Source of the DNA: Thermodesulfobacteriota bacterium
Lineage (GTDB): Bacteria; Desulfobacterota; WTBG01; CAIYCZ01; CAIRTM01
NCBI GenBank assembly: GCA_028282925.1
Contig: JANQGV010000032.1
Coordinates: 1-62,839 of the forward strand
Direction: 5' to 3'
DNA: 62,839 bases
Shown here: positions 1 to 62,839 of the stretch, piece by piece
Layout of the letters: the number at the start of each line of letters is the position of its first letter
Numbering within the stretch: the stretch's first letter is position 1
Position numbers and translations under genes: made by a program
Notes under the pieces: model-generated
Database searches by the model: none
What the model was told of the DNA's origin: nothing
Seen by the model: the letters and a program-made list of their open reading frames with translations, nothing else

Positions 1-58
1 GCGCCTTTTCTTTTGCCTACTTTTCTTTGGAGCGAGCAAAGAAAAGTAGGAGAAGGCG
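1..58. repeat. Long palindrome (hairpin repeat)
   Basis: The first 58 bases form an imperfect inverted repeat. The right arm CAAAGAAAAGTAGG mirrors CCTACTTTTCTTTG of the left arm around a loop of about 7 bases (GAGCGAG), and the outer ends GCGCCTT and AAGGCGC also pair. Similar CTTTTCTTTG-type palindromes are common intergenic repeats in proteobacterial genomes. It may continue left of the window edge. No gene is associated with it here. Confidence 0.75.
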
Positions 59-160
59 CGTAGCGTCTTATAAATATATTATAACCAAATCGATAAAAGC
101 TATTTGGTTACCACACAGTTTTCGGTCAAAATTTAAAAAGCACTTTTCGTTAAGTGACTA

Positions 161-200
161 GTCCTAAATCAAGCAAGGAATGCTTTGCTTGGTTTGAGAC
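161..200. repeat. PAL2 solo-end copy, next to mog stop codon
   Basis: This is a short inverted repeat whose arms (CTAAATCAAGCAA and TTGCTTGGTTTGAGAC) match the termini of the two full PAL2 elements at 17393-17575 and 41680-41855, without the central 140 bases. It reads as an internally deleted derivative. The right end lies 3 bases from the TAG stop of the minus-strand mog gene, so it would be transcribed as its 3'-UTR hairpin. Confidence 0.6.
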
Positions 201-203
201 GAG

Positions 204-689
204 CTAAGAGGCACAATCAGAAGGGTCACCCTGGATCTTTGAAACAGCATGGGGAATGGCGGCAAGGATTGCCTGGAGGTTTTCGGTGGCGGCTTTGGGG
301 CTGCCCGGCAGATTCACAATGAGGGTGCGCCCACGAATACCGGCAATGGCCCTTGATATAACGGCATGGGGGGTTTTTTTCAGACTTTCAAGGCGCATGG
401 CTTCAGCCATGCCGGGAATCTCCTTATCAATCACTTCCCGGGTAACATCAGGGGTAATGTCTCGCGGGGCAACACCGGTGCCGCCGGTGGTTACAACAAT
501 ATCAAGGTTCAGCGTATCACAGCAGTGTTTGAGCTTTGCTTTAATGTCGTCGCGTTCATCGGGAATAATCTCATACTGCTCAACCGATACATCAATTCCG
601 GCAAGCAGTTCGGTAACGGCAGGTCCGCTGGTATCCACCCGCTCACCCCGTGATCCCTTATCGCTGATTGTCAATACTGCGGCTTTCAT
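204..689 (-). CDS. mog: Molybdopterin adenylyltransferase family protein (MogA/MoaB)
   Basis: The 161-residue product is a MogA/MoaB family protein of normal length. It adenylylates molybdopterin before metal insertion in molybdenum/tungsten cofactor synthesis, in the cytoplasm. Visible family motifs are AVLTISDKGSRGE at the N-terminus, the TTGGTGVAPRD nucleotide/pterin-binding loop near residue 67 and NLPGSPKA near residue 125. A purine-rich site (AAGGTG) lies about 8 bases before the ATG. It sits 18 bp downstream of a small helical protein gene and is probably cotranscribed with it. Its stop codon touches a short PAL2 hairpin, the likely 3' end of the transcript. Whether the enzyme is functionally MogA or MoaB cannot be settled from sequence alone. 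Confidence 0.9.
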   Translation of the reverse strand: MKAAVLTISDKGSRGERVDTSGPAVTELLAGIDVSVEQYEIIPDERDDIKAKLKHCCDTLNLDIVVTTGGTGVAPRDITPDVTREVIDKEIPGMAEAMRLESLKKTPHAVISRAIAGIRGRTLIVNLPGSPKAATENLQAILAAIPHAVSKIQGDPSDCAS

Positions 690-707
690 AGAATCTGCAC
701 CTTGTGT

Positions 708-1187
708 TTACGCTTTTCCGCGCTTATTGAGGTTTTTACGGGCTGTTGCCGCGATGACGGACGGGATACTTTTGCTTTTGGCAACGTTTTTCAAGTCGTT
801 GTCCCTCAGAAGCGTCAAAAGACGGAGAGCCGTGGGGACCGGTGTCTTGGGATTGTTCACCAGGGCGACTTTTACCTGGTAAATTTTCAGATATTCTTTT
901 TTTTCGGAAATAATGCGGGGCACTTCCTTTGAGAGGTTCTTGTTCCCCGCAAAGTTGACCACTTCATCATCGGTCAGCTTGGGGCTGCCCATAACCGCCT
1001 GAACCACCGTTCGGTTTGCATCCTTAATGAGAAGATTGCGTGCTTCCTTATTTCCCCTTGAGGCGAGCTGTATTTTCTCGCTGACACCCATGTTCAGAAT
1101 CTTGTTATAGAGTGATTCGATCTGAGGCTCATCAGGCTTGCCGTCAGGCTCATCAGCAGGTTCTTTTATGAGTTCGTTATCGTCCAT
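708..1187 (-). CDS. Small helical HEAT/LRV-like protein, function unknown
   Basis: The predicted 159-residue soluble protein has an acidic, disordered N-terminus (repeated DEPDGKPDEPQ-like residues 8-22) followed by helical hairpins with ARNLLIKDANRTVVQAV, PRIISEKK and TALRLLTLLRDNDLKNVAKS segments. These resemble HEAT or leucine-rich-repeat-variant units. I do not recognise a named family. I chose the ATG at 1187 because a GGGGTG site precedes it; an in-frame ATG at 1202 would add five residues but lacks a ribosome site. It is probably cotranscribed with the downstream mog gene, 18 bp away. No enzymatic motif is visible. Confidence 0.7.
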   Translation of the reverse strand: MDDNELIKEPADEPDGKPDEPQIESLYNKILNMGVSEKIQLASRGNKEARNLLIKDANRTVVQAVMGSPKLTDDEVVNFAGNKNLSKEVPRIISEKKEYLKIYQVKVALVNNPKTPVPTALRLLTLLRDNDLKNVAKSKSIPSVIAATARKNLNKRGKA

Positions 1188-1226
1188 ACGAGCACCCCGC
1201 ATTGCAAGAACTATATCTTAAAGGAG

Positions 1227-1267
1227 AAAAAGCCTGTCGATACTCACATCACAACCGGCAGGCTTTT
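1227..1267 (-). terminator. Rho-independent terminator after EF-G gene
   Basis: On the minus strand the stem AAAAGCCTGCCG pairs with CAGGCTTTTT across a loop of about 18 bases and ends in a run of T. It starts 12 bases past the EF-G stop codon and lies before the next minus-strand gene, so it separates the two transcripts. Confidence 0.7.
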
Positions 1268-1278
1268 AGAATCACAGA

Positions 1279-3360
1279 CTATTCTTCGTCGGTCTTCGAT
1301 TCGGCGATTACTTTTTCGGCAATCTGGTGCGGCATTTCTTCGTAGTGATCAAACTCCATGGTAAACATACCACGGCCGCTTGTCATGGAAGTCAGTTCAG
1401 CCGAATAACTCAGCATTTCCGCCAACGGCACAAGCGCTTTGACTACCTGACCACCCACAGCCTGGTCCATACCCAGCACCCTTCCCCGCCGACTGTTCAT
1501 GTCGCCCATAACATCACCGGTCATATCATCCGGCACGGTAACTTCCACGTTCATGATGGGCTCAAGCAGAATCGGGCTACACTGCACAAAACCTGTCTTG
1601 AAACCTTTGGAGCCCGCAATCTGGAACGCCATATCGGAGGAGTCGACATCATGGTATCCACCGTCATACAGAGTGACCTTTACGTCGACAATGGGATATC
1701 CGGCAACAATACCTTCCTTCATCTGGTTGACAATACCCTTTTCAACGGCCGGGATGTAGTTTTTAGGAATGGCGCCACCGACGATTTTATCGACAAATTC
1801 AAATCCCGCACCACTGGGCTGCGGAGCAATTTCAATCCAGGTATCGGCAAACTGGCCACGGCCGCCGGTCTGTTTCTTATGTTTACCCTGTATCTTTGTT
1901 GTGCCTTTAATGGTTTCACGATAGGCGATCTTGGGAAGCTTCATCTCAATATCAACACCGAACTTCCTTTTCAAACGCGCAACCGCAACATCAAGGTGAA
2001 CCTGTCCGACACCGGAAAGCACAAATTCCTTGGTTTCATCATTTCGTTTCAGGATAAGGGTCGGATCTTCTTCCATCAAGCGGGCAAAAGAGCTTGCCAT
2101 TTTGTCTTCATCTCCACGGCTCTTTGCAAAAACCGCGTATGAGGTAACCGGCTTTTGATGCTCAATCGCCTTAAATGTTACGGCATTATCTGCATCACAA
2201 AAAGAATCTCCGGTTGTTGTTTCCTTCAGCTTTGCCACAGCAACAATATCGCCGGCAACAGCGGCATCAATACCATTTTGGCCTTTACCTTCGATCTGGA
2301 GAATCTGACCGTATTTTTCCTTGGCCGATTTTGTTGCGTTATACAAAGTAGCATCGGAATTCATTGACCCTGAAAAAACCCGGAAGATGGTCAGCTTTCC
2401 GGCATAGGGATCGGCAATTGTTTTGAAGACATAGGCGCAGAGCGGGCCGTCTTCACTGATCTCAATCGTTTTGGGCTCACCTGATTTTGCGTCAAGCACT
2501 TCAACTGCAGGACGCTCAAGCGGTGAAGGGAAATAGTTCACAACAAAGTCCATCAATTGCTGTACACCCATATTTTTAACGCCGGCACCGCACATCACAC
2601 AGGTCAGGCTGCCGTCCTTGATACCACCTGCCAGCGCACCGGCGATCTCTTCGCTGCTCAGGGTCTCCTCCTCAAGGTATTTCTCCATCAGCTCTTCGCT
2701 CGATTCGGCAATGTTTTCCACGAACTCCTGGCGTATTTCCTCAGCCTGATCTTTAACATCACCGGGAATATCGCATTCTGATGCTTTGCCTGATTCATCC
2801 TGGGCACATTCATAGCCCTTCATCTGCACCAGGTCGACAAACCCTTTAAAGTTTTCGGCACTGCCGATCGGAAGAGTCAGGGTCGTGGGGTTGATTTTCA
2901 AGGTGCTCTTGATACTGTCAAGAATAGTGTAGAAGTCTGTATTTTCGCGGTCGAGCTTATTGATGAAAATCAAGGTAGGTATGTTGTTTTCCTTTAAACA
3001 CTGCCAGACCTTTTCAGTAATGACCTGCACACCGGAAGAGGCATCAATGACCAGCACCGCGGCGTCTACAACCTGGAGACTGTTATAGGTGTCGGCAACA
3101 AAATTCGAATCCCCGGGGGTATCGATTACATTGATATGCATCTTTTTCCAGGATGCATGATGAAAACCGCTCATGATTGAAATCTTGCGGTCTTTTTCTT
3201 CCTGCTCTGAATCGAGTACGGATTCGCCGTTATCAACCTTGCATAATCTATCTGTAGATTTTCCATTAAAAAGGATAGCCTCCGACAGTGAAGTCTTTCC
3301 CGATTTTCCATGCCCGACAATGGCAATGTTTCTGATCTGCTTGGAGTCATTCTTTTTCAT
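1279..3360 (-). CDS. Elongation factor G-like translational GTPase (EF-G2 type)
   Basis: The 693-residue product has the full EF-G layout: GTPase domain with P-loop GHGKSGKTS (about residues 17-25), G3 DTPGD, G4 NKLD, then domains II-V. The P-loop and G3 differ from canonical EF-G (AHIDAGKTT and DTPGH), and DTPGD lacks the catalytic histidine position of standard EF-G. That is typical of divergent FusA2/EF-G-II paralogues, whose role (ribosome recycling, stress or tetracycline-type effects) varies. It is therefore unlikely to be the housekeeping fusA, which normally lies in the str operon. The site AGGAAGGA precedes the ATG. It is transcribed alone and ends at a hairpin terminator. Confidence 0.88.
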   Translation of the reverse strand: MKKNDSKQIRNIAIVGHGKSGKTSLSEAILFNGKSTDRLCKVDNGESVLDSEQEEKDRKISIMSGFHHASWKKMHINVIDTPGDSNFVADTYNSLQVVDAAVLVIDASSGVQVITEKVWQCLKENNIPTLIFINKLDRENTDFYTILDSIKSTLKINPTTLTLPIGSAENFKGFVDLVQMKGYECAQDESGKASECDIPGDVKDQAEEIRQEFVENIAESSEELMEKYLEEETLSSEEIAGALAGGIKDGSLTCVMCGAGVKNMGVQQLMDFVVNYFPSPLERPAVEVLDAKSGEPKTIEISEDGPLCAYVFKTIADPYAGKLTIFRVFSGSMNSDATLYNATKSAKEKYGQILQIEGKGQNGIDAAVAGDIVAVAKLKETTTGDSFCDADNAVTFKAIEHQKPVTSYAVFAKSRGDEDKMASSFARLMEEDPTLILKRNDETKEFVLSGVGQVHLDVAVARLKRKFGVDIEMKLPKIAYRETIKGTTKIQGKHKKQTGGRGQFADTWIEIAPQPSGAGFEFVDKIVGGAIPKNYIPAVEKGIVNQMKEGIVAGYPIVDVKVTLYDGGYHDVDSSDMAFQIAGSKGFKTGFVQCSPILLEPIMNVEVTVPDDMTGDVMGDMNSRRGRVLGMDQAVGGQVVKALVPLAEMLSYSAELTSMTSGRGMFTMEFDHYEEMPHQIAEKVIAESKTDEE

Positions 3361-3756
3361 GGTAGTATTCCTTCCTACATCCAGATTGTTTTTGTATTTT
3401 CATCGGTGCTGGGTGCCCGGAAAATACATTAAATATTCTAAGTAAATATAAATTTTTACTATAAACAATTATACTCTGGAATGTCAACATAAAAGATGAT
3501 CTGAGCTGCCCTCGTGACCCGCCTGCAGAAAAGCTGGAAAACGATGTTTTTAAAGTCATTTACACGTATTATTCCCGCACACTGAAGGATTCGATCCAGA
3601 CGTGTGGGCATCACCTGCCTAAGAGCCTTCGGTATTGACAGAATTCCTGCACTTGCTACAATGCTTACCTTTGGAAAGCTCTTCAATATAATCACTTAGT
3701 ACGTTGCAGACTGTTGAAAAATGCCTAGGTGTTTGTCGGAAAACCTACTCAATGGG
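3361..3756. other. Intergenic region: EF-G promoter side, no convincing gene
   Basis: About 350 AT-rich bases upstream of the EF-G gene carry no gene I can support. Fragments of PAL1 ends occur at about 3708-3745 (CAGACTGTTGAAAAATGC and TTTGTCGGAAAACC), just before the complete copy. Short open frames here lack ribosome sites and start codons. Confidence 0.5.
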
Positions 3757-3876
3757 GGCTGTTGGAGAATGTTCAGACACAAGGCGCGCGATATCCTTTG
3801 GAATGAGGCGTACTTGTCTGTACGTCGCAGTGAAAAAGGTGAGCGCAACGCAGGAGATGGACGTTCTCCGACAGCC
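3757..3876 (+). repeat. PAL1 element, complete copy
   Basis: A 120-bp imperfect hairpin starts GGCTGTTGGAGAATG and ends CGTTCTCCGACAGCC. The central arms GAGGCGTAC and GTACGTCGC flank a short loop. It is followed immediately by a second, left-truncated copy. This is the only PAL1 pair that points toward the start of a gene (radA) and not toward the 3' end of one. Confidence 0.85.
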
Positions 3877-3877
3877 T

Positions 3878-3985
3878 CCTAGATACAAGGCATGTTGTGT
3901 TGCGAGGAGTGAGGCGTATGTGGTTATACGTCGCAGCGACGAGCAATCCGCATAACGCAGCAGATGGGCATTTTCCGGCAGTCTC
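3878..3985 (+). repeat. PAL1 element, left-truncated tandem copy
   Basis: This copy lacks the first 15 or so bases of PAL1, starting at AGATACAAGGC, but keeps the central GAGGCGTA loop arms and the right arm AACGCAGCAGATGGGC ending TTTTCCGGCAGTCTC. It ends 23 bases before the radA start codon, so the radA leader is largely repeat DNA. Confidence 0.8.
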
Positions 3986-4008
3986 ATTATGAAACCGAAA
4001 ACAATACA

Positions 4009-5379
4009 ATGGCCAAAGTAAAAACAGTATATACCTGTTCGTTTTGCGGTCACCAGTCGCCCAAATGGCTGGGCAAATGCCCGGACTGCGACCAGTGGAA
4101 CACCTATTACGAAGAAATTCAGACAAAAGCCGCAAAATACTCTCCGCCCGGCAGAGAGACATCACACAGCAGCCCGGTGTCCATCGGCAGCATCAGCTCC
4201 GACTCCGAAGACCGGATAGAGACCGGCATTGCCGAATTCGACCGGGTTCTGGGCGGCGGCCTTGTACGCGGGGCGGTCATCCTGATCGGGGGTGACCCCG
4301 GAATCGGGAAATCGACTCTTATGCTTCAGGCGCTGTCAAAGCTTGCCCGGCAGGATAATTCCGTACTGTATGTAACCGGTGAGGAATCGCTGCGGCAGAT
4401 AAAAATGCGGGCCGAGCGGTTGGGTTCTATTACGGAAAATCTGTCGGTGCTGGCTGAAACATCCCTTGAAAGTATTCGGGAAGAAATCAAAAACCTGAAA
4501 CCCTCGATCCTGGCCATTGATTCGGTACAGACAATCTACACCGGCGACATCGAATCGGCTCCCGGCAGCGTCAGCCAGATCAGGGAAAGCTCGGGCACCC
4601 TCATCAACCTGGCAAAACAAACCGATACGGCAGTCTTCCTGGTCGGCCATGTTACCAAGGAGGGCGCAATAGCCGGCCCGCGGGTACTTGAGCATATGGT
4701 CGACACGGTGCTCTACTTCGAGGGAGATCGGGGGCATTCGTATCGCATACTGCGTGCGGTTAAAAACCGCTTCGGGTCGACCGATGAAATCGGTGTGTTT
4801 GAAATGCGCTCAGACGGTCTTGCCGAAGTAAAAAGCCCTTCGGAGCTGTTCATCGCCGAGCGCCCGGAGCACTCCCCCGGATCTGCGATCATATCCAGCA
4901 TGGAAGGCACCCGCCCTATCCTGGTAGAAATCCAGGCGTTAACGGCGCCCACTGTGCTTACCATGCCGCGCCGGACCGCAATCGGCCTTGATTACAACAG
5001 GGCTTCGGTGCTGGTGGCCGTGCTTGAAAAAAAGCTCGGCATCAAGCTGTACAATCAGGATATCTTTCTAAACATTGCCGGCGGCATCCGGCTGAACGAG
5101 CCTGGTGTCGATCTGGGCGTTGTGGTTGCCGTTGTATCGAGTAAACTTGAGCAGCAGGTTCCCGCAGACATCGCAATATGCGGTGAGGTGGGACTGACCG
5201 GCGAGGTCCGGGCGGTAAACCAGATTGCATCCCGGGTAAAAGAGGCGGCCCGCCTTGGCTTTGCAACATGCATGATACCGAAGAAAAACCTGAAAAACAT
5301 GGACAAGGAGGCCTCTATTGCCCTTGTCGGCGTTGAAACCATCCAGGAAGCAATAGACTTTCTCTTCAAGAACAGATAA
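4009..5379 (+). CDS. radA: DNA repair protein RadA
   Basis: The 456-residue protein is RadA/Sms, a RecA-like branch-migration helicase acting in recombinational repair. Visible features are the N-terminal zinc finger CSFCGHQ...KCPDC (residues 10-27), Walker A GGDPGIGKST near residue 88, the RadA signature KNRFGST near residue 250 and a C-terminal Lon-protease-like domain (FLNIAGGIR, AICGEVGLTGEVR). Length matches the family. I chose the ATG at 4009, giving the family N-terminus MAKVKTVYTCSFCG; an upstream in-frame ATG at 3964 lies inside a PAL1 repeat and would add residues encoded by the repeat. It converges on purM with only 24 bp between stop codons. Confidence 0.96.
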   Translation: MAKVKTVYTCSFCGHQSPKWLGKCPDCDQWNTYYEEIQTKAAKYSPPGRETSHSSPVSIGSISSDSEDRIETGIAEFDRVLGGGLVRGAVILIGGDPGIGKSTLMLQALSKLARQDNSVLYVTGEESLRQIKMRAERLGSITENLSVLAETSLESIREEIKNLKPSILAIDSVQTIYTGDIESAPGSVSQIRESSGTLINLAKQTDTAVFLVGHVTKEGAIAGPRVLEHMVDTVLYFEGDRGHSYRILRAVKNRFGSTDEIGVFEMRSDGLAEVKSPSELFIAERPEHSPGSAIISSMEGTRPILVEIQALTAPTVLTMPRRTAIGLDYNRASVLVAVLEKKLGIKLYNQDIFLNIAGGIRLNEPGVDLGVVVAVVSSKLEQQVPADIAICGEVGLTGEVRAVNQIASRVKEAARLGFATCMIPKKNLKNMDKEASIALVGVETIQEAIDFLFKNR

Positions 5380-5403
5380 ACCCTGTGAAGAACGCAGTCG
5401 TTA

Positions 5404-6453
5404 TCAGGAATAGGTAAAGGTTACCTTGTTGGAAGATTTACCGGCGCTGACGACAGCACCTATTGAATAGGCCTTTTCCTGCAAACCGTTGAGCCGCAGT
5501 AAGATTTCTTCCTCATCACCCGGTGATACAACCAGCACCATGCCGATGCCGTTGTTGAAGGTTCTCAGCATTTCCTGATCGTCGATGCCGCCGCCGGTTT
5601 TCATGAGGTCGAAAATCGGGAGTACTTCCCAGGTACCCATGGTGACATCGGCCCGGCAGCCGTCCGGCAGAATACGGGCGATATTGTCGATCAACCCGCC
5701 GCCGGTAATATGCGCAATGCCGTGAATTGCAAAATCGCGCATGATATTGAGGACTGTTTTTACATAAATACGTGTCGGACGCAGCATTTCCTCGCCGATG
5801 GTACATCCCAGGTTGGACACGAACTCATCAAGCTTCATGCCGAGTTTTTCAAAAATTATTTTTCGTGCCAGAGACAGGCCGTTGCTGTGAATACCGCTGG
5901 ATGCGATACCGATGAGCTTATCGCCCACCGCGATGGACGTGCCGTCGATGATCTTGTCCTTGTCCGCGACGCCCACAACAAAGCCGGCGGCGTCATATTC
6001 GCCGTCCGCGTAAAATGACGGCATCTCGGCGGTCTCACCACCTACGAGGGCGCACCCGGATTCCCTGCATCCGGCGGCAATGCCCCGCACCACATCTTCC
6101 ATAACCTTTGGTTCAAGCTTGCCGGTGGCAATATAGTCGAGCATGAACAGCGGTTCGGCGCCCTGGACGATAATATCGTTCACGCACATTGCCACCAGGT
6201 CGATACCGATGGTATCATGCTTGTCCATCATAAAGGCCACCCGCAGTTTTGTGCCGATGCCGTCCGTGGACGAAACCAGAACCGGATCTTTATACTTGTC
6301 GGTATTCAGGGCAAACAGGCTGCCGAACCCGCCGATGCCGCTCAGCACTTCGTGGCGAAACGTGGGTTTTACAATTGACTTGATCGATTCGACAAAGGAA
6401 TCGGCGGCCTCAATGTCGACACCGGCGTCCTTATAGGTTAATTTCTTTTTCAT
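5404..6453 (-). CDS. purM: Phosphoribosylformylglycinamidine cyclo-ligase
   Basis: This is AIR synthetase (349 residues), the ATP-dependent fifth step of purine synthesis. Family motifs are TYKDAGVDI at the N-terminus, SSTDGIGTKLRVA near residue 63, the metal/ATP site AMCVNDIIVQGAEPLF near residue 88, VGGETAEMP near 137 and HITGGGLIDNIARILP near 248. Length is normal. No other pur gene is nearby and the gene appears to be monocistronic. It converges with radA; no hairpin terminator is visible in the 24 bp between them. Confidence 0.96.
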   Translation of the reverse strand: MKKKLTYKDAGVDIEAADSFVESIKSIVKPTFRHEVLSGIGGFGSLFALNTDKYKDPVLVSSTDGIGTKLRVAFMMDKHDTIGIDLVAMCVNDIIVQGAEPLFMLDYIATGKLEPKVMEDVVRGIAAGCRESGCALVGGETAEMPSFYADGEYDAAGFVVGVADKDKIIDGTSIAVGDKLIGIASSGIHSNGLSLARKIIFEKLGMKLDEFVSNLGCTIGEEMLRPTRIYVKTVLNIMRDFAIHGIAHITGGGLIDNIARILPDGCRADVTMGTWEVLPIFDLMKTGGGIDDQEMLRTFNNGIGMVLVVSPGDEEEILLRLNGLQEKAYSIGAVVSAGKSSNKVTFTYS

Positions 6454-6660
6454 AGGTCTGTATTCCCGTATCTAAAAAGTACGATCAAAGCGTATCTACA
6501 GTATACATTCTGACTTGAATAGCTATTCAGTATATATGATAGAATACCTTTGGTAAATAAAAAATAATTAACTATGTCTTTTCAATATATTATCAAGGGT
6601 ATCACGGATTTTTTCGCGGACTTTTAATAGGTTGGGGCCTATAACCAGCCGATATTCAAT

Positions 6661-6702
6661 AAAAAAAGCCCCTCTGCATATAAGCTGGCGACAGAGGGGC
6701 TT
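6661..6702 (-). terminator. Rho-independent terminator after YjfB-like gene
   Basis: The stem GCCCCTCTG/CAGAGGGGC (6668-6676 with 6692-6700) has a 15-base loop and, read on the minus strand, ends in seven T. It lies 26 bases past the stop codon of the small minus-strand gene. Confidence 0.85.
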
Positions 6703-6727
6703 CAAGGGCGTTATTTCCGGAAGGAAA

Positions 6728-6934
6728 TTAAGCAATTATGTTTATTATGGTTCCTTTGCCGGTAGCGGCAGCGGAAAGGACATCTTTTTGGAACTCCATA
6801 TCTGCATTAGCGGAGCCACCTTTATTCTGATTCAGATTATTAAGGGTTTTATTGATGAGCTCAGCGCCCATTGTATCCTGCGAAATGGACTTGGCCATCA
6901 TTTTGACACTCATAGATGATGCTTGTACATCCAT
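6728..6934 (-). CDS. Putative motility protein, YjfB family
   Basis: The 68-residue protein resembles the YjfB_motility family (PF14070): a short N-terminal segment MDVQASSMSVKMMAKSIS, a central helix ELINKTLNNLNQN, and a C-terminal GKGTIINIIA-like end. Members are small proteins of unclear function, often near flagellar or chemotaxis genes; none is visible here. It is monocistronic with its own strong terminator, suggesting an independently regulated transcript. The call rests on length and general pattern, so it is moderately sure. Confidence 0.65.
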   Translation of the reverse strand: MDVQASSMSVKMMAKSISQDTMGAELINKTLNNLNQNKGGSANADMEFQKDVLSAAATGKGTIINIIA

Positions 6935-7006
6935 AATAGACCTCCCTTACTCATGGAAACAACGCCATAGTCCGTATCGGCAGAAGTATTAAAAAAAATG
7001 AATGCA

Positions 7007-7312
7007 TCACCCTGTTTTATCACGTTTCAGATACACAATTGTGGCCCCCCAGCCCCCGCCACCTGCCTCTGCAAGGTTGAATGATGCCACAACAGGCAAC
7101 CGCTTCAATACAGAATGGACTGTTCTGCGCAGGGTGCCGGTTCCTTTACCGTGGATAATACGCACCTGATATATGCCCTTGTGAAGACATTCCTGTAAAT
7201 AATCGGGCACCAGTTGTTTTACTTCGCCGGGCTGAAAGGTATGCAAATCAAGGGTACCGTCTATAGGAATTTCTATGGGTTGCATGGCATCGAAACCATT
7301 TTCCTCAGTCAT
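7007..7312 (-). CDS. Smr domain protein
   Basis: The 101-residue product is essentially a stand-alone Smr domain, the nuclease-like domain found at the C-terminus of MutS2. It has the LDLHTFQPGEV motif near residue 23 and the signature HGKGTGTLRRTVHS near residue 54; this domain nicks or binds DNA/RNA in characterised proteins. I chose the ATG at 7312 because GGGGAAGG lies 8 bases upstream; GTG at 7321 and ATG at 7318 are in frame but are placed too close to that site. The GGGGWG stretch near residue 86 is typical of short Smr proteins. The target in this organism is unknown. Confidence 0.88.
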   Translation of the reverse strand: MTEENGFDAMQPIEIPIDGTLDLHTFQPGEVKQLVPDYLQECLHKGIYQVRIIHGKGTGTLRRTVHSVLKRLPVVASFNLAEAGGGGWGATIVYLKRDKTG

Positions 7313-7484
7313 GGGCATCACCTTCCCCTACAGAATATTTACGAAAAAACACTACTTCCGGCTTTTCACCACACCTATACTATCGGAACATGCAGTAATT
7401 TCAATACATTTTAGAAAGATATTGATTTTAGGCACCGTTATGTATACTATGGTAACAATACCCTAAATCTTAAGGAATTTCACT

Positions 7485-8096
7485 ATGAAAAGGGATCTTG
7501 TCCTTGCCCTGACAGCCTTTGTCACGCTGTTTGTTATTGCATTTGCGGCCGGAATTCTCGGCGGCCTCGGCGAAGCCGAAAGCAAACATGCCGCAGATTC
7601 CGTTTTACTGTATGTCCGGCGTGGCCTGATGGTGCTGTTTGCGGTGATACTGCCCATGGCAACGGGCAAAAAGGGGTTGACCGGGTACGGCTGGAAAATA
7701 TCGTTTCGATGGATAGTCATTTCAGTCGTTTTAGGTATTTTCATGGGCTACGGTAACCCTGGTGGATTTGATCCCCGGCACGGTTCGGCAATTGTCCTGG
7801 CCTGCTTTCATGCCTTTGCAACCGAGCTCTTTTTCAGGGCCTATCTCATTACCACCCTGTCCCGAACGTTCAGAGGGTTCTGGCTGCCGGTTGTCATTTC
7901 CGCCCTGGCCTATGGTGTTTTTTACCTGACCGTATGGACCACCTGGCTCCAGCCCGGTGCGTCAAAGCTTGTTTTTGTCGGTCTGTTCACCTGCCTGGGA
8001 CTTGTTTTCGGGGCATGCTACAAAAAATCAGGTAGTTTCCTGGTGCCCTGGTTAATGCATTTTTTAGGGGTTCTGCAGTACCGCATGTTCTTTTAA
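7485..8096 (+). CDS. CPBP family intramembrane protein
   Basis: The 203-residue integral membrane protein has about six hydrophobic segments. The motif TELFFR near residue 110 corresponds to the EExxxR motif of CPBP (CAAX protease/bacteriocin-processing) proteins, with the first glutamate replaced by threonine. FLVPWLMHFLGV near residue 186 supplies the FxxxH and second histidine region. Loss of the first glutamate could mean altered or no protease activity. AAGGA precedes the ATG. The next gene starts 39 bp downstream, so cotranscription with the alpha/beta hydrolase is likely. Confidence 0.75.
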   Translation: MKRDLVLALTAFVTLFVIAFAAGILGGLGEAESKHAADSVLLYVRRGLMVLFAVILPMATGKKGLTGYGWKISFRWIVISVVLGIFMGYGNPGGFDPRHGSAIVLACFHAFATELFFRAYLITTLSRTFRGFWLPVVISALAYGVFYLTVWTTWLQPGASKLVFVGLFTCLGLVFGACYKKSGSFLVPWLMHFLGVLQYRMFF

Positions 8097-8135
8097 CCGT
8101 TCCCGTCATTCGTCGACAAGAAGGAGTACCACTGC

Positions 8136-9047
8136 ATGAAAACAATTCGATACGCCCTGTTTATCACCGTCCTTCTGTATGGCAGCCTTGTTGCTACCGC
8201 GTATCTTCCGGATGAAACAATCCCTGTAGATAAACTGACCGGCCCGTCCAGCAATTTTGTCACCGTCCAGGACTACAACCTCCACTACCTGAAAAAAGGC
8301 AGCGGCCCGCCCCTGGTGCTGGTGCACGGCTTTGCGGGCTCCGTTTTCACCTGGCGTGACCTTATTCCGCTGCTCACCGATACCTATACCATGTATGCCC
8401 TGGATCTTCCGGGGTTTGGTTTCTCAGACAAACCGGCCGACGGAGATTACTCCATGGAGGCTCAAGCCCGGCTGGTAACCGGATTCATACAGGCCCTTAA
8501 TCTCCAACCGGCAGCTCTGGTCGGGCACTCAATGGGTGGGATTATCGTTGCATATGCCTCGGTGCAGAAGCCCGAACTCATAGACAAACTGGTCATCATT
8601 GAAGGCGGATTCTACCATGGCGGCGCCCCGGCGTTTCTGCAATATCTCTTTTTCCCGTTCGACCGGCTCATGGCGAAACTCTTTTATACAAAAGACTTCA
8701 GATCAAGAAGCCTGCTGCCTTCGTACCACAACAAGGAAATAGTTACCGATGCCGTTGTTCAGGCGTATCTGATTCCCGGCAAAACACCCGGTGCAGTTGC
8801 TGCACTGGCAACCATGATGCGGACGGTGGGACCTGAAACCTACGAAGGGCTAAGCTCCGCCGTGCAGGACCCCACCCTGCTCGTGTGGAGCGCCGAGAAC
8901 AAAAACAACCCTGTATCGGACGGCGAACGCCTTGACAAAGAAATACCAACCTCCGAACTTGTGGTCATTGAAGAATGCGGCCATTACGTGCAGGAGGAAA
9001 AACCGGAGGAACTTGCTGCAGCAATGAAAGCCTTTTTAGCACGGTAA
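8136..9047 (+). CDS. Alpha/beta hydrolase
   Basis: The 303-residue protein has an N-terminal hydrophobic segment (ALFITVLLYGSLVATAYL, residues 6-23), a probable signal anchor or signal peptide, then an alpha/beta hydrolase fold. Visible are the oxyanion HGFAGSVFTWRD, nucleophile elbow GHSMGG near residue 131 and catalytic histidine in EECGHYVQEEKPEE near residue 280. Substrate is unknown; esterase or lipase-like action at the membrane or in the periplasm is plausible. GGAG lies 9 bases before the ATG. It is probably in one transcript with the CPBP gene and possibly the bilin-reductase-like gene 66 bp downstream. Confidence 0.88.
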   Translation: MKTIRYALFITVLLYGSLVATAYLPDETIPVDKLTGPSSNFVTVQDYNLHYLKKGSGPPLVLVHGFAGSVFTWRDLIPLLTDTYTMYALDLPGFGFSDKPADGDYSMEAQARLVTGFIQALNLQPAALVGHSMGGIIVAYASVQKPELIDKLVIIEGGFYHGGAPAFLQYLFFPFDRLMAKLFYTKDFRSRSLLPSYHNKEIVTDAVVQAYLIPGKTPGAVAALATMMRTVGPETYEGLSSAVQDPTLLVWSAENKNNPVSDGERLDKEIPTSELVVIEECGHYVQEEKPEELAAAMKAFLAR

Positions 9048-9113
9048 CAATCCAGGCACGGCATACAGCAGGATTGTTTATAAAACCCATTATTAAAGGT
9101 GAGGTATACAAAC

Positions 9114-9818
9114 ATGAAAACCCTGTTGGACATTCATGAACTGGCTGCCGCTGAACTTACCAACCATTTCTCTCTTTCGCCGGTTGCCCTGAAACACCCC
9201 TTTCCCGAAAGGCCTGTTCGTACCCTCGGCCTGATTAAAATGGACGGCGAAGTGTACACTTCTGAAAAGCTTCTCCGCGTTGTTTGCCTGCGTATTACCC
9301 TGCCGGTCTTTTTTAAAGTGTTCTCAACCTTTATACGGCCCAAACTTGAATATGACCTGCCGGTACTATCGTGTGAGGTTGTCTGCATGGGCGGCAAAAG
9401 GATGTTTATCCTGGATGTGCATTATGCAGGCTCCCGGGATGCTTCGCAGCAGGATGAGTTGTTTTTCGATAACCTGTATGCAATCAAACAAACCTTTCCC
9501 GACCTGCTTGAACACCAGACAAAGAAAATGACCGGTAATCTGCAGGGCGTTTTTTCAAAAGCCATGTGCCAGGTAAACATCACCCGGGATCTCGATGAGC
9601 GGGCATTACAGATGTTCCGGCAGTATCTCGACGCCTATGCCCAACTGGTGGGCGCTACCGAACCCCTTACCGGCGACACACTCGACGGCGTCCGCAAACA
9701 GTTTGAGGCATATCTTGAAACGATAATTGAACATGACCCCGGGGTAAAAGGGAATAAAATATTTTTCGGTGAAAAAGGCGGGGTTGAACGGGCGCTGGAT
9801 ATCTTTTACGGCATGTGA
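9114..9818 (+). CDS. Divergent ferredoxin-dependent bilin reductase-like protein
   Basis: By eye the 234-residue protein matches the ferredoxin-dependent bilin reductase fold (PcyA/PebA/HY2). PKLEYDLPVLSCEVVCMGG (residues 76-94) plus MFILDVH aligns with the PcyA segment around YGLPLFGCDIVAG and IADLSP. The C-terminus VRKQFEAYLE...HDPG...FFGE...ALDIFYGM aligns with the conserved QxxYxxY-DP-FGExxA-LF ending. Length is right for the family. Residues equivalent to PcyA Glu76, His88 and Asp105 appear to be Arg, Ser and Glu, so chemistry may differ or the protein may bind another tetrapyrrole. No haem oxygenase or phytochrome gene is adjacent. AGGTGAGG precedes the ATG. Family placement is moderately sure; function is open. 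Confidence 0.5.
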   Translation: MKTLLDIHELAAAELTNHFSLSPVALKHPFPERPVRTLGLIKMDGEVYTSEKLLRVVCLRITLPVFFKVFSTFIRPKLEYDLPVLSCEVVCMGGKRMFILDVHYAGSRDASQQDELFFDNLYAIKQTFPDLLEHQTKKMTGNLQGVFSKAMCQVNITRDLDERALQMFRQYLDAYAQLVGATEPLTGDTLDGVRKQFEAYLETIIEHDPGVKGNKIFFGEKGGVERALDIFYGM

Positions 9819-9922
9819 TGAACAAGTGATGAATACCGCCCCGCAACCGACACAGGATATTTCGATTGTTTTCATGCACATAAAAAAACAGCTCGTATAA
9901 TCGCGGTTTGGAGTTGCGTTGT

Positions 9923-11020
9923 ATGCCCAAGAGGGACGAAATACTGGACATTGTCAGAGGTCTGGCAATAATTCTTGTTGTTTGCATACACATCATTCGG
10001 GGCAATGAGGGCAGTGTTTACCTCGACTTTAAAATACTTCTCTATTCAGGCTTCCCCATCGCTGCCTTCTTTGTGATCGCAGGCTATATCATTTCATTAC
10101 AGTCGAACGATAAGCCGGCCGGCTATTCAATCAAACGATTTCAACGAATTTGTGTGCCCTATTTCTCTTTTCTGACCGTACACATCATCAGCAATGACTT
10201 CTTTCATGCACTGATGGGCTGGGTGGGAAAACGCCAATTTTATCCTCACACCAGTCTTAGTTCGCTGGAACTGAAAAACACCTTTTTTGCATTCCTCATG
10301 TCAAACGACCCTTCTTTTATAAAAGCGGGGGTGCATGGCTCGTTTTATTTTTTTCCGGCTTTTTTCCTTGCAAACATTCTCTTCTTTCTCTGCTTTAAAT
10401 ACACCAGGGGGATTGTGAGATGTACAATCATAGCTGTTGCAGCACCGGCCATTGCTTTCATATGTACCCGGCTGGTCGGCCACGCCGATATTCCCTGGGG
10501 AATCAATAGTGCCCTGCTCATGTTGCCTTTTATGCTTTTCGGGGTAATCTATGAAAAAATTGTTGCTGCTTTACAGTATTTGAAAACAAAAAATACGCTT
10601 CTGCTGTTTTTATGTATCATTATTGTTTCCTGCTGCATGTGGATTTTCAGAACACATGGCGGATCAATTCCTACCTTTGATATCTCTAATGCATTCACAT
10701 TCTACCTTCTTGCTGCCGCCGGAGTTGTAAACCTGGTGTGTATTGCACTTATTATTGCGGGATTACCGATCAAGGGTTTGCTGGTGACAATTGGACAAAA
10801 TTCAATGACGATTTACGGGCTCCATATTGTGGTGCGGGATTACTACAGCATTATTTTACGCTGGTTTGGAATACCGTTAGTGATTAAAAACGACCTGTAT
10901 ATCATCTGCTCACTACTGTTTTCTCTCAGCCTGTGTATCTGCATTGCCGTGCTCATTCAACAAAAAGTATTTATGCGGTACAGGGTCTTCAGATTGCTTT
11001 TTTTAGGCATTACAAAATAA
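9923..11020 (+). CDS. Acyltransferase 3 family membrane protein
   Basis: The 365-residue integral membrane protein has about ten transmembrane segments. It starts with the acyltransferase-3 signature RDEILDIVRGLAIILVVCIHI, whose histidine (near residue 23) is the conserved catalytic candidate, and has FFVIAGYIIS near residue 51 and a SIKRFQRICVPY segment. Such proteins O-acylate surface glycans or lipids. I chose the ATG at 9923 because GGAG lies 9 bases upstream; the in-frame TTG at 9908 is less likely. Composition is more AT-rich than neighbouring genes, and surface-modification genes of this type are often horizontally acquired. Confidence 0.85.
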   Translation: MPKRDEILDIVRGLAIILVVCIHIIRGNEGSVYLDFKILLYSGFPIAAFFVIAGYIISLQSNDKPAGYSIKRFQRICVPYFSFLTVHIISNDFFHALMGWVGKRQFYPHTSLSSLELKNTFFAFLMSNDPSFIKAGVHGSFYFFPAFFLANILFFLCFKYTRGIVRCTIIAVAAPAIAFICTRLVGHADIPWGINSALLMLPFMLFGVIYEKIVAALQYLKTKNTLLLFLCIIIVSCCMWIFRTHGGSIPTFDISNAFTFYLLAAAGVVNLVCIALIIAGLPIKGLLVTIGQNSMTIYGLHIVVRDYYSIILRWFGIPLVIKNDLYIICSLLFSLSLCICIAVLIQQKVFMRYRVFRLLFLGITK

Positions 11021-11073
11021 CCTTATTTCGTTCTTCCCCTCATATAACGGCAAGCCGTTTTTGCATACGGCAT

Positions 11074-11106
11074 AAAAAAAACCCACGCCCAATGACGTGG
11101 GTTTTT
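11074..11106. terminator. Bidirectional terminator
   Basis: AACCCACG pairs with CGTGGGTT around an 8-base loop, flanked by an A-run on the left and a T-run on the right. It can stop both the plus-strand acyltransferase and the minus-strand flavodoxin transcripts, which converge here. Confidence 0.88.
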
Positions 11107-11144
11107 AATGCAAACAACTATTCAGCATTAATGCGCTGCTGTTT

Positions 11145-11726
11145 TTATTGCAGGGCCGCCCCCAGCTTTTTGCCGGTCTCTTCAGCCCGCTGCAGTACTT
11201 CCGGCATATCATCAACGTCGTTCATACCAACCGGTTCGGCCTGCTGTGCAACGATGTTTACTTTATGACAGTCGTCAAACGCCAGCTTGAGCGACTCGAT
11301 GGCCCGCTCATGACCACCGCCGGCCACGGTAACGATCAAAACCGTCGGTTTGTCGGCCAAAGGCACGTTACCCAGCCAGGGCATGTCCGGGTTGTATTCG
11401 GGCCCGACACCGCGGTAGCGAATGGCCATTGTCCGGTCGATAAAATCTTTTACCGCTCCTGAAATATCCAGAAAATAGGTCGGTCCGCTGATAATGAGCC
11501 CGTCTGCTTCTATCAGCTTATCGTACACCGCCTGCATGTCGTCATCAATAGGACACTGTCCCTCGTTCATCATACACATGCTGCACCCGGTACAGGGTTT
11601 TATCGACATCCGGCCGAGTTCCACCAGTTCAAAATCACATCCTGATGCTTCAGCCGCTTTCTTAACCAGCTTATTGGTATTGCTTTCCTCCCGCATACTT
11701 CCGCACATGGCTACTATTTTTTTCAT
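11145..11726 (-). CDS. Flavodoxin-family NAD(P)H-dependent reductase / iron-sulfur flavoprotein
   Basis: The 193-residue protein belongs to the NADPH-dependent FMN reductase/iron-sulfur flavoprotein group. MKKIVAMCGSMREESNT is the FMN phosphate-binding start. CTGCSMCMMNEGQCP (residues 45-59) is the compact cysteine motif that in archaeal Isf proteins binds a 4Fe-4S cluster. SGPTYFLDISGAVKDFIDR is the second flavin-contact segment. It probably transfers electrons between ferredoxin and small acceptors in the cytoplasm. GGAGG precedes the ATG. The leader contains a 65-bp hairpin (11772-11836). It is a single-gene unit. Confidence 0.85.
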   Translation of the reverse strand: MKKIVAMCGSMREESNTNKLVKKAAEASGCDFELVELGRMSIKPCTGCSMCMMNEGQCPIDDDMQAVYDKLIEADGLIISGPTYFLDISGAVKDFIDRTMAIRYRGVGPEYNPDMPWLGNVPLADKPTVLIVTVAGGGHERAIESLKLAFDDCHKVNIVAQQAEPVGMNDVDDMPEVLQRAEETGKKLGAALQ

Positions 11727-11771
11727 AGAGCACCTCCTGTTTACACTTCATCACGTTCTACAAACAAAAAA

Positions 11772-11836
11772 GGAGTACCGGCGTGCTGAAGCATTACAAT
11801 GCACATATCTGTAATGCTTCATTTCGCCGACACTCC
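11772..11836. repeat. 65-bp hairpin upstream of flavoprotein gene
   Basis: TGAAGCATTACA pairs perfectly with TGTAATGCTTCA around an 11-base loop. Outer arms CCGGCG/CGCCG and GGAGT/ACTCC continue the stem with small bulges. It lies 46-110 bases upstream of the flavodoxin start. It could be a palindromic repeat unit or a structured leader; only one copy was seen. Confidence 0.55.
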
Positions 11837-11907
11837 ACTAGTATACATACATTTTAATCATACTGCAAGGTATCGCCTTTTTATCGGCTGCCTATACAGC
11901 ACATTGA

Positions 11908-13017
11908 CTATGCTTTTGACCTGGTGAGTTCTTTCAGACGGATCTTTTCATCAGGATCACGCCTTAGCGTAAGCACATCGTCAAAGGGACACGATTCCAC
12001 ACAGCTGAAACACACGCAGCAGGTGTTGGGCATTTCATTGTCCTGCTCGGTGATATTGATATAGAACGGACATGCCTCTTCGGCCAGGCAGCGCTTGCAC
12101 TTGCGGCACTTGTTTTTATTGTAGCGAATGCGCCACAGGCTGTTATGACAGGCCAGCCCGCGATAGGACGACAGAAAACAGAAATAGGTACACAGTTTTC
12201 TCCAGGGCATCAGAATCGAAAAGAACATCAGGCCATAGAGAAAGGCAATGGGCCACCAGATTTCAGGTGTCAGGTCGAACACCGTTTCGATGAAAAATAC
12301 CGGAAACCACGCCAGAAGCAATGTTGCAGGCATCAACGGGGCCCGTTTATCCACCTCGCCGCTGATATTCATAGCGCATGAACTACTCTGTGCTTCTATT
12401 GCCTGGCTCAGTTTCGGAATCGGACGCTTATAGTCCATATTTTTCAAAAGGCCGTCCTGGAACGTGGCGTTGGGACAAATCCAGCCGCAAATAACGCGTC
12501 CGAAAATAAACGGCAGTATCGCAACCGTAAACACATGGAACATGGCCCAGAAGGTCAGATCGGGACGGGTTCCTTTAATCATGGCAAATGACGTAACCGA
12601 GGCCCAGATCATGAAAATGCCGCACTGCACAACGGTACGGGTGGTAACCAGCTTGATCCTCTTTTTCTTTTTTGGCTTCAGTTCGGTTTTGCTGAAAAGC
12701 AGCATCAGGGCCGGAATCACAATGTTCAGGATTGTAAGCAGGGCAAACAGCTTATTGCCTTCACCGCTTTTATCAAGGGGAACACCCAGGGTCATTACGG
12801 TTACAAACAATGCCAGCATCCACATATGGCCGGCCAGCCGGGGGCGTGGTGCGAAATAAGGAATATGCAGCAGGCAGAAGAATCCCGCTCCGAAAGCAAA
12901 GATCAGTCCCGGCTGCAAGTATTTTACCGGGGTGAAAAGCCCGATAAGGTAAATAATAACGGCGGAAATCAGCGCCCATTTATTTATTTTTACAAAACGT
13001 TCTTGTGTCATATTCAT
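11908..13017 (-). CDS. NapH/NosR-like membrane-bound ferredoxin
   Basis: The 369-residue polytopic protein has about seven membrane helices, cysteine motifs CGWICP and CTYFCF on the membrane side, as in NapH/NosR/CcoG-type proteins, and a C-terminal domain with two 4Fe-4S motifs: CRKCKRCLAEEACP and CCVCFSCVESCP. Such proteins move electrons between a quinone pool and periplasmic or membrane reductases. It is the last gene of a three-gene minus-strand operon with two multi-pass proteins (13 bp spacing). GGAGGG precedes the first of two close ATGs. The partner oxidoreductase is not in the window. Confidence 0.8.
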   Translation of the reverse strand: MNMTQERFVKINKWALISAVIIYLIGLFTPVKYLQPGLIFAFGAGFFCLLHIPYFAPRPRLAGHMWMLALFVTVMTLGVPLDKSGEGNKLFALLTILNIVIPALMLLFSKTELKPKKKKRIKLVTTRTVVQCGIFMIWASVTSFAMIKGTRPDLTFWAMFHVFTVAILPFIFGRVICGWICPNATFQDGLLKNMDYKRPIPKLSQAIEAQSSSCAMNISGEVDKRAPLMPATLLLAWFPVFFIETVFDLTPEIWWPIAFLYGLMFFSILMPWRKLCTYFCFLSSYRGLACHNSLWRIRYNKNKCRKCKRCLAEEACPFYINITEQDNEMPNTCCVCFSCVESCPFDDVLTLRRDPDEKIRLKELTRSKA

Positions 13018-13030
13018 ATCTCTGCCCTCC

Positions 13031-13684
13031 TTAATGCGATGCTATCGCAGCTTGAAGTTTCGGGAGCAGTACTTCCCACTCTGCCGGAGTAATACTCAGC
13101 CCTGCCATAAAGTAGACCACAACAAACACAACGCCTACGCCGAGCACTCCCCATCTGCGCAACCCACGGACACCGGTCCGCTTGCCGAACATCCACAGCG
13201 AAATAAAATAGAAAACCAGGCACATATAAATGGTGCCCTGAGGCCCCTGCAGGGCGCTTTTGGTAAGGGCTTCTGCTGTTGCCCCGCCGCCCAGTGATTC
13301 GATAATGGTTTTCACCACATGGGAAAGCGTCCCGTTTAAGACTGCAATCGGGATCAGGGTAACCGAGGTGAACCGCAACGAGTCGATATACTTACGGTCC
13401 TTTAAAACAACATGCATCAGCAACGCAAGCAGCGCTATAACAATAAAGCCGATTACAGCGCCGACTGATGTGGCGATAAGGCGGCCGAGGTCTTCACCGC
13501 CTGAAGGGAAAACGCCCTTCAGCCATTGCGCCATATCGATGGCTGCGGCCGGAAACTGGGCCCGGAACAGATCCACCGTAACGTCATCGGCGATACCCCA
13601 GGCTTTACCGAACATGTAACCCGGTATAATAATCTCACAAATCCTCGCCCATTTGGCGAGTGGTGTGGTGTAGTTATTTTCCAT
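13031..13684 (-). CDS. Multi-pass membrane protein, function unknown
   Basis: The 217-residue protein has about five hydrophobic segments (IGFIVIALLALLMHVVL, SVTLIPIAVLNGTL, IYMCLVFYFISLWMF, VGVVFVVVYFMAGL among them). The arrangement resembles Yip1-like membrane proteins but I do not recognise a family. GGAGG lies upstream of the ATG. It lies between a membrane ferredoxin gene (13 bp downstream) and another multi-pass protein gene (55 bp upstream), so it probably serves the same membrane electron-transfer complex. That role is inferred from context alone. Confidence 0.7.
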   Translation of the reverse strand: MENNYTTPLAKWARICEIIIPGYMFGKAWGIADDVTVDLFRAQFPAAAIDMAQWLKGVFPSGGEDLGRLIATSVGAVIGFIVIALLALLMHVVLKDRKYIDSLRFTSVTLIPIAVLNGTLSHVVKTIIESLGGGATAEALTKSALQGPQGTIYMCLVFYFISLWMFGKRTGVRGLRRWGVLGVGVVFVVVYFMAGLSITPAEWEVLLPKLQAAIASH

Positions 13685-13739
13685 AGCAAGTTCCTCCAGT
13701 GAATTTACTCATACAATCGGTGTATGTTTTAACTCCTGC

Positions 13740-14594
13740 TTAGTGTTTTTCTTCCGCCTCATGTGCTTCCTCTTCATGCGCGTCATGTCCGTCAAGCTCG
13801 CCGGGTTTAATGTAGCCTTTCAGGGTCATGTACTGTTTCAGGTCCTCAAGTTTTTGCTGTTCAGCCTTCAGGGATTCAATTTCGTCACCGATGTGTGCGG
13901 CTTCGTATTTGATGTAGAAGGTAGACGGTTTATTCCACTGGGTAAAACCCATCATTACCAGAGACAACGTTATGTAAAACAGGCACCCATAAACAGTTTT
14001 CCTCAACATGGAATCGGTACGCCGCGCAAGCCAGAACAGAAACAGCGAAACAACAGAAAAAACTGCACCAATTGTGTAAGCTATGGGAGCCATAAGGGGA
14101 ACCGGCACCTTGGATGAATAGTTGTCCATGTACAATTCAAAGGTCCAGATACACAGGAACACCAGGAAAAAAACACACACGGACTTTTTCATCGCTCCGG
14201 TACGCCACATAATTTTCAGCATCAGCCAGCCGGCAACTACATAGAAATAGCCTCCAAGCAACTTAATGTTTAAGTCGCTGAACTGGAGGATAAGTCCTTT
14301 TTCAACCGGAATGGTTGCAACCTCTCCGATAAGCGGCCAGGCAAACAGCGCCGCAAAATAACCGTATACAGCACCCTTGGTGTCGTCCTCTTCGGTACAG
14401 CAACGGTAGAAAAGGGCACCCAGCATAAGTGCCAGAATAGGAACATAGTACAGGTTGTAGTTCACAATCGGTTCTTTCCACATCCGCAATGGGGCCATGG
14501 TAAATACGCAGACAAGGAAGATACCCTGTCCCGCAAGCCCAATCCAGATCGTCCTCCACATGGGTTTAAAAAAATTTAAAATAGCCTTAAACAT
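13740..14594 (-). CDS. Multi-pass membrane protein with His/Glu-rich tail
   Basis: The 284-residue protein has about seven membrane helices, a predicted amphipathic helix or short coiled coil (EIESLKAEQQKLEDLKQY, near residue 240) and a C-terminal tail rich in His, Asp and Glu (DGHDAHEEEAHEAEEKH). The tail is a plausible metal-binding or interaction segment. No family is recognised. It is the first gene of the three-gene operon ending in the NapH-like ferredoxin; GGAGGG precedes the ATG. A membrane anchor subunit or metal sensor for that complex is possible but unproven. Confidence 0.7.
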   Translation of the reverse strand: MFKAILNFFKPMWRTIWIGLAGQGIFLVCVFTMAPLRMWKEPIVNYNLYYVPILALMLGALFYRCCTEEDDTKGAVYGYFAALFAWPLIGEVATIPVEKGLILQFSDLNIKLLGGYFYVVAGWLMLKIMWRTGAMKKSVCVFFLVFLCIWTFELYMDNYSSKVPVPLMAPIAYTIGAVFSVVSLFLFWLARRTDSMLRKTVYGCLFYITLSLVMMGFTQWNKPSTFYIKYEAAHIGDEIESLKAEQQKLEDLKQYMTLKGYIKPGELDGHDAHEEEAHEAEEKH

Positions 14595-15454
14595 CTCATC
14601 CCTCCTATTAATTTAGTTAGTTCGAAAACATTATTTAGTATGCTTATTATTAGGATTTGAAAATCGTTATAACGTGAGTAGGTCTTTTCTGTCAAGCTAA
14701 TTCCCGGGCATGACTGCACATGCACGAAAGCTCAACGATAAAAACAACTGCCGATAAAATCTTGGATAAATTGATTATAGGAGTAACTGGGTAGATGCAA
14801 GGAGTGTCAGGTTTGGAAAGGCCGGTGCATGGTCTATACGATCACCATACACGTTATTTTCGGTATTCAGGCTGTTATAAATATGGGTGGAAGTGGTAAG
14901 CGGGTTGAAATCGAACCCGGTTTTTATGGTCTTTTTCTCGATTTTTGTGTAGGTGCATGAGGTTCTTGACACTAGGCGCAGGTTTTCAAAATTATCAATC
15001 CCCCCCAAAACGACCGGGCTCGACATAAAATGATTAAAGGCAAGCACACAATGCATAACCAGAACTACCCGGATAAGGGTCATTTTTGTGGATTTGTATA
15101 ATCTGAGCCTATGTTGCAGCATTGCAAAAAAATAAAAATGATAATAATGTAAGGCAAAAAATAATAATTTAGTATGCAAACAAAATTTATTTGGATACTA
15201 AGTTTTTAACATAAGTTGCCGCAAATAGCAACACGAAAGCCACCGGGCTTTTTGCTCCCGGTGGCTCTGCTAATTATCATTAATATGTATAGTCAACGCC
15301 TCTTCTCTCATAAAAAGCATTAATATATGATAATGCTACCTGTCTCTTTTAGTCACAAATCAAGCGATAATTCATTAACCTACCCTCTGCATCTGATCTG
15401 GAGATGACCGTTCTTCATCATCACTAATGAATATATCAAATAAACACCTAAGTG
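14595..15454. other. Non-coding stretch with hairpin and PAL2-end fragments
   Basis: About 860 bases carry no gene I can support. The promoter side of the three-gene operon is at the left. A strong hairpin AGCCACCGGG/CCCGGTGGCT lies at 15238-15266. A PAL2 terminal fragment (AGTCACAAATCAAGCGATAA) is near 15354-15373. One 134-codon minus-strand open frame at 14775-15179 lacks a ribosome site and recognisable motifs. Confidence 0.5.
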
Positions 15455-15455
15455 A

Positions 15456-15490
15456 GACTGGTGGAGAATGTTCAGATACAAGGCGCGCAA
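15456..15490 (+). repeat. PAL1 left-half fragment
   Basis: GACTGGTGGAGAATGTTCAG followed by ATACAAGGCGCGC matches the left arm of PAL1 and then diverges. A PAL2 end fragment (AGTCACAAATCAAGCAAG) follows at about 15503-15522, and a complete PAL1 begins at 15551. This is a small repeat cluster behind the DUF1329 gene. Confidence 0.7.
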
Positions 15491-15550
15491 AAATTTTTCA
15501 TCTAGTCACAAATCAAGCAAGAAAAACCAATCAATTACAAAAACGGTTTA

Positions 15551-15671
15551 GGCCGATGGAAAATGTTCAGATACAAGGCGTGCGAACCCCTGAGGCATGA
15601 GGCGTACGTGTTTGTACGCCGCAATGTCGCAGGGTGAGCACAACGCAGAAGATGGGCGTTTTCCACCGGCC
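15551..15671 (+). repeat. PAL1 element, complete copy overlapping a stop codon
   Basis: A 121-bp hairpin with arms GGCCGATGGAAAATG and CGTTTTCCACCGGCC and central GAGGCGTACGTGTTTGTACGCCGC. Its last base is the first base (plus strand) of CTA, the TAG stop codon of the minus-strand DUF1329 gene. The arm tips differ from other copies but match each other. Confidence 0.88.
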
Positions 15672-16951
15672 TAATAGGCGGCACGCTGGAGGTTACCAAG
15701 GGTAAACATACTCGGCCTCAGCTCAATCCCGATACCTTTCACCGTTTGCCGTGTGCAGGCGGCGTATTTGCGCTGGTAATCAATCACATGACAACCGACC
15801 AGAAAACTTTTATCTTCACCGGTGGCGGTTTTCAGGTTCTGCGTAAACTGTTCGATAAATTTCCAGAACTGCCCGTTCTTATCATAGATTTGCGTACAGA
15901 GGATATGGTAGGTTTCCGGATCCACATACCAGATACGCTTGCTGTAAATATAGTCGGGGTCTTTACTGACTACTTCCACGGCAAAGGTGTTTACCCGCTC
16001 ACGGGTGAGATTATTATAGATAAGCTGGCCCTGCTGCCGCTCCAGGGTATCAAGATCGATATGCCGGGCACCCAGGTACTCCTTACGGCCGAGGTAGTTG
16101 TAGATATTGCGGGTGATCTGCCCGTTCCAACAGAACTCATCATCGTAAATAACGATGGAACCGTCAACAGAATCCGTGCGGTGCGAACCCGAAAGCCTTG
16201 TCAGGCGGCGGGTCTGGGCATTATACATATAGTTGTCGTCTTCTTTGTTGAAATCCAGAAACCGGATATTAAACCGCCGGGTGTTCAAAAACTCGTTCGG
16301 TTTATACATATGATAAAAACCGGCCCAGTGGATCTGCTTCTTATTCTTCGGCAAACGGGGCTTGGGTTCGGCATCAACCCGGTGGGCAAAATAGAGCTCC
16401 CAGCAGTCGGCATCCTGTATGCGTTCTTCAAAATGATTTAAATCAACATTGGGTGTATACCGGCGGTAGTGGGATGAATCGCCGCGGGTATTCATATCAT
16501 AGTTCCAGGCGATTTCCTGGCCGGTTTGAGGGTCAGGGAAAGGCATTCCGGCAATATCTTTGTAATTTTCAATAATACCCTGATCATCAACGCGCACCTG
16601 TGGTGCATAGGCACGGGTTGCCTCTATCATGCCTTTTGTTTCAACAATGGGCGCATACGGGACTATCGTAAAGTAAAGCCCAGTATCAGCAGGCGCACCG
16701 CATTTCCGGGGGTTGTTGTACACAAACTGCAGGCATTCGGGCAGGTATTCGGCGACCTGGCTGAGGTTTGCTGAAGTTATCTTCTGTCCGACCCATTGTT
16801 GCTCCCAGCTTCGAACCGTTGCAAGCTCTGCCTCGCTGTAAGCTTTGAGGGGAAATGTTTTTTCCAGGGCATGGCCCTCTGCTGCAATCCACATTACCGC
16901 CGTCAGTACCAGTGCCGGAAAGATTTTTGTTGCTCCACATACTGATCTCAT
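15671..16951 (-). CDS. DUF1329 family exported protein
   Basis: The 426-residue protein has an N-terminal signal peptide (SVCGATKIFPALVLTAVMWIAAEGHA) and matches the DUF1329 pattern (PF07044): ILCTQIYDKNGQFWKF near the C-terminus, an RRFNIRFLDFNKEDDNYMY-type segment, and DPDYIYSKRIWYVDPETYHI. Family members are outer-membrane/periplasmic beta-rich proteins, often near RND exporters and lipid metabolism genes, with unknown molecular role. I chose the ATG at 16951 because GGAGG is 8 bases upstream; seven more in-frame residues exist. The TAG stop overlaps the end of a PAL1 hairpin, which probably forms the mRNA 3' end. Confidence 0.85.
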   Translation of the reverse strand: MRSVCGATKIFPALVLTAVMWIAAEGHALEKTFPLKAYSEAELATVRSWEQQWVGQKITSANLSQVAEYLPECLQFVYNNPRKCGAPADTGLYFTIVPYAPIVETKGMIEATRAYAPQVRVDDQGIIENYKDIAGMPFPDPQTGQEIAWNYDMNTRGDSSHYRRYTPNVDLNHFEERIQDADCWELYFAHRVDAEPKPRLPKNKKQIHWAGFYHMYKPNEFLNTRRFNIRFLDFNKEDDNYMYNAQTRRLTRLSGSHRTDSVDGSIVIYDDEFCWNGQITRNIYNYLGRKEYLGARHIDLDTLERQQGQLIYNNLTRERVNTFAVEVVSKDPDYIYSKRIWYVDPETYHILCTQIYDKNGQFWKFIEQFTQNLKTATGEDKSFLVGCHVIDYQRKYAACTRQTVKGIGIELRPSMFTLGNLQRAAY

Positions 16952-17338
16952 TACTGCGTCCTCCAATTCCACGTTCTATCCCCTCGGCACCCTGATACCC
17001 GTTTATAACCATAATGCTCAAATCCCTTAATAACGTTCAGGCAAACCCCCTAATAGTTTGCCGACTTATGTTTTGTACGCTAATAATATACCAGTAATTA
17101 TGGCAACTATCAAGCATTATATGACCCTGGTCATATTTTTAGCACAATCCATAAAACTGTAATTCACTATATTTCAATGTTTTTTTCGCATAATACATTC
17201 ACATCTGCTAATATTTCAAAAATTAAATAACTACAGTCATTTAATTTCCTAACGCTCCCCGTATAGCAACAACTCGCTTACCGGCACAAAGTCCTGTTTC
17301 ATGACCAGGAGCCGGAAGGAATACACCGGCACTTCCAG
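16952..17338. other. Upstream region of DUF1329 gene, no gene seen
   Basis: About 390 AT-rich bases carry no coding region. A perfect 8+8 palindrome lies at 17119-17136 (listed separately). The rest is unremarkable. Confidence 0.5.
17119..17136. promoter_or_regulatory. Candidate operator palindrome
   Basis: ATATGACCCTGGTCATAT is a perfect inverted repeat (8-base arms, 2-base centre) in the AT-rich region 168 bases upstream of the DUF1329 start. The TGACC-GGTCA form resembles binding sites of dimeric repressors. No regulator gene is adjacent, so the assignment is weak. Confidence 0.3.
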
Positions 17339-17635
17339 GCTGTTGGAGAATGCTCAGATACAAGGCGCACGACACCATGAGGAGCGAGGCGTCCAGTCTC
17401 AAATCAGGTGGACATTCGTCGCGAGGCTGCCGGAATGCCTGGAGATAGCGGCTGCACGGACCGGAATCCGAAGAATCGTACTTTTCTGTACGTTGATGAG
17501 GATGGAGGAAGTACAGCCGGTAGATTCGGGGATTCCGACAGCCGTAGTAGAATGCTTCACCTGGTTTGAGACTGGATGTACGTCGCAGTGACGCATGGTG
17601 AGTGCAACGCAGTAGATGGGCGTTCTCCGACAGCC
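17339..17635 (+). repeat. PAL1 element interrupted by a PAL2 element
   Basis: The left PAL1 half runs from GGCTGTTGGAGAATG to GAGGCGT (17339-17392) and the right half from TGTACGTCGC to CCGACAGCC (17576-17635). The bases normally forming the loop are replaced by a 183-bp PAL2 element. No clear target duplication is seen; the loop bases between the halves appear to be lost. Confidence 0.85.
17393..17575. repeat. PAL2 element, complete copy nested in PAL1
   Basis: A 183-bp hairpin-type repeat with terminal inverted repeats CCAGTCTCAAATCAGGTG and CACCTGGTTTGAGACTGG. Its interior (GAAGAATCGTAC, GTACGTTGATGAGG, GATTCGGGGATTCCG) matches the copy at 41680-41855. No open reading frame of useful size is inside, so if mobile it is non-autonomous. 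Confidence 0.85.
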
Positions 17636-17643
17636 TGCCCTGT

Positions 17644-17668
17644 AAAAAAAAGGCCCCAGGACGGGGCC
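17644..17668 (-). terminator. Rho-independent terminator after metalloprotease gene
   Basis: GGCCCC pairs with GGGGCC around a 5-base loop and, on the minus strand, is followed by eight T. It lies 77 bases past the matrixin-like gene and just before the PAL1/PAL2 composite. Confidence 0.85.
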
Positions 17669-17745
17669 CAACACGGGTAAAAACGGGAGGATATTCATGC
17701 TATGGATAGATGGAGGAATCTTGTACAAACCATTTTTTGTATTAA

Positions 17746-19242
17746 TTATTGATCCGGTGAATACCTCCACCAGATATCGCCGTCTTGCTGAATGCCGGCT
17801 ATATCGGCCCGGCCGTCGTTATTGAAATCTCCGCTGATTATTGTCAGATAGGTACCCTGCACCTGGTTCCATGTTTCAAAATCAACGGAATAATACAAAC
17901 CGCCGTTCATATCAAGGCCTGCCAGATCGTCCTTATTGTCGCCGTTGATATCTGCACTGATAAGCATTTCAAACTGCTTTTCATCAAGCTGCTCCCAGGT
18001 TTCGCCCAGGTCAAGGGTGTACCAGATATCACCGTCCTCCTGAAGCCCGGCTACATCGTCACGGCCGTCGCCGTTAAAGTCTCCGCTGACAACGGTCAGC
18101 AGCCTGCCGGGAAGGAGCGACCAGTTGTTTTTATCAGTGCTGTAATAAATTTCATAATAGTCCGACCAGCCGTCGTTCTGCAGCGCAATAATATCAGAGG
18201 CAGCATCACCGTTTACATCACCGCTTGCAAGCACTTCAAAGCGCTCTTCGGCCAGCCGGTTCCAGGTATCGCCGCTGTCGTTTGTATACCACACATCGCC
18301 GTCGGTCTGGGTTCCGGCTATATCGTCGAGACCGTCGCCGTTGAAGTCGCTGCTGGCAACCGACACGAGGCGGCCCGGCACGGCCATCCAGTTGCCCAGC
18401 TCGACACTGTAGTAGATTTCATGATAGTCGGACCAGCCGTCGTTTTTAAGGGCCACGATTTCATCCTTTTCATCACCATCCAGATCGCCGGCAACAAGTG
18501 CTTCGAACGCCCCGGGCATCATGGTTTTATCCGTAAGGTTTGTCGAATAGGCTATTGAACCGTTATCTTCAATGCCTGCAATATCATCCCGGCCGTCGCC
18601 GTCGAAATCGCCGCTGATAATATCCTGGAAATTACCGCTGATTTCACCGCTTACCGGCACCGTTGTCGTTGTGGTTGTGGGGCCGGGGTAGAGGTACTTG
18701 ATGCCGTTGATGTCGTCTGTGTGCAGATGCTGGGCGCCGTGATAGGAAGCATACATGACCGATTTTCGGTTGCCGCTGTGCCCCAGTCCAAGGGTATGAC
18801 CCAGCTCGTGCAGCGCAACCGTGCGCAGATCATACCGCCCCGATTTGGTGGCAGTTCGCCAACTGTATTTTTTGTTGAATCGAATATCGGAATCGGTGGT
18901 TTGACGTTTGGAGTTGTACCACCAGTAACAGTATCCCAAGTAGCTGCCGGAAATGCTGCCGAAATCAATGATGTTCTTGCCGTCGCGTTTGCCGAATGCG
19001 TGGCTGTTGGTCTTGCCGCCGTATATAAATTCGAATCGAGAACCATTCACGTTGCTCCACTCGATCATGGCTTCCTGTATGGCGCTCAGACTGCCGCTGG
19101 GACTTCCGCCGGTGTTGATATATTCGGTTGCCCTGGCATTTTTCCATTTGCAGCCCGTCCTGCTGTATGCCTCAGCAGCACAAGGTACCAGTGCAACGAT
19201 AAAAAGTATGATAAAAATGCGGTACACAAAAAGCCGTATCAT
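17746..19242 (-). CDS. Secreted matrixin-like zinc metalloprotease with VCBS/FG-GAP repeats
   Basis: The 498-residue exported protein has a signal peptide (residues 1-25), a metzincin catalytic domain with zinc motif HELGHTLGLGH (145-155) and Met-turn SVMY (161-164), a short threonine linker (189-194), then seven VCBS/FG-GAP repeats built on SGDFDGDGRDDIAG-type calcium-binding loops (about 205-498). Seven such repeats suggest a beta-propeller that may bind surface polymers. The start overlaps the stop of the upstream exported gene by 4 bp (ATGA), implying translational coupling. It is probably an extracellular protease; the substrate is unknown. Confidence 0.9.
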   Translation of the reverse strand: MIRLFVYRIFIILFIVALVPCAAEAYSRTGCKWKNARATEYINTGGSPSGSLSAIQEAMIEWSNVNGSRFEFIYGGKTNSHAFGKRDGKNIIDFGSISGSYLGYCYWWYNSKRQTTDSDIRFNKKYSWRTATKSGRYDLRTVALHELGHTLGLGHSGNRKSVMYASYHGAQHLHTDDINGIKYLYPGPTTTTTTVPVSGEISGNFQDIISGDFDGDGRDDIAGIEDNGSIAYSTNLTDKTMMPGAFEALVAGDLDGDEKDEIVALKNDGWSDYHEIYYSVELGNWMAVPGRLVSVASSDFNGDGLDDIAGTQTDGDVWYTNDSGDTWNRLAEERFEVLASGDVNGDAASDIIALQNDGWSDYYEIYYSTDKNNWSLLPGRLLTVVSGDFNGDGRDDVAGLQEDGDIWYTLDLGETWEQLDEKQFEMLISADINGDNKDDLAGLDMNGGLYYSVDFETWNQVQGTYLTIISGDFNNDGRADIAGIQQDGDIWWRYSPDQ

Positions 19243-19766
19243 CGAAAGCTCCTGATTTTATCTATCAGTTTCTGCAGCGGTATATTGTTATCGATCCGTT
19301 CAGCATCCTGGCGGGTCAAAACGGTAAAACCTGATTTACCGGCAATGCCGTCGGCATCAATACGATATTTTCCCTGGGCATGACCTACAACAGAATATGC
19401 GGAAACACGTTTTTTCAATTTACTTGTTCCGGATTGCAGGAAAAGCAGCACCCGCTCTCCTGGAATCAATTGAACTTCGTCTGAAACCCCCAGCCCTACA
19501 TCGCCGATTTCTCCGCCGATATATTCAACCGTAACCTCTTTTTGCAGGGTTCTGCCCAGAACCACCTTTTCAACCGTAACCGTTGCCTTGGTGATAATGA
19601 GGCTCTGGTCCTCGTTCCACTGCGCCTTTGCATTCGCAACCTTTCCAAGCACCACTGCATCCGACCCCAGCGTAAGCTCTGCGGTGGAAAGCCCCAGCAT
19701 GATTGCCGCGGCCTGGTTCGGCAGCAGCGTAAGCAGTAAAGCAAGTATGAGATAACGTGTTTTCAT
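19239..19766 (-). CDS. Small exported protein coupled to the metalloprotease
   Basis: The 175-residue protein has a signal peptide MKTRYLILALLLTLLPNQAA followed by a beta-rich domain (STAELTLGSDAVVLGKV, VTVEKVVLGRTLQKEVTVEY, ELIPGERVLLFL-like segments). I do not recognise a family. I chose the ATG at 19766 because AAGG lies 7 bases upstream and it gives a proper signal peptide; longer in-frame starts exist. Its TGA overlaps the ATG of the metalloprotease gene, so the two proteins are made together. A chaperone, inhibitor or substrate-presenting role for the protease is possible; this is inferred from coupling only. Confidence 0.8.
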   Translation of the reverse strand: MKTRYLILALLLTLLPNQAAAIMLGLSTAELTLGSDAVVLGKVANAKAQWNEDQSLIITKATVTVEKVVLGRTLQKEVTVEYIGGEIGDVGLGVSDEVQLIPGERVLLFLQSGTSKLKKRVSAYSVVGHAQGKYRIDADGIAGKSGFTVLTRQDAERIDNNIPLQKLIDKIRSFR

Positions 19767-20225
19767 CGTCTGACCTTGTTTCGTATGGTTTTCAGTGTTC
19801 ATGTTCCTTATCTGCAAACGTGATGCCATGGCAAAATATGCACGGGCAAAAACCGGGCAAAAAAAATAAATGGAAGTAATTACAAATTGTTACAGATCAT
19901 GTTTTTCGCTCCATGACGAACGCGGCGCCCTGGACTTTCCCGTCGAAATCATATCTATTCGGGAATCGGAGGGAGGGGTTGCCTGAGGTATAGGATTTTC
20001 GAATACTTTTTTGAAAAAAATGTGGTGAATTTTCACTGCAAAAAATAATACTAACTTGAAACCCAGCGCAAGAACACCTTATCTGACTGTATTTGCTTTA
20101 TTTTTAAATTGATCCAAGCCCTCCACACATGACCATCCTCATGTATGGCATCATGCTTGCTCTATAGCAGTACGAACACGGAAAAAAACGAATTCACTCC
20201 AATACTCAAATAAAAGGAAGCAACC
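19767..20225. other. Divergent intergenic region, no gene seen
   Basis: About 460 bases separate the divergent protease-pair and VWA-protein transcripts. It must hold both promoters, but I could not pick confident -35/-10 boxes. AAAGGAAG just before 20226 is the ribosome site of the right-hand gene. No repeat or coding signal was recognised. Confidence 0.5.
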
Positions 20226-22688
20226 ATGAAGACGAAAAAACTCATTACAAAAGCAGCCGTAACAGTGATGTTCTCGCTGTTTCTTGTTTTCTGCGGATAT
20301 TACAATGCCCTGGGAATCGAGTTTAACACCCCGGTTACCATATGGCAGATCGGGCAGTTTGATGATTCGGTAGCAGAGTTCAGCGAAACAGAAGAGTTCC
20401 ACGATGTATTTAATTATGCAGTTGATGCAAACACAGACAACGAAACGTTAGGTCCCCAATTTCCCGGTCACCTGTATACCTCACTCTACCCCACGCTTAC
20501 CGGCATGACCGCCCGTGAAGTGCATATCAGCTTCACCTGTGAATATATATATACCGACGTTACACTGTACTATAAACGTTTCGGTTCCGATATTGATGAT
20601 ATTATGCTCGACGGCCGGCTGGTGGAAAGCTTTTCAGGCGCTGAGGAAACCCACGAAATCGATCTGGATACACTTGCCGTTGGAGAACATACCCTTTCAA
20701 TTATCTATGTCGGCAATGTGGTTGATAACGGCAACCATATCGATGCCCTGAAACTGGAAGGAACCGCCACCGAGCCCAACGGCACTCCCCCCATTGCCTC
20801 CTTTTCGGTAAGCCCCACATCCGGCACTGTTGAGACTCTTTTTTCCGTTGACGCTTCCGGCTCGTATGATGTGGAAGATGCAGCCGATATGCTGGAAGTG
20901 CGCTGGGATTTTGAAAGCGACGGTATCTGGGACACCGTCTTTTCAACCGATAAGACCGCCGACAACCAGTATGCCGAAGAAGGCGCGTACACCATAACCC
21001 TCGAGGTAAAAGACTCCGACGGCTTAACCGACACCGCCGTCCGTCAGGTAACGGTTGCCCAGGACGCCTGCCTGAAGTTTGATCTGCTGGAAGGCCGGGC
21101 CGAAGAGCCCAGCAAGGTGTACCTGTTCTTCTCGCTCAGGAACTGCAGCGGCGAGCCTCGTGACGGGCTCAGCGCAGACGACTTCGAAATATTTGAAGAC
21201 GATGAATATATCTCCGAATACGAAAGCGATCAGACAATACTTCCCTCCCCCAAGCTCTATACCATGTCCACCGTAGTGCTGCTGGACGTTTCAGGATCGA
21301 TCCTGGGGGCTGATGCGCTGCCGTCGGTGAAAACATCGGCCAAAGCGTTCATCGACGCCGTTGCCGGTGAAGACGGCCAGGAAGTAGCCGTGTACCTTTT
21401 CGACGGCCGTGAGGATTTACTGCCGGTTAGCGCATTTACGAAAGATACAACAGAACTACACGCCGCAATCGATGCGTTATCCCAGGGTAGCATTACCAGC
21501 GATCCGGCATATGATAAGTCTACCAACCTGAACGGGGCAGTCAGGAAGGGCTTGACTACACTCGACAACCGCAGACAGAGTATTGATTCAGAAGCTCTGT
21601 TCACCGGATCGCTGGTAGTGTTTACCGATGGTACCGACCGCGCAGAGCGCGTATCGGACAGCAGCGCTGCAAGCGCCGTTGCCGTTTCCGACCATGCTGT
21701 ATTTTCTATCGGGCTGGGCGGTGAAATCGACGAGTATCACCTCAGGAAACTCGGCAAAGACCGGTTCCTGTGGGCCGAAAACGTCGGTGAACTGAACGCA
21801 TCCTTCGGACAAATCGCCGCCGCAATCGACAGTGAAAGCAAGAAATACTATGTGCTCGGGTACTGCTCGCCCAAACGCGCCGGCAGCCATACCGTGACCC
21901 TGCAGGTAAAGGGCCACGACGGCGAGCTTGATTTCGCATTCAGCGCCCAGGGTTTCGGCCCCGGTTGCAGCCCCGAGGCCATAGAATCGATCCTGTATAA
22001 AACTGAAAACGTGCAGATCGAGGAAGAAGGCTGCTTTGAGGCCGATTTCGCGGCCGGCCCGGTCTCCGGCACTGCTCCCCTGTCGGTCCGGTTCAGCAAC
22101 CAGTCGGCAGAAAACTCAGAAAGTTACTACTGGGATTTCGGCGACGGTGCCAAAAGCTACGAGCAAAACCCCAGCCACACCTACACCGAACCGGGCACCT
22201 ATACCGTGAAGCTGGTTATCGACGGCTATGAATGCTCCCAGGAAAATATTGTGTCGGTACTGCCGGCCATAGTCGATACCGACCAGTGCCCGGCAGAGTA
22301 TGCCATGCAGGGCGTGTCCGGTGCAGATGAGTCCCTCAATGCCCTGAGAAACTATCGGGACACCGTTTTGGCGAAATCCGATAGAGGCGCAATGCTTATC
22401 AAACTGTATTACCTCTTTTCAGACAAAGTGGTTGAAATATTAAAAGCAGATCCTTCTCTCAGCAATGCGATAGCTGATCTCATTTCCAAACTTGCACCAC
22501 AAATAAAAAGGATGGAATCAGGTCAAAAACCGACCCTGCAAAGCGATGATGTGACCACCATACAATCTGTACTTTCTACCGTTTCCGATGCATCTAATTC
22601 CCATATGAGAATAATTATCAAGATAGTATCGAAGGGATTAAACAACAAAACGTTCCTTAATGCCATAAGTATGAGTATTAATACCTAA
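20226..22688 (+). CDS. Exported PKD/von Willebrand A domain protein
   Basis: The 820-residue protein has a signal peptide (residues 1-30), a beta-rich region, a first PKD domain (about 193-280, with VRWDFESDG), a VWA domain with MIDAS motif DVSGS near residue 353 and TDGTD near 470, and a second PKD domain with YYWDFGDGA near 633. It ends in a helical domain (about 688-800: LNALRNYRDTVLAKSDRGAM, LYYLFSDKVVEIL) resembling the CFI-box C-terminal region of other exported deltaproteobacterial proteins, here without a clear terminal box. A surface adhesion or metal-dependent ligand-binding role is likely. AGGAAG precedes the ATG. Confidence 0.85.
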   Translation: MKTKKLITKAAVTVMFSLFLVFCGYYNALGIEFNTPVTIWQIGQFDDSVAEFSETEEFHDVFNYAVDANTDNETLGPQFPGHLYTSLYPTLTGMTAREVHISFTCEYIYTDVTLYYKRFGSDIDDIMLDGRLVESFSGAEETHEIDLDTLAVGEHTLSIIYVGNVVDNGNHIDALKLEGTATEPNGTPPIASFSVSPTSGTVETLFSVDASGSYDVEDAADMLEVRWDFESDGIWDTVFSTDKTADNQYAEEGAYTITLEVKDSDGLTDTAVRQVTVAQDACLKFDLLEGRAEEPSKVYLFFSLRNCSGEPRDGLSADDFEIFEDDEYISEYESDQTILPSPKLYTMSTVVLLDVSGSILGADALPSVKTSAKAFIDAVAGEDGQEVAVYLFDGREDLLPVSAFTKDTTELHAAIDALSQGSITSDPAYDKSTNLNGAVRKGLTTLDNRRQSIDSEALFTGSLVVFTDGTDRAERVSDSSAASAVAVSDHAVFSIGLGGEIDEYHLRKLGKDRFLWAENVGELNASFGQIAAAIDSESKKYYVLGYCSPKRAGSHTVTLQVKGHDGELDFAFSAQGFGPGCSPEAIESILYKTENVQIEEEGCFEADFAAGPVSGTAPLSVRFSNQSAENSESYYWDFGDGAKSYEQNPSHTYTEPGTYTVKLVIDGYECSQENIVSVLPAIVDTDQCPAEYAMQGVSGADESLNALRNYRDTVLAKSDRGAMLIKLYYLFSDKVVEILKADPSLSNAIADLISKLAPQIKRMESGQKPTLQSDDVTTIQSVLSTVSDASNSHMRIIIKIVSKGLNNKTFLNAISMSINT

Positions 22689-22920
22689 TATAAAATTCTG
22701 AAAATGATCATATTAACAAAACATAACGACAAAAACCATGGACGCACAATATATCGGTGCTATATATTTAACAATAAAACCGATAAATAATTTATTACCG
22801 GGGCGATTAATCCGATAGATATCAAGAGGGGCAAGCAATACAATTCCAGTTCTTGCCTTTAACATAATCAAACAACTCCAGGCATAATTACTCATTTCTT
22901 AAAAAAGCGGTAGAGGGACC

Positions 22921-24393
22921 ATGCAACAACTCATTAAACTCCTATCATTAATTACAGTAATTTTTTGTTTGGCATGTATTCAAAATGTATCGGCAGCAGT
23001 ATGGTATGTAGACGGCACGGTTGCCCCATCAGGAGCCGGCACCGGATGGTCCTCGCCCTTTAAAACAGTCCAGGAGGCTATTGATGCCGCCGGCGACAGC
23101 GATGAAATCTGGATCAGGATGGGCACCTATTTGCTTTCAAAAGAAATAACCGTTGATAAAACCGTCTCGCTGTACGGAGGTTTCGACGGTACCGAAACGC
23201 AACTCAGTCAAAGAGACTGGCAAAACAATGTAGCCACCATAGACGGCCAGGACAATGACAGGTGCCTGAACGTGACGGGTAATAATGTTATTATCGACGG
23301 TCTCTCCATAACCCGAGGATATGTTCCGGACATATGCGAGCTCGGCTCTCCACCCTGCTATGGGGGCCAGGGCGGCGGTATATACTTTCTGAGAAAGACG
23401 GTAACTTCTGCAGATCCTGTCATATATTACTATATCACCATAAGAAATTGTTCAATATCCGACTGTAATGTTACCGGAGAAGGAGCAGGCCTGTATGTGT
23501 ATGCCCACAGCGCCATTGTTGAAAACTGCGCCTTCAGCGGTAATAGTGCCAGCGGCGAGTATGGACAGGATGTGGGAGGAGCGTTTTTTTCTAAATCCGA
23601 GGAAGGATACACACGCAACTGTAACTTCATCAACAACAGTGCTCTTGCAAGCGGAGGAATAAGCGTAAAAGGATATGCGCCTGTATCGGACTGTACCTTT
23701 ATCGGAAATACTGCAGAGATTGGTGGTGGAGCCGTTACTTTCTTTGCAGACATGACCAATTGTGTATTTATCGGCAATGAGGCAACCAGAGGAGGTGGCG
23801 GGCTGGCAACGAATTATGATGACACTATTATCAGCGGCTGTATTTTCAAAAATAATACGGCACAACAGGGCGGAGCAATCTATATCAATAACCCTTCCGT
23901 CTTTGAAAACTGCAGCATTACCGGCTATGAGGGCGGTGGCATATTCATAGAGACCGACGGAAGCGTAGCATTGCCGCAATTTACAAACTGCACCATCGCA
24001 AATAATACCGCTACATTTCGTGGCGGAGGATTTTACGAAGACCGGAATTATTTATATGCCGCCATGACCAATACGATCGTGTGGGGCAACACCGCGGGCT
24101 GGGAAGGCAATGAAATCTATCTGCGGGCAATGAGCGTCGACGCACGGAACATCTCCTATTGCAATATCGACCAGGATGGGTACAGCGGTTCCAACAATAA
24201 CATCCGCCAGGACCCGCTTTTTGTCGACCCGGGAAACGGCGACTTCACCCTCCAGACAGGCTCCCCCTGTATAGATGCGGGTACAAGCTATCAAACCCCT
24301 CTCATTGATTTCGACGGGAACCTGCGCTATGACGATCCAAGCACTGCAAATACCGGCGGCGGCACCCTGCCGTATTACGACATAGGCGCCTAA
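22921..24393 (+). CDS. Exported right-handed beta-helix protein (choice-of-anchor Q type)
   Basis: The 490-residue protein has a signal peptide (residues 1-26, ending VSAA), the entry motif VWYVDGTV...GTGWSSPFKTVQEAIDAA typical of polymorphic outer-membrane/beta-helix proteins, then many GGGI/NNTA repeats forming a parallel beta-helix. It ends NGDFTLQTGSPCIDAGT...YYDIGA, the choice-of-anchor Q signature. Such proteins are surface or secreted polysaccharide-binding or lyase-like. GAGGG lies just before the ATG. It is 232 bp downstream of the VWA protein and may be independently transcribed. No catalytic residues were identified. Confidence 0.85.
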   Translation: MQQLIKLLSLITVIFCLACIQNVSAAVWYVDGTVAPSGAGTGWSSPFKTVQEAIDAAGDSDEIWIRMGTYLLSKEITVDKTVSLYGGFDGTETQLSQRDWQNNVATIDGQDNDRCLNVTGNNVIIDGLSITRGYVPDICELGSPPCYGGQGGGIYFLRKTVTSADPVIYYYITIRNCSISDCNVTGEGAGLYVYAHSAIVENCAFSGNSASGEYGQDVGGAFFSKSEEGYTRNCNFINNSALASGGISVKGYAPVSDCTFIGNTAEIGGGAVTFFADMTNCVFIGNEATRGGGGLATNYDDTIISGCIFKNNTAQQGGAIYINNPSVFENCSITGYEGGGIFIETDGSVALPQFTNCTIANNTATFRGGGFYEDRNYLYAAMTNTIVWGNTAGWEGNEIYLRAMSVDARNISYCNIDQDGYSGSNNNIRQDPLFVDPGNGDFTLQTGSPCIDAGTSYQTPLIDFDGNLRYDDPSTANTGGGTLPYYDIGA

Positions 24394-24442
24394 AGGGCAA
24401 AAGGGGTCTTCTTTTGACTTTTCTGTCTTCTGTTTGCAATTT

Positions 24443-25804
24443 TTAATCACCGTCTTTCTTTGGCGGAAACGAAGCCGCGCACGTACCACCTGCCGGTGGG
24501 TTTGCAGCGCAGGCGCCGGGCATGCTGGCAGCGCAGGTTCCACCGGTAGCAGCGCCACCGGCAGTGGGCTGAACCTTGTTCCAGGGCATTTTGGAAAGCA
24601 GAATGCCCATGCCGCACCAGTCGGTAATACCCGCAAATATTAAACCGCAACCCACAAATCCCGAGATAATCAGAAACCAGGGATTGATAAATACACTGGC
24701 AAGCGCACCGATAAGCACAAGGCTACCGGCTGCAATGTGCACCTGTCTCTCCAGGGACATATGCGCTTTACCTTTAACCGTCTCACCACCTGAACTGGTA
24801 AACGCGCCGATACCACCCTCGATAACAGACAGCCCTTCGACATTGAGCTTCACAAGTGCTTCACGAGCCATACCAGCCCGGTTACCACTGTGGCACAGGA
24901 GCAGCCGAGGTGCAGGTACAGCCAGCACTTCGCCTGCACGTTTTTCTATTTGATCTAGAGGTATCAGGTGTGAGCCGGGTACGTGCTCGCCCTGGTACTC
25001 AGCACCGGTACGAACATCGATAACACTGACCGCCCCACCCTCTTGCACAAGCCGTGAGGCTTCTGCGGCCGATATAGTCTCGGGGATGTGAACACCCTCG
25101 CGGTTCAGCTTCAGCAGATCGTCCATATTGGCCGGTCTGGGCGGCGGGTTGGCAATGAGGTTTTTCACAAATTCGTCTCGGTCGGTCAATTGTAACCAGG
25201 GATTTTCCTTTTTCTCCTGACCAAGCGTGCTTTTGATATTCCCCTTGTAGTCGTGCCCGGGAAACAGAACCGTATCGTCCGGGAGTTCGTTCAGATAGGA
25301 ATGAATGGTATCGAACAGCGTTCCGGCATCGCCGCCGAGGAAGTCGGTGCGGGCAACCCCGCCGATCAAAAGCGAATCGCCGGAGAAGAGTGCCCCGTTT
25401 GCTATCAGAACCATGTGGTCGGGCGTGTGGCCGGGAGCGTGTTTAACCTTTACCTTGAGTGCCCCAGCTTCAAGCACCTCACCGTCTTTGGGGTTAAGGG
25501 TTACGCCTTTGTGCCCGGCCTTTTCATGTGCCACCCGTGTAGAGTCAAACTGTGCGGCAACGGCAGCGGCACCAGAGGGGTGATCGGCATGGGTGTGGGT
25601 GTCAATAACATAGCGCAGGTTCCAGCCCTCGTCCTTTACCTTCTGCACCATATCAAACACAAGGTCGAGATGCGGGTCTACAATAAGGGCGTTTTTACTG
25701 GCCGGATCTACCAGAATATATCCACGGCACCCCTGGGGATGCGCAAAGGTCTCCACCTGCATGGAGCCGATTGTGTCGGTTGATCGTTGTACGTTTTGTA
25801 TCAT
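24443..25804 (-). CDS. Persulfide dioxygenase-like MBL / rhodanese / DUF2892 fusion
   Basis: The 453-residue fusion has an N-terminal metallo-beta-lactamase domain (HTHADH, residues 70-75; APGHTPDH; FSGDSLLIGG; PGHDY) of the ETHE1/persulfide-dioxygenase type, a rhodanese domain with active-site loop LLCHSGNRAG, and a C-terminal pair of membrane helices like the DUF2892/YgaP tail. It ends in three cysteine-containing copies of an ATGGTCAAS/GACAA-like motif. Such proteins oxidise glutathione or low-molecular-weight persulfides and transfer sulfane sulfur. AGGTGA precedes the ATG at 25804; the longer in-frame start at 25864 lies inside a repeat. Confidence 0.88.
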   Translation of the reverse strand: MIQNVQRSTDTIGSMQVETFAHPQGCRGYILVDPASKNALIVDPHLDLVFDMVQKVKDEGWNLRYVIDTHTHADHPSGAAAVAAQFDSTRVAHEKAGHKGVTLNPKDGEVLEAGALKVKVKHAPGHTPDHMVLIANGALFSGDSLLIGGVARTDFLGGDAGTLFDTIHSYLNELPDDTVLFPGHDYKGNIKSTLGQEKKENPWLQLTDRDEFVKNLIANPPPRPANMDDLLKLNREGVHIPETISAAEASRLVQEGGAVSVIDVRTGAEYQGEHVPGSHLIPLDQIEKRAGEVLAVPAPRLLLCHSGNRAGMAREALVKLNVEGLSVIEGGIGAFTSSGGETVKGKAHMSLERQVHIAAGSLVLIGALASVFINPWFLIISGFVGCGLIFAGITDWCGMGILLSKMPWNKVQPTAGGAATGGTCAASMPGACAANPPAGGTCAASFPPKKDGD

Positions 25805-25834
25805 AATTGCTTCACCTGAGACATCATTTAGAAC

Positions 25835-25916
25835 GTAGGGTGGGTGCAGCATCGCGGAACCCACCGATTATTTTTAACCTGTTATGTTGGGTTACACTGC
25901 GTTTTCCCCACCCTAC
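25835..25916. repeat. 82-bp palindromic repeat (GTAGGGTGGG family), copy 1
   Basis: An 82-bp imperfect inverted repeat starts GTAGGGTGGGTGCAGC and ends CCCCACCCTAC, with inner arms GGAACCCACC/TGGGTT. It matches the copy at 26616-26697 in length and layout. It lies between the 3' end of the AT-rich membrane gene and the 5' end of the persulfide dioxygenase gene. Confidence 0.85.
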
Positions 25917-25920
25917 ATTT

Positions 25921-26457
25921 TTATTTGCTTTGTTTGTCTAATCCTAAATTTCTCACTTTAAGAATCAGGTTAACAAGGCCTTTTGAGCCAAAAATCAACC
26001 AAACGCCAATAATAATTTTAAAGATATTAACAGACAGGTTAATTTTTGATTTCATATCTAATAACGATTGATGCTGAAACTCCGGGGTTTCCTTGCTCAT
26101 TACAACCAGACAATAAAAAAGATTTGGAATTGTACTAATCAACACATACAAACCGATTGCTGAAAACAGGGCAGCCTGAACTTCATTAAGGGTAGGATTC
26201 ACAACATCCGCTTCAGTTGTTTTATCTCCCCATATAATTTTTGATATCTTTGGGGAAAGCTTCCATAAAAAAACTGAAATGCATAATGTGATGAATGAAG
26301 CACTGATTGATCCTGTTAGCGCCAATTTACTATCATATTTACCAATATCAACGAGCATTTCAAAAGATAGCGGCAATGTCTGAAAAAACTGTAATAAAAA
26401 ATAAATAGATAAAATTTTCAAACACAGTTCTGCACCTTCATACTTGTTCATATTCAC
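25921..26457 (-). CDS. AT-rich four-helix membrane protein, unknown
   Basis: The 178-residue protein has about four hydrophobic segments (LSIYFLLQFFQTLPLSF, SASFITLCISVFLW, LFSAIGLYVLISTIPNLFYCL, FKIIIGVWLIFGSKGLVNLIL). No family is recognised. The gene is distinctly richer in A and T than its neighbours and is bracketed by two copies of the same 82-bp palindrome, one ending 4 bases past its stop codon and the other 158 bases before its start. That arrangement suggests acquisition or movement as a repeat-flanked cassette. GGTGAG lies before the ATG. Confidence 0.65.
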   Translation of the reverse strand: MNMNKYEGAELCLKILSIYFLLQFFQTLPLSFEMLVDIGKYDSKLALTGSISASFITLCISVFLWKLSPKISKIIWGDKTTEADVVNPTLNEVQAALFSAIGLYVLISTIPNLFYCLVVMSKETPEFQHQSLLDMKSKINLSVNIFKIIIGVWLIFGSKGLVNLILKVRNLGLDKQSK

Positions 26458-26615
26458 TCACCATGTAATGTAAAAGATTTCATTATCCTGAGATTAAATA
26501 AAGCTGGAATTCCTGCCCCGTTATTCTGTTCATACGCCTATACCTACCACTACATAAACGTATTATCAAGTGAATGTTTTACCAATAAAAAAGTTGGGAA
26601 CTTCTATAATAATTC

Positions 26616-26697
26616 GTAGGGTGGATGCAGCAACGCGGAACCCACCATTAATTTTCAACTCGTTATGGTGGGTTGCACTTCGTTTCACCCACCCTAC
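26616..26697. repeat. 82-bp palindromic repeat (GTAGGGTGGG family), copy 2
   Basis: Same family as 25835-25916: starts GTAGGGTGGATGCAGC and ends CACCCACCCTAC, also 82 bp. Differences from copy 1 are scattered. It is upstream of the AT-rich membrane gene and directly followed by a PAL1 right-half fragment. Confidence 0.85.
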
Positions 26698-26704
26698 GCA
26701 CTAA

Positions 26705-26766
26705 CAGGCATGCCGTGATATCGAAGAGTGAGCGGAACGCAGTAGATGAACGTTCTCCGGTAGCCA
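26705..26766 (+). repeat. PAL1 right-half fragment
   Basis: GAAGAGTGAGCGGAACGCAG and TAGATGAACGTTCTCCGGTAG match the PAL1 right arm. The left half is missing, apparently replaced by the neighbouring 82-bp repeat. It sits just past the terminator of the etf operon, in the usual orientation relative to that minus-strand operon. Confidence 0.7.
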
Positions 26767-26771
26767 CCAAC

Positions 26772-26807
26772 AAAAAAGGCGGGAACTTCAATTAAGAAAT
26801 TCCCGCC
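26772..26807 (-). terminator. Rho-independent terminator of etf operon
   Basis: GGCGGGAA pairs with TTCCCGCC around a 14-base loop and on the minus strand is followed by six T. It is 30 bases past the stop of the FeS oxidoreductase gene, the last gene of the operon. Confidence 0.88.
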
Positions 26808-26837
26808 TTGATGTGGCTAATTACATAACCGGTACTG

Positions 26838-28841
26838 CTACTTCATGGAGTCGGCTACGATTTCTGCGATGTCTTTAACCTTGACCGTGTCGCCGGCTTT
26901 TTCGTCTTTCACGCCGTCTTCAAACATGGTCATACAGTACGGACATGCAACCGCAATGGTGTCGGCCTTGGTTTTGAGAGCTTCCTGGGTACGATCCAGG
27001 TAGATACGCTTACCAATAAGCTCTTCCATCCACATGCGACCACCACCGGCGCCACAGCAGAAGCTCTTGTCGCCTTTGCGTTCCATCTCGGCCGGTGCCT
27101 TGCCGGTACAGGCCTTAACGATGTCGCGCGGCTCGTTGTAGATGTTGTTGTAACGGCCCAGGTAGCAGGAGTCGTGCATAACTGCCTTGCCGGTTCCGTT
27201 TGCGGAAGTTTTGATCTTACCCTGTTTGATCAGGGAGTTGATCAGCTCAGTGTGGTGAATTACTTCAAACTCGGCACCATACTGTTTGTAATCGTTTTTC
27301 AGGGTCGTCAGACAGTGCGGACAGTAGGTAATGATCTTTTTGATACCGTACTTATTGAAAGCCTCGATATTCTCTTTGACCATTCTGTCGAACACATACT
27401 CGTTACCCAGGCGGCGTAGCGAGTCGCCACAGCACTTTTCTTCGTTGCCCAGGATGCCCCAGGAAACGCCTGCTGCGTTCAGGATCTTGGTCATTGCAGC
27501 GGTTACCTGGCGGGCGCGTGAGTCAAATGCTCCTGCACAGCCTACGTAGAACAGGTACTCTGCCTTAACTCCGTCTGTGAGCAGGGGCACATCCAGATCA
27601 ACGGTCCACTTGGTGCGGTCCGTAGGTGCGATACCCCAGGGGTTGGAACGCTGCTCGAAGTTCTCGAAACAGGCGATAAGCTCTTCCGGAAACTCGGCTT
27701 TTTCCATCACCAGGTGTTGACGCATCTGAACGATTTTAGGTGCATGCTCGATAAATACCGGGCAGACCTGCATACAGGCGCCACAGGTGGTACATGCCCA
27801 GATTGCCTCAACATCAACGCTTTCATCACTGCCGTTAATGAGCGGTGCAACCATCTTGGCGGTTTTAGGTGCCGGTGCCAGCATATCTGCCGGACGGGTG
27901 GCACGTACTGCATCGCCGTTTACGAAGATGTTCACCTTACCCTGGTGAATAACTTCTTTCGGGTTGAGGGGCTTCTGGGTGTTGTGTGCGGGGCACACAG
28001 CCTGGCAGCGGCCACACTCGGTACAGGCCATGAAGTCAAGCAGGTCTTTCCATTTGTACTGAACTACCTTGGAAACGCCGAACTCGTTGCCTTTTTTGAA
28101 CTCAAGCTGCGGAACGGTGGAAACGATTTCCGGGGCCTTGAAAAAACAGGCCGGGATAGCGGTCAGTACGTGAAGGTGCTTGCTGTACGGCAGGTAGTTC
28201 AGGAAGAACAGCAGAACCAGTGCGTGAATCCACCAGAAAATACGTGCCAGGGAATGGGCTGCTTCGTCGCCCATGCCGCCGACCAGTGCGGACAGGCCGC
28301 TGGAAATAGGCATCCAGCTGGCCGGTGCCAGCTCGCCAAGGTGTATCATACAGGCGTTCATGCCGAAGAAGGCGATCATCAGCGAGGCAACAAGCGACAG
28401 GATGAAGTATGCATCGGCAGTGGGATCGATGTGCTCGGGACGGAAAAACGTCCGGCGGGCAAAGGCTATACCCACACATGCCAGAACCACCAGCGACATA
28501 ACGTCGGCCAGGAACATCAGGATACCGAACGGTATGTGGCCGATGAAATGCAGGCTGAAGGCCGGGAAGATTCCTGCTACGAGGAATTCAAAGTTAACGG
28601 TTGCCAGAACCATGAAACCCCAGAAAAGGAAGAAATGGTTCCACCCGAATTTTTCACTAACAACCCGGAGCTGGCCGAAACCGTATGCAAGCATACTGCC
28701 GAAGCGGGACCAGAGGCCGTCAAAGCGGTTTTCCGCCTGACCGAGACATATCCGGGCAATAATACGAAATACATTCCACAAAAAGAAAACTATTGCGAAA
28801 ATGAATAACGGAATGAATAAAACATTTTCTAAGACACTCAA
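26838..28841 (-). CDS. Membrane FeS oxidoreductase, ETF:(methyl)menaquinone oxidoreductase type
   Basis: The 667-residue protein joins an N-terminal NarI-like membrane domain (about six helices, residues 5-235) to a HdrD/GlpC-like domain with two 4Fe-4S motifs (CTECGRCQAVCP 273-284 and CTTCGACMQVCP 350-361) and two CCG domains (CCGD at 470, CCGAGGG at 595). This is the DUF224/heterodisulfide-reductase-like protein that passes electrons from ETF to menaquinone in syntrophic and aromatic-degrading anaerobes. It follows etfB and etfA in one operon (33 bp from etfA). It starts with TTG, supported by AGGAG 5 bases upstream. A reverse direction of electron flow is equally possible. Confidence 0.9.
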   Translation of the reverse strand: MSVLENVLFIPLFIFAIVFFLWNVFRIIARICLGQAENRFDGLWSRFGSMLAYGFGQLRVVSEKFGWNHFFLFWGFMVLATVNFEFLVAGIFPAFSLHFIGHIPFGILMFLADVMSLVVLACVGIAFARRTFFRPEHIDPTADAYFILSLVASLMIAFFGMNACMIHLGELAPASWMPISSGLSALVGGMGDEAAHSLARIFWWIHALVLLFFLNYLPYSKHLHVLTAIPACFFKAPEIVSTVPQLEFKKGNEFGVSKVVQYKWKDLLDFMACTECGRCQAVCPAHNTQKPLNPKEVIHQGKVNIFVNGDAVRATRPADMLAPAPKTAKMVAPLINGSDESVDVEAIWACTTCGACMQVCPVFIEHAPKIVQMRQHLVMEKAEFPEELIACFENFEQRSNPWGIAPTDRTKWTVDLDVPLLTDGVKAEYLFYVGCAGAFDSRARQVTAAMTKILNAAGVSWGILGNEEKCCGDSLRRLGNEYVFDRMVKENIEAFNKYGIKKIITYCPHCLTTLKNDYKQYGAEFEVIHHTELINSLIKQGKIKTSANGTGKAVMHDSCYLGRYNNIYNEPRDIVKACTGKAPAEMERKGDKSFCCGAGGGRMWMEELIGKRIYLDRTQEALKTKADTIAVACPYCMTMFEDGVKDEKAGDTVKVKDIAEIVADSMK

Positions 28842-28874
28842 GGCTGCTCCTTTCGTTCTCTATTGGTTGACTGT

Positions 28875-30218
28875 TTACTCAACAGCTTTCGCGTTTGATT
28901 GTTTCAGTTTATCAATAAGATCGGGGATAATTTCAAACACATCGCCGACGATACCCAGGTGCGCAACTTCAAAAACCGGAGCAGTTTTGTCCTTATTGAT
29001 TGCAATAATAAATTCAGAGTCCTGCATGCCGACCAGGTGCTGGATGGCACCGGAGATGGCGCAGGCAATGTAGAGTTTCGGGTGGACCGTTTTACCGGTC
29101 TGGCCTACCTGACGGGCATGTTCAATCCAGCCTTCGTCAAAGGCACAGCGGGACCCGCCCACAACTCCGCCGAGAATGTCGGCCAGGTCCTGCAGTTTGT
29201 CGAAATTCTCTTTGTTCAACATGCCGCGGCCGCCGGCAACGATAACCTTGGCGCCGGCAATGTTGACCGAGCTTTCCTGGGCAGCCTTGATGATGTCGAT
29301 AACCTTCTGCGGAATGGCGTCTTCTTCCATGGTGAACGGCTCGGTGATCACTTCGCCCTTACGCCCTTCCTGGAACTCTTTCTTGGGCATAACGTGGGGG
29401 CGAACCGATGCCATCTGCGGACGTCTGGTCTCGGTCAGGATGGTAGCCATGATGTTACCGCCGAAAGCCGGACGTGTCTGCTCGAGGATACGCATCTTCT
29501 TGTCGATTGACAACTGCGTACAGTCGGCGGTGAGGCCCGTTTTCAGGTCGGTTGCAACAGCGCCTGCAAGGTCGCGGCCGAGGCCGGTGGCGCCCATCAG
29601 AACGATTTCAGGTTTGTATTTATTTACCAGCTCAACCGTTCCGTGCAGGTACGATGCGGTGCGATAGTGCTTCAGCGCGGGATCTTCCATGATGTAGACC
29701 TTGTCTGCGCCGTATCCGAAGGCTTCGTCGGCCAGGTGCTTGATGCTGTCGCCCAGCCCGAAAGCGGCCAGCTCAACACCAAGGTCGTCGGCCAGCTCGC
29801 GGCCTTTGCCAAGGAGCTCCCAGGACACTTCGTGGGCTTTGCCTTCAAACTGTTCGATGTATACCCATACACCGTTCCACAGCGCGATGTTTGATTCGGC
29901 TCCCTGTTCGCCATCCGCGGCTTTTTCTTCGGGTGCTTCCTCTTCTTCGGCTGCTCCGCCCGCTGCTTCCAGCTCTTTGAGCAAGGCTTCTTCTTCAGGC
30001 GTGAAGTACATTTCGATAGCATCGGCAGGACAAACCTTGACACACTTGCGGCAACCGATGCACTTGCCGTCATCAATAATCGGAGTTTCGGCTTCAGTCA
30101 TCTCAACGGCGTCAACGGGGCATGCAATCTGACACCGGGCACCACAGGATATGCATTTCCCTTCTATCTGCCGGGCCTTACCCCTTGGTTTCTTTTTCTT
30201 TTTCGGCTTTTGCTCCAT
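28875..30218 (-). CDS. etfA: Electron transfer flavoprotein alpha subunit with N-terminal ferredoxin domain
   Basis: The 447-residue protein has a basic start (PKKKKKPRGKAR), a two-cluster ferredoxin domain (first motif C22-C25-C29-C33, second C53-C56-C59-C63), an acidic Glu/Ala-rich linker (about 75-108), then the ETF alpha domain with FAD-binding signature CAISGAIQHLVGMQDSEFI. It forms a heterodimer with EtfB and oxidises acyl-CoA dehydrogenases or similar flavoenzymes. The added clusters suggest electron branching or a separate ferredoxin-like exit. The first cluster has CX2CX3C spacing, one residue longer than usual. AGGAGG precedes the ATG. It is the middle gene of the operon. Confidence 0.93.
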   Translation of the reverse strand: MEQKPKKKKKPRGKARQIEGKCISCGARCQIACPVDAVEMTEAETPIIDDGKCIGCRKCVKVCPADAIEMYFTPEEEALLKELEAAGGAAEEEEAPEEKAADGEQGAESNIALWNGVWVYIEQFEGKAHEVSWELLGKGRELADDLGVELAAFGLGDSIKHLADEAFGYGADKVYIMEDPALKHYRTASYLHGTVELVNKYKPEIVLMGATGLGRDLAGAVATDLKTGLTADCTQLSIDKKMRILEQTRPAFGGNIMATILTETRRPQMASVRPHVMPKKEFQEGRKGEVITEPFTMEEDAIPQKVIDIIKAAQESSVNIAGAKVIVAGGRGMLNKENFDKLQDLADILGGVVGGSRCAFDEGWIEHARQVGQTGKTVHPKLYIACAISGAIQHLVGMQDSEFIIAINKDKTAPVFEVAHLGIVGDVFEIIPDLIDKLKQSNAKAVE

Positions 30219-30268
30219 TTATCCTCCTACATACACAAAATAATTAACTATTGTAGTTTCAAGGTTAT

Positions 30269-31084
30269 TTAGTCTGTTACGACGAAATCCCACTCTTTCA
30301 GCTTGGTAAACATCGTGTCAACGGCAACCGTTTTCTGGTCGCCTTCACCCATCATCACTTCACCTTTTTCGCGCTCGGGTGCGAAGATTCTGCGCACCTG
30401 GGTCGGTGAACCAAGCAGGCCGATAGTTTGGGGATCGAGTTTAAGGAATGCATTGTTCCATACCTGGATGTTGATATCGTCGGCATCCAGACGCCCGGGA
30501 ACGGTCGGGTAGCGCGGGGTGTTGATTTCGCGCTCAACGGTCATCATGACCGGCAGTTTCGTTTCGATTACTTCGTGATACGCTTCCAGTTTGCGGCGGA
30601 CCTTGATGGTCTTTTTATCCTGGTTTACCGACATAACTTCGTCTACCAGGGTAAGCTGGGCAATGTCCATCCGGCGAGCAATACCGGGGCCTACCTGGGC
30701 GGTATCGCCGTCGATGGTCTGCTTGCCGCACAGCACAATGTCAACCGGCCGCTTCTCATTGATTTTCTTGATTGCCAGTCCCAGCACCGTACTGGTGGCC
30801 AGGGTATCGGCACCGCCGAAGGCACGGTCGGACAGCAGAATACCTTCGTCACACCCGATTGAAATCGCCTTTCTCAACACGCTTTCTGCGTTGGGAGGGC
30901 CCATAGAGACCGCAGTTACGTACGCGCCGTATTTGTCCTTGAACCGTACGGCTTCTTCAACTGCATTGGTGTCGTATGGATTGGTGATAAACGGAACCCC
31001 CTCGCGCACGAGTGTGTTGGTGACCGGGTCAATACTGACCTGAGTCGTATCAGGCACCATTTTTACACAGACAACAATATGCAT
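30269..31084 (-). CDS. etfB: Electron transfer flavoprotein beta subunit
   Basis: The 271-residue EtfB starts MHIVVCVKMVPDTTQVSID and carries the AMP/FAD-binding adenine pocket VDIVLCGKQTIDGDTAQVGP near residue 115. The C-terminal recognition region LDADDINIQ...LGSPTQVRRIF is the segment that contacts partner dehydrogenases and EtfA. Length is normal. It is the first gene of the etfB-etfA-FeS oxidoreductase operon; GAGGAGAG precedes the ATG. No acyl-CoA dehydrogenase gene is in the window, so the electron donor is unidentified. Confidence 0.95.
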   Translation of the reverse strand: MHIVVCVKMVPDTTQVSIDPVTNTLVREGVPFITNPYDTNAVEEAVRFKDKYGAYVTAVSMGPPNAESVLRKAISIGCDEGILLSDRAFGGADTLATSTVLGLAIKKINEKRPVDIVLCGKQTIDGDTAQVGPGIARRMDIAQLTLVDEVMSVNQDKKTIKVRRKLEAYHEVIETKLPVMMTVEREINTPRYPTVPGRLDADDINIQVWNNAFLKLDPQTIGLLGSPTQVRRIFAPEREKGEVMMGEGDQKTVAVDTMFTKLKEWDFVVTD

Positions 31085-31680
31085 TTGACTCTCCTCACAT
31101 GAATAATAACTTTTGATGTACTAAACCCTTATCTATGAAATTCTTATAGTGCAAAGAATGAAACAGTGTAACTTTGCAAATACCAGGCCGGTGTTAATGA
31201 TTACGGTGCGACAATTAAATACTTTCGCAGTGGGGTACGGGGCTCAAAGCGTTGCAAAAACAACGTAACCGCCTGCAATACCTTGGCTAATGACACGTTC
31301 AGCCCATGTGTGGAACTGCCGTTTTACGTTTTCAGTTCCCGCTGAAACTGAAATGTATTGTCGTATTGTTCTGCCAGATTGACACGTACTGATCTTCTGA
31401 AAAAGAGAATGGTTGGAATTTGAGAAGCTGTTTTGGACAGTTACACGATCAGCAAACTATGACATATTGGCAATATCTTGTAATAATTCCCTCCCGCACT
31501 GCACCTGGTCGTAATCAACTACATGACCTTGACTGTTGATGTTTCCAATAAATTTGTATAACTTTTATTGGAATTAAATTAAAATTTTTATCATGTAAAC
31601 GTGACAAAATCAAGTTTTATTTTGTGGGCTAATCATTCATGGAAAACGGACAAAACAAGGGGCTATTCAAGTACTTGCCT
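31085..31680. other. Long leader region of etf operon, no gene seen
   Basis: Nearly 600 bases between etfB and the cyclo-ligase gene hold no supported coding region. A small inverted repeat TTTCAGTT...AACTGAAA is near 31335-31355. The etf promoter must lie here, but no confident boxes were found. I looked for a 6S RNA, which is often next to this cyclo-ligase gene, and could not recognise one. Confidence 0.45.
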
Positions 31681-32274
31681 TCACACCGTAGGCATACAGA
31701 CTACTACCCTGCTTTCGGTAACAATGGAGCCCACCGGCATGTCGGAGGCCGGGTTGTGGGGAACAGCGTCAATTACCTGCATGTCAAAGGCCAGGGCGAT
31801 ACTTTCCGCCCGCACTTTTTTTAGAATGCGGTCATAAAACCCGCCGCCGTACCCGAGGCGCCAGCCTTGCGCGCAGAACGCCGCCCCGGGGGTGACCACA
31901 AGGTCGATGTCCGCCGGATCAACGGGCCGGATTGTATCCGGCGGCGGCTCCAGTATGCCCAGGCCGCCGGGCCGCAAATCGTCGAAACTGGTTATATACG
32001 AAGGGACAATCTCCCGGGTTGCCTCGTCCACTACCGGCACCGATACTATTTTTCCGCCCGCAAGCAGGTTCCTGATAATGTCGTGGGTGTGCACTTCGCT
32101 CCGAAACGATACAAAAATATTCACATGCCGCGCGGTTGCAATCTGGGGCAACGCCAGCAGGCGTTCCTGGATCTGCAGGCTTTTCATGGCACGATCTTCA
32201 ACCGTAATCGCGTTTCGCAGGGTAAGCATCCTCTGCCGCATATGGTCTTTTTGTGCATGTATGGTCTCGTTCAT
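31681..32274 (-). CDS. 5-formyltetrahydrofolate cyclo-ligase
   Basis: The 197-residue protein converts 5-formyl-THF to 5,10-methenyl-THF with ATP. It has RQRMLTLRNAI at the start, the segment VVTPGAAFCAQGWRLGYGGGFYDRIL (near residues 130-155) with the family signature GYGGGFYDR, and FDMQVIDAVPHNP near 170. I chose the ATG at 32274 because AGGA lies about 6 bases upstream; an in-frame extension runs into the REP repeats at 32306-32382. It is transcribed on its own. Length is normal. Confidence 0.93.
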   Translation of the reverse strand: MNETIHAQKDHMRQRMLTLRNAITVEDRAMKSLQIQERLLALPQIATARHVNIFVSFRSEVHTHDIIRNLLAGGKIVSVPVVDEATREIVPSYITSFDDLRPGGLGILEPPPDTIRPVDPADIDLVVTPGAAFCAQGWRLGYGGGFYDRILKKVRAESIALAFDMQVIDAVPHNPASDMPVGSIVTESRVVVCMPTV

Positions 32275-32305
32275 GGCGGGTCCTTTTAAAATAAAAGAAT
32301 TTTCT

Positions 32306-32382
32306 GCAGGAGCACCTTTAGGTGCGATCACCAGCTTTTACAACAAATGATTGCCGTTATCGCGGCCAAAGGCCGCTCCTAC
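32306..32382. repeat. REP-like pair in head-to-head orientation (BIME-like)
   Basis: GCAGGAGCACCTTTAGGTGC (32306-32325) and GCGGCCAAAGGCCGCTCCTAC (32362-32382) are two short REP-type hairpins of the GTAGGAGC family facing each other about 35 bases apart. This layout matches bacterial interspersed mosaic elements. It lies between the ilvE terminator and the cyclo-ligase start. Confidence 0.75.
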
Positions 32383-32438
32383 CCGGCTACAGCTTTCTCA
32401 AAGGTTATACCTCGTTCTATCATCACACAAATCGTTAT

Positions 32439-32480
32439 AAAAAAAATGCCTGCCGTATTTTTTATATACAGCAGGCATTT
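32439..32480 (-). terminator. Rho-independent terminator after ilvE
   Basis: AAATGCCTGC pairs with GCAGGCATTT around a loop of about 17 bases and is followed on the minus strand by a T-rich tract. It is 16 bases past the ilvE stop codon and ends the gatB-mtnA-ilvE transcript. Confidence 0.8.
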
Positions 32481-32495
32481 GAACTCTCAACAGCA

Positions 32496-33410
32496 TTAAA
32501 TAACCGTAAGCCACTCTTTATACTTATCGATCTTGCCGTGAATGGCATCGAAATAAGCGGTCTGAACGGTCTTGGTAATCGGGCCCGGCTTGCCGGTTCC
32601 GATTGTACGGTCGTCAACCTCGCGCACCGGGGTCAGCTCAGCCGCCGTGCCGGTGAAGAAACACTCGTCGGCCATGTACAGTTCATCACGGGTGAAACGC
32701 TGCTCGACGACCTCGATGCCGGAATCTTTTGCAATCTGCAGCGCGGCGTCGCGGGTGATACCCTTCAGAATGGAAGTGGGCGGCGTTGTCTTGATAACGC
32801 CGTCTTTCACGATAAAAATGTTTTCGCCGCTGGCCTCGGAGATATACCCCTCGGCATCCAGCAGAATGGCTTCATCGTACCCGGCCATTACGACTTCTTT
32901 TTTGGCCAGGATGGAGTTCACGTAGTTACCGCAGATTTTGGCCTTGGTCATGCCGACGTTGACATGGTGCCGGGTGAATGATGAAATCTTGGCCCGAATA
33001 CCGTTTGCAAGACCGTCCTCGCCCAGGTAGGCGCCCCACGGCCAGCAGGCAATGGTCACCCGGATAGGGGCCGACTTGACATACAAGCCCATTTCTCCGT
33101 CGCCGATAAAGATAAGCGGCCGGATGTAACCTGCTTCAAGCTTGTTGACCCGCAGTGTTTCAATAATGGCATTGCTTACTTCCTCGCGGGTGAAGGGAAC
33201 TTCCATCATCCCGATGGATGCCGACATAAACAGACGGTCGACATGCTCTTTCAGCTTCAAAACGGCCGACGATCCGTCTTCGCACTTGTAGCATCTGATT
33301 CCTTCAAACACGCCCATGCCGTAATGCAGGGTATGGGTCAGTACGTGCACGTTGGCATCGTCCCAGTTGACTAGTTTGCCGTCCATCCAGATTTTTTCAA
33401 CTTTTTCCAT
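32496..33410 (-). CDS. ilvE: Branched-chain amino acid aminotransferase
   Basis: The 304-residue class IV PLP aminotransferase makes or degrades Leu, Ile and Val. Motifs are THTLHYGMGVFEGIRCY near residue 25, the PLP lysine in VGMTKAKICGNYVNS near 150, EASGENIFIVKDG near 190 and ECFFTGTAAELTPVREVD near 245. I chose the ATG at 33410 (MEKVEKIWMDG) because AGGAGAG lies upstream; ten more in-frame residues exist. It follows mtnA by 36 bp and is probably the last gene of the gatB-mtnA-ilvE operon. With MtnA nearby it could also transaminate ketomethiobutyrate, the last step of methionine salvage. Confidence 0.92.
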   Translation of the reverse strand: MEKVEKIWMDGKLVNWDDANVHVLTHTLHYGMGVFEGIRCYKCEDGSSAVLKLKEHVDRLFMSASIGMMEVPFTREEVSNAIIETLRVNKLEAGYIRPLIFIGDGEMGLYVKSAPIRVTIACWPWGAYLGEDGLANGIRAKISSFTRHHVNVGMTKAKICGNYVNSILAKKEVVMAGYDEAILLDAEGYISEASGENIFIVKDGVIKTTPPTSILKGITRDAALQIAKDSGIEVVEQRFTRDELYMADECFFTGTAAELTPVREVDDRTIGTGKPGPITKTVQTAYFDAIHGKIDKYKEWLTVI

Positions 33411-33446
33411 ACGTTCTCTCTCCTTTGATATGGTAGTCAATTGTAT

Positions 33447-34490
33447 TCAAAATAGTTTTTCTATGCTCTCCCGGTACGGTGCCCGCACAATGCCCTTTTC
33501 CGTTATGATACCGGCGATATAGGCACTGGGCACAACATCAAAGGCCGGGTTCCAGACCTTTATTTCACGCGGGGCGATGTGCTGCCCCCTGATGCAGGTA
33601 ATCTCATTGCCGTTACGCTCCTCAATGGGGATATCGTCCCCCGAGGCCACCGACATATCGATGGTGGACGTGGGAGCTGCAATATAAAACGGTATGCCGT
33701 GCTCTTTGGCCAGTATGGCCAGCGAGTAGGTACCGATCTTGTTGGCCGCGTCGCCGTTGGCGGCAATGCGGTCGGCACCGGCTATCACCACGTCGGCACC
33801 TTTGCGCTTCATATAGTTACCGGCCATATTGTCGGTTATCAGCTCAAAGGGTATGCCGTCCTTCTGCAACTCCCAGGCGGTAAGCCGGGCTCCCTGCAGC
33901 AGGGGCCTGGTTTCACAGGCCGCAACAAACACCTTCTTTCCGGCCGCAACCGCGCTGCGGATCACGCCCAGGGCCGTTCCGTAACCGCCGGTTGCAAGCG
34001 AGCCCGTGTTGCAAATAGTTATGACCGTAGCTGTCTCGGGCACAATCTCCTGCCCGCACGCGCCCATGTTCCGGTTGACGGTAACATCGTCTTCGTGTAT
34101 TGCCAGGGCTTCCGCTTTAAGGCGCTCCTTAACGGCTTGCACACCTTCGGGCAGTGCGCCGCGGGCCGTTTCCATCATGCGCTCCACAGCCCAGCGCAGG
34201 TTGACCGCCGTGGGCCGGGTGGCAAGCAGGCGTTCAGCATTGTGTTCCAGGTGCGCCATAACGGCATCGCTGTCTGAGGTTTCATCCTGCAGGCATGCAA
34301 AGGCCATCCCCATAGCCGCAGCCACCCCTATTGCCGGAGCACCCCGGATGGACAGCCGCTCGATGGCCCCGGCGACTGCTTCCAGGTCTTTGCAGATCAG
34401 GTACTCCTCTTTGCCCGGCAGCCTGGTCTGGTCCAGAATGGCAATGTGATCGTCGTGCCAGGCAATAGCCTGGATAGTGCTATCTTGCAA
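33447..34490 (-). CDS. mtnA: Methylthioribose-1-phosphate isomerase
   Basis: The 347-residue MtnA isomerises methylthioribose-1-phosphate to the ribulose form in methionine salvage. Motifs are [17 protein letters not shown] near residue 47, [18 protein letters not shown] with the catalytic cysteine near 160, and [18 protein letters not shown] with the catalytic aspartate near 240. It belongs to the eIF2B-related family but the catalytic residues favour MtnA. Its start overlaps the end of gatB by 11 bp, so the genes are translationally linked. No other mtn gene is nearby, so it may serve an alternative 5'-deoxyadenosine or methylthioadenosine disposal route. Confidence 0.93.
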
Positions 34491-35922
34491 GGTTTTTCCT
34501 CAAAAGATCGTTTACCACTTTGGGGTTGGCTTTGCCTTTGGTGGCCTTCATAACCTGCCCCACGAAAAAACCAAGCACCTTTTCTTTGCCGCCCCGAAAA
34601 TCCTCAACCATTTTCGGATTGGCGTCCATGACCTCCAGCACGATCTTTTCAATTTCGCCCTCATCGGACATCTGCACCAGGCCCTGCTCCTCTACGATGA
34701 TGGCCGGTTTTTTACCGCCGGCCCACATCTCCTCAAACACTTTTTTGGCAATTTTACCGCTGATGGTGCCTTTATCTATCAGCGCAATCATTTCGGCCAG
34801 GTGCTCCGGCGTCACGTTGCAGTTGCCTATTTCCCGGGCATCGTCAAGGTGCCTGAGCACCTCGCTCATAATCCAGTTGCTGGCGGCCTTGGCATTGTCG
34901 TGCTGGTTAACGCACGCTTCAAAGTAGTCGGCCAGTTGCCGGGTGCCCGCCAGTATGCCGGCGTCGTATTCGGGCAGGCCGTACTGCGCGGTAAAGCGTT
35001 TCACCTTTTGGCGCGGCAGCTCCGGCAGCGTACTTTGCAAACGGTCGATCCACTCATCGTCTATCACCAGCGGCACCAGGTCCGGGTCGGGGAAATAGCG
35101 ATAGTCGTGGGCCTCTTCCTTGCCGCGCATGGAAAAGGTCTCCTCCGTTGCTTCGCTCCACAGCCGTGTCTCCTGCACGATGGGTTCATCGTATTCCATC
35201 ATCTCCTGCTGGCGCTCTATCTCAAAAGCCAAAGCCCGTTCAACGTGTTTGAACGAGTTCATGTTTTTCAACTCAACTTTGGTGCCCAGTTTGTCTTCGC
35301 CCTGGGGCCGAATGGAGACATTAGCGTCGCAACGGAAGCTGCCCTGCTCCATATTGCCGTCGCACACGCCCAGGTACTGCACAATGGAGCGCAGAGTGCG
35401 CAGGTATGCCCCGGCCTCTTCCGGGCTGCGCATGTCCGGCTCGCTCACGATCTCGATCAGGGGCACGCCGGTGCGGTTGAAATCTACATAGCTGCTGTCG
35501 GATGACACGCCGTCCAGCTCGTGCATCAGCTTGCCCGCGTCTTCCTCCATGTGGATGCGGGTAATACCGATCTTTTTGGTTTCACTGCCCTCTTCCAGCT
35601 CTATATCAAGGTGTCCGTGTTCGGCAATGGGCTGTTCAAACTGCGAAATCTGGTAGCCTTTCGGCAGATCGGGATAAAAATAGTTCTTTCGGGCAAACCG
35701 GTTTTGGGTTCTGATGGTGCAGTTGGTGGCAAGGGCCGTTTTCATGGCAAACTCAACCACGTTGCGGTTCACCACCGGCAAAACCCCGGGCATGCCCAGG
35801 CACACCGGACAGGTCTGGGCATTGGGTTGAGCCCCGAACCGGGTTGAACACCCGCAGAAAATTTTAGATGCCGTCAGGAGCTGGCAATGAACTTCCAGCC
35901 CGATCACTGCTTCGTACTGCAT
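34480..35922 (-). CDS. gatB: Asp-tRNA(Asn)/Glu-tRNA(Gln) amidotransferase subunit B
   Basis: The 480-residue GatB is the tRNA-binding kinase subunit of the GatCAB amidotransferase that converts misacylated Glu-tRNA(Gln) or Asp-tRNA(Asn). Motifs are [15 protein letters not shown] at the start, the zinc-site pattern CGCSTRFG...[13 protein letters not shown], and [20 protein letters not shown]. The C-terminal YqeY-like tail ends [13 protein letters not shown]. Length is normal. gatA and gatC are not adjacent. The site AGGAAAAC precedes the ATG. It is the first gene of an operon with mtnA and ilvE. Confidence 0.96.
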
Positions 35923-36099
35923 GCCTGTTTTCCTGTTGTTTTTTACCCCGTAAGCGTTTCGAACGTATTATGAAAATATCCTGAATTATCTGAACGCAAG
36001 TTTTTATGTATATCATACAACAGGATAAAATACATTAGGAAAATTGAGCAATTTTTGATACATGATAAAGAAACACTACTCAAGGAAACAGCTTCCGAC

Positions 36100-37074
36100 A
36101 TGACGGACAAAACCGACAACCGCACCAGACAGCGCCTTTTTTTACTGGGTAAAATCGCGTTCAGCATAGCCCTGTTGGCCTATATTCTCAGCAGCATCGA
36201 TCTACCGGCCCTGGGACAATCCTTAAAAAACATTAAATTACAATATTTTAGCCTGGCGCTGTTGTTTTTCTGCCTTGGCCTGCCGCTTCGCACGCTCAGG
36301 TGGAGCATTTTCCTCAGGCAAAAAAAGGTGCATATTTCGCAGGGGAGGCTTCTACAACTGTACTTCATCGGCATGTTTTTCAACCAGTTCCTGCCCACCT
36401 CCTTCGGCGGCGACGCTGTGCGCACCTGGTTTATCCATCGCGAACACCGCTCCGCCCACATACCGGCAACTTCGGTTGTTGCCGAACGCCTGTGCGGTGT
36501 TTTTGCCCTGTTTTGTATCGGGCTCGTCTCGAGCCTGTACTGGCTCATGTCCGGCACGCAGTCACCGGTGGCTGTAAGCGCCTTTACGCTGTGCCTGAGC
36601 GGTGTTGCGGGTATCTTGTTCCTGACGGCTGCGCCGCTGCACAGCCTGCTGACAAGGCTCTTTCATTTCTTTAAAATGCGCTGGGGCTGGGAACCGGTCG
36701 ACAACATCTACCACTCCTGCCGCGAGTATACCGAAAACAAACCGGATATCCTGCGGGCCGTGCTTTTGTCGCTGTGCACCTCAGCCTCTTCTATCCTGAT
36801 CGGATACTACCTGTCGCTGGCCCTTTCCTGGGGGCTGCCGCTCTCGGTGTTCCTGTTCACCATTCCCATTATCACGGTCATCATCATGGTGCCGGTAACC
36901 CTGGGCGGCGTGGGCCTGCGCGAAACCGCCTTTCTGCTGGTATTTTCCCAGTTCGGCGTTCCGGGTCAAAAGGCCGTGGCCCTGGCTTTGCTGTGGTTTG
37001 CCGTCAACATCCTGTCCGGCCTGGCAGGCGGCATCTGTTTCGCTCTGTACCGGGCCGGAAAAGATGATGCATGA
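36100..37074 (+). CDS. Lysylphosphatidylglycerol synthase-type flippase-like membrane protein
   Basis: The 324-residue integral membrane protein has about eight helices and matches the UPF0104/LPG_synthase_TM family: LPLRTLRWSIFLR near residue 75, FFNQFLPTSFGGDAVRTWFI near 105, and VPVTLGGVGLRETAFLLVF near 285. Members without the synthase domain act as lipid or glycolipid flippases or uncharacterised envelope proteins. I chose the ATG at 36100 (AAGGAA about 12 bases upstream); an in-frame TTG at 36055 would add 15 residues. It is divergent from gatB and overlaps no gene. Confidence 0.88.
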   Translation: MTDKTDNRTRQRLFLLGKIAFSIALLAYILSSIDLPALGQSLKNIKLQYFSLALLFFCLGLPLRTLRWSIFLRQKKVHISQGRLLQLYFIGMFFNQFLPTSFGGDAVRTWFIHREHRSAHIPATSVVAERLCGVFALFCIGLVSSLYWLMSGTQSPVAVSAFTLCLSGVAGILFLTAAPLHSLLTRLFHFFKMRWGWEPVDNIYHSCREYTENKPDILRAVLLSLCTSASSILIGYYLSLALSWGLPLSVFLFTIPIITVIIMVPVTLGGVGLRETAFLLVFSQFGVPGQKAVALALLWFAVNILSGLAGGICFALYRAGKDDA

Positions 37075-37270
37075 TTCACCACCCGCCCCTGACTGCTTCC
37101 GTTATGTAATGCATTTTAGGCGCAGGGTGCATCAGTTTTACGAAAACAAAGTTCACGTTAACGGTTCTTTGTGCTATACAGGTTTATATAAAGCCCCGGC
37201 CTTCGATGTGCATTCGCAACCCGTTTACAGGCCGTTTCAATATATCTGCAGCAAAGACACCTGTTGTAAA

Positions 37271-37471
37271 ATGGAAACATTCATTGAAAACTATATTGTG
37301 GAACTGATTTTATGCGGGGGAATCCTATGCACTGCGCCCCTGGCAAGGTACATCATGGGGTTCACGTCCAAGGCTTCAATACCTCAAACAACCCGGGACT
37401 ACCACTTCATCCGCTGGTGCTTCGCCATGATGTTCGGCGGACTGCTGATATTTTCACTGCTGTTGTTTTAA
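37271..37471 (+). CDS. Possible small membrane protein
   Basis: A 66-residue product has two hydrophobic segments (ELILCGGILCTAPLARYIMGF and CFAMMFGGLLIFSLLLF) separated by a short polar loop. The pattern looks like a genuine two-helix membrane protein, but no ribosome site precedes the ATG and the open frame extends further upstream. No family is recognised. It lies 196 bp after the flippase-like gene on the same strand. Confidence 0.4.
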   Translation: METFIENYIVELILCGGILCTAPLARYIMGFTSKASIPQTTRDYHFIRWCFAMMFGGLLIFSLLLF

Positions 37472-37550
37472 TCCCCCTCGTTAAATTCACCTATACAATT
37501 TACCACCCGCTGCACTCAGGCACAGAGTACACGGAGAAGAAGCCCCTTTT

Positions 37551-37610
37551 GTCCGCTCGGGAGACGGCGAGCGGGTAAAAACACTCCGGGCGGGCACGGA
37601 GACCCGCTAC
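37551..37610. repeat. Short palindrome plus GGGCGGGCACRGAGACCCGC repeat
   Basis: CCGCTCG/CGAGCGG forms a small hairpin at 37553-37574. It is followed by CGGGCGGGCACGGAGACCC with GCTAC at 37587-37610, a motif found again at 41313, 48505 (degenerate) and 61334. In those three places it lies just left of a PAL1 element; here no PAL1 follows. Confidence 0.65.
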
Positions 37611-37672
37611 GTTGCATTCGGTTTACGCACATTTATTCGAACGACACATAAATAAGTTTTTTCACAGGATCC

Positions 37673-37708
37673 TTTTACATCGGGCGGCATCTCCCGCCCG
37701 ATGTAAAA
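37673..37708. terminator. Strong hairpin, possible bidirectional terminator
   Basis: TTTTACATCGGGCGG pairs without mismatch with CCGCCCGATGTAAAA around a loop of about 6 bases. It lies between the small plus-strand gene and the 3' end of the minus-strand HD-GYP gene, 60 bases past the latter. It could be a terminator or another palindromic repeat. Confidence 0.6.
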
Positions 37709-37767
37709 TTCTTTTCTTTCCGTGACCTGTGTGTCTGTGGTTATGTATGGAGTACGCATGCACACAA

Positions 37768-38766
37768 TCAGGAAATGGTCGTATGATCAGCCCCCAGTTC
37801 AAGGGGACCCGGGGCAAACAACATCACGAACTTTTTAAAGAAATCGCGGTCGAACTCTTTTTGCAATACGTCTTCCTTGATGGTGGTCAGGGCGTCGAAT
37901 GCGCTGCATTCGAGTTTATAGCTGCGCCGGGTGGTCATGGCGTCAAAAATATCGGCCACCGAGCATATCTTGCTGAAGACATTGATGCGGTCGCCCCGCA
38001 GCCGGTGGGGGTAGCCCGAGCCGTCGATCCGCTCGTGATGCTGCAACACGATCTGGGCGGTATCGCGGCTGAACAGGCCGGCCTGCTCAAGCATTTTACA
38101 CCCTGCCTCGGGGTGCTGCTTCATCAGCTGCCATTCGTCTTCGGACAGAGGGCCTTTCTTGTTCAGGACCTCGATGGGAACAGTGGATTTGCCGATGTCG
38201 TGCAGGAAAAACCCCAGGCCCAGGTCGTGGAACTGCTTCTCAGTCAACCCCTTCACAAGGTCCCTTGCAAAGGCCACGCTGAACACACCCACATTGACCG
38301 AGTGGGTATAGGTATAATAGTCGTGCTCGGTGATGCGGATGAGCTGGTTTGTGGCCAAGGAGTCCGACAAAATCAGGTCCACAATATTGTCCACGGTTTT
38401 GCGGGTGCGGTGGATGATATCGGCCCGTGGGGTCTGGAACAGCTTTGCCATCAGGTACTTGCTGGAGTCGTAGACAATGCGCGATTTCTTTTCGGGGGCG
38501 ACTTTCTCATCGCGGATGATGTAGCAGAGGTTGTCCTCGACATACTCCTGGTACAGGTCGCGCTCTTCTTCAGTAACGTAAATGGTGGTAACGTTATTGC
38601 TTAAAAGGGAGTCGCGCACTTTGGCGGTAAACAGGGTGCCCCGGCGGGAGTACAGCACATATTGGTTCGGTCCCGGGTTCAGCCTCAGGTAAATATCAAA
38701 CGGCTTCAGCGTATCCAGCCGCAGCACGGCCAGGTCTATGGGTATGTGTTTGCGTTCCTTATCCAT
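37768..38766 (-). CDS. HD-GYP domain phosphodiesterase
   Basis: The 332-residue protein has an N-terminal regulatory domain of about 120 residues and a C-terminal HD-GYP domain with HSVNVG near residue 158, the HD motif LHDIGK near 192, HPEAG near 220 and HHERIDGSGYP near 245, which retains the GYP residues. Such enzymes hydrolyse cyclic di-GMP to GMP. I chose the ATG at 38766; a TTG four codons upstream is in frame but neither has a strong ribosome site. Two PilZ proteins within 8 kb are possible effectors of the same second messenger. Length and motifs indicate an active enzyme. Confidence 0.88.
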   Translation of the reverse strand: MDKERKHIPIDLAVLRLDTLKPFDIYLRLNPGPNQYVLYSRRGTLFTAKVRDSLLSNNVTTIYVTEEERDLYQEYVEDNLCYIIRDEKVAPEKKSRIVYDSSKYLMAKLFQTPRADIIHRTRKTVDNIVDLILSDSLATNQLIRITEHDYYTYTHSVNVGVFSVAFARDLVKGLTEKQFHDLGLGFFLHDIGKSTVPIEVLNKKGPLSEDEWQLMKQHPEAGCKMLEQAGLFSRDTAQIVLQHHERIDGSGYPHRLRGDRINVFSKICSVADIFDAMTTRRSYKLECSAFDALTTIKEDVLQKEFDRDFFKKFVMLFAPGPLELGADHTTIS

Positions 38767-38866
38767 GAAAGAGGGCAAAAGGTTACGGTATCAAGCTGTA
38801 TCCTTTTTAAGTATAGTGTATTACCGGCCGGGCGGCCAGAAAGATTTGTAACATGTTGGTATAGCA

Positions 38867-39562
38867 TCATTTTTTCACATTGCGGGAGTTCCTGAAAAGC
38901 AGCACCGCCTCTTCACCCACGATGGTGACCACCAGGGTCAGGAAATACCGTATACCGGCCTCCTTGCCCACCGCCCACACGAACTGTCTGCCGTAATACC
39001 ACGGATTGGTGACGTTATAGGCGCTCCACAGCAGTTTGCGGCCCATGGACATATACTTATTGCCGATAACTTTGGCAATGGGGTTGTCCACAACCTTTTT
39101 ATACCCGCTGTGCAGACGCATAAGATCCCGCACGGTGCGGTCGCGCAGGATTTTGAGCGGAAAACGGTTCAGGTAGCCCTCAAGGCGCTCGGTGGTGCGT
39201 TTCAGCAGATGCACCAGGCCCTCAACCGTGGCCTGGTATACCGGCTCCTCGGTATCGGGGAAATAAACTTCGGCAATTTTAGCAGTCATGTCCTTTGAGA
39301 GGACCAGGATGGTCTCGATGCTGATATCGGCATCGGAGGAAAACTGCTTCCAGATACGTTTGCGCTCCTGCTCGATGATGCGGTAGGCTTCCTCGTCTTC
39401 CGGGCTTGGCGCGTCCACTTTCTGGAAAGGCACATCCGAGAGCTCGTTTATCTCATGCGTTAATTCTTTTCCTTTTTTCTGCTGCCTGCGCACCAGCGCA
39501 TATAAAACACACAGGAACAGCAGAAAAACAAACAGGGTAATGGTATAGGCATCATAGAACAT
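38867..39562 (-). CDS. Conserved-looking membrane-anchored protein, unknown
   Basis: The 231-residue protein has an N-terminal membrane helix (ITLFVFLLFLCVLYAL, residues 8-23), a cytoplasmic or periplasmic helical region (IIEQERKRIWKQFSSDADI onwards), and a C-terminal hydrophobic stretch (YFLTLVVTIVGEEAVLLF). I do not recognise the family. It is 54 bp from the upstream cyclic-nucleotide-binding gene on the same strand and may be cotranscribed with it. A role in the same signalling unit is possible but only from context. Confidence 0.7.
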   Translation of the reverse strand: MFYDAYTITLFVFLLFLCVLYALVRRQQKKGKELTHEINELSDVPFQKVDAPSPEDEEAYRIIEQERKRIWKQFSSDADISIETILVLSKDMTAKIAEVYFPDTEEPVYQATVEGLVHLLKRTTERLEGYLNRFPLKILRDRTVRDLMRLHSGYKKVVDNPIAKVIGNKYMSMGRKLLWSAYNVTNPWYYGRQFVWAVGKEAGIRYFLTLVVTIVGEEAVLLFRNSRNVKK

Positions 39563-39615
39563 GGTTCGGCTCGTGCTACAGGGTATACGTGTCGACGCGG
39601 TTAACCGGAAACGCC

Positions 39616-40257
39616 TTACGTATCGGAGTTTTCAAGCTTTGCTATGCGGTCTTTCAGCATAGCTATTTCCTTTTCCTTTTCTTCCAGCAGGGTGTCCTTT
39701 TCTTCCAGCAGCCCAAGGGTTTTTTTGAGGATCTGGCGGTTTTCAAGCAGTTTCTGCTCGGACTGGGCCAGCAGTTGCTTTGTGTCTTCAAGACCCTGCT
39801 CCGCCTCGGTCAGGCGGTTGGTTGTGGTGGCAAGGCGACTCTTGGTTACATAGGCCACGTCCTTGCAGAATGCATTGCGGCTGATTTTGCGTTCCAGTTC
39901 GGGGTGGTCCAGTATCGACATGTCGATGGCAAGGCAAATGGAAGATGTTGAGGCATACACCGAGGCCGAACGCGCATCGCCTTCCAGGATGCCCATCTCC
40001 CCGAACATGTCGCCCACCCGCTGAAGCGTTGCCACGTGGCAATTGTTTTTAATCACATCCACCTTGCCGCTGATCAGCCAGTACATCCAGTTGTCGTACT
40101 TGCCCTCGGAAATAATGGTCTCGGCCGGTTGATATTCGATGATGCGGGCAAAACCATGCTGGAAAAATTTGGTGCTTATCTCTTTTGCCGAAAACGACTT
40201 GAAAAGCGATATCTGGGTAAACAGCTCTATGACGGTATCCTTCACCTCTTGTTTCAT
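39616..40257 (-). CDS. Cyclic nucleotide-binding domain protein with coiled coil
   Basis: The 213-residue protein has a cyclic nucleotide-binding (cNMP) domain (about residues 15-125; TIISEGKYDNWMYWLISGKV and GDMFGEMGILEGDARSASV, with the phosphate-binding FGEMG-R-SA pattern). It ends in a long coiled coil (about 145-210, LTEAEQGLEDTKQLLAQSEQ onwards). There is no helix-turn-helix, so it is not a CRP-type regulator; it may scaffold or sense cNMP or a related ligand. It probably heads a two-gene unit with the membrane-anchored gene downstream. Ligand identity is unknown. Confidence 0.85.
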   Translation of the reverse strand: MKQEVKDTVIELFTQISLFKSFSAKEISTKFFQHGFARIIEYQPAETIISEGKYDNWMYWLISGKVDVIKNNCHVATLQRVGDMFGEMGILEGDARSASVYASTSSICLAIDMSILDHPELERKISRNAFCKDVAYVTKSRLATTTNRLTEAEQGLEDTKQLLAQSEQKLLENRQILKKTLGLLEEKDTLLEEKEKEIAMLKDRIAKLENSDT

Positions 40258-40381
40258 GGCAGCCTCATTACGGGCAACTTTGTTGTTTGCTCCGCAGTAT
40301 AAAATATTGTATGGTGTGTTTCAACAGAAAAGCAAATGTGCCCCACCCGGCACGCACTTACTCTATCGGACAGTTACTCCT

Positions 40382-41254
40382 ATGAATAAACATATTTATG
40401 GCGGTTTGCTGATAACCGGTGCAATGTTTCTGTTCTCCCTGGCCGGCCCATTTGTGAGGTTTATGGACCCTGAGCCCATAGCCATTCTTTTTTACACCAA
40501 TTTTTTCGCCGCCCTTGTGCTTCTGGGGTACTTTCTATACACAAAGCAATACCGGGAACTTCTTTTTCGTAAGTTCCTGGGCCTTATGCTGCTCTCGGGC
40601 GGGCTTGTCACCGGCAACACCCTTACGTTTTACCTGGCCTACGACAACACAACCCTATCAAACGCCGTGCTCACTCACTATACCGCACCTATTTTCGCCG
40701 CCCTTCTGGCGCCTGCCGTATTGGGCGAAAAACTTGAAAAAACAACCCTGGTGTCACTGGCGCTGTCTATGACCGGCCTTGTCTGTATCGCCATGGAGGG
40801 CATTGCGATCAGCAGCGCCCACCTTGCGGGCATACTGTACGGAACCCTGTCCGGTGTTTTCTACGGTCTTCTTATCCTGGTCAGTAAAAAGCTGACCCAC
40901 CATTTCAACACACCGGTCATTCTCCTGTACCAGTGCACCGTCATAAGCGTGCTGCTGGCACCGTTTGTGGCAACACATCCGGTTCCGACCTCACTGAATA
41001 CGTACCTGCTGCTGTTTACTTTCGGTGTTATGGTGAGCATATATGCGGTGCTTCTGTACCTGAAAGGATTGCGGCTCATCAAGGGTCAGCATGCGGGAAT
41101 ACTGGCCTATTCCGAGCCGTTTATCGTGGTGTTGCTGGGCGTGGTTCTCTACCGGGAGATACCTTCCCTGTTCTCGCTTTTCGGCGGCGCCCTGATCATC
41201 TACAGCGGCGTCCTGGTGGTCCGCTCCGAAATCCGCACCAACGGACAGGGGTAA
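40382..41254 (+). CDS. EamA/DMT family transporter
   Basis: The 290-residue protein has ten hydrophobic helices in two EamA repeats (first ending AVLGEKLEKTTLVSLALSMTG, second with YSEPFIVVLLGVVLYREIP). This is the drug/metabolite transporter superfamily, typically amino acid or metabolite exporters in the cytoplasmic membrane. I chose the ATG at 40382, which gives the usual short N-terminus (MNKHIYGGLLITGAMF); the open frame extends upstream but overlaps the divergent gene. Substrate is unknown. It is followed by a 600-bp cluster of degenerate repeats. Confidence 0.9.
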   Translation: MNKHIYGGLLITGAMFLFSLAGPFVRFMDPEPIAILFYTNFFAALVLLGYFLYTKQYRELLFRKFLGLMLLSGGLVTGNTLTFYLAYDNTTLSNAVLTHYTAPIFAALLAPAVLGEKLEKTTLVSLALSMTGLVCIAMEGIAISSAHLAGILYGTLSGVFYGLLILVSKKLTHHFNTPVILLYQCTVISVLLAPFVATHPVPTSLNTYLLLFTFGVMVSIYAVLLYLKGLRLIKGQHAGILAYSEPFIVVLLGVVLYREIPSLFSLFGGALIIYSGVLVVRSEIRTNGQG

Positions 41255-41349
41255 GGCAACCGGCCTGCTGTGCGCACCCTGCATCTCAGCATCCCTTTTT
41301 AAGGCATACAAACGGGCGGGCACAGAGACCCGCTACAAACCATTATTGA

Positions 41350-41437
41350 GGCTGAAGGAAAATATCCGAATACAAGGCGCACGGGGCGTGAGGAGTGCTG
41401 AAAGCAACGCAGTTTTGACCCTGCCGGTCTAAAACCT
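41350..41437 (+). repeat. PAL1 degenerate copy with GC-rich leader motif
   Basis: GGCTGAAGGAAAATATCCGA and ATACAAGGCGCACGG match the left arm; the right arm is decayed (AAAGCAACGCAG). The CTACAAACCATTA stretch directly before it is shared with the 48543 copy. It is one of several stacked decayed copies between the EamA and PilZ genes. Confidence 0.6.
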
Positions 41438-41438
41438 T

Positions 41439-41535
41439 GGAGGGTGGCGGAAAATGTCCAGATGGTAGGCGCGCTTAGTTCTGTGGAGTGAGGCGTATTT
41501 TGTTGTACTTTTAAGAAAAGCTTTTCCAGCGGCCC
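41439..41535 (+). repeat. PAL1 degenerate copy
   Basis: GGAGGGTGGCGGAAAATGTC and GGAGTGAGGCGTATTTTGTT match the left arm and loop; the right arm is shortened to CTTTTCCAGCGGCCC. A PAL2 end fragment follows immediately. Confidence 0.6.
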
Positions 41536-41583
41536 AATGGCCTCAAATCAAACGATCATCCTTTACTGCTGACAGCCTAAGAT

Positions 41584-41675
41584 ACTGTCGGAGGATGTTC
41601 AGATACAAGGCGCACGAGGAGCGATGAGTAAGGCATACATGGTTGTAAGCCTCAGAAAATTTTTGACAGTAGCCC
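41584..41675 (+). repeat. PAL1 degenerate copy with matching arm tips
   Basis: The left tip ACTGTCGGAGGATGTTCAGA and right tip TTTTTGACAGTAGCCC still pair (ACTGTC with GACAGT), while most of the right arm between them is lost. This shows shortening with the end pairing kept. Confidence 0.6.
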
Positions 41676-41679
41676 AATA

Positions 41680-41855
41680 GCCTCAAATCAAACGATCATT
41701 CGTAGCGAGGATGCTGCAATGTCTGGAGATGAGGATTGCACGGACTGGAAGCCGAAGAATCGTACTTGACAGTACGCTGATGAGGCTGCAGGGAGTACAA
41801 TCCGCAGATTCGGGCATTGCGGCAGCCGCAGTAGAATGTTTCGTTTGTTTTGAGG
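41680..41855. repeat. PAL2 element, complete copy abutting PilZ stop codon
   Basis: A 176-bp element with termini GCCTCAAATCAAACGATC and CGTTTGTTTTGAGGC. The interior (GAAGAATCGTAC, GTACGCTGATGAGG, GATTCGGGCATTGCGG) matches 17393-17575. Arm tips read CAAACGA here but CAGGTG in the other copy, and each matches its own partner arm. The right end directly precedes CTA, the TAG stop of the minus-strand PilZ gene. Confidence 0.85.
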
Positions 41856-42215
41856 CTATATGATGGAGCGTTCTTTTATTTCGGCCTTATGCTTATCCAC
41901 AAACGCCTTGATAATATCCTTGTGCTCCTTGCTGAGATCCAGAAACTGGATGCCCATGCCAGGGGGGAAGATATTGTCGCCGGCCTTGGGATTGATCCAT
42001 ACCACACGTCCGATAATGTTCATGGCTTCGGAGGTCTCGGGCAGGGTTACCAGCAGATTCACCTTAGCTTCAAGGGGCAGGGGCTGGGTGGTCTTGATAA
42101 ACAGGCCGCCGTTGCTCACATTCAGCATGTACGACCTGGTGAACGAGCCCTTTTCCTTGAACTGTATTTCTATATTCGTATCGATGCGTTCATCTTCACG
42201 ACGTTCTGAACCCAT
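41856..42215 (-). CDS. PilZ domain protein, TIGR02266-like
   Basis: The 119-residue protein is a stand-alone PilZ-type domain: the arginine-rich start RREDERIDTN, YMLNVSNGGLFIKTTQPLP near residue 30 and a VVWINPKAGDNIFPPGMGIQF segment near 70. This fits the paralogous TIGR02266 group known from myxobacteria and other deltaproteobacteria. PilZ proteins bind cyclic di-GMP, but this variant lacks a perfect RxxxR-(D/N)xSxxG set, so ligand binding is uncertain. GGAAGGAAAGGG precedes the ATG. The TAG stop abuts a PAL2 hairpin. Confidence 0.88.
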   Translation of the reverse strand: MGSERREDERIDTNIEIQFKEKGSFTRSYMLNVSNGGLFIKTTQPLPLEAKVNLLVTLPETSEAMNIIGRVVWINPKAGDNIFPPGMGIQFLDLSKEHKDIIKAFVDKHKAEIKERSII

Positions 42216-42269
42216 AGTAATCCCTTTCCTTCCGGTAGTAGAGCAGATCCGTGTGCGGTCTGCCCGGCA

Positions 42270-42785
42270 CTATTCCTTATACCAGTTTGAATACATCAGG
42301 TAGCTGTTTGCTATGCGCATGATCTGCCCTTCCAGCAGATCTTCGCCCAGTTCTTTCACCTTCTTAGCGGGTGCTCCGGCATACACCGAACCCGATTCGA
42401 TGTGTGCGTTCTGCAGAACAACCGAACCGGCCGCTATAATACAGTTGCTTTCAATAACAGCATGGTCCAGCACGATTGCGCCCATGCCGATGAGAACATT
42501 GTCGTGTATGGTGCAGCCGTGCACCACCGCGTTATGGGCAATGGACACGTTGTTGCCGATGCTGGTGGGCGCCTTCTGGTAGGTGCAGTGTACAACCGCA
42601 TTGTCCTGCACATTGACCTTGTTGCCCAGCCGGATCGAGTGCACATCGCCCCGCAGCACGGCGTTGAACCAGATGGAGCAGTCGTCGCCGGTTATCACGT
42701 CGCCGACGATGGTTGCGTTTTCCGCCAGGAAGCAGTTATCGCCGAATTGGGGGGTCTTGTCGTTAAGTGTTTTAATAAGTGCCAT
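42270..42785 (-). CDS. Gamma-carbonic anhydrase family protein
   Basis: The 171-residue left-handed beta-helix protein has hexapeptide repeats (AENATIVGDVITGDDCSIWF, VLRGDVHSIRLGNKVNVQDN) and the metal-site pattern with histidines in VVHCTYQKAPTSIGNNVSIAHNAVVHGCTI. It resembles YrdA/CaiE/PaaY proteins. Zn or Fe binding carbonic anhydrase or a regulatory acetyltransferase-like role are both seen in the family. The gene is 54 bp from the PilZ gene on the same strand and may be cotranscribed with it. Length is typical. Confidence 0.9.
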   Translation of the reverse strand: MALIKTLNDKTPQFGDNCFLAENATIVGDVITGDDCSIWFNAVLRGDVHSIRLGNKVNVQDNAVVHCTYQKAPTSIGNNVSIAHNAVVHGCTIHDNVLIGMGAIVLDHAVIESNCIIAAGSVVLQNAHIESGSVYAGAPAKKVKELGEDLLEGQIMRIANSYLMYSNWYKE

Positions 42786-42829
42786 AACAGTTCTTCATCT
42801 CCGTTTCAGTGTGCAGCGTTAAGCTTCAG

Positions 42830-43753
42830 TTACTGCAGCCATTGTATTTCACGTGCCGTTTCGTCGCCGATAACAACGCTTGCAAGGGAATCGGGCATTT
42901 TACATTCCTCTTCCGATACCGGTATGGAGCCTCCCATGATCTCGGCGTTCACCTGGGGATACAGCGGTTCCTGCCCGGGATCGGCATACCCGTGGGGGTA
43001 CAGGGGCTGCTCGTTGACCGGGTTGTATTTATCGGCGGCCCCCACCGTATGCAGCAGTTCATGGGCGATGACCACACAGTTCTTACCGTTCATCTTCCGG
43101 TCGGCAAATGCGTTCACAACGCACAGCATCCCTTTTTGCAGCCCAACCGAATGCTCAAGGACCTCGTATGCATCCGGGTCGAAATACAGTACAAAAAGCC
43201 GAATGTCCTTCACACCGGCATAGGTATCAACCGACTGAGCCCAGTAGCGCATTTTCAGGCTCCAGAGCACGGTTGCCGTCAGGCCTGATTCAGGCACCGG
43301 CGGCGGCAGTTCCCCGACCGGCGGAGCAAGTACGGTAATAAACGGTTCGTGAAGCGCCAGCCCGAAGGACTGTGCTTCGGCTTTCATAAAAGCGTCCACC
43401 GGGGCAAAGGACTCATCCGTCAGCGATTTAATGTAGCGGGCCGCTTTTTCGCTCCCATCACCATTAATGGGGTATACCACCACATTCAGCGAGCGGTCCC
43501 AGTCGGTTGAACGCTTTTTTGCTTGCCACGCGCCCACCGCAATAAAAAAGAGTAGTATCAGCAGCACCGTGATGCGCACGGCGCGGTACACGCTGCCGGA
43601 AGTCTTCGGGCGCGTTTGCCCTGCACCCGGCTTTGCACCGTTTTTTTTGGTGCCGCCCCTGTATTTGCTGAACACGATACCGCAACGGTCACATTCCGCA
43701 GCCGATTCCTGCTCAAACCCGCATTTGGGACATGAGATTGTCCGGGCAGCCAA
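42830..43753 (-). CDS. Membrane-anchored zinc metallopeptidase with zinc ribbon
   Basis: The 307-residue protein starts with a zinc ribbon (CPKCGFEQESAAECDRCG, residues 8-25), then a basic linker and one membrane helix (ITVLLILLFFIAVGAW, near residue 61). The outer domain carries the metallopeptidase motif HELLHTVGAADKY near residue 231, a HExxHxxGxxDK pattern. It is probably a membrane-tethered protease facing the periplasm. It begins with TTG, supported by GAGG 4-5 bases upstream. The combination of a cytoplasmic zinc ribbon with an exported peptidase domain is unusual; no family name was recognised. Confidence 0.78.
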   Translation of the reverse strand: MAARTISCPKCGFEQESAAECDRCGIVFSKYRGGTKKNGAKPGAGQTRPKTSGSVYRAVRITVLLILLFFIAVGAWQAKKRSTDWDRSLNVVVYPINGDGSEKAARYIKSLTDESFAPVDAFMKAEAQSFGLALHEPFITVLAPPVGELPPPVPESGLTATVLWSLKMRYWAQSVDTYAGVKDIRLFVLYFDPDAYEVLEHSVGLQKGMLCVVNAFADRKMNGKNCVVIAHELLHTVGAADKYNPVNEQPLYPHGYADPGQEPLYPQVNAEIMGGSIPVSEEECKMPDSLASVVIGDETAREIQWLQ

Positions 43754-43892
43754 AATACCTCTTTTTTCTTGTTATTGTGCCACCGCCCACCTGTGTACCG
43801 ATACCACAGTGAAAAACGTTTTTCGGGTTCCCTCAGGCGGTATCTACTCATAAAGTATATCCAGTTAAAGGAAGAAAAGAAAGGGCGGGAAC

Positions 43893-44150
43893 CTATTTTT
43901 TTGCACGCAGAATCTTAACATACTTTTCCAGGCGTGCGTCCTTGTCGGCGGGCACTCCACCGCCTTTTTTGCCGGCAAACTGCCAGAGACCCCTGCGCCA
44001 CTCCACTTCCTGGTGCATGGCCTTGTGGCTGTCGTCCAGGTAGACCACTTCGACTCTGCCGGGCCGTATAGTGCACACCACGGCATCGCGCTCCGGCTCA
44101 TTTCCAACCCGTATCCAGTCTCCCGGCCCGATATGCTCCACTGCCGACAT
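43893..44150 (-). CDS. Small conserved-looking basic protein, unknown
   Basis: The 85-residue protein has a beta-rich SH3-like start (GPGDWIRVGNEPERDAVVCTI, then RVEVVYLDDSHKAMHQEVEW) and a basic C-terminus (GKKGGGVPADKDARLEKYVKILRAKK). I do not recognise a named family. GAGG lies about 9 bases upstream of the ATG. It stands between cysM and the metallopeptidase gene on the same strand, about 50 bp from cysM and 140 bp from the metallopeptidase gene. Confidence 0.7.
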   Translation of the reverse strand: MSAVEHIGPGDWIRVGNEPERDAVVCTIRPGRVEVVYLDDSHKAMHQEVEWRRGLWQFAGKKGGGVPADKDARLEKYVKILRAKK

Positions 44151-44202
44151 TCTGCTGTACCTCTTTCTGCGTTGACTCGTTTATGCCCCTGCAACACCCT
44201 TA

Positions 44203-45120
44203 TTAGGGAGGACACAATGCACAGGCCGACCGGAACACGTCGGTAGACAAATACCGGTCGCCCCGGTCCGGGAAGATAACCACAACGGTGGATCCCCGAG
44301 GCATGTCTTTGGCCGTTTCAATAGCGCCCCACAGTGCCGCGCCGCTGCTGATGCCGCAGAAAACACCTTCTATCTGGGCCAGGTCCCGGGCCATCTCAAA
44401 GGCGTTGTCGTCGCTGCACACCAGCTTTTTGTCAATCTGTTTGGGATCGTAAATGTCGGGCACTATGGATTCATTCATGTTTTTCAGGCCTTGGATGCGG
44501 TGGTTCAGCTCCGGTTCGATACCGATCACCCGGGTACCCGACTTCTGCTCCCTGAAACAGCGCGCACAGCCCATAAGCGTCCCGGTGGTGCCCATTCCGG
44601 CCACAAATGCGTCGACCGGCCCTTTGGCGTCGCGCAGTACCTCCGGGCCCGTGGTTTCGTGATGGGACTCCCAGTTGGCCGAATTGGCGAACTGGTTGGG
44701 CATGTAGTACTGGTCGCCGAACAACTCCATAATATGATGGGCACGCTTTATGGCACCATCGGTCCGGTCGCAGCCCGGGGTCAGCTCCAGCTCGGCCCCC
44801 AGCGCCATCAGGATGGAGCGCCGTTCTTCACTGACGCAGGCCGGCATGGTCAGCTTGATACGGAAGCCCATGGCTGTTGCGATCATGGCCATGCCGATGC
44901 CCGTGTTGCCCGAGGTGGGCTCCAGGATCACCTTGTCCGGTGTCAATTCCCCGTCCAGAACAGCCTTTTTCAGCATATAGTAAGCAGGCCGGTCCTTCAC
45001 CGAACCGCCGGGGTTGGAGCCCTCCAGCTTGGCCAGAATGCGCACGCCGGTTTTATCGGCGTTCCAGATCTTGTTGATTTCAATCAGCGGTGTATTACCG
45101 ATAGCATCAAGAATACTCAT
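44203..45120 (-). CDS. cysM: Cysteine synthase
   Basis: The 305-residue PLP enzyme makes cysteine from O-acetylserine (or a similar activated serine) and sulfide or thiosulfate. The PLP lysine is K42 in GGSVKDRPA, the substrate loop is PTSGNTGIGMAM, and the PLP phosphate loop is GMGTTGTLMGC; the C-terminus has CGISSGAALWGA. The short length and compact N-terminus favour CysM over CysK, but the two cannot be separated with confidence by eye. It is the only cysteine-synthesis gene here. GAGGTGA lies 11 bases upstream of the ATG. Confidence 0.92.
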   Translation of the reverse strand: MSILDAIGNTPLIEINKIWNADKTGVRILAKLEGSNPGGSVKDRPAYYMLKKAVLDGELTPDKVILEPTSGNTGIGMAMIATAMGFRIKLTMPACVSEERRSILMALGAELELTPGCDRTDGAIKRAHHIMELFGDQYYMPNQFANSANWESHHETTGPEVLRDAKGPVDAFVAGMGTTGTLMGCARCFREQKSGTRVIGIEPELNHRIQGLKNMNESIVPDIYDPKQIDKKLVCSDDNAFEMARDLAQIEGVFCGISSGAALWGAIETAKDMPRGSTVVVIFPDRGDRYLSTDVFRSACALCPP

Positions 45121-45202
45121 TATGCCTGTTCACCTCATAGTCCTATGGTTGATATTTTCCCCTGTGCAATTTTTTCATTATATCACAACAACTTACAGAA
45201 TG

Positions 45203-45583
45203 CTATCCTGTAGAATCATCTGTTTCAGCGGCATCATCGGTCTCAGGAAGGGGGTTCAGGACCTTGCACAAATCCATATACAGGTCTTCCCCGGCCGGGA
45301 ACTTGGTTATTTTCAGACCCATGCCCCCTTTTTTGGCAACATGTATCAGGCTCGGAGGGACCTTTTTTATCCACATGACGCTGCACTCCAGCAAAATGGC
45401 CTTGCTGTCTTCCGAGGCAATCTCAACATACACCCGCTTTCCGGGCAAGAGGGTGCTTGCGGTTTTGATGAAAAGACCGTCGCGGGAAATATCTTCGGTC
45501 AGGGCGTATCGCTCAGGCATGTCTTTGCCGTACTTCACCCGCAGCCGCTTGGGCCGGCGTTTCTCAGTCCTTCTTTCCGGCAT
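45203..45583 (-). CDS. PilZ domain protein
   Basis: The 126-residue protein has the PilZ start RRTEKRRPKRLRVKYGKDM, the ISRDGLFIKTASTLLPGKRV segment near residue 30 and a C-terminal LKITKFPAGEDLYMDLCKVL. DISRDG fits the (D/N)xSxxG motif, so cyclic di-GMP binding is plausible. I chose the ATG at 45583 because GGGAGGG is 7 bases upstream; a longer in-frame start exists. It follows a small membrane protein gene by 66 bp and may respond to the HD-GYP enzyme at 37768. Confidence 0.82.
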   Translation of the reverse strand: MPERRTEKRRPKRLRVKYGKDMPERYALTEDISRDGLFIKTASTLLPGKRVYVEIASEDSKAILLECSVMWIKKVPPSLIHVAKKGGMGLKITKFPAGEDLYMDLCKVLNPLPETDDAAETDDSTG

Positions 45584-45649
45584 GGCAAACCCTCCCCCAT
45601 GGAGTTTTTTTAAAATGCGATCGAGAAATAGTTGTTGCACCCCGGTGTT

Positions 45650-45856
45650 TTAAGTATTCCCGGTATCTTCATCTTCGGGACGGGGCGGCAGGTAGCGGTT
45701 GCCGGTACGCCTGGGTTTGTCTTTTGTCCGCTCCCACCAGAACTTTTTCATGGTCCGGTAAATATAGATCGTGTCGATTACCAGGAATATAAAGATTCCG
45801 GCCACAATATACAGGATATTAATGCCGAACAGTTCCGGCATGCCGCCGTTTTCCAT
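45650..45856 (-). CDS. Small single-helix membrane protein
   Basis: The 68-residue product has one membrane helix (INILYIVAGIFIFLVIDTIYIY, residues 10-31) and a basic, proline-rich cytoplasmic tail (RTKDKPRRTGNRYLPPRP). I chose the ATG at 45856, 7 bases after AGGA; another ATG two codons upstream is in frame but too close to that site. It is 66 bp upstream of the PilZ gene on the same strand, so a paired function is possible. No family is recognised. Confidence 0.55.
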   Translation of the reverse strand: MENGGMPELFGINILYIVAGIFIFLVIDTIYIYRTMKKFWWERTKDKPRRTGNRYLPPRPEDEDTGNT

Positions 45857-45920
45857 GGTCATATCCTCTCTGTCTTTATCTCGACACGCTCCGTCCCGGA
45901 CTTTACCTCTCAGAATAATC

Positions 45921-45951
45921 GGTGGGTTTCGCTGTGCTACACCAACCCTAC
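45921..45951. repeat. 82-bp repeat family, right-half fragment
   Basis: GGTGGGTTTCGCTGTGCTAC and ACCAACCCTAC match the right arm of the GTAGGGTGGG repeat at 25835 and 26616. The left half is missing. A PAL1 copy begins 30 bases further on. Confidence 0.7.
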
Positions 45952-45980
45952 GCGGGCTGCACATTTTACTACCAGCCTTA

Positions 45981-46085
45981 CAGTCTGACCAGAAACGTTT
46001 AGATGACTCGATATTAAAAAAAACATCGTACGCCGTAGCGACGAACGGCACGCACAACGCAGCAGATGAGCGTTTATCATCAGAC
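45981..46085 (+). repeat. PAL1 element overlapping a stop codon
   Basis: A 105-bp copy with tips CAGTCTGACCAGAAACG and CGTTTATCATCAGACTG and inner CGTACGCCGTAGCGACGAAC. The final TCA of its right arm is the TGA stop of the minus-strand C39 peptidase gene. The tip sequence is unlike other copies but self-complementary within this one. Confidence 0.8.
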
Positions 46086-47081
46086 TGGTATCAATATGTA
46101 GGCTACGCCTGTTCTATCAAGCCAAACCGTACTGAATTCACGCACATCATACGCCCTTGCAACGGCGCTATCAACCTCACCTGCCGGGTCGTTCACCAGT
46201 ATTTCATTTCCTCTATATCCCCGCACCACAACAAGATGACCGTAGCTTCTCTCCATGGCGGCATTCGTCAACTCGCCCTCTTTATACCGTATGGAAGCAA
46301 TCAGGGGCACATCGCGGTCAAGCAGGGCCCGCACCTCCCCGATATCCCGGAATACATGCACATACCCCAGGGTATTGCAACGGGAAGCGGCCCAGATGTT
46401 TGCCGGCCACACCCCGTATAAATCGGTGTCTTTATGATAGGCCAGATCCGCCATGGCCAAGGGGTCGGTGATTCGGCCGTAATAGTCAAGCACCATGGAA
46501 AGGCCGGTGGGCGAGCAGATCCGTTCCCTGATCTGCTGGTCGAACACCATCTGGCTTTTGGGGGGCACGGCAATCTCATGGGACTTTTCCACATCAGGCA
46601 GGTCTGCAGGGGCATGTACGTCCTGTGCGGTTACGGATATACCTAAAAACAGCGGGGCGGCAAGGGCCGCCTCGATATCAGGAGCATGCACCTCACACAA
46701 AATCTCGGCCATACCTTCAAGGGCATCTACAAGAAAGTAGTCGATGTCGGCCCGTACCCCGTGGGCGGCATTACCGGGAGGCTCCTTCAGACCGGGCCAT
46801 GCGCCGATACCCGGCAGATTCAATTCATAAGTAATTTCAGAATATTGTGGCGATATCCTCATGGAAAACCTGTAACCGTACTGCTGCTGCGAATCAATGG
46901 CAAGGGTAGGAATCAGGCGGCACCCGGCAAGATCCAGCCGGGCCGCGGACAATCGGATTTCAGCGGTCCGGGGCCCGGTTATGTTGATATCCACTGCCCT
47001 ATCAGACAGCATGGCCGCATCAGAGGGCAGCCAGCGGGCAATAGAGCTTTGCGAACGGTTTTTCAGGTATATATGCAGCAT
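46080..47081 (-). CDS. C39-like papain-fold cysteine peptidase domain protein
   Basis: The 333-residue protein has an N-terminal beta-rich region (residues 1-165) and a C39_2-like domain with the catalytic cysteine C189 in ERICSPTGLSMVL, GHLVVVRGY (histidine near 283) and VNDPAGEVDS (aspartate near 300). The spacing is that of the C39 family; many members are peptidases for leader sequences or peptidoglycan-related substrates. No signal peptide is seen and no transporter is adjacent. Substrate is unknown. Its stop codon overlaps the end of a PAL1 element. Confidence 0.82.
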   Translation of the reverse strand: MLHIYLKNRSQSSIARWLPSDAAMLSDRAVDINITGPRTAEIRLSAARLDLAGCRLIPTLAIDSQQQYGYRFSMRISPQYSEITYELNLPGIGAWPGLKEPPGNAAHGVRADIDYFLVDALEGMAEILCEVHAPDIEAALAAPLFLGISVTAQDVHAPADLPDVEKSHEIAVPPKSQMVFDQQIRERICSPTGLSMVLDYYGRITDPLAMADLAYHKDTDLYGVWPANIWAASRCNTLGYVHVFRDIGEVRALLDRDVPLIASIRYKEGELTNAAMERSYGHLVVVRGYRGNEILVNDPAGEVDSAVARAYDVREFSTVWLDRTGVAYILIPV

Positions 47082-47198
47082 GTATGATCATCTCCTTTCT
47101 CGTATGTATATCTGTAACAAAATTATGATAATCATTAAAGAAAAATATAATCAAACCGATAAAATATAGTATAAAACCAACACCTTAAGGTAAATACT

Positions 47199-48125
47199 AT
47201 GACGCAACGCATTACATGGCCGGTGTACATCATCACCCTGCTCTGTTTCCTGCTTATCTGCACCACAACCAGCCATGCCGGCAACGGCCGCCGCCTCAGC
47301 ACTCCTGAAATCGACTACCTGGTAGAAACTTTTGATACCGGCACTTTTGAGCGCCGATCCCTTAAAAATGTGTTCAGCAACCCGGGTATCCGCTACATGC
47401 CGGGTCTGGTAAAGATGAATGTTTTTAATAAGGAGTATGCATCGAGCTACCAGCGGTTCCTGAAGCCTGTATCCATCGGGATGGCCAAAAAGTTCGCCCG
47501 CAAATGGCGCACCTGTCTGCAGCAGGCGAGCACAGCCTCCGGAGTTGACCGTGAAGTGATTGTGGCAATCCTGCTGGTTGAAACCTGCCTGGGCAGCTAC
47601 CTGGGCGATGTGCCGGTGCTGTCGGTATTTTCGTCCATTATTCTGGATAACCGCATGGACCACCGGCAGCGGTATGCCCAAACCCTGTGCGAATCACTGC
47701 GCGACCGATACCTGCGCCGCATAGAAGTGAAAGCAAACTGGGCTCAGGAGGAATTGCAGGCCCTGCTCACCATGCACAACAGCAACACCATGGACATCCA
47801 CAAACTCAAAGGCAGCTATGCCGGGGCCTTCGGGATTCCACAGTTTTTACCGTCGAGCTACCTCAAGTGGGCCCACAATGCCGGTCGCGCGCAGAAAGTG
47901 GACCTGTTTTACATCCCTGATGCCATTCATTCAGTGGGAAATTATCTGACCTCCCACGGCTGGAATGCCGATTTGCCGTTCGAGGACAAAAAAAAGGTAC
48001 TGTGGAATTACAACCGCAGCACCGTGTATGTTGAAACCGTTCTCAAAGTGGCCGAAAAATTACAGCCTGCAAAACCGGCCCCTACCGAAATTTCCGCCCG
48101 CGAGACCTCTGAAAAGAAGTCGTAA
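47199..48125 (+). CDS. Lytic murein transglycosylase, MltB family
   Basis: The 308-residue exported protein has a signal peptide (ITLLCFLLICTTTSHA) and an SLT_2/MltB domain: the catalytic glutamate in VAILLVETCLGSYLG near residue 125 and the substrate motif GSYAGAFGIPQFLPSSYLKWA near 205. It cleaves peptidoglycan glycan strands to 1,6-anhydro ends. AAGG precedes the ATG. It is transcribed divergently from the C39-type gene; the short intergenic region must hold both promoters. A lipobox is not visible. Confidence 0.9.
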   Translation: MTQRITWPVYIITLLCFLLICTTTSHAGNGRRLSTPEIDYLVETFDTGTFERRSLKNVFSNPGIRYMPGLVKMNVFNKEYASSYQRFLKPVSIGMAKKFARKWRTCLQQASTASGVDREVIVAILLVETCLGSYLGDVPVLSVFSSIILDNRMDHRQRYAQTLCESLRDRYLRRIEVKANWAQEELQALLTMHNSNTMDIHKLKGSYAGAFGIPQFLPSSYLKWAHNAGRAQKVDLFYIPDAIHSVGNYLTSHGWNADLPFEDKKKVLWNYNRSTVYVETVLKVAEKLQPAKPAPTEISARETSEKKS

Positions 48126-48182
48126 GGCTCGTCCTCTATTGCTTCAAAGCAATAAGTAAATGAATAAACCGTAGTATAGGAG

Positions 48183-48431
48183 TTATTCATTACCTACGTT
48201 TACATCAAACACACACTCCTTATCGTTCCCCCAATCAATGCTATATGCACCATTCTGCACATAACCGCGAAACGATGAATATTCCCAATATTTTGGTGCA
48301 TCAACAAGGCCGTGCTTTACAGGATTATAATGGATATAATCACAATGGACCTGAAAATCATTATCATTGCGAATTTGGTGTTCCCAAACCCGCCGTTGCC
48401 AAACATTACTCTCCCTCCTTTTCGATCTCGA
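48183..48431 (-). pseudogene. Truncated REP-associated tyrosine transposase (RAYT)
   Basis: This fragment encodes the C-terminal part of a Y1_Tnp/RAYT transposase: SRSKRRESNVWQRRVWEHQI, DYIHYNPVKHGLVDAP and a WEYSSFRGYVQNGAYSIDWG end. The N-terminal region with the HUH metal-binding histidines is missing; the homology breaks at a half copy of the GTAGGGTG repeat at 48436-48452. RAYTs process and mobilise REP hairpins. The fragment lies next to PAL1 (48543) and repeat debris, in line with a decayed source of the local repeats. Confidence 0.8.
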
Positions 48432-48435
48432 CAAT

Positions 48436-48452
48436 GTAGGGTGCGCACTGCG
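48436..48452. repeat. 82-bp repeat family, left-end fragment at RAYT breakpoint
   Basis: GTAGGGTGCGCACTGCG matches the start of the 82-bp palindrome family. It marks the point where the RAYT reading frame loses similarity. Confidence 0.6.
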
Positions 48453-48542
48453 AACCGACATTTGACCGCCACACAAAACCTGCCGATTAAAGGAATGCAA
48501 AAAGGACACCCACGGAGAGAACCCCCTACAAACCATTACTAG

Positions 48543-48658
48543 GGGCTGAGGGAAAATGTTCAGATACAAGGCGCGTGAGGAGTGAGGCGTACTTTTTTGT
48601 ACGTCGCAACGACGAACGACTCACACAACGCTGTAGATGGGCGTTTTCCGACAGTCTC
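48543..48658 (+). repeat. PAL1 element, complete copy next to pepD stop
   Basis: A 116-bp hairpin with arms GGCTGAGGGAAAATG and CGTTTTCCGACAGTC and loop GAGGCGTACTTTTTTGTACG. The right end is directly followed by CTA, the TAG stop of the minus-strand pepD gene. A degenerate copy of the GC-rich motif and the shared CTACAAACCATTA stretch lie to its left. Confidence 0.88.
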
Positions 48659-50119
48659 CTAATATTTGCCTGCCGCAATAGCCCCCAGGACCCCGCAAAG
48701 CAACTCCCAAAACCTCCCCACACTTTCAATCTTTACCGCCTCATCCGGGGAATGGCAGTTTATAATATCGGCCCCGAAGGATATCATGTCCATTCCCGGC
48801 AGCAAATCTCCGATGATGCCGCACTCGAGGCCCGCATGGGTAGCCTCCCGTTCGGGCGAAAACCCGAACAGCTCTTCATGTACGCTCTCAACCAGGTGTA
48901 AAACCCGTGAATCGGGGTTCGGCTGCCACCCGGGGTACGGCTTTTCAATCTCGTTTTGCGCCCCGGCAAGCTCGGCTACAGCCACAATCTGCTCCACGGT
49001 CGCCTGCAGTGCCGCGGCCACAGAGGAGCGCGGGCTGTTGTGCACGGTGAGATAATCCCCCTCCATGCGCACGGAGGCCACATTGTTGGAGGTTTCAACC
49101 AGTCCGTCTATGGTGCGGCTCATGGACATGACCCCGTTGGGAAACGCCAGCAGCATATCGATTACGGCATCGCGGCTGGTTGAGGTGAAAACCCGGGCCG
49201 GTTTTTCCACCGGACTGCATTGCAGGGCAAAGTCTGCATCATCCGGGTATTCGGAACCAATGTCTGCCGTAAACCCTTTTATTATTTCCTGCACCTTCTC
49301 TTCAGTGCCGGACGGCAGACAGACAACCGCCGTGGCTTCCCGGGGTATGGCATTATGTTTGTCACCCCCCCGTATTTCCGCAATATCAAGCCCGAAGTGA
49401 GAAAGTGCCCTCAGCAGGCGCGACACTATTTTAACGGCATTGCCACGGTTTTCATTGATATTCAGTCCAGAATGCCCGCCCTGGAGCCCGCTCACCGTCA
49501 GCATATACCCGGCACAGTCGGCAGGCGTGCTGCTGAATGCAAGCTGCATCGAGCTGTCGACGCCACCTCCCCCGGCGCAGCCCATACACAACGATCCGGT
49601 ATGTTCTGAATCAAGGTTGAGTAAAATACGGCCCGAAACCAGATGCGGGTCCAGCCCGAAAACACCGGTCAGCCCGGTTTCCTCGTCCACCGTCAGCAGC
49701 AACTCAAGCGGCCCGCGATTCAGGGAATCGTCCCAGGCCGCAGCCAGGGCCGCGGCAAGCCCGATGCCGTTGTCGGCCCCCAGGGTCGTACCATCGGCCC
49801 TGAGCCATTCACCGTTCCGCACCAGGCGGATTCCCTCTTTTCCAAAATCAAACTCAACATCGTCGTTTTTTTCGCACACCATATCCAGATGGGCCTGCAG
49901 CACGGTAACAGGCGCATTTTCAAAGCCCGGGGTTGCCGGAACCCTGATGCAGAGGTTGCCGGTTGGGTCTTTTTTTACCTCAAAACCCTTATCCCGGGCC
50001 GTTTTACGCAGGTATGCGGCCAGGGCGGCCTCGTTTTTTGAGCCCCTAGGAAAACGGGACACATTAGCAAACATTGACCAGAGCAGCCCGGGTTCCAACC
50101 CTTCAATTGCAGCCGTCAT
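48659..50119 (-). CDS. pepD: Aminoacyl-histidine dipeptidase (PepD/M20C)
   Basis: The 486-residue M20 metallopeptidase hydrolyses X-His and other dipeptides in the cytoplasm. Zinc-site residues are in QAHLDMVCEKN near residue 82, ADGTTLGADNGIG near 115, VDEETGLTGVFGLD near 150 and a C-terminal RATHAGLECGIIGD-type motif near 420. The protein is of normal length. The site AAAGGAAC precedes the ATG. The gene is monocistronic and divergent from mlaA. Its TAG stop abuts PAL1, the likely 3'-UTR hairpin of this transcript. Confidence 0.93.
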   Translation of the reverse strand: MTAAIEGLEPGLLWSMFANVSRFPRGSKNEAALAAYLRKTARDKGFEVKKDPTGNLCIRVPATPGFENAPVTVLQAHLDMVCEKNDDVEFDFGKEGIRLVRNGEWLRADGTTLGADNGIGLAAALAAAWDDSLNRGPLELLLTVDEETGLTGVFGLDPHLVSGRILLNLDSEHTGSLCMGCAGGGGVDSSMQLAFSSTPADCAGYMLTVSGLQGGHSGLNINENRGNAVKIVSRLLRALSHFGLDIAEIRGGDKHNAIPREATAVVCLPSGTEEKVQEIIKGFTADIGSEYPDDADFALQCSPVEKPARVFTSTSRDAVIDMLLAFPNGVMSMSRTIDGLVETSNNVASVRMEGDYLTVHNSPRSSVAAALQATVEQIVAVAELAGAQNEIEKPYPGWQPNPDSRVLHLVESVHEELFGFSPEREATHAGLECGIIGDLLPGMDMISFGADIINCHSPDEAVKIESVGRFWELLCGVLGAIAAGKY

Positions 50120-50225
50120 ACATAGTTCCTTTCGGTTAATTTTGCGTTAATGTATTGCACTTGCAGAAGCCTGATGATATAATAGAAAATCTAATAAAAA
50201 TTAATAGATTATAATATAAACGCAC

Positions 50226-51077
50226 ATGTACATCAGACCCATTCTCTTTTGCATCTGCATACTTCTTCTGGCCCTGCCCGCTGCGGCACAGGCAAACGGT
50301 TCGGGCCATTCGACTACTGTAACGCAAAACACGGCAGATGTCACCACCGGATCTCAGGCCGACAACGAAACTGTTCCCCTGTCCGTTTCCGACAACCAGA
50401 CCGATGAAGACCTTGATGAGCCCGGCTTTGATGATGAAGATGATGAAATGTTCGGGTTCGACGACGAAGACGAAGTGGATGATTTTGTCGTAATAGCCAT
50501 TCCCGACCCGATCCAGGGCTACAACCGGGCCATCCATGGGTTCAACGATGGAATGTATATCTACGCGCTGCGCCCCACCTCCAAAGGCTGGGAATTCATA
50601 CTGCCTTCAGCGCCGCGCCGGTGTCTGCAAAAGTTCTTCCTCAACCTCGGCATGCCGGTACGGTTTATCAGTTGCCTGCTCCAGGCAAAAATCGTCGGGG
50701 CCGGATCAGAGCTTTCACGGTTCGTCATTAATACCACCATCGGCATTGCCGGATTTTTCGACCCTGCAAAAGCATTCGGTTTGCCTGCGTACCCGGAGGA
50801 CTTTGGCCAGGCCTTTGCTGTTTGGGGCATGGGCCCGGGGTTCTACTTTGTGCTTCCCGTTTACGGACCGTCGAGCGGCCGCGACGCCCTGGGTAAAATC
50901 TTCGATCTTGCCCTGAATCCGGTTACCTATATACCCGGCGCCACAATTCTTGAATACGTCAACACCACTTCCTTTGTATACCGCGATATCGACGACCTTC
51001 GCGCCGCAGCCATCGATCCCTACAGCGCCCTGCGCAATGCCTACATGCAACTGCGCACCCAGGCCATCAAGAAGTAG
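50226..51077 (+). CDS. mlaA: MlaA (VacJ) family protein with acidic insert
   Basis: The 283-residue exported protein has a signal peptide (ICILLLALPAAAQA) without a visible lipobox, then an acidic region (residues 60-90, repeated DEPGFDDEDDE-like residues) and the MlaA domain (PDPIQGYNRAIHGFND, VRFISCLLQAKIVGAGSEL, TTIGIAGFFDPA, GFYFVLPVYGPSSGRDALG). MlaA channels phospholipid at the outer membrane for return to the inner membrane. Partners mlaC and an HpnN-like RND gene lie 3-7 kb away. The absence of a lipoprotein cysteine is unusual for the family. No ribosome site is evident at the ATG. Confidence 0.85.
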   Translation: MYIRPILFCICILLLALPAAAQANGSGHSTTVTQNTADVTTGSQADNETVPLSVSDNQTDEDLDEPGFDDEDDEMFGFDDEDEVDDFVVIAIPDPIQGYNRAIHGFNDGMYIYALRPTSKGWEFILPSAPRRCLQKFFLNLGMPVRFISCLLQAKIVGAGSELSRFVINTTIGIAGFFDPAKAFGLPAYPEDFGQAFAVWGMGPGFYFVLPVYGPSSGRDALGKIFDLALNPVTYIPGATILEYVNTTSFVYRDIDDLRAAAIDPYSALRNAYMQLRTQAIKK

Positions 51078-51308
51078 AGTTGTATACCGCCAACACTGTT
51101 GGCAGATGGCTGACCCAGGTTGTCACAGCAACCATAGATTCAGAATCATTCCTCCATTACCATCCTACTGACATTCCATCATAATTTATTAACGCTTCTA
51201 TAAATCACTTTTTGGCATATTTTATGTAACTAAAAGAGCGTAGCGACCGATTAAATATATAATGCTTTGAAAAGAAACTGTATACCATTAACGAACAAGG
51301 AGACCCTT

Positions 51309-52058
51309 ATGAAATCAAAATTGTGGATATTTTCAATCCTTATCGCTTTTACACTGCTGTGGGGCTGCGAAACACCTGAAGAGCCCGGCGACAATGAAAC
51401 CGATCCCCTGCCGCCCGCAAACGCCGTAGTGCTGTATGTAAGCTATTCCGGCAGCGACGATACCGGCAACGGCAGCTACGATAAACCGTTTGCCACAATC
51501 CAGAAAGCCGTTGATGAAGCATCGGACGGTGACTATATTCTGCTGCAACCGCGCCCCGTTAACGATTTATATTATATTGAAAACGTCCAGGTAGACACAT
51601 CAGTAAACATTCAGACGCTTAACAGCGGAAACGAATATATTAATGTTAAGGCCGCTGATGCTTCCAAACCTGTGTTCCACATTACCGCCGGCAAAGTAAC
51701 ACTTAACTGGTTACATATCGAAGGAACCGACAACGCAACAGACTTCACTGGGGCCATACACATTGATAATGCCGAAGAATGCACCATTAGAAGATGCAGG
51801 GTCAGCAATAATACCAACGGTATTATGCTTGAAGGCGCTTTAATGGCTTCCATTACTTCCAACGAAGTCAGCGACAACATCAACGGCATATATATGCTTG
51901 ACTGTCCGTTAAAGTATAACAACGAAGCAAACATTATTTCCGCTAACGATATCCGGAACAACACCGGATGCGGTCTCAGGATTGAAAATTCTTCACCTGA
52001 TCACATTACCGACGGTAACACGTATTCCGAAAACGATAAAGATCTCTGTAATTATTAG
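51309..52058 (+). CDS. Beta-helix lipoprotein
   Basis: The 249-residue protein has a lipoprotein signal with lipobox LLWGC (C at residue 19), an EPGDNETDPLPP linker and a right-handed beta-helix domain (GSYDKPFATIQKAVDEASDG, CTIRRCRVSNNTNGIMLEG, NEVSDNINGIYML). These are the NosD/Parallel-beta-helix signatures. It is likely an outer-membrane-tethered carbohydrate-binding or processing protein; catalytic residues are not clear. AAGGAG lies 6 bases upstream of the ATG at 51309, which I preferred over an earlier in-frame start. It ends in a strong terminator. Confidence 0.85.
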   Translation: MKSKLWIFSILIAFTLLWGCETPEEPGDNETDPLPPANAVVLYVSYSGSDDTGNGSYDKPFATIQKAVDEASDGDYILLQPRPVNDLYYIENVQVDTSVNIQTLNSGNEYINVKAADASKPVFHITAGKVTLNWLHIEGTDNATDFTGAIHIDNAEECTIRRCRVSNNTNGIMLEGALMASITSNEVSDNINGIYMLDCPLKYNNEANIISANDIRNNTGCGLRIENSSPDHITDGNTYSENDKDLCNY

Positions 52059-52083
52059 TTACCGTACCACAGCGTACACACAC

Positions 52084-52124
52084 AAAACCCCCGGCAGGGC
52101 CCACAAGCTCTACCGGGGGTTTTT
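52084..52124. terminator. Rho-independent terminator after beta-helix lipoprotein
   Basis: AAACCCCCGG pairs with CCGGGGGTTT around a 20-base loop and ends in five T on the plus strand. It follows the lipoprotein stop by 26 bases and may also stop the minus-strand gene on its right. Confidence 0.88.
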
Positions 52125-52156
52125 CACATCAGTCATGGTTGCGCGCCCTACATCTT

Positions 52157-52384
52157 TTAACCGGTCCGTAGCGTAAAAAGAAGTACACACCCCAAAAAGA
52201 GCACTCCAACAACTATTGCAATTTTTAGCATGGCCCGGTCGGCCATCCGTTCAGTTTTTTTAAATTCCAATGCATTATGACGGGAAGTTTTTTTTGTTAA
52301 ACTACCATGGTGTCCCTGTTCAGTATGTGCTGCACAACTGGTATTCGAATCATGATTCTTGCCGCAAATTGCACAATATGCCAT
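52157..52384 (-). CDS. Small zinc-ribbon membrane protein
   Basis: The 75-residue protein has an N-terminal metal-binding motif (YCAICGKNHDSNTSCAAH, cysteines at 4, 7 and 17 with histidines nearby) and one C-terminal membrane helix (LKIAIVVGVLFLGCVLLFTL, residues 53-72). It looks like a small membrane-anchored zinc-ribbon protein. No family is recognised. A GGAGATATG-like site precedes the ATG. It has no obvious operon partner. Confidence 0.6.
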   Translation of the reverse strand: MAYCAICGKNHDSNTSCAAHTEQGHHGSLTKKTSRHNALEFKKTERMADRAMLKIAIVVGVLFLGCVLLFTLRTG

Positions 52385-52538
52385 TGTCCCATATCTCCTT
52401 CATGGTGTTTAGGATGTCAGTAGATATCCAATCTTTTGCTTTACTGTAGGGGCGAGTCGACGCTTGTCCTGAGCAAAGTCAAAAGGTGCCCACCGATACG
52501 CTGAAGGGTGACAATCCAGATGCCGGCATATACCCATC

Positions 52539-54281
52539 TCACCCCTTCGGATCATCATAATACTGCAAGAACGTGACGGCATAGGAGGCATTGCCCTGCA
52601 GGGACTCCAGGAACGGTTTTGATATAAAGCCGTAGAAACACTGTTCTCCTGAAGCGTCGGACCGGGCAATCTTCACGAAATCATAACGCTTTCTGAATTC
52701 CGCATCGTCCCAGATATTTTTAAGCGCCATCTGTACCCAGACATTGGAAACACTGCTCATATACAAGGCAATCGTATGAGTGTCACAGTCAAACTCCGGA
52801 ATATAGTATGGAAGAACAAGGTCGGGCTGCAGTTCATAAAAACCTGCTCTCTCAAAAGCGGCATGATTTTTTATACCTTCACGCATGCCATCGGCATGGG
52901 CCATTGTCGTATTGTTCAACCCCATGAGGTCGATGATGTCACCCCGGTATTTCAGTTGAACCCCGCCTGCCAAAATGCACCCTGCTGAAGGATAGCTTTG
53001 CACGTTCTCCCAGAAACCCGACAGAAAACTGCCCATGTCTCTCCATTTCCGGGCGTGTTGAAACTCATTTTTCATACAATCAGGCGCACTCAGGCCGGTC
53101 CAGCAGTAGGCCTGGCCTAAAACCACAAACAGCAGCGCCAGAGGTATAATGATTTTACCGGGCATACGGGAAGCAGTTACACATTTTCCAAATATGCTCG
53201 TACCTGCCGGATATGCACACACGACAAACGCACTCAACACCAAAAGCGGGAAAACGGGCTGGTAAAACCGGAACAACTCGAAATGATCGCCACCGGTCAA
53301 GACCGGCACACATAATCCGGTGAAAACGATAAACACTAAAAAGTGATACCCAAGGAGGGGGCGCTGTGCTTTGATTACAGCTTTCAATATGGTTACGCAG
53401 GCAATACCGAAAAACAGCACAAAACATGCAATACACATCAACACAAGCACAGACGACATGCAATAATCCCGAACATAGAGCAGCCCTTGCGTAAGATTAT
53501 ATGAGAGCGAAGGAGAAACTTTTGCATAATAGGTATTGGGTAGCGGATAGTTGAAATATACGAGCCGGAAAAGCGTCAGTGCCGACAACACACCGCAGTA
53601 CCCTGCTGCAAACGGTAAGGCGGTTCTTGTTGCTTTACTCGGGCCCGATGCTACACAGACTCGGCCCCAGACAACGGCAATAAACACAATCGACCACAGC
53701 ATTGCTTCCGGGCGGGCAAGCAGCATAAGGACGTTACCAGCAAAAAAACCACGGGTAAACGATTTGGATGGTGTCTGCGGGTTGAATCGCAAGACCATAA
53801 CGGTGTTGATTGACAACAACGCGCCCCAGAGTCCCGTATCCATCAGGGTCACGGTCATCCAGGTCATATAATCCGGAGAAGAACAAACAAGCAGCACATA
53901 TAGCAGACTGTACGACGACATAATATCCAGGCTGGACCGGCTCTTCCAGTTAAACAGCCCGTCCAGATAGTACGTTACGCAGGTCAGGGAGAGCGCAAGA
54001 ACGATAACGTTAAAGATAAACAGCGCTGTTTCAGGGCTTGAGGCCAGTGCAAAAACCCCGGCGCAAATCAGCATCCACAGGAGCGACGTAACCCCTTCGA
54101 CCCGCTCGCCCCCGATATTATAGACAATACCATGCCCATCTATAAGATTTTTGGCATACACAAAAAAAATGTTGGCATCGTCAATGCCGTACTGTGGATA
54201 TCCAAGCTGGTGCAGGGCTACACCGGCAAATGTAGCCGCCACAATGCTGATACAAACAAACCGCACTATACTATTTTTCAT
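52539..54281 (-). CDS. GT-C type membrane glycosyltransferase
   Basis: The 580-residue protein has about ten membrane helices and the N-terminal loop YGIDDANIFFVYAKNLIDGHGIVYN...ERVEGVTSLLW, where the DD pair near residue 34 marks a GT-C-fold glycosyltransferase using lipid-linked sugars. The pattern resembles AftB-like and PMT-like enzymes. It probably adds sugars to surface glycans or lipids on the periplasmic side of the membrane. It follows mlaC by 107 bp, separated from it by a terminator. The sugar donor and acceptor are unknown. Confidence 0.8.
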   Translation of the reverse strand: MKNSIVRFVCISIVAATFAGVALHQLGYPQYGIDDANIFFVYAKNLIDGHGIVYNIGGERVEGVTSLLWMLICAGVFALASSPETALFIFNVIVLALSLTCVTYYLDGLFNWKSRSSLDIMSSYSLLYVLLVCSSPDYMTWMTVTLMDTGLWGALLSINTVMVLRFNPQTPSKSFTRGFFAGNVLMLLARPEAMLWSIVFIAVVWGRVCVASGPSKATRTALPFAAGYCGVLSALTLFRLVYFNYPLPNTYYAKVSPSLSYNLTQGLLYVRDYCMSSVLVLMCIACFVLFFGIACVTILKAVIKAQRPLLGYHFLVFIVFTGLCVPVLTGGDHFELFRFYQPVFPLLVLSAFVVCAYPAGTSIFGKCVTASRMPGKIIIPLALLFVVLGQAYCWTGLSAPDCMKNEFQHARKWRDMGSFLSGFWENVQSYPSAGCILAGGVQLKYRGDIIDLMGLNNTTMAHADGMREGIKNHAAFERAGFYELQPDLVLPYYIPEFDCDTHTIALYMSSVSNVWVQMALKNIWDDAEFRKRYDFVKIARSDASGEQCFYGFISKPFLESLQGNASYAVTFLQYYDDPKG

Positions 54282-54331
54282 AGTGAAAATCCGGTACTGT
54301 TTAACCGATGCACCACTAACGTTATGCTAGA

Positions 54332-54359
54332 GAAAAAAAGGCCCCTAAGGGCCTTTTTA
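54332..54359 (-). terminator. Terminator between mlaC and GT-C gene
   Basis: AAAAAAAGGCCCC pairs with GGGCCTTTTTA. Read on the minus strand it terminates mlaC 30 bases past its stop; the flanking A and T runs make it usable in both directions. Confidence 0.8.
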
Positions 54360-54388
54360 TATCGTTATACTGTTTTTCACAAGCAAAA

Positions 54389-55033
54389 TTACGTGCTGCT
54401 CGCCACCACATTATTCTTCTGCTTCTCTTTCAGCCGCTTGATGAGCTGGGGGAATGATTCGTTGGTGAGAATCTCGTTAAACTGCACCCGGTAGTTCTTC
54501 AGCAGGCTTACGCCCTCAATGGCGATGTCGCAGATAAGCCAGGTGCCCTTGTTGTTTTTGAGGCGGTAGTGGATCGGTATCTTTGTTTCAGCGTTGACGT
54601 TCACCCGGGTTTCCACCACGGCATATTTCTTACCGACCTTCTCGTTCAGGTACTTGATGTTGTCGGGGGTAAAGTTTGCGTTCTGGGTCAGGTAGGCATC
54701 AATTTTATCAAAGTAGGTCCGCTCCATCAGTTCGACAAAAAGATCGATAAACTCTTTTTTTTCGGCATCGGTGCGTACTTTCCAGTGTTTACCCAGGGCT
54801 TTACGGGAAAACTCAACCTCGTCGAACGTTTTCAGAAACAGGGTATGCAGTTTGTTCCGACGGTCCTGCTTTTTAGCGGTCTTTTTCAGGTCCGGGTCTT
54901 TAAGCACCACGATAAACTGATCCAGCGACGATTTCAGGGTGTCGGTAACCACACCGGCCCACGCCGATGAAACCGTCAGCACCACCGCCGCTACAACACA
55001 CATCATGCTTTTTACTAAACCGTTTCTATCCAT
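54389..55033 (-). CDS. mlaC: MlaC/Ttg2D family phospholipid-binding protein
   Basis: The 214-residue exported protein has a signal peptide (MMCVVAAVVLTVSSAWA) and the MlaC domain: FDEVEFSRKALGKHWKVRTDAEKKEFIDLF near residue 68, VETRVNVNAETKIPIHYRL near 140 and WLICDIAIEGVSLLKNYRVQF near 168. MlaC carries phospholipid across the periplasm. It lies 103 bp downstream of the RND gene on the same strand, so it probably works with this exporter and not with a canonical MlaFEDB complex, of which no gene is seen. Confidence 0.92.
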   Translation of the reverse strand: MDRNGLVKSMMCVVAAVVLTVSSAWAGVVTDTLKSSLDQFIVVLKDPDLKKTAKKQDRRNKLHTLFLKTFDEVEFSRKALGKHWKVRTDAEKKEFIDLFVELMERTYFDKIDAYLTQNANFTPDNIKYLNEKVGKKYAVVETRVNVNAETKIPIHYRLKNNKGTWLICDIAIEGVSLLKNYRVQFNEILTNESFPQLIKRLKEKQKNNVVASST

Positions 55034-55136
55034 TTCCTTTTCTCACCTCCTGCGCACGTATTTACCTGTTTGCGCATGCTGTTCTTATACAATTAAACCG
55101 CTGGAAAGATCAAATGTTTCCTATCTTAAATATATA

Positions 55137-57674
55137 TTACGACTTGAAGGGTTTCCAGAGCACGATGAGCCGGGGCATCAGCGCCAGCACGGCCAGCATG
55201 GCGATAAACATGGCCAGACCCGTAAAAACGCCGAAGTAAATGGTGGGCCTGAAATTGGACATCACCAGGATCGAAAACCCGAAAATAATGGTAATTGAGG
55301 TATTTACAATGGCTTTGCCCACGCTGCCATGGCAATACCTCAGCGTATCATTATAATTGACGATCCGGGGATACTCTTCTTTGAATCGATATATATAATG
55401 TATACTGTTATCGATGGCGATGCCCATGGTGATGGCGGCAATGGTGATGGTCATCATGTCAAGGGGTATGTCCATCAGCCCCATAATGCCGAGCACGATA
55501 CCCACCGCGATCAGGTTGGGGATAATGCCGATAATTGCCAGTGTGAACGACCGGAACAGCACCAGCAGCATCACACCTATGCCCAGCAGCACGATACCCA
55601 GAGTCATGATCTGGGACTTGAACAGGCTTTGCAGCATGTTGTTGTACAGCACCAGGAACCCGGTGATGGTCAGGTTTTCACCCTTGAAGCCGAACTTCTC
55701 AGGGATGTCCCGGGCAATGCGATTCAGCAGTTCCTGGCGGCGGATATTCTCGAACGAGTCCATAATGCGCAGGTTGAGGCGGGCCTCGTTTTGCTCCACT
55801 GCGATGTAGGGGTCCATGATGTCGGCCTTGAACTTGGGCGGTATTTTCTTGTTCATAACGCCCAGCTCAATCCCGTCAAGAGCCTTGCCGTTGTTCAGGT
55901 CTTCAATAACCCGCACGATGGATGCAAAGGAGAGCACTTTACCTACCTCCGGAAGGCTTTCCAGGTAGTCGTGCACCTGCTTGATCCGCTCGATTTTATA
56001 GGGGGTCAGCCAGTAGTCGCCGGCATCATCAGTGCCGGCCCAGTCAAGGTCGTCGTCTCCGTCGCCGAAATCAGGCTCGTCATCCCCAAAATCCGGTTCG
56101 CCGTCGTCAAAGTCGGGCTCACCGTCGTAAAGCGCCTCTTCATCCGTAACGCCTGCATCCTGGGGTCCGAAGTTTATGATAACTTCCAACGGCGTTGTGC
56201 CACCCAACTTCTCGTCGATGAGCTTCATGCCCTGGAAAATTTCGGTCTTTTCTCTGAAATAGTTGATAAAGCTGTTCTCGACCTTCAGCCTCGTTACCCC
56301 GATACCGCTCACGACGGCAAGCAATACGGCACCTGCAATAACAAAACCCCCGCGATTTACGGCAACCCAGGCCAGGTTTCGCGTTACCGGCGACTGGCGC
56401 GCATTGTTGTTCAGCACCGCCGACTTTTTCATCAGCACCAATATGGACGGGAAAAGGATAAAGGATGTACCGAAGGTGACCGACAACCCGATGGTCATCA
56501 TCCACCCGAAATCGATCACCGGCCGGATGCCGCTGAACACCAGCGAGCTGAACGCCAATATGGTTGTCAACGCCGTATACAGACAGGGCCATACCATTTT
56601 GCAGGCCGTTTCAAGCACCACCTCGCGCTGCGTGGCGCCCGACATCTCGTGGCAAAGCTGCCGGTAACGCACCGCCAAGTGAATGTTCATGGACATGGTG
56701 AGAATCAGCATCAGGGAAATGAAGTTGGAGGATATAACCGTTACCTTCCAGTTCACAAATCCCAGCACCCCCACCATGATCACCACGGCGAAAAAACAGC
56801 TCACCAGGGGCAGCACCACCCAGCGAATTTCTTTAAAGATAATGGTGAGCGTGGCCACGATAAACAGAAACACCCCGATGCCGAACACCACCAGGTCTTT
56901 GCGGATAAAATTGATGGTGTCGTTTGCAATCATGGACACCCCGCCCAGGTACAGCGTGCCGTACTGTTTGTAGGGCTCCATGACGGCCCTGATCTGCACG
57001 ATGTCTTCTTGAATGTTATCGGTAAAGGTTTCGTAGTAGGCGTCGTAGGCATCAACGGCTTTCTTCAACTCAATGCGCCCCTGCTCGTCGAGTTCGCCCG
57101 CCCGCTTGCGGGCAAGCATTGCATCGCGCTCCTTTAAAAGCGTTTCATAGCGCTCGTCTTTGGAGCGGTTGATCAGCATGGCGGTTGTTTTGCCGTCGAC
57201 ACTCAGGGCATACTCTTTATACATAGGACTCGACAGGATTTCCGCTTTGGCCTTCTGCAGGTCAACATCGGGGTCGGCCAGGGTCTTGAGCCCCTCCAGG
57301 CTGATTTCAGTGAGTTTGAGCCCCGAGGTTTTCAACAGCGGTATATCAAGGAGGCTTATCACCGAATCCACCCGGTCGAGGGCCGCCAGTTTTGCGCGCA
57401 ACTCCTTCAGGCGGTCAAGGGAAGGTCTTGAAAAAAGCTCATCTTGGGGCTCGAAGGTCACCAGCAGAAAGTCCTTGATGCCGTAGCGGTCTATGATGGT
57501 CCGGAAGGTCTTCAGGTCCCGGTCGTCTTCCAGCAGCAGCGAGTCGGCCGAGGCGTCCAGCTTGAAATACCTGGCATTGTAGGCGAAAAACCCCAGCACC
57601 AGGGCCAGCACCACCAGCACCGCAACCGGGCGTTTCAACACGATCAGTTCGTAGAGTTTTGCAATTCTGTTCAT
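55137..57674 (-). CDS. HpnN-like RND (MMPL) exporter with acidic repeat insert
   Basis: The 845-residue RND protein has two sets of six helices with large periplasmic loops. Helix 1 is RPVAVLVVLALVLGFFAYNA; the second set includes FGFSILVMSNFRPTIYFGVF near the C-terminus. The hopanoid/lipid exporter HpnN is the closest known type; with MlaC downstream it may move lipids to the outer membrane. The second periplasmic loop (about residues 513-546) has an acidic repeat of PDF-G/DD units. I chose ATG at 57674; a GTG one codon earlier is possible and no strong ribosome site is seen. Confidence 0.88.
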   Translation of the reverse strand: MNRIAKLYELIVLKRPVAVLVVLALVLGFFAYNARYFKLDASADSLLLEDDRDLKTFRTIIDRYGIKDFLLVTFEPQDELFSRPSLDRLKELRAKLAALDRVDSVISLLDIPLLKTSGLKLTEISLEGLKTLADPDVDLQKAKAEILSSPMYKEYALSVDGKTTAMLINRSKDERYETLLKERDAMLARKRAGELDEQGRIELKKAVDAYDAYYETFTDNIQEDIVQIRAVMEPYKQYGTLYLGGVSMIANDTINFIRKDLVVFGIGVFLFIVATLTIIFKEIRWVVLPLVSCFFAVVIMVGVLGFVNWKVTVISSNFISLMLILTMSMNIHLAVRYRQLCHEMSGATQREVVLETACKMVWPCLYTALTTILAFSSLVFSGIRPVIDFGWMMTIGLSVTFGTSFILFPSILVLMKKSAVLNNNARQSPVTRNLAWVAVNRGGFVIAGAVLLAVVSGIGVTRLKVENSFINYFREKTEIFQGMKLIDEKLGGTTPLEVIINFGPQDAGVTDEEALYDGEPDFDDGEPDFGDDEPDFGDGDDDLDWAGTDDAGDYWLTPYKIERIKQVHDYLESLPEVGKVLSFASIVRVIEDLNNGKALDGIELGVMNKKIPPKFKADIMDPYIAVEQNEARLNLRIMDSFENIRRQELLNRIARDIPEKFGFKGENLTITGFLVLYNNMLQSLFKSQIMTLGIVLLGIGVMLLVLFRSFTLAIIGIIPNLIAVGIVLGIMGLMDIPLDMMTITIAAITMGIAIDNSIHYIYRFKEEYPRIVNYNDTLRYCHGSVGKAIVNTSITIIFGFSILVMSNFRPTIYFGVFTGLAMFIAMLAVLALMPRLIVLWKPFKS

Positions 57675-58116
57675 CACGGGGATGTCCGTTGTTCAGGGGC
57701 GCTCTCCACCCCTGGAAAACATGGTGTTATCGGTTATAACCATTTGTAATTACAGTTCTTATTACTCCGGCCCGGCTCATACACCCAAACCTTTTTACCG
57801 TGGAAAGTATATGCAATGTACCGAAAAGTGTCAACCAATAAAGGAGTTAGCCGGTTTTACAAGCATGCTGATAGTTATATATATAAATGTCTGTATGCAC
57901 AAAAATTTCATAGAGAATTCTTGATTATCAATAGGGTTTTCTATTATAATGGATATTTCGGCGACATAAAAAACAGCATATTCGGCCAAACGTGCACGAT
58001 AGGGTTTAAAAAAGGGGGACCTGCAGGTTGGAGGCCGGATACCTGTCTTGAAGTCGTCATGTGTGAACCCTCCACTTGATTAAGGTAAACAGTATACACT
58101 CAGCTAGGAGCCAGGA
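57675..58116. other. Intergenic region between RND and flavoprotein genes
   Basis: About 440 bases carry no supported gene. It is AT-rich in the middle and contains the divergent promoters of the RND gene and the flavoprotein gene. An 87-codon open frame (57816-58079) lacks a ribosome site and similarity. No repeat family member was recognised here. Confidence 0.5.
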
Positions 58117-58752
58117 ATGAGAATTTTAGGTTTTCTGGGAAGCCCGCGCTTGAACGGCAAGTGCAACAAGCTTCTCAAAAGAGCCCTTGAAGGGGCTGCA
58201 AGTAAAGGCGCAGAAGTAAAAAACTATGAACTGATTAAATGCAACATCAAATACTGCATGGGATGCGGCAACTGCTTTTTGAAAAACCCGGAGTTGACCA
58301 TCGGCAAATGCCCCCTTAAAGACGATGCCGCCGCAATCCTTGAGGACTACATCAACTCCGACGGCTACCTGTTCGCAAGCCCCTGCTACGACGTGTTCGT
58401 AACCGCTCTGATGAAAACGTTCCTCGAGCGCAAGATCGCCCTCACGTACAAATCAATGGAAGAACTGGCCAAGATCCCGGCGGCCCGTCCCGGCGTTGCC
58501 GCCAATTTCCTGAAGAAAGCCTCGTTCATCGTCACGGCCAACTGTGCCGACGAGCTGGAAGAGGTCATGGGAGACCCCTGCTACGAGGCATTAGAAGCCC
58601 ACCTGCTGTTCGAAGAGATCGACACCCTGGACAAGCTTTATGTCGGCGGGGTCGAGGGTATGAGCGATGAAGTGTTCAACGCGAAGCTTGACAAGGCCTT
58701 TGAACTGGGCGTGCACCTTGTTGAAACAATCGAGGCCGCCCGCAACGAATAA
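58117..58752 (+). CDS. Flavodoxin-family NAD(P)H-dependent oxidoreductase
   Basis: The 211-residue protein is a second iron-sulfur-flavoprotein-like reductase: the FMN loop MRILGFLGSPRLNGKCNKLL, the cysteine motif CMGCGNCFLKN...GKCP (residues 48-68) and the flavin loop LFASPCYDVFVTALMKTFLER near residue 90. It resembles the gene at 11145 in layout but not closely in sequence. AGGAGCCAGGA precedes the ATG. It is a single-gene unit with a strong terminator. Electron donor and acceptor are unknown; neighbouring DUF169 and ferredoxin genes suggest a shared redox role. Confidence 0.87.
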   Translation: MRILGFLGSPRLNGKCNKLLKRALEGAASKGAEVKNYELIKCNIKYCMGCGNCFLKNPELTIGKCPLKDDAAAILEDYINSDGYLFASPCYDVFVTALMKTFLERKIALTYKSMEELAKIPAARPGVAANFLKKASFIVTANCADELEEVMGDPCYEALEAHLLFEEIDTLDKLYVGGVEGMSDEVFNAKLDKAFELGVHLVETIEAARNE

Positions 58753-58775
58753 ATAGGAATGTCATTTCACAATTC

Positions 58776-58809
58776 AAAAGGGTGAGCACATCCGTGTTCA
58801 CCCTTTTTT
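58776..58809 (+). terminator. Rho-independent terminator after flavoprotein gene
   Basis: AAAAGGGTGAGCAC pairs with GTGTTCACCCTTTT around a 4-base loop, ending in eight T. It is 23 bases past the stop codon. Confidence 0.9.
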
Positions 58810-58823
58810 TCAATGCCCTATGG

Positions 58824-58898
58824 ATCCTGCGGTCAAGAGGCTGTGTCGTAATAAAAAACGTGAAAATGAATTGTGACACAGCCTCCAAACCGCAGGAT
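58824..58898. repeat. 75-bp two-part hairpin
   Basis: ATCCTGCGGT pairs with ACCGCAGGAT and, after a symmetric 3-base internal bulge, GAGGCTGTGTC pairs with GACACAGCCTC, around a 27-base AT-rich loop. There are no mismatches in 21 base pairs. It lies between the flavoprotein terminator and a PAL1 copy. One copy was seen; it could be a further palindromic repeat family or a small RNA structure. Confidence 0.65.
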
Positions 58899-58958
58899 GA
58901 CTGGTATTGTATGTATGCCTGAAATGCAAAAGGAGTTGTTTTTTCCTGGGGACTCAAA

Positions 58959-59080
58959 GGCTGATAAGAAATGCTTAGATGCGAGGCGTGCGGTGTCGTG
59001 AAGAGTGAGGCGTACTCGGTTGTACGCTGCAACGATGAACGATACGCACAATGCAGCAGATAGGTGTTTATCATCAGCCT
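58959..59080 (+). repeat. PAL1 element, complete copy behind the histidine kinase gene
   Basis: A copy of about 120 bp with tips GGCTGATAAGAAATGC and GTGTTTATCATCAGCC and loop GAGGCGTACTCGGTTGTACG. It ends 6 bases from the TGA stop of the minus-strand response regulator/kinase gene. A partial copy with the same tip (GGCTGATAAGAAACGC) occurs at 61459. Confidence 0.85.
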
Positions 59081-59086
59081 TTACCG

Positions 59087-60157
59087 TCAGCCTTCCACAA
59101 GAGGCAGATCAATGCGAACCGTGGTCCCCTCTCCCACCGTACTCGTAATCGACATCGCGCCGCCGTGCATGATGGCAATGTGTTTTACCCGGGTAAGGCC
59201 CATACCGGCTCCGGACATCTTGGAGGTGTAAAAGGGGCGTACCACATTTTTCAGTTCGTTCTTGGGAATACCACGGCCCGTGTCGGTAAAATCAACCGTT
59301 GCCCTGTGGTCCTGCCGGGCAATCTCCATCAGCAGGCTGCCGCCCGGCTCCATGGCTTCAATGGCATTTTCAATAACATGTGAGAAGGCCACTTCAAGGT
59401 TTTGCCGATCGCCGCGCACAATCAGGTCTTCGCCGGCAAACTGCTCCCTGATTGTGATCATCTTCTGTTCCAGGGCCGGTCCGAAGTGCTCGACAGCGGA
59501 GCGGGCCGCTTTCATAAGGTCGACCTTCTCATTCAGGGATATTACCAGGCTCTTCATTGAAATAATTTCCCTGAGCATTGTTTCAAGGCGTTCGGCTTCG
59601 TGGGTGATATGCTGGGCATAGGTCCGGATGCGGTCTCCGGGAGGCAGGCTGTCGCGGATGCGGCGGGCAAAGCCTCCGATGGCAACAATGGGGTTGCGCA
59701 CTTCGTGTGCAACCCCGTCAAGCATCTTTTCTAAGGCATCAAGAGTGCCCTCTTCCTCCACTTTGTCGCGGTATTTGCGCCGCTCAACCATGCCCTTGAT
59801 GCGGGCCACAAATTCCTTGGCTTCGAACGGCTTGGTAATGTAGTCGTCGGCCCCGCTTTCGAGGCCGTTGACTTTGTCTTCTACATAATCCTTGGAAGTC
59901 AGGAGCACAACCGGAATGAGCCGGGTCTCTTCTTTTTCTTTCAGGCGCCGGCACACTTCCAGCCCGTCCATCTTGGGCATCATCACATCGCTTACAACCA
60001 GGTCGGGTAACTCCTGCAGGGCTTTTTCAAGCCCCTCCTCACCGTCACCGGCCGTTATCACGTCGTAGCCGATGTTGGTCAAAAGTTTTTTGGTAATGGT
60101 GACAATTTCAATCGTGTCGTCCACCACCAGTATTTTAACGTTGTCGGCCAAAGCCAC
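59087..60157 (-). CDS. Response regulator-histidine kinase fusion
   Basis: The 356-residue cytoplasmic protein starts with a receiver domain (phosphoacceptor D57 in DLVVSDVMMPKMDG, K109), followed by a kinase with H151 in GVAHEVRNPIVAIG and a HATPase domain (IENAIEAM, DTGRGIPKNE, GAGMGLTRVKHIAIMHGG). The receiver-first layout with no membrane or sensor domain suggests it is phosphorylated by or integrates signals from another kinase. It is 77 bp from the ferredoxin gene and probably last in the DUF169-ferredoxin-kinase operon. The start codon is GTG or TTG; GTG at 60157 is listed. A PAL1 hairpin follows its stop. Confidence 0.9.
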   Translation of the reverse strand: MALADNVKILVVDDTIEIVTITKKLLTNIGYDVITAGDGEEGLEKALQELPDLVVSDVMMPKMDGLEVCRRLKEKEETRLIPVVLLTSKDYVEDKVNGLESGADDYITKPFEAKEFVARIKGMVERRKYRDKVEEEGTLDALEKMLDGVAHEVRNPIVAIGGFARRIRDSLPPGDRIRTYAQHITHEAERLETMLREIISMKSLVISLNEKVDLMKAARSAVEHFGPALEQKMITIREQFAGEDLIVRGDRQNLEVAFSHVIENAIEAMEPGGSLLMEIARQDHRATVDFTDTGRGIPKNELKNVVRPFYTSKMSGAGMGLTRVKHIAIMHGGAMSITSTVGEGTTVRIDLPLVEG

Positions 60158-60234
60158 CCCTTTGCCTGCTGGTGTTATGCGTTATTGTACTCCTTTCTCT
60201 AATTCATTAGCATATATCGGCGGTGAATTCACAT

Positions 60235-60429
60235 TTATTTTTCCGAATCGTCACCGTCTTGCTTCTTAACGACGGCCACGTTGGGGCACACACGCACACA
60301 TGCGCCGCACTCAACGCAGGTTTCTTCATTGATGCGGTAGTACCAGTCGTACTCCTCGATGGAGTCGGTGGGGCAGATTTCCCAGCAGGTTCCGCAAATA
60401 ATACATCTATCGGTTATATAATAGGCCAT
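60235..60429 (-). CDS. 2[4Fe-4S] ferredoxin
   Basis: The 64-residue ferredoxin has two standard clusters, CIICGTCWEICP (residues 9-20) and CVECGACVRVCP (residues 38-49), each followed by the usual proline. It has a slightly longer loop (DSIEEYDWYYRINEET) between them. The ATG at 60429 is preceded by GGAGG at a good distance; an ATG five codons upstream is in frame. It follows the DUF169 gene by 18 bp and precedes the kinase gene, so it may transfer electrons to or from the DUF169 protein. Confidence 0.92.
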   Translation of the reverse strand: MAYYITDRCIICGTCWEICPTDSIEEYDWYYRINEETCVECGACVRVCPNVAVVKKQDGDDSEK

Positions 60430-60447
60430 TTTTATTCCCTCCATTTT

Positions 60448-61137
60448 TTACATGACGACGCCGTCGGATATATTTTCCATGTTTTCAACAATCAGTGGAA
60501 ACAGGTCATAGTGGATAAAGCAGTACATCTCACCCGGTTCCAGTTGCATCATCACCCGTGAGGGAGGATCGCCCATGTTAAAGGTCATGGTTTTTGTGCG
60601 ATACACAAGGGGTATGGAGTTTGCGCACCAGGCGGTGCCCGCAATGCCGGTCACCAGCTCACCGGTTTTCCAGGTGTAGACCTTGCAGAGCCGCATCACC
60701 CGGTTGGCGTCGGTCACGATCATGACAATGTCCGGGTCTTCAACGTCCTGCAGCTTGCCGATGATCAGGAATTTACGGTGCTTGAAAAAGTGCGGTATCT
60801 GCTGGTTGACCCGGCGAAACACCTGGCGGGTGGAATATGCGCATTTCTCGCCGATGGCGGTGCCCTCCATGCCCATGTTGAACTCTTCCTTGGTGCGCTT
60901 AACGCTCCCGAGTCCCGAGTACACTCCACCGCCGCACAGGATGTTTTTGGTTGAAATGTAAAACGGCTTTTTACCATCTTCCCAAGCTTCTGCAAAGATG
61001 GCACACTCAAAGGAAATATCATCTCCGTAAAAGTCTACTCCGTCCGGCACCTCATCGCACAGCTTAATGGCAATGATGTCCCGCTCATAGCCTTCCAGCT
61101 CCTTCATCCGCTGGGCATACTCCTGGTTCTTATTCAT
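60448..61137 (-). CDS. DUF169 family protein
   Basis: The 229-residue protein matches the DUF169 pattern: AIKLCDEVPDG near residue 24, CAIFAEAWEDGKKPFYIS, CGGGVYSGLGS near 68, DIVMIVTDANRVMRLCKVYTW near 140, and a C-terminal EPGEMYCFIHYDLFPLIVENM. The conserved glycine/cysteine segments suggest a redox cofactor or metal-binding protein, but no activity is established. GGAGGG precedes the ATG at 61137. It is in an operon with a ferredoxin and a kinase; a second DUF169 protein is 0.5 kb upstream on the same strand. Confidence 0.85.
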   Translation of the reverse strand: MNKNQEYAQRMKELEGYERDIIAIKLCDEVPDGVDFYGDDISFECAIFAEAWEDGKKPFYISTKNILCGGGVYSGLGSVKRTKEEFNMGMEGTAIGEKCAYSTRQVFRRVNQQIPHFFKHRKFLIIGKLQDVEDPDIVMIVTDANRVMRLCKVYTWKTGELVTGIAGTAWCANSIPLVYRTKTMTFNMGDPPSRVMMQLEPGEMYCFIHYDLFPLIVENMENISDGVVM

Positions 61138-61652
61138 ATGTCCCTCCACTGTTTATGTTCAGATACTGTATTTCAGCCCTACACATTGTTGTGTTTATTC
61201 TTTCACCACCCGCTGCATATAACTCGCCTTTGGGAACAATGCTGGATTAATATGTTGTTTGTAGGCGCCTCTCCGTGCCTGCCATGCCGTAGCTTTACGC
61301 GAAGGATGGGGCGCCCGTTTTTTAACCATGTTTGCGGGCGGGCACAGAGACCCGCCCCGGTAACACAATCAACCACCCACCCAGGAGAGTGATGAAAAAT
61401 GTTCAGATACAAAGCGTCAAAAAACCCACGGGCAGATTGTTCATACTTCAGACCTCGCAGGCTGATAAGAAACGCTTAGATGCAAGGCGTGGGACTCATC
61501 CATCCTCAATAAACCAAAAACCCAGGAGAGTGATGGAAATTATTCAGATACAAGGCGTCGCGCATCCCCGAGGAATGAGGCGTACTCGGTTGTACGCCGC
61601 AGTGACGAGGGGTGCGAGCAACGTAGTAGATGGATGGTTTCCACCACTCTCG
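61138..61652. other. Repeat-rich region between two DUF169 genes
   Basis: No gene is present. It holds a GC-rich motif pair (GCGCCTCTCCGTGCCTGCC near 61260 and GGCGGGCACAGAGACCCGCC at 61336), PAL1 left-end fragments at about 61382-61412 and 61459-61490, and a complete PAL1 at 61525-61651. Tips of the last two are different from each other. It appears to have been built by repeated insertion behind the DUF169-PCP_red gene. Confidence 0.7.
61525..61651 (+). repeat. PAL1 element, complete copy near DUF169 stop
   Basis: A 127-bp copy with tips GGAGAGTGATGGAAATT and GGTTTCCACCACTCTC and central GAGGCGTACTCGGTTGTACG. It ends one base before the TAA stop of the minus-strand DUF169-PCP_red gene. The tip GAGAGTG/CACTCTC is unique to this cluster. 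Confidence 0.85.
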
Positions 61653-62636
61653 TTAAAGAGACTCGAGCATTTCGTCGATACTTGTCCCCATCAGCGCCAT
61701 CTGCTCATCCATCGACTTCTTGGTCACCATCTCGTAGCCCTTTTCCTTGGCAAAGTCTTCCGAGTTGGTAACAACCATCTCGATAATACCCTCGGGCACC
61801 TTCTTCAGAAGGCTCCGGGCTTCTTCGTCCCACGGCATGCTGAACGTTATTTCATCGGTTGAGGTTTCCTCTACCTCTTCCGGCTCCACCGTACCGGCTG
61901 CTTTGTCTTCCATCTTCTTCCAGAAAGGTGAGTGGGCCGGTTTGGTCATGGTACGCGAGGTTTTCACATCGACTTTTACATTTTCAAGGGTTGCAGGCAG
62001 GAAGTCGACAAACTGCATGGGTATAACTATAAACATCTGGTCGGACTTGATCTTGTTGTGCATGCGGCCGCCCTGGTCGCCCGAGGTAATAATGATGTCC
62101 TGCAAATGCCACGGCTGGGCAAATATCTCACCGCACAGCGAACTGCCGAACGAGCAGAAAGGTCTGATGCCTTCCTGGGCCAGACGGCAGGTGCCGATGA
62201 AATTTGCGTGCTGTACGTTGGCAACACAGATGATCCAGTCTACCGCAACCCCTTCAGGCACTTCGTCAAGGGGGGCGGCCCCGATGGCCTTCACCATGCC
62301 GGTGGGCAGCACCGGGGTGCCTGCTTTCAGGCGCGCGGCAGCATCATAGGTGAAAAAACTGGATGTTTTCGAGAGGTACTCACCTGAAACTATCTCCCGC
62401 TTGCCGGGCAGGATACCTGCATGGTGCACGCCCACCAGGCAATCCTGATGGTCGGCATCGAAATAGACCTTTTTGCCCTCATCCATGGCAATGCGCACGA
62501 TGGCACAGGGCGGTTCAGCGCCAATGGGCTCGTAGCCTTCTGGAATCGTTTCCCTGAAGAGGCTTAAACCTACCGGCTTTCCCCGTACTTTACCCCGCTT
62601 GATCAAAAGTTCTGCAATTGTTTTTAAATCTTTCAT
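61653..62636 (-). CDS. DUF169 protein with PCP_red-like C-terminal domain
   Basis: The 327-residue protein has a DUF169 domain (CAIVRIAMDEGKKVYFD near residue 45, CLVGVHHAGILPG, ICVANVQHANFIGTCRLAQE, CSFGSSLCGEIFA near 165) and a C-terminal segment (about 275-320, MPWDEEARSLLKKVPEGIIEMV...FAKEKGYEMVTKKSMDE). That segment resembles the PCP_red domain at the end of the light-independent protochlorophyllide reductase B subunit, where it is a small domain of unclear role. No chlorophyll gene is present. GGGG precedes the ATG at 62636. A PAL1 hairpin abuts its stop. Confidence 0.78.
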   Translation of the reverse strand: MKDLKTIAELLIKRGKVRGKPVGLSLFRETIPEGYEPIGAEPPCAIVRIAMDEGKKVYFDADHQDCLVGVHHAGILPGKREIVSGEYLSKTSSFFTYDAAARLKAGTPVLPTGMVKAIGAAPLDEVPEGVAVDWIICVANVQHANFIGTCRLAQEGIRPFCSFGSSLCGEIFAQPWHLQDIIITSGDQGGRMHNKIKSDQMFIVIPMQFVDFLPATLENVKVDVKTSRTMTKPAHSPFWKKMEDKAAGTVEPEEVEETSTDEITFSMPWDEEARSLLKKVPEGIIEMVVTNSEDFAKEKGYEMVTKKSMDEQMALMGTSIDEMLESL

Positions 62637-62728
62637 GGTAATCCCCTTTTGTTGCACTTTTATTTAGATGCCGAAATATTAGTATATTAACTAAAAGGTT
62701 GTTCGTCAAGCGTTTTTAAAACTTTTTT

Positions 62729-62743
62729 TAGGGTATTACCCTA
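62729..62743. repeat. 15-bp palindrome before partial gene
   Basis: TAGGGTATTACCCTA is a perfect palindrome with a one-base centre after a T-rich tract. It lies between the DUF169 gene start and the partial gene at the window end and could be a terminator, operator or transposon end. Confidence 0.35.
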
Positions 62744-62788
62744 GAGCAAAATAAAGTTGAAGCGGCCAAAATCCGATAAAGAAGGAAT

Positions 62789-62839
62789 ATGGGAATATCA
62801 TCAAAAGAAATAAGACAACGGGCGTTAAAGGCCTATGAG
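62789..62839 (+). CDS. Start of a possible helix-turn-helix/IS630-like transposase (truncated by window)
   Basis: The first 17 codons encode MGISSKEIRQRALKAYE, which fits the opening of IS630-family and related transposases (short sequence, then a basic RQR-AY motif). AAGGA lies just upstream of the ATG. The rest is outside the window, so the identification is tentative. If correct, the gene opens an insertion element to the right of the DUF169 cluster. Confidence 0.4.
   Translation, partial: MGISSKEIRQRALKAYE

Follow-up and report, generated by a model that had tools for sequence, protein, structure and literature searches.

MITEs derived from IS5-family insertion sequences are a known kind of element, being short, non-coding, and dispersed in many copies, with ends that match an IS5-type element of the same genome and with a duplication of the sequence YTAR, a documented IS5 duplication motif (PMC10359306). 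The repeat family described here, from a draft genome of a Thermodesulfobacteriota bacterium (GenBank assembly GCA_028282925.1), resembles these MITEs in all of the above properties, whereas its near-absolute replichore polarity and a hairpin conserved far better than its left terminal repeat are unusual.

Several other described systems are similar in part. Chunjie from Geobacter uraniireducens (as cited in PMC10969869) is likewise a multi-copy MITE of related bacteria found at gene ends and in intergenic DNA, but, compared by description, it has a length of 235 bp versus about 150 nt here. The multicopy sequences of Geobacter metallireducens, another former deltaproteobacterium, are also intergenic and in some cases palindromic, and one class is said to resemble multicopy sequences of many genomes; by their description, however, they are tandem short repeats with a proposed IHF/HU binding function (PMC2700814). 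The ERIC sequences of enterobacteria are imperfect palindromes of about 127 nt, lie in intergenic DNA, and are treated as MITEs (PMC10969869). They belong to other organisms, and this comparison, too, is by description. IS200/IS605 and REP/RAYT elements are mobilized through a single-strand HUH mechanism and are not known to duplicate their target. The direction of IS200/IS605 elements follows replication (PMC5371812), as in the present family, whose ends and duplication nevertheless point to a DDE transposase. An orientation bias of transposable elements relative to replication has been associated with the sliding clamp (Gomez et al. 2014, as cited in PMC5371812); as far as that citation describes it, the difference is that the bias is near-absolute in one genome here.

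The window, by which we mean the whole analyzed stretch of 62,839 nucleotides, is contig C161 (JANQGV010000032.1) of a 5.6-Mb draft genome in 324 contigs, with a MAG contamination of about 3%. A profile built from 42 full-length copies yields 13 window matches with E below 1e-5, each of them in the plus direction, which bears out the initial annotation, made from the sequence alone, in its claim that more than ten copies of a hairpin run in one direction. The weak partial copies it had placed at 41350, 61382, and 61459 are recovered, also on the plus strand, at E values of 0.001 to 0.003. In total, about 15 copies or fragments are found, all in the plus direction. Rfam gave no match at gathering score in the window, and none at E <= 1 around the copy at 48543 to 48658. 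The features are listed below, with genes called by a simple hexamer caller made for this analysis.

3708..3728, plus strand, older interrupted copy, left part; joined with 3883-3984 it gives a full-length match of 91.6 bits
3725..3728, no strand, target duplication CTAG, left copy, 4 bp
3729..3878, plus strand, complete MITE, 121 bits to the profile; left terminal repeat from 3729 (15/17), hairpin 3756-3878, flanked by CTAG
3879..3882, no strand, target duplication CTAG, right copy, 4 bp
3883..3984, plus strand, older interrupted copy, right part, from profile match and join
15455..15492, plus strand, partial copy, left arm, 27 bits
15550..15672, plus strand, full hairpin copy at the stop of minus-strand gene 15671-16894, 116 bits
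17337..17394, plus strand, split copy, left arm, 43 bits; split by a second palindromic repeat at 17395-17572
17573..17636, plus strand, split copy, right arm, 53 bits
26710..26765, plus strand, partial copy, right arm, 28 bits
41349..41397, plus strand, weak partial copy, left arm, 14 bits, E 0.001
41442..41508, plus strand, partial copy, left arm, 36 bits
41585..41655, plus strand, partial copy, left arm, 38 bits
46026..46085, plus strand, partial copy, right arm, at the stop of minus-strand gene 46080-47081, 38 bits
48544..48657, plus strand, full hairpin copy under study, 1 nt from the stop of minus-strand dipeptidase gene 48659-50119, 105 bits
58958..59080, plus strand, full hairpin copy, 6 nt from the stop of minus-strand gene 59087-60157, 90 bits
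61388..61417, plus strand, weak partial copy, left arm, 13 bits, E 0.003
61459..61495, plus strand, weak partial copy, left arm, 13 bits, E 0.0025
61528..61650, plus strand, full hairpin copy, 2 nt from the stop of minus-strand gene 61653-62636, 101 bits

The repeat is probably a non-autonomous MITE of about 150 nt without coding capacity, mobilized by an IS5-family (NCBIfam IS5_4) transposase at YTAR targets, with an orientation that tracks replication. It has terminal inverted repeats of about 17 bp and a 4-bp YTAR target duplication, and its layout in relatives is YTAR-CAGGSTGTTGAAAAAGTCCTTTTATAC-[hairpin]-TTTTTCAACAGCCTG-YTAR. The repeat family recognized initially is real; its hairpin part measures 124 nt, and the relatives show that the true element reaches about 28 nt further to the left.

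Within the window, the ends of the element are fixed directly by a nested insertion, where the copy at 3729 to 3878, with CTAG on both sides, sits within an older copy. Excising it rebuilds this older copy at full length with the score listed above, whereas shifted joins reach at most 85.6 bits; what had been read as a pair of copies by radA, starting at 3757 and 3878, is one copy inserted inside another. More generally, the left and right flanking 4-mers are identical in 20 of 47 copies, versus 5.3 expected (permutation maximum of 12). For copies from named genomes the count is 12 of 25, versus 2.1 expected, and the two sets overlap in one organism. Together with the CTAG of the nested copy, these counts give the family the 4-bp YTAR duplication of an IS5-derived MITE, and it is also short, multi-copy, and devoid of a transposase gene.

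Other repeats occur near or inside the copies. A palindromic repeat of about 180 nt, with the ends AGTCCCAAATnAAG / CTTnATTTGGGACT, lies at 17395-17578 and 41679-41862 of the window. It entered the copy at 17339 near the hairpin apex as a 178-nt insert (17394/17573) and also splits MITE copies in loci L039, L078, and L079. A third insert of about 110 to 120 nt (TGGCAACATACAACCGCGTAGCGGTT...) is found in split copies of L039, L051, L056, L058, and L088, always near hairpin position 41-52, and this constant place suggests site-specific insertion. An 83-nt palindromic repeat (CGTAGGGTGGGTGCAGC...ACCCACCCTACG) occurs in both orientations at 25834-25916, 26615-26697, and 45914-45952, and internal repeats of about 260 nt lie at 17769-18627, within the sequence coding for a metalloprotease-like protein (17746-19242, minus strand).

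The search for DUF772 transposases in the window genome found one insertion sequence of 1342 bp with CTAG on both sides (L195:1250-2591, G000:C197). Its left end agrees with the left end of the relatives' MITE consensus in 17 of 17 positions and its right end with the right end in 17 of 17, including the AAAAAGT/AAAAACG difference between the two, while the left terminal repeat of the window copy has diverged. The product of 357 aa scores 263 bits against NCBIfam IS5_4, and from the matching ends we infer that this transposase may mobilize the MITE. Counting against the partnership, the insertion sequence is present in a single copy in the window genome, and most relatives with the MITE yielded no close homolog; homologs in two other genomes share 51 to 58% identity, with a similar CAGGCTG(T/C)TGAAAAAC end at two of three loci. 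The insertion sequence stops 16 nt before the start codon of the downstream gene, as do many MITE right ends. IS701-type transposases also prefer YTAR, and an IS701-type DDE_5 transposase was considered as the partner and rejected, with no match in five genomes.

The window genome itself holds evidence against the MITE reading, since 46 of its 61 full copies have neither a recognizable left terminal repeat nor a duplication. The left leaders without a clear repeat are still slightly repeat-like (34% versus 26%), and a scan of many offsets in this genome gave no signal for a hairpin-only class with its own duplication. Copies without duplication could also belong to a REP-like or IS200/IS605-type element that a Y1 transposase moves as single-stranded DNA; a lagging-strand polarity would then arise with no duplication of the target. 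Such elements follow the direction of replication (PMC5371812), and 11 Y1_Tnp matches are present in the genome. We regard this origin as very unlikely, as 4-bp duplications are clear in the relatives and in the nested window copy, the ends are shared with an IS5 element, and the faint resemblance of the leaders to the terminal repeat also speaks against it. Linkage to a Y1 gene is not seen either, with one of six Y1 loci examined having a nearby copy, about what copy density predicts. The eleven matches to Y1 (HUH) transposases lie at 11 places of the genome (G000), not linked to the MITE.

The profile search, which the initial annotation had proposed for the whole genome, was run on a 1.16-Mb sample and gave 99 matches, compared with none in a reversed-sequence decoy of 1.16 Mb. 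A density of 82 matches per Mb, fragments included, extrapolates to about 460 in the genome. Matches are carried by 25 of the 39 genomes searched, the window's own included, and are missing from 14. Among the matches listed, the named carriers are mostly Desulfobacterota/Deltaproteobacteria MAGs (Syntrophales, Desulfobacterales, and Desulfobulbaceae), besides two Nitrospirae MAGs, one Thermodesulfovibrio MAG, and the isolate Desulfosarcina cetonica JCM 12296. At the sensitivity used, no MITE copy was found in plasmids, phages, or viral contigs.

Copy orientation tracks replication, not the neighboring genes, as a correlation. In the 21 sampled contigs with at least two copies, 1 of 84 copies points in the minority direction, versus 26 expected, and among the best 150 whole-genome matches the minority is 0 of 70 copies in 28 contigs, versus 18 expected. 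The element strand has negative GC skew in 69 of 71 copies; where the plus-strand skew is negative, 57 copies are on the plus strand, and where it is positive, 34 are on the minus strand, with 2 exceptions. Gene bias correlates with skew (rho of 0.41), which is consistent with negative skew marking the lagging strand; the names leading and lagging are thus assigned by GC skew, with ori and ter unplaced in the window genome. The two possible determinants can be separated in regions where gene strand and skew are discordant, and there 20 of 20 copies follow the skew. This tabulation of orientation against gene strand and replichore had been set beforehand as the refuting test; it refutes the initial proposal that the adjacent gene strand sets the orientation and upholds the leading/lagging strand bias, which had been named as the alternative.

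The polarity is much weaker in other genomes than in the window genome, which counts against the present reading. Genome G008 shows the same direction in 23 of 33 copies, with 2 minority copies of 29 within contigs versus 7.8 expected. Over many genomes, 81 of 121 copies have this direction (p=2e-4), and the intercept at zero gene bias is -0.016 +- 0.004. In the closed chromosome CP070774 the direction changes mainly once, with mostly plus copies from 0.54 to 1.41 Mb and minus copies from 1.42 to 1.78 Mb, although the copies are few and there are two weak exceptions.

Why copies adjoin gene 3' ends can be explained by the target. YTAR contains TAA/TAG on both strands, making stop codons targets, so copies abut gene 3' ends; the stop codons of genes would be ready and harmless sites for insertion. 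The share of full copies located at a stop codon is 14/35 in the window genome, 9/26 in G008, and 5/20 in other genomes, compared with a background of 6 to 9% at a stop for the available non-coding YTAR sites (6.6% for the 14/35). The earlier idea of an insertion targeted to transcript ends is supported to this extent, the target including stop codons. In the case of the dipeptidase beside the copy at 48544 to 48657, the C-terminus is full length, so that the original stop itself was likely the insertion target; stop codons supplied by the element, or truncated genes, were rejected for this gene. An apparent rule that only the right end meets genes was also dismissed, being largely an artifact of a left end set about 28 nt too far to the right.

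Most of the abutted genes are minus-strand genes, as would largely be predicted from replication polarity and a leading-strand gene bias, and for the nearest genes the strands show no significant departure from the local background (p=0.09 and 0.19). The initial statement that no copy lies behind a plus-strand gene needs qualification, as the copies at 41442, 48544, and 58958 are found between convergent genes, those at 48544 and 58958 being nearer to the minus-strand stop. The position at stop codons and the strong RNA fold of the element strand could also be read as a 3'-UTR hairpin, a terminator or mRNA stabilizer retained for its orientation to the upstream gene. This explanation is highly improbable. 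Orientation goes with skew and not with genes, the strand with the better fold lies antisense to the majority of abutting genes, and co-directional pairs in G008 run the opposite way (14 L+R+ versus 7 L-R-). The T counts after the hairpin equal the background on both strands, leaving neither strand with the T-run of an intrinsic terminator and giving no support to the proposed termination function, and the Rfam search described above gave no match.

The hairpin shows strong covariation. In the alignment, 94% of cells pair, with 119 double-changed cells versus 29 in shuffles. In 38 of 39 copies the element strand forms a better fold than its complement (mean of -57 versus -40 kcal/mol as RNA, and also as single-stranded DNA) because of conserved G-U/G-T pairs. 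The left leader of the window genome is nearly random, with 0.18 bits per column, versus 1.2 to 1.4 at the hairpin ends, whereas G008 has 0.89 in the leader and 1.6 at the hairpin ends. Uniform neutral decay does not give this contrast of a decayed leader and a conserved hairpin. A covarying hairpin that outlasts the left terminal repeat, together with the polarity, hints that the hairpin is under selection or that one of the two orientations is lost.

As to how replication sets the polarity, hairpin loss is the mechanism we favor. The strand folding best would be the nascent lagging strand and the leading-strand template, with the weaker fold facing the lagging-strand gap. Copies with the stronger hairpin on the lagging-strand template might be lost, since hairpins there would be exposed and deleted, and such preferential loss of the opposite orientation would yield the observed direction. 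Supporting loss, the fold asymmetry is largest in the window genome, which is also the genome with the most decayed ends. The polarity rises from 16 of 26 copies on the rule strand among those with exact duplications, to 36 of 49 among the other full copies, to the 69 of 71 of the genome with the most decayed ends, an uncontrolled trend across sets whose first step is not significant (young versus other copies, p=0.30). An insertion bias through contact of the transposase with the sliding clamp may add to this loss, and the hairpin may also be kept by selection in the window genome.

The main rival is a fork insertion bias without later filtering, where the transposase touches the beta sliding clamp and inserts in one orientation; we consider it possible, though clearly the less likely course. 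A QDSLF sequence lies near the N-terminus of the partner transposase, with QATML or QEAMF at the corresponding position of homologs; these resemble the clamp-binding motif QLxLF, but this motif is almost always located at the transposase C-terminus (PMC4549789). Several insertion sequence families bind the clamp and show an orientation bias (PMC5371812), and within contigs the copies of G008, many of which have kept their duplications, already agree in direction. However, the 16 of 26 copies with exact duplications on the rule strand are fewer than such a bias would lead one to expect, and it does not account for a hairpin that is more conserved than the terminal repeat.

Alternatively, the hairpin could have been recruited for a chromosome-scale, direction-dependent task, such as replication restart or a segregation or recombination signal in the manner of KOPS/Chi, with selection keeping both shape and polarity. 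The window genome provides the near-absolute polarity, the strong compensatory covariation, and the hairpin kept while the terminal repeat decays, and its strong replichore skew is a property shared with KOPS/Chi-like signals. But many window copies are fragments, the spread is patchy, with the 14 genomes without matches, no binding protein is known, and gene conversion between copies could likewise keep the hairpins alike. We think it improbable that an IS5-type MITE was domesticated in a Desulfobacterota lineage, with hundreds of hairpins of selected shape and polarity forming a chromosome-wide signal for replication, repair, or segregation.

Some transposable elements are known to have an orientation biased by the direction of replication; the present DDE-type MITE stands at the extreme, as hardly any of the copies checked are reversed. 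The YTAR target makes stop codons landing sites, so that such an element can mimic a 3'-UTR regulatory element. The MITE family is a convenient system in which to tell apart a bias at insertion, instability of the hairpin on the lagging-strand template, and selection favoring a polar function.
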